A DNA stretch of 20,687 bases. Source: a virus. The position numbers and the translations under genes are program-made. Shown here piece after piece: positions 1 through 20,687 of this stretch. Position 1 is the first letter of the stretch, and the number at the start of each line of letters is the position of its first letter. The notes under the pieces are model-generated. The model was not told where the DNA came from, did not search any database, and saw only the letters and a program-made list of their open reading frames with translations. The DNA lies in IMG/VR virus record IMGVR_UViG_3300029893_000084, positions 1-20,687 of that record; one strand, written 5' to 3'.

Positions 1-739
1 CGTCCGGGGCCGGGCTCTTTGCTGCCTTTGGGTACGGTTGCGGGGGCAGCAGCAGCCTTGATCTCCATGCCCGCTTGAGGAAGAAGACATAGCGAAACTG
101 CCTGTACCGTAAACGAAACGCGCGATCCACCCCGGCCAGTAGTTGCTGCGCTCGTGTCCCTTGCCGGTGAGCAGTAAGCAGGATGCGGTGATAGAAGTCA
201 CCATCCAGGAAGTAGAAGTCCGTCACATGCTCCCCTACAAATTGAAAGTTGCATGCCTGATAAACTACCCCCAGTCCACCGCATCGTTCGTCGGCAAACG
301 TTTGTATCCAAGCCACGCTTGGCATTGCGTGCCGTATGTATTTCAGTGCATACGATATTGACATGCTTTCACTGTTCCTTGGTGCGACATCAGACAGCCA
401 CATGCGATTTAGCTCCAGGTATTCCCCTTGTGACGTATCGCGCACTACATGCGAGACTTGCACAGGGTTAAGCGCATACCCAAACTGTAGTACTCCGACC
501 AGGTTGTTCCTCTGGTAGACTCCTAAATGTACGAATGAGTTGTTCACAACAGTATGGCTGTAATGGTGTTTTGTAACCAACGCCCTGGCAGCACTCGCAG
601 ATAGCACCGCTATACAGTGATCATAATTCCCAAAACCGGCCACGGCCTTTGATCCGCGAATAAACCCCTTCTCATTGCCACTAGGCAGCGCCCACACACC
701 TGGATCAGGCGGGTGGTATGATCTTCTTTGCGTGGCCAC
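1..739 (-). CDS. mom: Mom, phage DNA-adenine modification protein (3' end beyond window)
   Basis: Mom modifies adenine in phage DNA to a bulky N6-acetamido/carbamoyl-type form, shielding it from host restriction enzymes; the family has a GNAT acyltransferase-like fold. The frame is open from the GTG at 739 to the window edge, 246 residues without a stop, close to the roughly 240 residues of Mu Mom, so it probably ends just outside. Conserved-looking blocks include HHYSH (58-62), LELNRMWLSD (108-117), NSES (122-125), WIQTFADE (144-151) and VVYQACNF (158-165). From memory, Mu residues implicated in activity (H48, Y49, R101, S114, D139, Y149) map with a constant offset of 11 to H59, Y60, R112, S125, D150 and Y160. 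The start was chosen because AGGAGG lies 6 bases before GTG. The gene overlaps com by 35 bases. GC content is near 50 percent, clearly below the rest of the window, suggesting separate acquisition. Confidence 0.9.
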   Translation of the reverse strand, partial: MATQRRSYHPPDPGVWALPSGNEKGFIRGSKAVAGFGNYDHCIAVLSASAARALVTKHHYSHTVVNNSFVHLGVYQRNNLVGVLQFGYALNPVQVSHVVRDTSQGEYLELNRMWLSDVAPRNSESMSISYALKYIRHAMPSVAWIQTFADERCGGLGVVYQACNFQFVGEHVTDFYFLDGDFYHRILLTAHRQGTRAQQLLAGVDRAFRLRYRQFRYVFFLKRAWRSRLLLPPQPYPKAAKSPAPD

Positions 740-896
740 TGATTGCCTCCTGTCGGGAGGCTCTGTGGCCTTCTGAGTTGGAGCTCGTGGCTCTCACGCA
801 GTTTATAACCTTACATTTCGGGCATTTGATATGCATAACGCTGACTATGCCCACCCCCAACAACCTATTACATGAACCGCATCGAATTTCCTGCAT
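705..896 (-). CDS. com: Com, zinc-ribbon translational activator of mom
   Basis: This 63-residue protein matches the Mu Com family, a small zinc-binding protein that binds mom mRNA and lets ribosomes start Mom synthesis. It begins MQEIRCGSC and carries a C-x2-C (6, 9) and C-x2-C (25, 28, within IKCPKCKVIN) zinc ribbon, followed by a basic region with RA and HRASR that could contact RNA. The length is essentially that of Mu Com (about 62). The last 35 bases of the gene are shared with the start of mom, as in Mu. The ribosome site is poor (GGAG only two bases before ATG), so it may depend on translation from upstream. It is 155 bases downstream of the tail hub gene; I see no clear promoter between them. 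Confidence 0.9.
   Translation of the reverse strand: MQEIRCGSCNRLLGVGIVSVMHIKCPKCKVINCVRATSSNSEGHRASRQEAISGHAKKIIPPA
734..770 (-). promoter_or_regulatory. Two-part RNA hairpin sequestering the mom Shine-Dalgarno and GTG start
   Basis: On the minus strand GCCTCC (761-756) and GGAGGC (750-745) form a perfect 6-bp stem around a 5-base loop, burying the AGGAGG ribosome site. GGCCAC (770-765) and GTGGCC (739-734) form a second perfect 6-bp stem outside it, burying the GTG start codon. The stems are separated by a 3/5-base internal loop. This is the layout expected for the Com-controlled translation-inhibitory structure known from Mu. The pairing is seen directly; the regulatory role is inferred from the com-mom context. 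Confidence 0.8.
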
Positions 897-1051
897 GACT
901 CCGGTTGTGGTTTGACCTCGCAGCTGCTACACCCTCGCCACCCGTCGCGTCCCACACGTGGCGGCCAGGGAGCAGCGGCTTCGGCCGTGGTCCGACGCAG
1001 CCACGCCGGGCCAGTGGGGCGGCTACTATCCGCCCCGCCTGCTCCACTTTC
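897..1051. other. Gap between tail hub gene and com, with a perfect hairpin
   Basis: This 155-base gap is very GC-rich. It contains a perfect 7-bp inverted repeat (GGGGCGG at 1016-1022, CCGCCCC at 1030-1036, 7-base loop) just past the hub stop codon, a small stem with a TTCG loop (976-987), and a 10-base imperfect palindrome (CCACACGTGG, 952-961). There is no T-run after the hairpin in the minus direction, so it is not a classic intrinsic terminator. I find no GATC and no convincing -10/-35 pair, so Dam-dependent control of mom as in Mu is not evident. Confidence 0.5.
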
Positions 1052-2419
1052 TTACCTTACTTCGCTTCGTTCAACAGTCCACGCCACCGTGCTGTCCGGG
1101 TTGTCGCCGTTCTCCACCGTGGCTTTCCAGCCCAGGAGCTTGCCGCGCCAGGTCTCGCCCTGGCCGTGGTCCTGCACTTCCACCACCGCGCCCGGCAACG
1201 GCAAGGGGCGCAGGGGGGTGCTGATTTCCACCCGCTGTTTGGCAAAGCCCTCTTCGTCCAGGTAGTTGCGCCCCCGCTCTTGGAGAATGGCCAGGGAGCG
1301 GCAGAGCGGGTCCTCGATGATGCCCGGGGCCTTGCAATCGCCCCGGCCGCGCCGCACGGTGAGCAGCAGGCTGCCGCCGCCGTCGGCCCCGTCGGCCACG
1401 ACCTGCACCCGGTCCTCGCCCGCGTGCTCCACCAGCCACAGTTGCACCCGCCCCAGATAGCGCACGGTGAGCAGGCTTTGCCCGGCCTCGGCCGTGGTCA
1501 CGGCCCGCCCCTCCACCGTGACCGCGCCCAGGTCCCGGTTGGGGCCGTAGTCGGTCTCCAGCACCTGTTCCGCCGGGTACTTGAGGCTGCCCGCCCCCCC
1601 AACGAGCTCCACCTGCTCGACGCAGACGAACTCCTCCTCGCCCTGGAGCAGGAGCACGGCCTCGCCGTGGCTGGTGCTCAGGCTCACCGTGCGATAGGGC
1701 CAGGTCACGGCGGCCACCAGCTTCTGCCCCGCGCTCAGGCCCCGATCCGCGTCGGCCCCGTCGGTCTCGTCGCAGCCCGCCCCTTGCCATTCCTGGAGGC
1801 TGAGCCCCTCGGACGCCCCCGCAGGGCTGCTCACCAGGTCCACGGCGTTGTAGCCGGGCTTGTACTCCGTGCGGCTGTCCAGGCTGGTGATGTCCGCATA
1901 GTCCGAGAGCCGCAGCGCCGGGAGCACGTCCCCGTACCGCGTGGGGCTCACCGGGTGCAGGTACTGCGCCACCAGGGTGCCGTCCGGGCGCGAGACCAGG
2001 CGCCCGGCCTCGGTGACCAGGGTCTGCAGGGCCTGGAGCGGGGTCTCGCCCTCCACGGAAAAGAGCTCCAGGGTCCAGTCCGTCAGCCGCCAGTCCAGGG
2101 GCACGCCCCCCAGGGCACAGAGCTCCGTGGCGATGCTCCGGGCCGTGGCGTTGCTCCAGCTCCTGGTCAGGGGCGTGGCCCAGGGCTCGCCCAGACGCAC
2201 GGCCGGGCTCGCGGCGGTCACGCTCAGTTCCCGCTCCCCGAAGCCCCGCGCCTGGCTGCGGCTCTCCACCACCAGCACGTAGTCCTCCCCCGCGCACTGC
2301 AGACGCAGCTCCTGTCCGGCCTCCACCCCCAGCCAGTCTTCGAGCCGGGCCAGGGTCACCACGGCCTGGAGCGCATAGTTGTCCTGATCCGCGCTCAGTT
2401 CCAGTCGGCAGTAGTCCAT
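1052..2419 (-). CDS. Tail hub / baseplate protein
   Basis: A 455-residue protein that probably forms the hub at the end of the tail. Residues 1-200 read as the beta-rich first part of a gp27/gp44-type hub (segments such as DNYALQAVVTLARLEDW, a TARSIATELC helix, and ETPLQALQTLVTEAGRLV), followed by YKPGYNAVDLV and a middle beta domain. The C-terminal part (EISTPLRPLPLPGAVVEVQD) resembles the end of other tail hub proteins. It starts with a TGATG overlap with the small Cys-rich gene upstream and is the last tail gene before com-mom. Assignment rests on position and general pattern rather than on a diagnostic motif. A tip attachment (lambda J-like core) role is an alternative name for the same function. 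Confidence 0.6.
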   Translation of the reverse strand: MDYCRLELSADQDNYALQAVVTLARLEDWLGVEAGQELRLQCAGEDYVLVVESRSQARGFGERELSVTAASPAVRLGEPWATPLTRSWSNATARSIATELCALGGVPLDWRLTDWTLELFSVEGETPLQALQTLVTEAGRLVSRPDGTLVAQYLHPVSPTRYGDVLPALRLSDYADITSLDSRTEYKPGYNAVDLVSSPAGASEGLSLQEWQGAGCDETDGADADRGLSAGQKLVAAVTWPYRTVSLSTSHGEAVLLLQGEEEFVCVEQVELVGGAGSLKYPAEQVLETDYGPNRDLGAVTVEGRAVTTAEAGQSLLTVRYLGRVQLWLVEHAGEDRVQVVADGADGGGSLLLTVRRGRGDCKAPGIIEDPLCRSLAILQERGRNYLDEEGFAKQRVEISTPLRPLPLPGAVVEVQDHGQGETWRGKLLGWKATVENGDNPDSTVAWTVERSEVR

Positions 2420-2685
2420 CAGTGGCCTCCGATGCTCAAGGTGGGCAGGGGCACCAGTTCCGGCGCCGGGTCATGGGCTGCACAGCGCAGGACGCAGCCC
2501 CGGCGCACGGGGGTGTGCGCCAGCAGGGCGCCGGGCAGGGCGCAGCCACGCGCCACGGCGCGGGTCAGGCCGCTGACCAGGGTGCAGCGCAGGGCCACGG
2601 GTCCGGCCAGGGCGCAGGACAGACGGCAACCCAGCTCCACCCGGGCCAAGGAGCTGGGGCAGTGGCAGGCAACCCGCACGTCCAT
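2419..2685 (-). CDS. Small Cys-rich tail-region protein, unknown function
   Basis: An 88-residue protein, coupled by TGATG overlaps to both neighbours. The start at 2685 (MDVRVACHC) was chosen over a longer upstream extension because that extension lies entirely within the preceding gene in another frame. It holds eight cysteines, several in pairs (CHC, GCRLSC, GCVLRC), spaced through short hydrophobic strands broken by Gly, Ala and Pro, giving a quasi-periodic beta pattern. There is no signal peptide. Its place between a baseplate protein and the hub suggests a tail-tip component; the cysteines could bind a metal or an iron-sulfur cluster, but no family is recognised. Confidence 0.65.
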   Translation of the reverse strand: MDVRVACHCPSSLARVELGCRLSCALAGPVALRCTLVSGLTRAVARGCALPGALLAHTPVRRGCVLRCAAHDPAPELVPLPTLSIGGH

Positions 2686-3671
2686 CAGGCGCTCTCCCCG
2701 CCCACCAGGAGCACGGGCTCGCTGGCGGAGGTTGCGGCCGCGCCTTGGGGCACGGTCTGAATCACCCACAGGGGGAAGGCCGCCGGGTGGGTGGAGAAGC
2801 GCAGGGTGTCGCCCACGCCCCAGATGCCGCCCCAGCCCGCGGCCCGCAAGCGGAAGTACACCCCGCCGTCGGGATTCACGGGGGCGTAGTCCGCGCCCAG
2901 ACTGCCCGAGCCCAGGGCGCCGGTGAAAGTCCCGGCCACGCTGAAGCTCTGCTCGCCGGTGAAGGTCAGGAGCCAGTCGTCTTCCACGCAGCCGATGTTG
3001 CCCAGCTCCAGGGGCTGGGCCCCCACGTCGTAGGTCCCGGTCTGGGTGCCCGAGGCGTCCCAGTCCGAGACCCGGGGCGCCAGGTCCTGGTCCGGAGCAA
3101 GGCAGACCGAGGCCCCCCAGGCCGTGGCCGCGGCGTAGTCATGGGCCGTCTGCTCCTCCTCGCCCAGGGTCACGGTAAGGGTCAGGCCCTCCACCGCCAC
3201 CTGCACCGCCGCGAAGTACTCCCGCTGGGTGCCGTCCTGCAGGCACAAGGTATCGCCGCTCTGGAAGCCCTCGGCCAGGTCGGGGTGCTTGAGTTGCAGC
3301 TGGAAGCTGGTCGCCCCGGCGGAGAGATTCTGCTTGAGCCGGGCCGCCGCATGGAGACGCGGGGCGACCAGGTCGGCCTGGGTATCGCGCATGGTTCCGG
3401 CGCAGAGGCCATAGGACTCGTCGCCCTCGCTGTCCCGGTCCAGGTGGGCGTAAGCGTTGTTCAGGCTCAGGTCCTCGGCGTTGCGCAGCGCGGCAAAGAG
3501 CTTGCGCCGCCGGACCATTCCGGTGTTCCGCTGGGTCTGGCTCACGTCCGGGAAAAGGTTGTTCTTGACCCCGCACAGGATGCGCTGGCGCCCCATGCGT
3601 CCGCCGTTGGCGGCGCCGTCGTTGACCACGGCAGAGCGGTACAGCTCGAGCTCGGATTCCAGAATGGGCAT
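2685..3671 (-). CDS. Conserved baseplate/tail-tip protein of Mu-like siphophages
   Basis: A 328-residue protein. The block GVKNNLFPDVSQTQRNTG (34-51), then RKLFAALRN and DTQADL, resembles a conserved protein that I recall from tail modules of transposable siphophages, where it lies near the tail tip. The remainder is beta-rich, with a late WGGIWGVGDTLRFSTHPAAFPLWV segment of the kind seen in tail structural proteins. The upstream gene's stop codon TAG is part of the ribosome site (TAGGAGG, then 5 bases, then ATG), so translation is coupled. The exact structural position in the tail is not established from sequence alone. Confidence 0.6.
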   Translation of the reverse strand: MPILESELELYRSAVVNDGAANGGRMGRQRILCGVKNNLFPDVSQTQRNTGMVRRRKLFAALRNAEDLSLNNAYAHLDRDSEGDESYGLCAGTMRDTQADLVAPRLHAAARLKQNLSAGATSFQLQLKHPDLAEGFQSGDTLCLQDGTQREYFAAVQVAVEGLTLTVTLGEEEQTAHDYAAATAWGASVCLAPDQDLAPRVSDWDASGTQTGTYDVGAQPLELGNIGCVEDDWLLTFTGEQSFSVAGTFTGALGSGSLGADYAPVNPDGGVYFRLRAAGWGGIWGVGDTLRFSTHPAAFPLWVIQTVPQGAAATSASEPVLLVGGESA

Positions 3672-3680
3672 GGGTTCCTC

Positions 3681-4835
3681 CTAGAGGCAGTAGTCGAAAA
3701 GTGAATTGGCGTCCGCCGTCAGGTCCTTGATCTCTTGTGTATCCGTCGTGCGGCACGAGGCCACCACGTTGCAGCTGGTGCGGGCGATGAGCTGGCCAAC
3801 GCCGTTGGATATCTGCACGAATCCGCCCCCCTCGAACGGCGTCATGAGCGGTTGCCCGTTGCCGTGGGCCACGATGGTGCCGTTTTGTTTGAGCCCGTAG
3901 ACCACGTCACCCCAGGCAAGTAGCTGTCGCATGCCGGTCCAGGCGCTGACCGTGTTGACCTGGGCGGTGTTGGAGCCCGTGGCCAGGCAGGTGCCGTCGG
4001 CCCTGAGGCCGAAGCTGTTGTTGCCGTTGGTGGTCACCTGCACGATATCCGTCCAACCCCCAACCTGTGCCACGGCCCCGTTGGGCAACTGCCCCACGTA
4101 GCTCACCGAGCCACTTGCGTGGAGGAACAGCGCGCAGGCATTGGCCGTGACGCCGCCCCCGCCCACATCGGCGTCAATGACGCTGTCCAGGCTGTTGATG
4201 GGGGCCCAGAGCGCGGCCTGGGTGGTCGTGTACCCGACGCAATTGGTGTTGCGCAGCGTCTCATAATACGGTGTGCCGCCGTTGATACCGATGACCAACT
4301 GCGTGGATATCCGGGTCACAATCCGGGTGATGGGCCCCCAGCCGTGGAACCAGTTGCAGTTTGCGTTGCCGAGCGGGCGGCCTGCCCAAGTCACCGAACC
4401 GTCCTGCTTGAGCCCGAACACGGCCCGCGTGTGGGCCGCGATCTGGGTGATGCCGGCCCACTCCGAGCACTCCGCCTGCCCGGCGTCGTAGAGCTCGCCC
4501 ACGATGGGCAGCACCGTGCCGTCCGTGAGCAGCGCGTAATAGGCGTTGAGGTCCGCCACGACCTGCCTGAGGCTCACCGGCGGCACGTAGAGGTCCTGCA
4601 TGAACACCTTGACCACCCTGTCCACGCGGTGGCGCTGCAGCCAGAGCTCCACGCACTTGTGCCCCTCACGGCAACCCGTCTCGTAGGGGCCGCGCAGGGC
4701 CTTGTCCTCGGGACTCTCGTACTCGATGCCCCGGTCCAGGCCCGTGCCGTCCGGCCCCGCGCCCTGCAGCCGCAACTCCCCGGCCGTGCGCTTGCCGAGC
4801 ACGATGCGCCCCAGATCGGCAATGCCCCCGCCCAT
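3681..4835 (-). CDS. Tail protein with an RCC1-like beta-propeller
   Basis: A 384-residue protein starting MGGGIADLGR with a TGATG overlap to the gene upstream. Residues 1-95 form a phage-type attachment domain ending DLYVPPVSLRQVVADL. From about 99 to 350 there are six to seven units of the RCC1 propeller kind: YALLTDGTVLPIVGE (100-114), VFGLKQDGSVTWAGR (139-153), ALFLHASGSVSYVGQ (235-249), SFGLRADGTCLATGS (274-288) and VYGLKQNGTIVAHGN (312-326), linked by W-(A/T)-(G/D)-I-type strands (WAGITQI, WTDIVQV, WTGMRQL). The last residues, to CL, could close the ring or anchor the domain. Bacterial propellers of this type are mostly binding platforms, so a role in receptor contact or tip assembly is inferred. 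No catalytic motif is seen. Confidence 0.7.
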   Translation of the reverse strand: MGGGIADLGRIVLGKRTAGELRLQGAGPDGTGLDRGIEYESPEDKALRGPYETGCREGHKCVELWLQRHRVDRVVKVFMQDLYVPPVSLRQVVADLNAYYALLTDGTVLPIVGELYDAGQAECSEWAGITQIAAHTRAVFGLKQDGSVTWAGRPLGNANCNWFHGWGPITRIVTRISTQLVIGINGGTPYYETLRNTNCVGYTTTQAALWAPINSLDSVIDADVGGGGVTANACALFLHASGSVSYVGQLPNGAVAQVGGWTDIVQVTTNGNNSFGLRADGTCLATGSNTAQVNTVSAWTGMRQLLAWGDVVYGLKQNGTIVAHGNGQPLMTPFEGGGFVQISNGVGQLIARTSCNVVASCRTTDTQEIKDLTADANSLFDYCL

Positions 4836-5671
4836 CAGCTCACCACAAAGGTCTCGTTGCTGAGACCGTCTTCGCTGGTGTCCAGGTAGCCCTCCAGGAA
4901 GGCGCGGATGCTGTGGGTGCCGGTGGCGATGCCCTCCAGCAGCAGCTCGCCGTTGGCGTCCGTGACCCCCGCCTCCAGGCCGTCCACCCAGACCGTGGCC
5001 CCGGCCAGGGGCTCTTCGCTCGAAAAGTCCAGCAGCCGGATGAGGTAGTTGCGGTAGGCCACCTGGGTTGCGGCCAGGTCGGGCAGGGCAATGGCGAAGC
5101 GGCGGTAGGGCTCCTGCCCGCTCCCGTTGTAGAGGAAGAACCACCAGTCCCCGCCCCCATCCGGGGGCACGGTCACGGTCCACTCCCGAAAGTGGGCCAC
5201 GCGTTCCACCGTCACCAACAGGGATCCATACAGAGGGGCGGGCGCGTCGATGACTTCCAGACAGGAGTAGCCTTTGCGCCGCAGCCGCCCCCCGGCCTGT
5301 ACACCCCGGTTGGCAAGGACCCTGGGCGGTTGGGGGCGCTCCGGGTCGATCCAGGCGATGGGGGTCAGGGTCTCGGCCCCCACCACGCGCACAAAGGGGT
5401 ACTCCAGCTGCTCCGAGGCCGTGCTCGCCGCGAAATCCACCTGCTCCTGCCACTCGCGTTCATCGGCTTCCAGCTGGCCCAGGGTCCCGGTGCCCAGGGA
5501 CTTGCCGAACACGCAGAGCGTCCAGCCCTCCAGGCGCTCCAAAGACCCCCAGAGCCGGATGGCCAGCTCTTCCCCGGCCCGCACCTGGGACTCGGGGACC
5601 TCCACATAGAGCAAGGGGCACTCCTGCCCGGCCTGCTGCCCGAAATCCAACACCAGGGTCGCCGTGCTCAT
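4835..5671 (-). CDS. Tail protein with C-terminal Ig-like (carboxypeptidase-regulatory type) module
   Basis: A 278-residue protein starting MSTATLVLDFGQQ at the ATGA overlap with the previous gene. The first two thirds are beta-rich with many Trp residues (GGDWWFFLYNG near 175). The C-terminal 60 residues (LAGATVWVDGLEAGVTDANG, then ELLLEGIATGTHSIRAFLEGY) look like a carboxypeptidase-D regulatory or PEGA-like beta-sandwich, a common accessory module on phage tail proteins for carbohydrate or protein contact. Position between baseplate proteins suggests a tail-tip component. No enzyme signature is visible. Confidence 0.55.
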   Translation of the reverse strand: MSTATLVLDFGQQAGQECPLLYVEVPESQVRAGEELAIRLWGSLERLEGWTLCVFGKSLGTGTLGQLEADEREWQEQVDFAASTASEQLEYPFVRVVGAETLTPIAWIDPERPQPPRVLANRGVQAGGRLRRKGYSCLEVIDAPAPLYGSLLVTVERVAHFREWTVTVPPDGGGDWWFFLYNGSGQEPYRRFAIALPDLAATQVAYRNYLIRLLDFSSEEPLAGATVWVDGLEAGVTDANGELLLEGIATGTHSIRAFLEGYLDTSEDGLSNETFVVS

Positions 5672-6057
5672 ACCACCACCAGCCTGAGCGCGTTGAGGTG
5701 ATAGCGCTCGCCCCCAGCGGGATCCGCCACGGGGAAGAGCATGGCCGCCTCCAGCACCGGGGGCTCCCAGTGGCGAAAGCACACCCGGCGCAGGGAGCCG
5801 TCATGCAGCCGGAGCTCCAGGACGCGCTCCAGCTCCGCTGCCCAGCCCTGCAGTTGCAGGAGCTCGTCGCGACCGATCCAGGCGTGCTCGTTGCCCAGGG
5901 TGATGGGCCTGCCGGACTCGTCCGCCCCAGCCACGGCATGCACCACCAGGCGCCCCTGCAGGGTGCGCTTGGCCGAGGCCGCCACGGGCGTCCAGGCCAG
6001 TTCGTCCTGCCACAAAAGCTCCGGGGGCAGGGTCAGCCCGTCCAGGGTGATGGCCAT
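5668..6057 (-). CDS. Small conserved tail-module protein
   Basis: A 129-residue protein, MAITLDGLTLPPELLWQDEL at the start. The pattern of an opening strand with PPELLW-DE, then RPITLG, GRDELLQLQ and a C-terminal beta hairpin ending LNALRLVVV, resembles a family of about 125-residue proteins found near the tail tip genes of siphophages. Its ATG directly follows the TAA of the gene upstream (TAAATG), and its end overlaps the next gene by ATGA. Probable tail-tip or baseplate subunit; no biochemical role can be read from the sequence. Confidence 0.5.
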   Translation of the reverse strand: MAITLDGLTLPPELLWQDELAWTPVAASAKRTLQGRLVVHAVAGADESGRPITLGNEHAWIGRDELLQLQGWAAELERVLELRLHDGSLRRVCFRHWEPPVLEAAMLFPVADPAGGERYHLNALRLVVV

Positions 6058-6462
6058 TTACGCCTCCGTCCCGAAGATCGCGTCCAGCCGAGCGTCGGGA
6101 AATATCCGCACTCCCTGGGCGTCCAGGGCCTGGGCCAGCAGCTGCCGGGCCTCTTGCGCGGTGGCGTCGCCCAGGTCCACCACCTCGGCGGCCAGGACCC
6201 GGGCCACGAAAGGGGCAAACACCGGTTGCGCCCAGAGGAAGACCACCTCCTCGGAGGAGAAGCGGCTGAGGAATTCCAGACGGGAGACGGTGGTCCGGGG
6301 TGCCACCACAAGCAGTGACAAGGGGTCGGTGATGTCTTCCCGGGCCATGGCTGTTTCAATGATCGCATGATCCGGATCGAGGTTGAAAGTTACGGGACCA
6401 AGAGATTCATCCACGGCCATCAACACGGTGTTGGCGCTAAGACTAATCAGGTATTTTTGCAT
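6058..6462 (-). CDS. Unknown protein following the fibre genes
   Basis: A 134-residue protein that I do not recognise. The start MQKYLISLSANTVLM was chosen because TTAGGAG, which overlaps the fibre gene's stop, lies 7 bases before its ATG; a 19-residue upstream extension has no such site. It has a beta-rich first half (TVLMAVDESLGPVTFNLD), a hydrophobic stretch FLWAQPVFAPFVARVLAAEV, and an Ala-rich helix before IFPDARLDAIFG. Immediate placement after the receptor-binding fibre and translation coupled to it would suit a fibre assembly chaperone or a fibre-associated protein, but that is only positional reasoning. Confidence 0.5.
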   Translation of the reverse strand: MQKYLISLSANTVLMAVDESLGPVTFNLDPDHAIIETAMAREDITDPLSLLVVAPRTTVSRLEFLSRFSSEEVVFLWAQPVFAPFVARVLAAEVVDLGDATAQEARQLLAQALDAQGVRIFPDARLDAIFGTEA

Positions 6463-6472
6463 GAACTCGCTC

Positions 6473-7384
6473 CTAAGAGAATATTTGCCCACCGCCGCTT
6501 TTCCCTTCAGACCCCACAATGGTCACGCCGGTCTTGTAAATAGTGCCTGCGTAAACCTGTAAAGAAGTTATGGGGTGCGGCGCTCCAGACGTGGTGTTGT
6601 ACGCGAACACGGAACCAGAAAAGCAGTAGAGGCCTATCTGGAAATTTGTCACATACCCCACCTGTATTTCACCAAAGCCATTGCGCACGAGAGCGCCATA
6701 ACCATAAGCGGTTGATGTGCCCTCAAAACTGCATTGATAGCAGCCAAAAAAAGTACACCCGCGAGAAAAAATTGCGGCACGATTTGCGGTAGAGGAATTG
6801 ACCTTGATGCGTAGCCGCTGAACATTGACAACAACAAGGGATGCAATTTCAAATCCGTGACAATTTGCGCCAGAGAAGTCCACGAACACATTCTTGTTTA
6901 GCTGCGCAGTGGTATCCGCGGCATTTCCCTGAATAATCAATGTTCCCGAAAAGAAACCCAGGAAGAACAGCGTTTCCCCAAGGGCATACGCCCCATCGGC
7001 AAACTGGAAGGTCAGCGTGCAGCCATTCAAATTCTTCGGTTGCTGGTCAATCAGGGATTGGATTTGCGCAGCGGTCATGGAGCTGTCGAAGTTGACCGTC
7101 CTGTTGGCCGTGAGCTTGCCGGTGTGCGTGGCGACAACCGCATCCAAGGCGGACTGCAGGTCCGTTGCGTCCAGCCCGCTCTGCGTCGGGTCGTAGCTCA
7201 CGTGCGCGGCAGTGGACGCGCCGCCGCCCCCGCTGCCCACGTCCGCGTACTCGCCAGGCCCCAGGCCCAGGGCCATGACACCCTCGTCCGTGACCAGGTA
7301 GGGCTCCCCGGCATGGAGCAGTCCGGACCCGGCCGCGGCGTCCAGTTGCGCCCGGGTGCCCCGCTTGATGCGCAGGCCCGCCAT
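6473..7384 (-). CDS. Tail fibre protein, likely receptor-binding tip
   Basis: A 303-residue fibre. Residues 1-45 (MAGLRIKRGTRAQLDAAAGS then LLHAGEPYLVTDEGVMALG) are the fibre N-terminal attachment module also present in the gene upstream. A Gly-Ser linker leads to YDPTQSGLDATDLQSALDAV, then TAAQIQSLIDQQPKNLNG and a long run of short strands (TLTFQFADGAYAL, LIIQGNAADTTAQ, NKNVFVDFSGANC) consistent with a beta-helix tip. The base composition drops to about 50 percent GC from roughly 7080 leftward to 6480, while the N-terminal portion is GC-rich like its neighbours, so the tip domain looks swapped in. It starts with a TGATG overlap. Confidence 0.75.
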   Translation of the reverse strand: MAGLRIKRGTRAQLDAAAGSGLLHAGEPYLVTDEGVMALGLGPGEYADVGSGGGGASTAAHVSYDPTQSGLDATDLQSALDAVVATHTGKLTANRTVNFDSSMTAAQIQSLIDQQPKNLNGCTLTFQFADGAYALGETLFFLGFFSGTLIIQGNAADTTAQLNKNVFVDFSGANCHGFEIASLVVVNVQRLRIKVNSSTANRAAIFSRGCTFFGCYQCSFEGTSTAYGYGALVRNGFGEIQVGYVTNFQIGLYCFSGSVFAYNTTSGAPHPITSLQVYAGTIYKTGVTIVGSEGKSGGGQIFS

Positions 7385-7836
7385 CAGAAGCTCCCCCCGT
7401 CCACCACGTCCACGTCCAGGAGCACGTAGGCGTTGGCGGCATCCTTGCTCATGACCAGGCCGGGCCCGGCGCGCAGCACGCCGTCCGTGCCGTCGGTGCC
7501 CCACAGGTAGCCGGACTGCCCCCCGGCCACCGCGGCCACCTGTTCGTCGCTGGTGCCGGCCGGGATGTTCAGGGCCGCCTTGAAGGCGTTGACCGTGATC
7601 TTCTTTTCCTTCTGCCCGACGCCGTCCGCGTCGTGGAGCAGCAGGAGGTCGGCCGCCCCGTCCACGGCGGCCAGGGTGACGAGGTCGTCCACGGCAGGGA
7701 CCACGGGCACGCGCGTGGTCGCGTCGGTGGCCAGGTGCAGGGTGCCCCGGTCCGTGGTGGCCAGGGGTTCCCCGGCCAAGAGGTTGGCGGTGGGCAGATT
7801 CGCCTTGAGGCCGCGTCTGAGTTGCAGTCTGGGCAT
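7384..7836 (-). CDS. Short tail fibre segment
   Basis: A 150-residue fibre segment. It opens MPRLQLRRGLKANLPTANLL then AGEPLATTD, the same attachment module as the next gene, continues through TVNAFKAALNIPAGTS, and ends VVDGGSF. A clear AAGGAG site lies 8 bases before the ATG. It sits between two other fibre genes and is joined to the next by TGATG. It probably forms a middle shaft segment linking the proximal fibre protein to the tip protein; a separate short fibre is the alternative. Confidence 0.65.
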   Translation of the reverse strand: MPRLQLRRGLKANLPTANLLAGEPLATTDRGTLHLATDATTRVPVVPAVDDLVTLAAVDGAADLLLLHDADGVGQKEKKITVNAFKAALNIPAGTSDEQVAAVAGGQSGYLWGTDGTDGVLRAGPGLVMSKDAANAYVLLDVDVVDGGSF

Positions 7837-7865
7837 GGTGTTCGCTCCTTGTCTTGCGAGGGCGG

Positions 7866-8468
7866 CTAGAAGGTCCCGCCGTCAATGGTTTGCAATTCCA
7901 GGTTGGCCCTGGCCAAGGCCTTGGCCTCCGGGGTATCGAACTCGGCCAGTCCGGCCGTGCGCAGCAGGTACTGCGGGTGCGCGTCCACTGCGTCGCGGCC
8001 CGCCAGGGCGTTGTGCTCCATGACCACCCCGCCCCCGGCGATGTCCGTGGGGGTCAGACCCGAAGGCGCCAGGTTGCCCCGGGCGTCCAGCAGCGCAAGC
8101 GTGCCCGCCACGGCGCCCATGACCCGGTCGGCCTTGTTGCTCCAATACTGGGGCGGAAACCGCTCCAGGTCGATGATCTCCCAGAGCTTGCAGTCCGCGT
8201 TGGGCACGGTGGCCCGGTAGCGCTGCACCGCGCCGTCGCGGCCCAGGATCTCCACCAGGTAGCAACTGCCCCCGACTCCGAGTTCGTTGGGCCAGAGCTC
8301 CAGCACGGCCTGTCCCTCCTGGTCTGCCACGGCCTGGGTGGTACGGGGCAGCAGGTGCCCCTCGTGAATCTCGGCCCGGTCCAGGGTGGCGCTGATCACC
8401 GCCCCCGCATCCGGCTCGCCGCTTTGGGTGTGCACGGTCACCAAGACCTGCACCGTGGGAATGTTCAT
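7866..8468 (-). CDS. Proximal tail fibre protein
   Basis: A 200-residue protein. The ATG at 8468 was preferred to a TTG 18 bases upstream because AAGGAGG lies 4 bases before it. Residues 5-95 form a beta-sandwich-like domain (VLVTVHTQSGEPDAGAVISA, then VADQEGQAVLELWPN and YLVEILGRDG), suitable for attachment to the tail. Residues 148-168 hold a fibre signature, HNALAGRDAVDAHPQYLL, common in phage fibres, and the protein ends with TIDGGTF. Likely the fibre part nearest the tail body, followed by two further fibre segments. Confidence 0.65.
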   Translation of the reverse strand: MNIPTVQVLVTVHTQSGEPDAGAVISATLDRAEIHEGHLLPRTTQAVADQEGQAVLELWPNELGVGGSCYLVEILGRDGAVQRYRATVPNADCKLWEIIDLERFPPQYWSNKADRVMGAVAGTLALLDARGNLAPSGLTPTDIAGGGVVMEHNALAGRDAVDAHPQYLLRTAGLAEFDTPEAKALARANLELQTIDGGTF

Positions 8469-8478
8469 GCCGCCTCCT

Positions 8479-8721
8479 TCAGACAATGACCGCGGTCTTG
8501 CGCGTAAAGCCGTTCACCCGTCCCGCCAGTTCCGTGCCCCGCACCAGCACCCGCTCTCCCAGGCCGGGCGCGCCCTGGGGGCAGCGCACCTTGCGCAAGA
8601 CCCCGCTTTCCAGCCGCACCACCACGTGCAGGCTGTCCAACCCTTGTTGCACCACGCCTTCGGCCAGGCTGCCGTCTTGCTCCCCGGCCAAGAGGATCCG
8701 CAACTCCGTCAACGCGCTCAT
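8479..8721 (-). CDS. Small beta-rich protein after the tape measure, unknown function
   Basis: An 80-residue protein, MSALTELRILLAGEQDGSLA at its start, coupled to the tape measure gene by an ATGA overlap. The second half (LHVVVRLESGVLRKVRCPQ, GERVLVRGTELAGRVNGF) has the alternating strands and Gly turns of a small beta-barrel. There is no membrane segment or signal peptide. Position between the tape measure and fibre genes suggests a distal tail or fibre-attachment adaptor. No family recognised. Confidence 0.6.
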   Translation of the reverse strand: MSALTELRILLAGEQDGSLAEGVVQQGLDSLHVVVRLESGVLRKVRCPQGAPGLGERVLVRGTELAGRVNGFTRKTAVIV

Positions 8722-11700
8722 CGGCTGCTCCTCGCCATGCGGCCCAGTTCGTTGCGCAGGGCCTCGGCCACGTCCTGCCGGGCCTGCACCGGATAACTCC
8801 CGCCCCCCACCTGGATGGTCAGGGTGCCCCAGTTGCCTTGCGCCTGCGGCGCCGCAAAGCTCCCGCCACCTACGGCCCCACCCTCCGCGAAACGTTGCAA
8901 GGGGCGCAGCTGCGACGTCAAACCGCTGCCCAGGGCGTTGAGCCGCTGCAGGGTGGCCTGGCCGAGGACCCGGGCGGCGTCCCGACGCAGCACGAACTCC
9001 CCGGGCATGAGCATGGCCAGCACGGAATCGCGCCCCGGCGTGCCCAATTGCGCGGGCACCGCCCCACCCCGGGCATAACGCGCCACTCCGGCCCAGGCCT
9101 CCGAGCGCGCGGGCACCGCGCCGCCCTGGGCGAAACGCGGCAACCCCACCAGGCCCCCTTGAGAGAGAAACTGCTTGAACCCCGAGACGCTGAGAGTGCC
9201 GTAACTGCGCTCCAGCTCGGCCAGGGCGGCGTCGCGCTCGATCTCCAGGTCCTGGATGTCCGTCAGCCACTGCCTGTACATCCCCCGCAGGGATAACCGC
9301 CCCATTGCCACGGTCTCGTCGCCCGTGGCGGCGTAGCTGTCGTAGCTCTTGTCCGCCCCGCGCCGGGCCTCGCGCAGGGCCGCGCGGATGTTGGTGCTCG
9401 CCTTGCGTTCCGCCTGCGCCTTTTTGCTGGTGTATTGCCGCCGCAGGGCCGCTTCCTTCTTGGTAGCCTTGGCCTGCTCCTGTTGCTGAAAAAAGTTGCT
9501 CCCCTTGCTGTTGCCCGCCTTCTGCTCCGTCATGGCGCCGTGGCGCTCCCAGGCCGCCTCGCGCGCCTTGTCGAAGTCCTCCTGCAGGTCGTCGAGCTTA
9601 TCCTGGGTCTCTTGGGCCACGCGCTCCACTTCATCCTGGTAGGTCTCGGCCAGGGTCACCAGGTCCTGGCGCAGCTCCTCGATGATGGCCACCAGCTCAA
9701 TGCGGATTTCTTCCAGGGCGTCGGCCAGCTCCTCGTTGCCGTTGGACCTGGCCTGCTTGATCTTGGCGTTGTACTCGGCGCTGATGGCGTCTTTCTGGGT
9801 CTGCAGGGCCGCGCTGGCCTTGCCCGCCGTGGCGAGCTTGGTCTCGGTGGAGGCCGAGCTGTCCTTGAACACCGTCAGCGAATCTAGGGTGATGCCCAGG
9901 GCCGAGCCGAGATACGAGGCCGGGTCGCTGTTGATCTGTTCGACCTTCAGCCGCGCCTGCAACCGGTCGCGCTTCTCCAGGATCTCCGCCAACAGCTGCT
10001 CGTAGGAGATGGCCCCCCACTTGGCCCCCGCCACCTCCCCACCCGACGCGAAGCGCGGCACCAGGTCGAGATACTGCCGGGGCAGCACCAGCCCCCCGGC
10101 CGCGAAACGCGGCACCAGGTCGAGATACTGCGGGGGCAGCTGACCGGCGTTGACCTGGTGCATGAACCCCACGCCATACTTCTCCACGGCGGAGCGTCGC
10201 ATCACGAACTCGTTGCGCATCAACAGCGCCGGCACATCATCCTTGGTGCCAGACCCCTGAGTGACCAGCGGATTGGCCGGGCGGCGGAAGACCGCCCCCC
10301 CGCCCGCGACCCCCATGAGCCCCCCCACCGCCGCCTTTTCCACCTTTTCTACGTAGACCGTGTGCTTGCTCGACGTGTCCTGCTGCAGCGCGGCGATCTC
10401 AGCTTTGGCTGCAGCGGCGTCCGGGGTCACCACATGGGTGCTGGTCGTCTCCTCCGTCAGCCCCTCCTTGGCTGTGGCGGCCCCCTCCGTGTCCACGGCC
10501 ACGTCCACCGGCACCTCCACCGGCTCGGCGGCCTGGTTCCGGGCCGCTTCCACTGCCTGGGTGTCCGGCTGCAGGGCCACTGGTGCCTCCACGGGTGTGG
10601 CAGCCTGGTCTTTGGCTGCATCCACCGCCTCGGCATCCGGCTCAAGCTTCGCAGGCACCTGCACCGGTTCCCGGGAAAAGGTCCGCTTATCGTAATCCCA
10701 CTTGAGCTTGGTGGGCACCTCCACCGGCTCGGCGGCCTGTTGTTTGAGGTCCTGCAACTGGTCAATACCGTCTACTTCCAGCGTCACGACCCGGGTCTTG
10801 GCCAGCTCCTTGTCCAGCTCTTTGAGCTCTTTCTTGGCCCGCGCCGCAGCTGCGCCCCCCTGCGTGCTGTCTTCGTCCGCGGGCAGGTCGGTCTGTGAGC
10901 GGGTGTAGGTGCGCTTGTTGGTCTTCTTGCCATAATCGGTCGAGTGGCCCTGCTCCGTGACCGTCCGCCCCTCGCTGCCCCCCGAGCTGCTCCCCTCGCG
11001 ACTTTTCGCCCGGGCCTTGTCCTGCGCCTTGTCCAGCTTGCCCAATGCCGCCAGTGACTGGTCCACTGCGGCGCGCACATCCTGGGGCAGCTGCTTGTAG
11101 ACGTCGGACCAGGCCGCGCCCGAGCTTTGGGACAGCTGGGCCAGCTTCGCGACGTACGCCTCCCACGCCTCCTGCTTCTGCGCCACAGTGGCGCTGGCGG
11201 ACTCCCGGATGGCGTCGTAGGCCCCCCGCCACTTATCCGCGCTGGCCTGTGCCGTGCCCGTGGAGGTCAACCCCAACTCGTTGAATGCAGCTGCCGTCTC
11301 GTCTAACCGGGACCTGACTTCCGGGGGTATCCAGGGCAGATCGCTGAGCTTGTGACCGGCGTCCAGCAGCTTCTGCACATCAGCGGCCGCATTGTCCGCC
11401 GCGGCCGCGATCTTTTCCAGGTCAGGTGCGGGCTTGGACATCTCCGTCATCTTGAGGAGATTGAACGCCACGGACAGCTCCGTCACCTGCTCCGCAGCCG
11501 TTTGGAAGGTGTCCACCCCGAGGACCTCATCGGCCTTCCCCATTTCGGACCAAAAGTTGTCCGAAGCGTGGCCGAGGTCCAACATCCCTTTGTTGAATAG
11601 TTCTTGCTCCTGGCGGGCGGCTTCGATCTTTTGCGGTAACGCCGCAAAGTTCGCGGCGGCTTGGGTCAACATGTCCCTGGCAATGCTGTTGTAATCCCTG

Positions 11701-13328
11701 GTGACTTGGTTCAGCCGCTCGATCTCCGCGACACCCGCTTCCGCAGCCTTGAACGCCTCGCCAAAGGCGATTACAGCCGCAGCGCCGATGCCGAGCGCCA
11801 CGGTCAACGGACTCAACCCAGCGACAAAGGTGTTGGCTGCGGTATAGGCCCCCTTGAGTGCCGTGCCCAGCCCAGTAAACGCATTGGCAGACTCCCACAC
11901 TACGGGTTGCAATGTTTTCGACGCCGCACCGAGCTGGCCGGTGGAGGCGGCCATGGCCTTGTTGCGGCTGTCCAACGCCGCGAAAGCGTCATTGATTGCA
12001 TCGGTCTGACTGCCCAGTGCGGCCAGGCCCTGTTGGTACATGGTCACCTGGTCCTGGGCCCGTTTCCAGTTGCCCGCGGTGGCCAGGTGTGCATCCAACC
12101 CCTCGAGAGCCTGGAGTCCCTCCTTCACGGCCGCGCCGACAGCGGTCATGGCGGGTGTGACTGCGGCCATGTTGGCTGCGGCCGTGGCCGCGCCTGTCCC
12201 CACCGACGCAAGAGCAGTGGCGGCCTGTGCCCCTGCCAGCCCCTTGAGCGCCGCCCCGAGCCCCGTTACCGCGCTGGTGAGCGAAAGCACCAGAGCCGTA
12301 CTCGCAGCCGTCCCCCCCACCACGGTCAGCAGCTCTCGGTATTCCACCGTGAATTTCGCAACCGTGGCCACACCCTCCAGCAGCCGGGCGGCCAGATTGC
12401 CCACCGCGATGAGCGCGTCCGAGAGCTCCTGGGCCAGCACCTGCAGCTCACCGCTCGAGCGCATGCGCTCGATCTCGTCCACCAGGGCCCGCAGCTTCTC
12501 CTTGGCCCAGTCCAGGGCCCCGGCATCCGCCACCAACTTCAGGAAGTCCTTCCATTCGCTGGCCAGGGCGTTCTTCAGGCCCACCCAGCTGTCCTGCATG
12601 CGCTGCGCCTGGCCCCCGAAGCGATCCGCCAGACCGGACAGCAGAGCGTCCAGGACCTCTTGCGTGCTGAGGCCCGACCGCCCGATGTCCTGGAGCTCCT
12701 CGCCGGTCAGCTGCAGCTTGTCCTTGAGGATCTCGAAGACCGGCACCCCCGCGTTGGCCAGCTGCAGCAGCTCCTGCATGCTGACCTTGCCCTTGGTGTG
12801 GATCTGACCCAAGGCCAGGGCGATGCTGTCAAAGGTCTGCACGGAGCCGCCCAGGGCCGCCGTGGTGTCCACCAGCACTTCCAGCTGGCGGATGGTGGGG
12901 TCCAACCCCATGGACTTGAGCTTCATGAAGCCGCCCACCGCCGCTTCGGTGTCGATGGGCATCTGCTTGGCCCAGGCGTTGAGCTCCTCCAACTTCTGGG
13001 ACCCGGCCCCACTGGTCAGGGTGTCCAGGGTGATGCGCAACTGCTCGAAGCGCCCCCCCGTCTCCAGCACCGTGACGCCCAGCCGTTGGATGGCGGATTG
13101 CAGCGCGGCCACCGACACCACCCCCGCGGCCAGGCCCGCAACCTTCGTGGCCATGCCGCCCAGGGCAACCCCGGCCTCGCCCGAGGCGGTCCCCAGCCGG
13201 GACATCTGCACCGAACTGCCCTGAGCCTTGGTGCCAAGCTCGCCCAGTTCCCGCCCCACACCCTTCAGGCCGGGCGAGGCGTTGTCCTGAAGCTTCAGGA
13301 TGATGGCATACTCAAGTGCCGTCGGCAT
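8718..13328 (-). CDS. Tail tape measure protein
   Basis: A 1536-residue protein, the longest in the window, placed directly after the tail chaperone as expected. It sets tail length and acts during DNA delivery; at roughly 0.15 nm per residue the tail would be about 230 nm. Residues about 80-270 match the tape-measure N-terminal domain (RFEQLRITLDTL, AWAKQMPIDTEAAV, LALGQIHTKGKVSMQELLQL). Hydrophobic segments lie near 330-370 and 503-523. Residues about 863-965 carry a repeated PVEVP/PVQVP/PVEAP unit. A coiled coil spans about 1185-1263. Two copies of the C-terminal type motif FV-(M/L)-RR-(S/D)-A occur near 1040 (NEFVMRRSAVEKYG) and 1443 (GEFVLRRDAARVLG), and GG-rich RFA-GG repeats are scattered to the end. 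Its start overlaps the frameshift extension of the chaperone gene by 17 bases. Confidence 0.92.
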   Translation of the reverse strand: MPTALEYAIILKLQDNASPGLKGVGRELGELGTKAQGSSVQMSRLGTASGEAGVALGGMATKVAGLAAGVVSVAALQSAIQRLGVTVLETGGRFEQLRITLDTLTSGAGSQKLEELNAWAKQMPIDTEAAVGGFMKLKSMGLDPTIRQLEVLVDTTAALGGSVQTFDSIALALGQIHTKGKVSMQELLQLANAGVPVFEILKDKLQLTGEELQDIGRSGLSTQEVLDALLSGLADRFGGQAQRMQDSWVGLKNALASEWKDFLKLVADAGALDWAKEKLRALVDEIERMRSSGELQVLAQELSDALIAVGNLAARLLEGVATVAKFTVEYRELLTVVGGTAASTALVLSLTSAVTGLGAALKGLAGAQAATALASVGTGAATAAANMAAVTPAMTAVGAAVKEGLQALEGLDAHLATAGNWKRAQDQVTMYQQGLAALGSQTDAINDAFAALDSRNKAMAASTGQLGAASKTLQPVVWESANAFTGLGTALKGAYTAANTFVAGLSPLTVALGIGAAAVIAFGEAFKAAEAGVAEIERLNQVTRDYNSIARDMLTQAAANFAALPQKIEAARQEQELFNKGMLDLGHASDNFWSEMGKADEVLGVDTFQTAAEQVTELSVAFNLLKMTEMSKPAPDLEKIAAAADNAAADVQKLLDAGHKLSDLPWIPPEVRSRLDETAAAFNELGLTSTGTAQASADKWRGAYDAIRESASATVAQKQEAWEAYVAKLAQLSQSSGAAWSDVYKQLPQDVRAAVDQSLAALGKLDKAQDKARAKSREGSSSGGSEGRTVTEQGHSTDYGKKTNKRTYTRSQTDLPADEDSTQGGAAAARAKKELKELDKELAKTRVVTLEVDGIDQLQDLKQQAAEPVEVPTKLKWDYDKRTFSREPVQVPAKLEPDAEAVDAAKDQAATPVEAPVALQPDTQAVEAARNQAAEPVEVPVDVAVDTEGAATAKEGLTEETTSTHVVTPDAAAAKAEIAALQQDTSSKHTVYVEKVEKAAVGGLMGVAGGGAVFRRPANPLVTQGSGTKDDVPALLMRNEFVMRRSAVEKYGVGFMHQVNAGQLPPQYLDLVPRFAAGGLVLPRQYLDLVPRFASGGEVAGAKWGAISYEQLLAEILEKRDRLQARLKVEQINSDPASYLGSALGITLDSLTVFKDSSASTETKLATAGKASAALQTQKDAISAEYNAKIKQARSNGNEELADALEEIRIELVAIIEELRQDLVTLAETYQDEVERVAQETQDKLDDLQEDFDKAREAAWERHGAMTEQKAGNSKGSNFFQQQEQAKATKKEAALRRQYTSKKAQAERKASTNIRAALREARRGADKSYDSYAATGDETVAMGRLSLRGMYRQWLTDIQDLEIERDAALAELERSYGTLSVSGFKQFLSQGGLVGLPRFAQGGAVPARSEAWAGVARYARGGAVPAQLGTPGRDSVLAMLMPGEFVLRRDAARVLGQATLQRLNALGSGLTSQLRPLQRFAEGGAVGGGSFAAPQAQGNWGTLTIQVGGGSYPVQARQDVAEALRNELGRMARSSR
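10045..10140. repeat. 54-bp tandem duplication inside the tape measure gene
   Basis: A 24-base identical core occurs at 10054-10077 and again at 10108-10131, an offset of 54 bases (18 codons), with near-identical flanks. It encodes two copies of QYLDLVPRFA followed by (A/S)GG. The multiple-of-three offset keeps the frame, so it is an in-frame duplication within the Gly-rich linker region. Confidence 0.85.
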
Positions 13329-13928
13329 CGCGCTGCAACTCCTGCAAATGGTTGTTCAAGGCTTGACCGCCCCGACTGGCCAGGGCCAGGTCAGCCACCC
13401 TGGCCAGTCGCTCCCGGGCCTGCACGCGGCGCGCGGCCTGCAGGCAACGGATGAACCGGGCCCAGCCGTACTGCGTGGCCGCATGGTGCCCCGCGCCTAG
13501 GAGCTCGCAGAGGGCGTCGTCGCAGGCGCGGCCGAACTGTCCGGGGTCGGCGGGGCGTCCGACGCCGCATGCAGGATCGTCCGCGCCACCGCGAAAAACG
13601 CCTGGTTCACCTCCAAAAACGCTTCCCAGAGCTTGCGGACGTGGTCGAACCCCAGCGCCTGGACATCGAGCTCACCGCCTTCGGGTGAGGTCGCGGGCAG
13701 TATGCAGTGTGCCTGCAACAGTTCCAACCGCTGCGGCCAGGCCGCCAGTTCCCAGGCCTCAACCGCTTCCGGGCCCGTGTCGCCCCGCATCAGCCGGGCG
13801 CCGATGGCCAGCAGCACCCGATAGAACTCCGGAGCCGTCAGGGCCGTGACCTCCAGGACCTGGACGGCCAGGGCGTCCTCGCCCTGGCCCAACGTCACCG
13901 TCTGCCGCTTGCGCAGATCATGGATCAT
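13312..13928 (-). CDS. Tail assembly chaperone, long form by -1 frameshift
   Basis: The minus-one frame is open across the end of the short chaperone gene and continues to a TGA at 13314-13312. It has no usable start of its own but encodes a sensible sequence: FGRACDDALCELLGAG, then ATQYGWARFIRCLQAAR and RLARVADLALASRGG. A -1 slip at G-TTT-TTC (13599-13593) would make a 205-residue protein of 112 shared plus 93 new residues. A second in-frame heptamer, G-TTT-TTG, lies at 13620-13614. This matches the lambda G/GT arrangement conserved in long-tailed phages, in which short and long forms load the tape measure. The heptamers are plausible rather than ideal (first base G, not T), so the exact slip site is inferred. 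Confidence 0.75.
13497..13928 (-). CDS. Tail assembly chaperone, short form
   Basis: A 143-residue protein between the tail tube and tape measure genes, the standard site for the tail chaperone that coats the tape measure during assembly. It is mostly helical (TAPEFYRVLLAIGARLM, ELAAWPQRLELLQAHC, HVRKLWEAFLEVNQAFFAV) and ends in a Pro/Ala/Ser-rich tail read in the zero frame, which fits an unconserved tail lying over the frameshift region. The ATG at 13928 is preferred to the GTG at 13934 because AGGGGG stands 5 bases before it and would overlap the GTG. Confidence 0.8.
   Translation of the reverse strand: MIHDLRKRQTVTLGQGEDALAVQVLEVTALTAPEFYRVLLAIGARLMRGDTGPEAVEAWELAAWPQRLELLQAHCILPATSPEGGELDVQALGFDHVRKLWEAFLEVNQAFFAVARTILHAASDAPPTPDSSAAPATTPSASS
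13593..13620 (-). promoter_or_regulatory. Candidate slippery sites for the -1 frameshift
   Basis: Two heptamers, GTTTTTG (13620-13614) and GTTTTTC (13599-13593), both stand in the zero-frame phase needed for tandem slippage (G | TTT | TTN) and both lie upstream of the first zero-frame stop at 13499. The -1 frame is open from either to 13312. The downstream copy, just before GCGGTGGCGCGG, would give the shorter fusion region. Which is used cannot be decided from sequence. Confidence 0.55.
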
Positions 13929-13937
13929 GACCACCCC

Positions 13938-14702
13938 CTAGCTGAACCGCTGCACGACAAAGGGCTTGGTGTAGCCTTCGGGCGTCTCCATCATCCCGTC
14001 CAGCCCCACCTTCTGGAACTCGGCCGCGTTCATGAACGACATGGCTTCCGTGGGCGTCACGGCCACCCGGGGCGCGCGCAGCAGCACATTGTCCCCGCTG
14101 ATGGCGTCCTTACCCTCCATCAGTAGTTCGAGCTTGATGTTGCCCAGCGTGGCCCCATCGATCTGGTACCCCTCCACAGTGCCCGCGTCGTAGCTGACGC
14201 TCACGGCGTCCCCGGCTTCGATCCCGCCCCCGGCCACGAAGAGAATTTGCCCCGAGGCCGGATGCAGCAGGTAGTCGGGCCCCTCCTGCATGGTCTGGGA
14301 CGCGGCCTCCACCACGACGTTGCCCACCTTGAGGTGCCCCAGGTCAAACCACCGGCCCAGCACCGCGGCCGCGAAGGCCTTGACCTGGCCCGGTGTCGCG
14401 GCCTGCACCAGGTCCTTGTCCTCACCGGCCAGGCACATGGCCAGCAGCTCCCGGCCGATGGTGTCCACCTCGATGCGGCACTTGGTCTCGGTCACCCGGG
14501 TGTCGCTGTCGATGACCTGCCCCCGGGTCTCCGGGCTGTAGTTGCTGCGCCGGTAGTCCGTCTCCACCGTGGGCTGCACCGTGAGCACCGTGGCGTTGCC
14601 GATGGACACCAGCCCCACCTCGTTCTTGTCCACCCGGCGCACCTTGAGGATGCCCACGATCTTCATGCCCCGGTCCGTCTGCAAACCGGTCTGGATGCTC
14701 AT
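13938..14702 (-). CDS. Probable major tail tube protein
   Basis: A 254-residue protein starting MSIQTGLQTDRGMKIVGILK, with AAGGAG 7 bases before the ATG. It reads as a beta-rich structural protein (DTRVTETKCRIEVDTIGREL, then KVGNVVVEAASQTMQ, GQILFVAGGG, AVSVSYDAGTVEGYQID, IKLELLMEGKDAISGDNVLL). Its place immediately before the tail chaperone and tape measure is that of the tail tube subunit. There is no sheath gene beside it, in contrast to Mu itself, which supports a non-contractile tail. No diagnostic motif was recognised, so the call is mainly positional. Confidence 0.65.
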   Translation of the reverse strand: MSIQTGLQTDRGMKIVGILKVRRVDKNEVGLVSIGNATVLTVQPTVETDYRRSNYSPETRGQVIDSDTRVTETKCRIEVDTIGRELLAMCLAGEDKDLVQAATPGQVKAFAAAVLGRWFDLGHLKVGNVVVEAASQTMQEGPDYLLHPASGQILFVAGGGIEAGDAVSVSYDAGTVEGYQIDGATLGNIKLELLMEGKDAISGDNVLLRAPRVAVTPTEAMSFMNAAEFQKVGLDGMMETPEGYTKPFVVQRFS

Positions 14703-14704
14703 TG

Positions 14705-15253
14705 TCAGTCTCCTTGCCGCTGTGCGGCTTGCTGTTGTGCCAGTTGACGCATGCGCAGGGCCCAGGCCTTGTCCGGGGCCCCGCAAATCTCGCGTGTCGC
14801 TCCCGAGAGCCCACGCACCCGAGGGCCGTACCGTTCCGCCAGCGCCCGCACGCCACCGGCGTAGCGCTCATACCCGTGTGTGAGAGGCACCCCGGCGAAG
14901 ACCACCCCGGCCAGGCCCAGCGGCCCCAGCAGGAGCCGCGCGGCCTGCACCACGCTGCCTCCGGAGGTCTCCACCGGCTGCAGCGGATACACTTCCACGC
15001 CGTAGGCCTCGGCCGCCCCGGTCTTGCAGGACAGGAGCCTGCAGCCCGGCGCCAGGCCAGCCCATTGGCTCAGGGCCGCGGCATGGTAGGAGTACCAGTA
15101 GTCCACCTGCCGGTACCCGGCCTGCCAAAGCCCGGCCTGCCAGAACCCGGATTCGTTGATGCAACAGATGCGGCACCGCGCCCGGCTGATGCGCCGCCAC
15201 GCGGCCAGATCCGCACACAGGGTGGGGCCCATGCCCACGATCACGCAGATCAT
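14705..15253 (-). CDS. Rossmann-like protein of unknown function in the head-tail joining region
   Basis: A 182-residue protein beginning MICVIVGMGPTLCADLAAW at an ATGA overlap with the gp37-like gene. A first strand-Gly-loop (VIVGMGPTL), a Tyr/Trp-rich middle (YRQVDYWYSYHAA) and a second strand region (TSGGSVVQAARLLL, then LAGVVFAGVPLT) suggest an alpha/beta nucleotide-fold, and the late segment VRGLSGATREICGAP resembles a block in phage proteins distantly like the MptE/DUF115 group. Seven Cys residues, four of them at 13, 27, 30 and 31. It is an accessory gene inserted between head completion and tail tube genes. Structural role is doubtful; it may be an enzyme. A 15-base tandem repeat lies within it. 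Confidence 0.55.
   Translation of the reverse strand: MICVIVGMGPTLCADLAAWRRISRARCRICCINESGFWQAGLWQAGYRQVDYWYSYHAAALSQWAGLAPGCRLLSCKTGAAEAYGVEVYPLQPVETSGGSVVQAARLLLGPLGLAGVVFAGVPLTHGYERYAGGVRALAERYGPRVRGLSGATREICGAPDKAWALRMRQLAQQQAAQRQGD
15116..15150. repeat. 15-bp tandem repeat in the Rossmann-like gene
   Basis: CCCGGCCTGCCAAAG (15116-15130) is followed by CCCGGCCTGCCAGAA (15131-15145) and a third partial CCCGG. On the minus strand this encodes the pentapeptide repeats FWQAG and LWQAG followed by a diverged YRQV. The period is a multiple of three. Confidence 0.8.
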
Positions 15254-15717
15254 ATCCGCACCTCCGTGCTCACCATCCATTCCGAGGCGTACATGGCCAG
15301 CTCCGCCTTGAGGCTCACCGCGTATTCCCGGCCCGGTTGGAGCAGTCCCCCGGCCGTGACGCGGCACCCGCAGAGCAGCTGCTGCACCCCCTCCAGCAGA
15401 GCGTAGCAGCCAGGATTGCGCGGCCCTCCGGCCACGGCCTCGTGCAGCTCCCTGAGGCTCTGGTCCGCCACCAGCACCACCCAGGTCCAGCGCTGGCGCA
15501 GCATGGCGCCGCTGAGCGCGTTGTCCCGACGCCCCAACATGACGAGCACCGCGGGCAGGCGCGGCAGCTGCGGCCGGGCCGCGCCCTCCGCCACCTCCCT
15601 GAGGCTGGCCGTGCTGGCCCAGGCCCGCACCGTGGCGCCCAGCCGCTCCCGCAGGGGCAACAGCAACGCCACCAGTTCGTCTTCCAATGACTTGGCTTGG
15701 TTGTGAGGGGCCGTCAT
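15250..15717 (-). CDS. Mu gp37-like protein (DUF1834 type), head-tail joining
   Basis: A 155-residue protein overlapping the upstream gene by ATGA. The order gp36-like, gpG-like, then this gene, with a helical opening (SLEDELVALLLPLRERLG), a central LPAVLVMLGRRDN and RWTWVVLVADQSLRELHEA, and a late LLQPGREYAVSLKAELAMY strand region, fits the gp37/DUF1834 family of Mu-like phages, thought to act in head completion or tail attachment. The middle WTWVVLVAD strand and C-terminal strand pair are typical of tail terminator folds, so a tail terminator role is possible. Confidence 0.65.
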   Translation of the reverse strand: MTAPHNQAKSLEDELVALLLPLRERLGATVRAWASTASLREVAEGAARPQLPRLPAVLVMLGRRDNALSGAMLRQRWTWVVLVADQSLRELHEAVAGGPRNPGCYALLEGVQQLLCGCRVTAGGLLQPGREYAVSLKAELAMYASEWMVSTEVRI

Positions 15718-16157
15718 AGTGCACCTTCCAGGGCTTCACGCAGGATGGTCGCCACATAGTCCTGGTCCAGGTCCTCGGAGCTCGGCAAATAGGGCCGGGC
15801 AGGCAGGGTCACCCGACGCTGCCGGGGCCCCGCATCTCCACCCAGTTGATGGATGGCCGCGTATTCCAGACCCGAACCCACCGCCACCTCCCGGGCCGAG
15901 GCCTGGACGTCCAGCTCGTTACGCAGAATGGCGGTGTCCACCAGGGTCAGGCCGCCCTCTGCCAGGGCGCGCCCCGAGGGCAACCAGGCCGCACCCCCGG
16001 GGCTGCGCTGCCCCTCGAAGGCGTCGAGGGCCAGGGACCGGGCATGCTCTCCCACGGCCGCCAGGGCCTCGCTCAGGTCCGGCAGTCCCTGCAGGAGCAG
16101 CTTGGCGCGCTGCGGACCCTGCAACCGCAGGTCCAGCTCCAGCCGCACCCCGGCCAT
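15714..16157 (-). CDS. Mu gpG-like virion morphogenesis protein
   Basis: A 147-residue protein starting MAGVRLELDLRLQGPQRAKL at a TGATG overlap; longer upstream starts only read through the gp36-like gene. The pattern LEALGEHARSLALDAFEGQR-like (here AAVGEHARSLALDAFEGQRS), PSGRALAEGGLTLVDTAILR, then YAAIHQLGG and LPARPYLPSSEDLD, is characteristic of the Mu gpG/P2 gpS-type virion morphogenesis family, where the I-H-(Q)-(L/F)-GG and PARP(Y/F)L motifs are diagnostic. It is a head-tail completion protein working between capsid and tail. Confidence 0.85.
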   Translation of the reverse strand: MAGVRLELDLRLQGPQRAKLLLQGLPDLSEALAAVGEHARSLALDAFEGQRSPGGAAWLPSGRALAEGGLTLVDTAILRNELDVQASAREVAVGSGLEYAAIHQLGGDAGPRQRRVTLPARPYLPSSEDLDQDYVATILREALEGAL

Positions 16158-16609
16158 CAGTAGCGCCCTCCCAGATCCCCGAAGAGCGGCGGAGGGGCCG
16201 CCACCGTCACCCCGGCCGCAGGCTCGGCCTGCACAGGTGCCCCTGGGGTGGCCCCCAGGGGCACCTTGCCCGCCGCGATCCGCTCCAGAAGCCGCAGGCA
16301 CCGGGCGTACTCATCCTCCCACCGCTTGGCATCCAGCTGCGGCCGCCGCGCATAGAGGTTGCGCACCGTGAGCTTGGCCGCGGTCAAGCGGATCAGCGAC
16401 GGCACCTGACGCAGCGGCACCGGCGCCACTGCGGCCACATGGGCGTCGATCTCCCGGTCCGCGGCGGCCATGGCTGCTGCCAGGGCATCCTTGGGCCGCC
16501 CACCGAGGTAGGATACTTCGCCCTGCCTGGGGTCCGTGTCGTCCACCAGGTCCTGCAGGGCGCGCTCACCGATGAGCGCCAGGACATCCTGGGCCGTGCA
16601 GTAGCCCAC
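16157..16609 (-). CDS. Mu gp36-like head-tail connector (DUF1320)
   Basis: A 150-residue protein with a GTG start directly after the capsid gene's TAG; AGGAGG lies just upstream of it. It begins with Y-C-T-A-QDVLALIGERALQDLVDD, continues with KDALAAAMAAADREIDAHVA and LTAAKLTVRNLYARR, and so matches the helical DUF1320/gp36 adaptor family that follows the capsid gene in Mu-like phages. The C-terminal 40 residues are Pro/Ala/Gly-rich and probably disordered. Role: adaptor at the portal or neck. Confidence 0.85.
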   Translation of the reverse strand: MGYCTAQDVLALIGERALQDLVDDTDPRQGEVSYLGGRPKDALAAAMAAADREIDAHVAAVAPVPLRQVPSLIRLTAAKLTVRNLYARRPQLDAKRWEDEYARCLRLLERIAAGKVPLGATPGAPVQAEPAAGVTVAAPPPLFGDLGGRY

Positions 16610-17611
16610 CTAGCCCTCCTGCTGCGCCGTCACCGTGGCCCAGCAGATGGCCTGCGGCACGGGCACGGGAAACGGTTTGGAGCGCCCCACGATCTTGACC
16701 CCGGACGGGTCGTCCTGGCGGATGGGCTTGCTGTAGTAGGGCAGGGGGCGCAGCTTGGCGTCCAGGTCGTCCAGGGCGCAGTAGAACAGCGTGTGCACCG
16801 CGTCTTCGGCCCAGGCCATGATCTTGTGGTCGTCCACCTTGGCGGTCATGGCGCCGGTTTCGGGGTTGCGGTAGCGCTCCACCATCTTCTCGATCTTGTA
16901 GCCGCCCACGATCACGTAGCCTTCACCCACCTCCACCTTGAGCTTGGCCCGCTTGTCCTCGGTGTACACGTCGGCCAGGGCCAGCAGCGCCACGAAGGCG
17001 AACTTGCCCGCCCAGAAGGTGACCTTTCCGCCGTACCCGGCCTCCGTCACCAGGGTCTCCATGTCCTGCAGGTGGAAGTAGACCTTGCGCAGGGTGGCCT
17101 CCGCGGCGCTCCAGAGCACGTCCGGCGTGTAGGCGAGGGTCTCGCCGAACTGCACCGTGTAGGTCTCGTACCCGCCCCCCTCTACGGCCACGGGCCAGCG
17201 CACCGTGCCGGTCAGGGCCGTGGCCGCCAGACCTTCGGTGGTCGCGCGACAGATGCGCCGCAGCCGGTCGTCGATCCCGGCCAGCCGGGCCTCGATGCTC
17301 TCCGCCCCCAGCACCTGCAGGTTGTTGAGGTCCGCCGCGTCGAGCCGGTCGTGCTGCGCCACCTCGTATGGCTCATACGCCGCCAGGCTCACGGGCCCGC
17401 CACCCGTGGGCAGGGACGGCCCCCCGCGCAGGATCAGCGGGGCGGGCAGGGCCAGATCGGTGATGTCCTGGCGTCCCACCAGTGCCAGAGGGTGATTGAT
17501 TTTGCGCTTGAACACGCGGTCCACCACCGCGGACTGCAGCGGGGGCAGGCTTTTGAGCCGCTGCACCACGGCCTGGGGGGTAAAATAGGGTCGCAAATCC
17601 AGAAGTGACAT
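16610..17611 (-). CDS. Major capsid protein (lambda E-like fold family)
   Basis: A 333-residue shell protein of the phage major capsid protein E type (341 residues in lambda). The N-terminal MSLLDLRPYFTPQAVVQRLK and NHPLALVGRQDI segments, the conserved YEPYEVAQHDRLDAADLNNL block, the DRLRRICRATTEGL helix, VTFWAGKFAFVALLAL, and the closing KPFPVPVPQAICWATV are all typical. AAGGAGG stands 9 bases before the ATG. It follows the decoration-like gene and is followed immediately by the gp36-like gene. Together with the protease-scaffold gene it is the core of prohead assembly. Confidence 0.9.
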   Translation of the reverse strand: MSLLDLRPYFTPQAVVQRLKSLPPLQSAVVDRVFKRKINHPLALVGRQDITDLALPAPLILRGGPSLPTGGGPVSLAAYEPYEVAQHDRLDAADLNNLQVLGAESIEARLAGIDDRLRRICRATTEGLAATALTGTVRWPVAVEGGGYETYTVQFGETLAYTPDVLWSAAEATLRKVYFHLQDMETLVTEAGYGGKVTFWAGKFAFVALLALADVYTEDKRAKLKVEVGEGYVIVGGYKIEKMVERYRNPETGAMTAKVDDHKIMAWAEDAVHTLFYCALDDLDAKLRPLPYYSKPIRQDDPSGVKIVGRSKPFPVPVPQAICWATVTAQQEG

Positions 17612-17632
17612 GTCGCGTTGCCTCCTTGTGTG

Positions 17633-18220
17633 TTACACGGCCACGATGCCGCGCCGCTGCAATGCCCGCAGCACCGCCACGTCAGGCGCGGCCTGGGCCG
17701 CCCCCACCTTGAGCAGCCCACGCCGCACGGCCCCCAGCTGAATGCACAGGGCGGCCGGGGTCTGGGCCGGATCCGTTGCCTGGTCCAGCACCAGCACCGG
17801 AGCCGGAGTGTAGATAGCGGCCACGTCCACCGAGCCCGGGGCGGCGTTGAAGGTCACCCGCACCAGCCCCGTCTGGTAGTTCACGCGCCCCGTGCCCCCG
17901 GCAGACCCGGTCAACACGGCGCAGCCGTCGTCCGTGAAGGTCTCCGTCCCATCCGTGACGCTCAGGCTGCCGGGCTCCATCTCGCTCAGCGCCATGACGA
18001 AGGACTTGTTGACCCCGTCCCCCTCGCCCAGGAGGACCTGCAGGGGGCCGTAGGGCACCCCCAGGTGCGCGGGGTTGCGGCCGAGGATCAGGCCGCAGGG
18101 CCAGGTCCCGGCCAGGGCCGAGACCGCCAGCATCACCGTTGTCAGGAGCGGCGTATAGCTCTCGGCCCGGGCCCGCTCCTGTGCGTATGATCCGCTGTGC
18201 AGATTGCCGCTGATCACCAT
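17633..18220 (-). CDS. Probable capsid decoration / head-fibre-like protein
   Basis: A 195-residue protein. The ATG at 18220 was chosen (GGGAGG 5 bases upstream) over a GTG 15 bases before it. N-terminal SGNLHSGSYAQERARAES, then YTPLLTTVMLAVSAL, resemble decoration-type proteins that precede the major capsid gene in Mu-like prophages. The middle has a beta-sandwich module of the kind EPGSLSVTDGTETFTDDGC with GTGRVNYQTGLVRVTFNAAP. The C-terminal part ends with a helix and VLRALQRRGIVAV. Position between protease-scaffold and major capsid protein agrees with a capsid-stabilising role. Confidence 0.7.
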   Translation of the reverse strand: MVISGNLHSGSYAQERARAESYTPLLTTVMLAVSALAGTWPCGLILGRNPAHLGVPYGPLQVLLGEGDGVNKSFVMALSEMEPGSLSVTDGTETFTDDGCAVLTGSAGGTGRVNYQTGLVRVTFNAAPGSVDVAAIYTPAPVLVLDQATDPAQTPAALCIQLGAVRRGLLKVGAAQAAPDVAVLRALQRRGIVAV

Positions 18221-18238
18221 ATTAGCCTCCCGCACGCG

Positions 18239-18712
18239 TTACACGTGCCTGTTGATGTCCGTGGTATCCAGGCGCGGGGCCTCGCCCCCGCCTGCCCCGC
18301 CCGACCCGCCCGACCCGGCCGGCCCCGCGAACTCCCGGAACAACCCGTGGCCGGAGCCGCGCTCCAGCTGCGCCAGGAAGTCCTCGTCCGCGGGCACCTG
18401 CTGCGTGCTGCCGTCCGACGCCGCGAAACTGAGCGTCCGCCCCCCGGCTGCCAGGGCCTCGGCATAGGCCCGCACCCGCGGCAAATCTCCGGGCAGCAGC
18501 TTTCCGTCCTTGACCAGGGCGCCCAGCCGCGCCTCGCGCTTGAGCCGCACCTGTTCCGTTTTGTAGGCCGCGAACGCTGCCTTTTCTTCGTCCAGGGTCT
18601 TGGCACTGTCCGTCAGTTCCGCTTCCTTTGCGGCCAGGGCCTCCTGCAACTCGGCCAGGCGCTTGGTGAGCTCCTCGATCTCCTGCTTGAGGGCTGCTAC
18701 GTCCTTGTCCAC
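18239..18712 (-). CDS. Nested scaffold protein (internal start within the protease gene)
   Basis: Within the protease frame, a GTG at 18712 (codon 156) is preceded by AAGAGGAGG with a 5-base spacer, as strong a ribosome site as those of the stand-alone genes here. Starting there gives a 157-residue product that omits the protease domain and keeps the coiled coil (DKDVAALKQEIEELTKRLAE onward), the domain that would scaffold the prohead. This reproduces the arrangement of Mu I/Z and lambda C/Nu3, where a scaffold is made from the 3' part of the protease gene. Internal initiation is predicted from sequence, not shown. Confidence 0.7.
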   Translation of the reverse strand: MDKDVAALKQEIEELTKRLAELQEALAAKEAELTDSAKTLDEEKAAFAAYKTEQVRLKREARLGALVKDGKLLPGDLPRVRAYAEALAAGGRTLSFAASDGSTQQVPADEDFLAQLERGSGHGLFREFAGPAGSGGSGGAGGGEAPRLDTTDINRHV

Positions 18713-19177
18713 GATATCCTCCTCTTGCTGAGGGTAAGTTTCCGGCCCCGCCAACCGCAGCAGGGCCTGTGTATCCGGGGCAGCCAGGCGCACGCCGTCC
18801 AGCGGCTGGAGTCCCTTGATGCCCGGGGCCGCGGCCCCCAGCAGTCCCACGTGCACCAGCCGCCACTGCGGCGTCACGGCCGGGCTCACATGCCGGTAGT
18901 GTCCGGCGCGCACCGCCGCGGCCACCGCCTCGGGCACGGCGCGGAACCTGGCCAACAGCCGGTCCCCTTGCACCCGCAGGGCAGTGGCCCAGCCGTAGGC
19001 CGGATCCCCTACCTTGGGATGCCCGAAGACCAGCGGCACCCCGTCGGCGGCATCCGCCAGGGGCGTGCCCGCCATGGCCTGCAGCTCCTCCGGCCCGATG
19101 CGCACCGTGGCGCCGCTCATGTCCGTCCAGACCCCGGTCCGGGCGATCTCCACCCAGTCTCCCGCGTCCTGTGGCAT
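18239..19177 (-). CDS. Mu gpI-like prohead protease with C-terminal scaffold domain
   Basis: A 312-residue protein. The ATG at 19177 has AAGGAGG 5 bases upstream and is preferred to a TTG 69 bases earlier. Residues 1-125 match the Mu I protease family: PLVFGHPKVGDPAYGWATAL (48-67), GDRLLARF, a GHYRHVSPA block (92-100) and RLVHVGLLGAAAPGIKGL (106-123). H53 and S98 are the likely catalytic pair by analogy. Residues about 158-215 are a charged coiled coil (KQEIEELTKRLAELQEAL) serving as scaffold, followed by a Gly-rich stretch (286-299) and a short C-terminal tail that may bind capsid. It cleaves itself and head proteins during maturation. An internal start gives the scaffold alone. Confidence 0.85.
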   Translation of the reverse strand: MPQDAGDWVEIARTGVWTDMSGATVRIGPEELQAMAGTPLADAADGVPLVFGHPKVGDPAYGWATALRVQGDRLLARFRAVPEAVAAAVRAGHYRHVSPAVTPQWRLVHVGLLGAAAPGIKGLQPLDGVRLAAPDTQALLRLAGPETYPQQEEDIVDKDVAALKQEIEELTKRLAELQEALAAKEAELTDSAKTLDEEKAAFAAYKTEQVRLKREARLGALVKDGKLLPGDLPRVRAYAEALAAGGRTLSFAASDGSTQQVPADEDFLAQLERGSGHGLFREFAGPAGSGGSGGAGGGEAPRLDTTDINRHV

Positions 19178-19244
19178 CCAGTCCTCCTTGTGGGCCGCTT
19201 GACGTCCCGGCCCGGTGCTGGCAGAACTAGCCCACGCACGCACC

Positions 19245-19278
19245 AAGGGCCGCGCTGAAATCTTTCAGCGCGGCCCTT
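19245..19278. terminator. Perfect 16-bp inverted repeat in the protease leader
   Basis: AAGGGCCGCGCTGAAA (19245-19260) and TTTCAGCGCGGCCCTT (19263-19278) are exact reverse complements separated by 2 bases. The RNA hairpin would be very stable. There is no T-run after it in either direction, so it is not a classic intrinsic terminator; a U-less terminator, an attenuator, an mRNA-stabilising leader hairpin, or a protein-binding palindrome are all possible. It lies 68 bases before the protease ATG. Confidence 0.55.
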
Positions 19279-19316
19279 GACGTTCACGGGTCCGGGTCCA
19301 ACACGGGACCACCCCC

Positions 19317-19338
19317 ATTATACGGCCATTATACGGCC
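19317..19338 (-). promoter_or_regulatory. Tandem TATAAT repeat, candidate promoter or operator
   Basis: On the minus strand GGCCGTATAAT is repeated back to back, putting exact TATAAT hexamers at 19333-19328 and 19322-19317. A matching -35 is weak (CAAATT at 17 bases from the second box; TTGCGT too close to the first), so an activator may be needed, as for Mu late promoters. A start just downstream would give a leader of about 130 bases containing the 16-bp hairpin, ahead of the protease gene. Confidence 0.4.
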
Positions 19339-19529
19339 TAATTTGCACGCAACCCCGGTCCGGGCTGTCTTGACCCGTCCGGCACCCTCCCGCGCCCCTG
19401 CGGGCCGCCTGGCGCGCCTGACAAGGTGCTTGACTTTTCGCGCACGAGCAATATTGTGTCTCTTCCGGTCGCCGTAGTAACCAACCCGCCGGGGAGGGAT
19501 CGGTTTGGCGGCGAGCTCAGGGCACCGGC

Positions 19530-20687
19530 TTACCTGAGCGTTTCCCGGTACAGCAGCACACCCTGCCGTTCCTGCTCCAGATACCCTTCCACCGCCTGTT
19601 GGCTGCGCCCGGCTTTGGGCGAGAAGGCCGTTGCGCCGTGCCAGTAGGGGCCGAAAAGCGAAAACGACGCGTAACCGCCCAGCCCGCTCCCGGACTCCCG
19701 GCGGAACAACCTGATGCACTTCAGCCTCACATAGACCTTGTCCCGCCACTTCCTTGGTCGGCTCGCGTTACCCTCGATGGTCACAGTGTCCCACCACACC
19801 TCGTAGGGGCTTTGCAGCGTGTGCGCCAGCAGCCGCAGGTATTCGCCCTTGTCGCGCCACGCCCCCTTGAGCTCTCCGGTGCGTTTGTCCGTGAACAGCC
19901 CTTTGTCGATGACCAGCGGATAATTTCCGGGCAGGCGCAACACCGCGCTGCCGCCCAGGGTCGTCACGCCGAACTCACGCAGGAACGTGCGGACTTGGTC
20001 CTCCTTGCTCATCGCCTTCGGCAGCAGGTCGCCCGGACGCACTACGTGGATGTGCCTGGCATCGATCTCACCCAGCGGCACCTTGCATCCCGTCCCCGCA
20101 AACATCCCCTTGCCGTCCTTGCACAACGTCGGCATGGGCAGCGGCACCAGCTCCCCGTCCAGCTCCCGGGGCGAGAGCCCCGCCAACCAATCCCGACCCA
20201 CGTTGCGCCCGAACCCGGGATCCGGCGCGGGCAGCACCTGCCGTACCTCCCCGGTCACCGGGTCCACCCACTCGCGCTTCCCGGGCAGCTCCTCCTGCAC
20301 CGTGAGCCCGCGTTGCTCCATCTCCCGCGCGGACAAGCTCTGCACCGTGCACCTGCAGTTGAAGCCGTTGGGCGGGTAGTACTGGTCCCAGAACGGGTGG
20401 CCGTGCGGGTAGACCAGGCCGTGCAGCAGCGCGTGCTCCGGCCGCACCCGCAGGTCTCGCACGGCCGAGTAGCGCCAGTAGGGGCGCAGCCCGGTGCTCT
20501 CCTGCAGCTGGGCATAGCGCCCGGCCTGGTAGGCAGTTTGCAGGTTGGTCCGGAAGATGGTGTCCAGCCGGTGGTCGCGCAACAGCGCCGCGGGCGTCTT
20601 GCCCTCCGCGCCAAGTATCGTGCGCGCCTCCCGCTTCCAGGCCTGCAGGCTTTTGCCCTCTTGCATGGCCTTCTGCAGCGACGCATG
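19530..20687 (-). CDS. MuF-like head morphogenesis protein with C-terminal PBECR-like nuclease domain (5' end outside window)
   Basis: The frame is open to the window's right edge (seven more residues before the first in-window Met at 20666), so the N-terminus is missing. Residues below are counted from that Met. Residues 30-125 match the Mu F minor head domain: RLDTIFRTNLQTAYQAGRY, RYSAVRDLRVRPEHALLHG, FWDQYYPPNGFNCRC. After a linker with GKREWVDP and a Pro-rich stretch, residues about 200-350 form a separate domain: RHIHVVRPGD, DKGLFTDKRTGELKGAWRDK, LQSPYEVWWDT, KVYVRLKCIRLFRRE, GYASFSLFG. I read this as the phage Barnase/EndoU/colicin/RelE-like (PBECR) nuclease family, known as a C-terminal fusion to MuF proteins. 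The head part helps load the portal and may enter the cell with DNA; the nuclease role is inferred. Confidence 0.82.
   Translation of the reverse strand, partial: HASLQKAMQEGKSLQAWKREARTILGAEGKTPAALLRDHRLDTIFRTNLQTAYQAGRYAQLQESTGLRPYWRYSAVRDLRVRPEHALLHGLVYPHGHPFWDQYYPPNGFNCRCTVQSLSAREMEQRGLTVQEELPGKREWVDPVTGEVRQVLPAPDPGFGRNVGRDWLAGLSPRELDGELVPLPMPTLCKDGKGMFAGTGCKVPLGEIDARHIHVVRPGDLLPKAMSKEDQVRTFLREFGVTTLGGSAVLRLPGNYPLVIDKGLFTDKRTGELKGAWRDKGEYLRLLAHTLQSPYEVWWDTVTIEGNASRPRKWRDKVYVRLKCIRLFRRESGSGLGGYASFSLFGPYWHGATAFSPKAGRSQQAVEGYLEQERQGVLLYRETLR

Follow-up and report, generated by a model that had tools for sequence, protein, structure and literature searches.

The window, a stretch of 20,687 bases from an IMG/VR virus record, encodes the major head, tape measure and tail proteins of a siphophage head-tail module and is a fragment of a Mu-like siphophage. 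At its left end lie com and mom (Table 1). Their profile matches confirmed the com-mom identity that an earlier note had proposed, and the mom product, whose reading frame is open at the contig end, also matched a solved relative, 8bv8 (E 2e-62). When Com proteins, the one from the window included, were aligned, the four cysteines showed no variation. The mom start falls within com, and the two reading frames overlap; com reads through all the RNA features described below and ends about 35 nt past the mom start. A search against Rfam gave no match in the window. At the other end of the window, positions 19244-19279 hold a perfect palindrome, AAGGGCCGCGCTGAAA...TTTCAGCGCGGCCCTT, which is terminator-like on both strands.

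Table 1. Genes and RNA features at the com-mom locus of the window
Feature	Positions	Strand	Basis and remarks
com	896..705	minus	63 aa, zinc-ribbon translational activator, CxxC...CxxC; PF10122 E 5.4e-14; PHROG 6417 'translational regulator' 1.8e-15
op1, predicted Com operator hairpin GAGAGCC-AC-GAGCTCC	795..780	minus	stem 793-790/784-781, loop CACGA; SELEX motif match, covariation
op2, predicted Com operator hairpin GAAGGCC-ACA-GAGCCTC	773..757	minus	stem 771-768/761-758, loop CACAGA; alignment with the Mu Com site, covariation
Lock, outer stem, 5' arm GGCCAC	770..765	minus	fold; part of op2 5' arm and loop
Lock, inner stem, 5' arm GCCTCC	761..756	minus	fold; contains op2 3' arm
mom Shine-Dalgarno AGGAGG	751..746	minus	read from sequence
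Lock, inner stem, 3' arm GGAGGC	750..745	minus	fold; AGGC is a copy of op2 5' arm (decoy arm)
Lock, outer stem, 3' arm GTGGCC	739..734	minus	fold; mom start codon and next three bases
mom	739..2	minus	PF25680 E 2e-72 (profile 4-202 of 202); 246 aa without stop
mom GTG start codon	739..737	minus	

The earlier note had described a nested hairpin of two perfect 6-bp stems at 734-770 on the minus strand, hiding both the ribosome site and the GTG start with the next codon of mom. We call this hairpin the lock. Sequence and fold agreed with that description exactly: the strand from 770 to 734 reads GGCCAC-AGA-GCCTCC-CGACA-GGAGGC-AATCA-GTGGCC, the outer stem takes in the start codon with the codon after it, and the inner stem takes up five of the six bases of AGGAGG. 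Two extra pairs, 763-741 and 762-742, were found in the lock fold. As an isolated 56-mer, the lock folded at -23.8 kcal/mol (z -5.4), and none of 200 shuffles was as good. The fold of the surrounding RNA that the note had proposed was favourable as well (101-mer, z -4.35); with 271 nt of context z was only -1.2, and the hairpin was still in the minimum free energy structure. The predicted unpaired probability was 0.003 for the mom start codon and 0.17 for AGGAGG, and the lock was predicted to be closed across 25-37 C, with unpaired probabilities much alike over the range, which does not favour an RNA thermometer. Nested perfect 6+6 stems occurred at about five distinct places per strand in this GC-rich window, compared with about 1.4 expected per random strand, and the one at 734-770 is that which covers the mom ribosome site and start codon. 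Since such nesting alone is not very rare, the meaning of the lock lies in what it covers and what it is made of.

Neither of the two operators in Table 1 figured in the earlier reading of the hairpin. A fixed-letter operator search on both strands of the 20.7 kb gave only two perfect matches, op1 and op2. Together with its flanks, op1 fits the published SELEX motif NGAGNNCC(N)2-3GAGNNCCNN (PMC6483171) letter for letter; it is located 22 nt upstream of op2. The op2 hairpin aligned with the Mu Com site GAATGCC-TGC-GAGCATC, occupies the same place, and has the Mu shape, with a 4-bp stem (AGGC/GCCU), a 6-nt loop and a C-G closing pair. The window therefore has a CC(N)2-3GAG operator hairpin upstream of the mom start. 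The outer lock arm is drawn from the 5' arm and loop of op2, and the inner one from the op2 3' arm; judged from the alignment, the 5' strand of the lock is a predicted Com operator homologous to that of Mu.

We folded growing transcripts of the window. In these folds, which are equilibrium predictions rather than kinetics and leave ribosomes translating com and in vivo folding outside the model, op1 (probability about 0.99) and op2 (about 0.93) formed first. When the ribosome-site strand emerged, op2 fell from 0.93 to 0.00 and op1 stayed at about 0.99; when the start strand emerged next, the full lock closed. Forcing op2 to form raised the accessibility of the start codon from 0.00 to 0.91 and that of the Shine-Dalgarno sequence from 0.17 to 0.45, at a modelled cost of about 13 kcal/mol for opening the lock. 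In the folding models of the window and of most mom relatives, the operator uses bases that the lock needs too, and the two are mutually exclusive.

In Mu, an inhibitory stem (TIS) has been reported to hold the mom GUG start beside the Com site GAAUGCCUGCGAGCAUCCC, and Com to act by binding mom mRNA; the Com hairpin is described as proximal to the TIS and partly overlapping it, and more than one Com site in the region has been speculated (PMC6483171, from the part of the paper available to us). The same text calls the binding mode of Com unknown, and the available part of this paper, the detailed Com-RNA study in the open literature, contains no description of tandem operators or of an operator that forms the lock. 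The Mu stem, TCCCAC-GGAGAAACATT-GTGGGA, is within com. Our operator search found no second operator in Mu. Forcing the Mu operator cost about 1.5 kcal/mol, left the lock intact and opened nothing, indicating that in Mu operator and lock are compatible.

Mu and the window thus have in common a zinc-ribbon Com gene just upstream of mom and overlapping it, an operator hairpin that carries CC(N)2-3GAG and is closed by a C-G pair, and a mom GUG/GTG start in an inhibitory stem inside com (predicted in the case of the window). They differ in layout. Mu has a single operator beside the TIS and compatible with it, whereas the window has two operators in tandem, of which the inner one serves as the 5' strand of the lock and cannot form together with it; the GGAG of Mu is only partly paired, whereas in the window the Shine-Dalgarno sequence is paired too. 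With its two operators and its cost of 13 kcal/mol, the window falls outside the Mu sub-type, in which one operator coexists with the inhibitory stem. The earlier note was right that the geometry differs from that of Mu, in that one operator is itself built into the lock and another is placed upstream. Its suggestion of an independent design did not hold, as the Mu stem also holds GUG and is also inside com, and the 5' strand of the lock corresponds to the Mu-homologous operator. The lock of the window shares its descent with the Mu switch and differs from it in layout.

We gathered com loci through searches with Mom and Com. Because the operator finder used at first scored pairing, a fixed-letter finder was substituted for the covariation counts. 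In the first set, where the op1 and op2 labels follow positions from the pairing-scoring finder, the two variable stem pairs were kept in 42 of 44 cases for op1 and in 73 of 74 for op2, and 0 of 5000 shuffles were as good. A further set of 42 com loci, from which near-duplicates of the first set had been removed, was free of that finder. An operator was present in 38 of these 42 loci, compared with 3 of 284 control regions, and the variable stem pairs were kept in 46/48 and 49/54 cases (again, 0/5000 shuffles as good). In a 21-row alignment, 100% of the operator cells paired, five pairs had changed on both sides, and slid controls reached at most 51% pairing; RNAalifold, unprompted, predicted the same two operator hairpins from this alignment. 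The natural operator consensus fits the SELEX motif of PMC6483171. The peptide encoded over the operator varies with the reading frame (NACEHP in Mu, QATELP in L007 and EGHRAS in the window), and in two loci, L090 and L093, the operator is positioned after the com stop. These observations indicated that it is the RNA, and not the protein, that is conserved.

The operator was linked to com. It was located upstream of mom in all 59 com-mom loci, compared with 2 of 62 mom loci in which com was not detected. One of these two, L019 (1410-1592), keeps op1- and op2-like hairpins and a com tail, and the com zinc finger was not found there; it is probably a decayed com. Almost every com-mom locus has op2, which covaries as a hairpin, and op1 is missing from several loci.

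We then compared the lock across mom loci. With relatedness uncorrected, so that these and the following figures ignore kinship, start-region folds had a median z of -3.0 in com-mom loci (n=29) and of +0.14 in mom loci without com (n=33; p 2e-7). The start codon was at least half paired with the operator region in 24 of 29 distinct com-mom loci, and either the start or the Shine-Dalgarno sequence was paired with it in 26. When downstream strands were swapped between loci, the operator folded better with its own strand (mean -20.8 compared with -16.9 kcal/mol, p 6e-6). Own operators were also better than swapped ones in number of pairs (p 9e-4), and start-operator pairing separated the two (p 0.01); start accessibility alone gave no separation (p 0.26). 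Of the 29 loci, 12 had a downstream complement of their own 3' arm, as in the decoy arm of the window, where 5.6 would be expected (16 of 10000 permutations).

The exact stems of the window were not kept in register in relatives that keep the protein, a loss that the earlier note had named as counting against its reading, and the start codon nevertheless pairs with the operator region in most of them, as given above. Nor were the compensatory changes that the note had looked for in the lock stems found as single pairs with significant covariation: in aligned columns, 74.9% of the lock cells paired, and shuffles were nearly equal. This lack of significant in-register covariation is explained by lineages locking in different registers. 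Among the 19 mom loci that form op2 early, op2 was lost in the full fold in only 13, and some mom loci apparently lock through the op1 region instead. In longer folds of L003 (Pseudomonas phage JD024), L026 and L027, the start codon has its partner in the op1 region and not in op2; in such models, the lock strand may target either operator.

The lock, both operators, the operator covariation, the modelled incompatibility of op2 with the lock, and the association of operator with com across loci, all computed here, point to a probable translational switch with two states, in which Com controls mom through a lock made out of the operator of Com itself. Our inferences concern Com binding in the window and when it happens, what op1 contributes and how Mom levels respond, and they are as follows. 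In the nascent com-mom mRNA, op1 and then op2 would fold first. The ribosome-site strand, with its copy of the op2 5' arm, would capture the op2 3' arm, and the start-codon strand would then pair with the op2 5' arm and loop, burying both signals and keeping mom off. Still folded, op1 would serve as a landing site for Com. Com would bind both operator hairpins, preferably ahead of the synthesis of the lock strand, and Com-bound op2, held as a hairpin, would leave the start codon free for translation of mom. In the model, 13 kcal/mol would be a lot for Com alone if it acted after lock formation; Com in the window may therefore act mainly by catching op1 and op2 during transcription and not by melting a finished lock.

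Two-state leaders of the attenuator or riboswitch kind are a general class that sequesters the Shine-Dalgarno sequence. The predicted switch resembles them in its mutually exclusive hairpins, its dependence on transcription order, and a ribosome-site strand that competes for a shared arm. It differs from them in that the ligand would be the Com protein from the same mRNA, the switch lies within a coding region, and the effect would be activating.

The arrangement could also consist of separate parts, as in Mu: Com would bind an operator beside the hairpin and melt the hairpin without competition, with op1 as the working operator and op2 as accidental. Mu itself has one operator next to its inhibitory stem (PMC6483171, available part), forcing that operator is cheap and leaves the lock intact, and op1 of the window is an exact SELEX match that stays folded beside the lock. 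An accidental op2, however, would not be expected to hold the position of the Mu operator, to be near-universal in com-mom loci and to covary, with several loci lacking op1, and operators are more complementary to their own lock strand than to those of other loci. We regard this explanation as unlikely. Translational coupling, in which ribosomes translating com unfold the hairpin, the hairpin blocks independent initiation only and Com binding is unneeded, would fit the course of com through both operators and the lock to a stop shortly past the mom start. The com genes of relatives, however, stop at widely varying distances on either side of the mom start, in L090 and L093 even before the operator; coupling would leave unexplained why the operator hairpins covary and agree with the Com SELEX motif, and Mu Com is reported to bind mom mRNA (PMC6483171, in the text available). 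Coupling is thus very unlikely to account for the locus. That the lock is a product of chance or coding, with stems dictated by com and mom codons in a GC-rich stretch, is scarcely credible: the window does have nested 6+6 stems elsewhere, at several places, and mom often has Ala (GCN) as its second codon, a choice that favours pairing to the operator GGC/GCC, but the z of -5.4, operator covariation in different reading frames, the contrast with mom loci without com, and the swap tests all speak against it.

The predicted Com-operated switch may extend beyond mom. In the scanned cases of com loci without mom, the next gene encoded an N6/N4 methylase, a D12 adenine methylase or a C5 cytosine methylase. 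These methylase-type loci have mostly the same kind of operators, and their locks are often weak; the swap test in methylase loci was not significant (n=10). In L126, L128, L130, L156, L165, L207 and L209, com lies directly before such a DNA methylase gene (N6/N4, D12 or C5), and covarying operators are mostly present. In L170, L180, L196, L198 and L227, the operator region is followed by genes for proteins without a clear DNA-modification family; two of these proteins were scanned and had no Pfam match. The second operator in these five loci is often of the GATCGCC/GAGCGAC type.

In Pseudomonas, com-like genes have been found directly before LlpA bacteriocin and levansucrase genes (PMC6240691, PMC3899960), and a com stop mutation in P. 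syringae had no effect on lscB (PMC3899960). The general role of Com proteins is said to await exploration (PMC6240691). No operator is described at these bacteriocin and levansucrase loci in the parts of the two papers available, from which the preceding statements are also taken. The loci described here have mom or DNA methylases as cargo in place of a bacteriocin or levansucrase, and operators were identified in them. On a broader view, to which we give an even chance, the tandem-operator switch, with the lock strand as an 'anti-operator' competing with Com during transcription, would be the general form of Com control in Mu-like phages and the adjacent layout of Mu the exception; Com and its operators would then make up a portable cassette for translational activation, set in front of mom, of DNA methylases of several kinds and perhaps of further cargo genes.

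The covarying operator consensus, the tandem arrangement with an overlapping lock, and the fit to the SELEX motif provide a concrete mechanism by which Com would open mom, one that is testable by point mutation. With the operator consensus, Com targets can also be predicted, DNA methylases among them, and such prediction bears on how phages may delay costly DNA modification.
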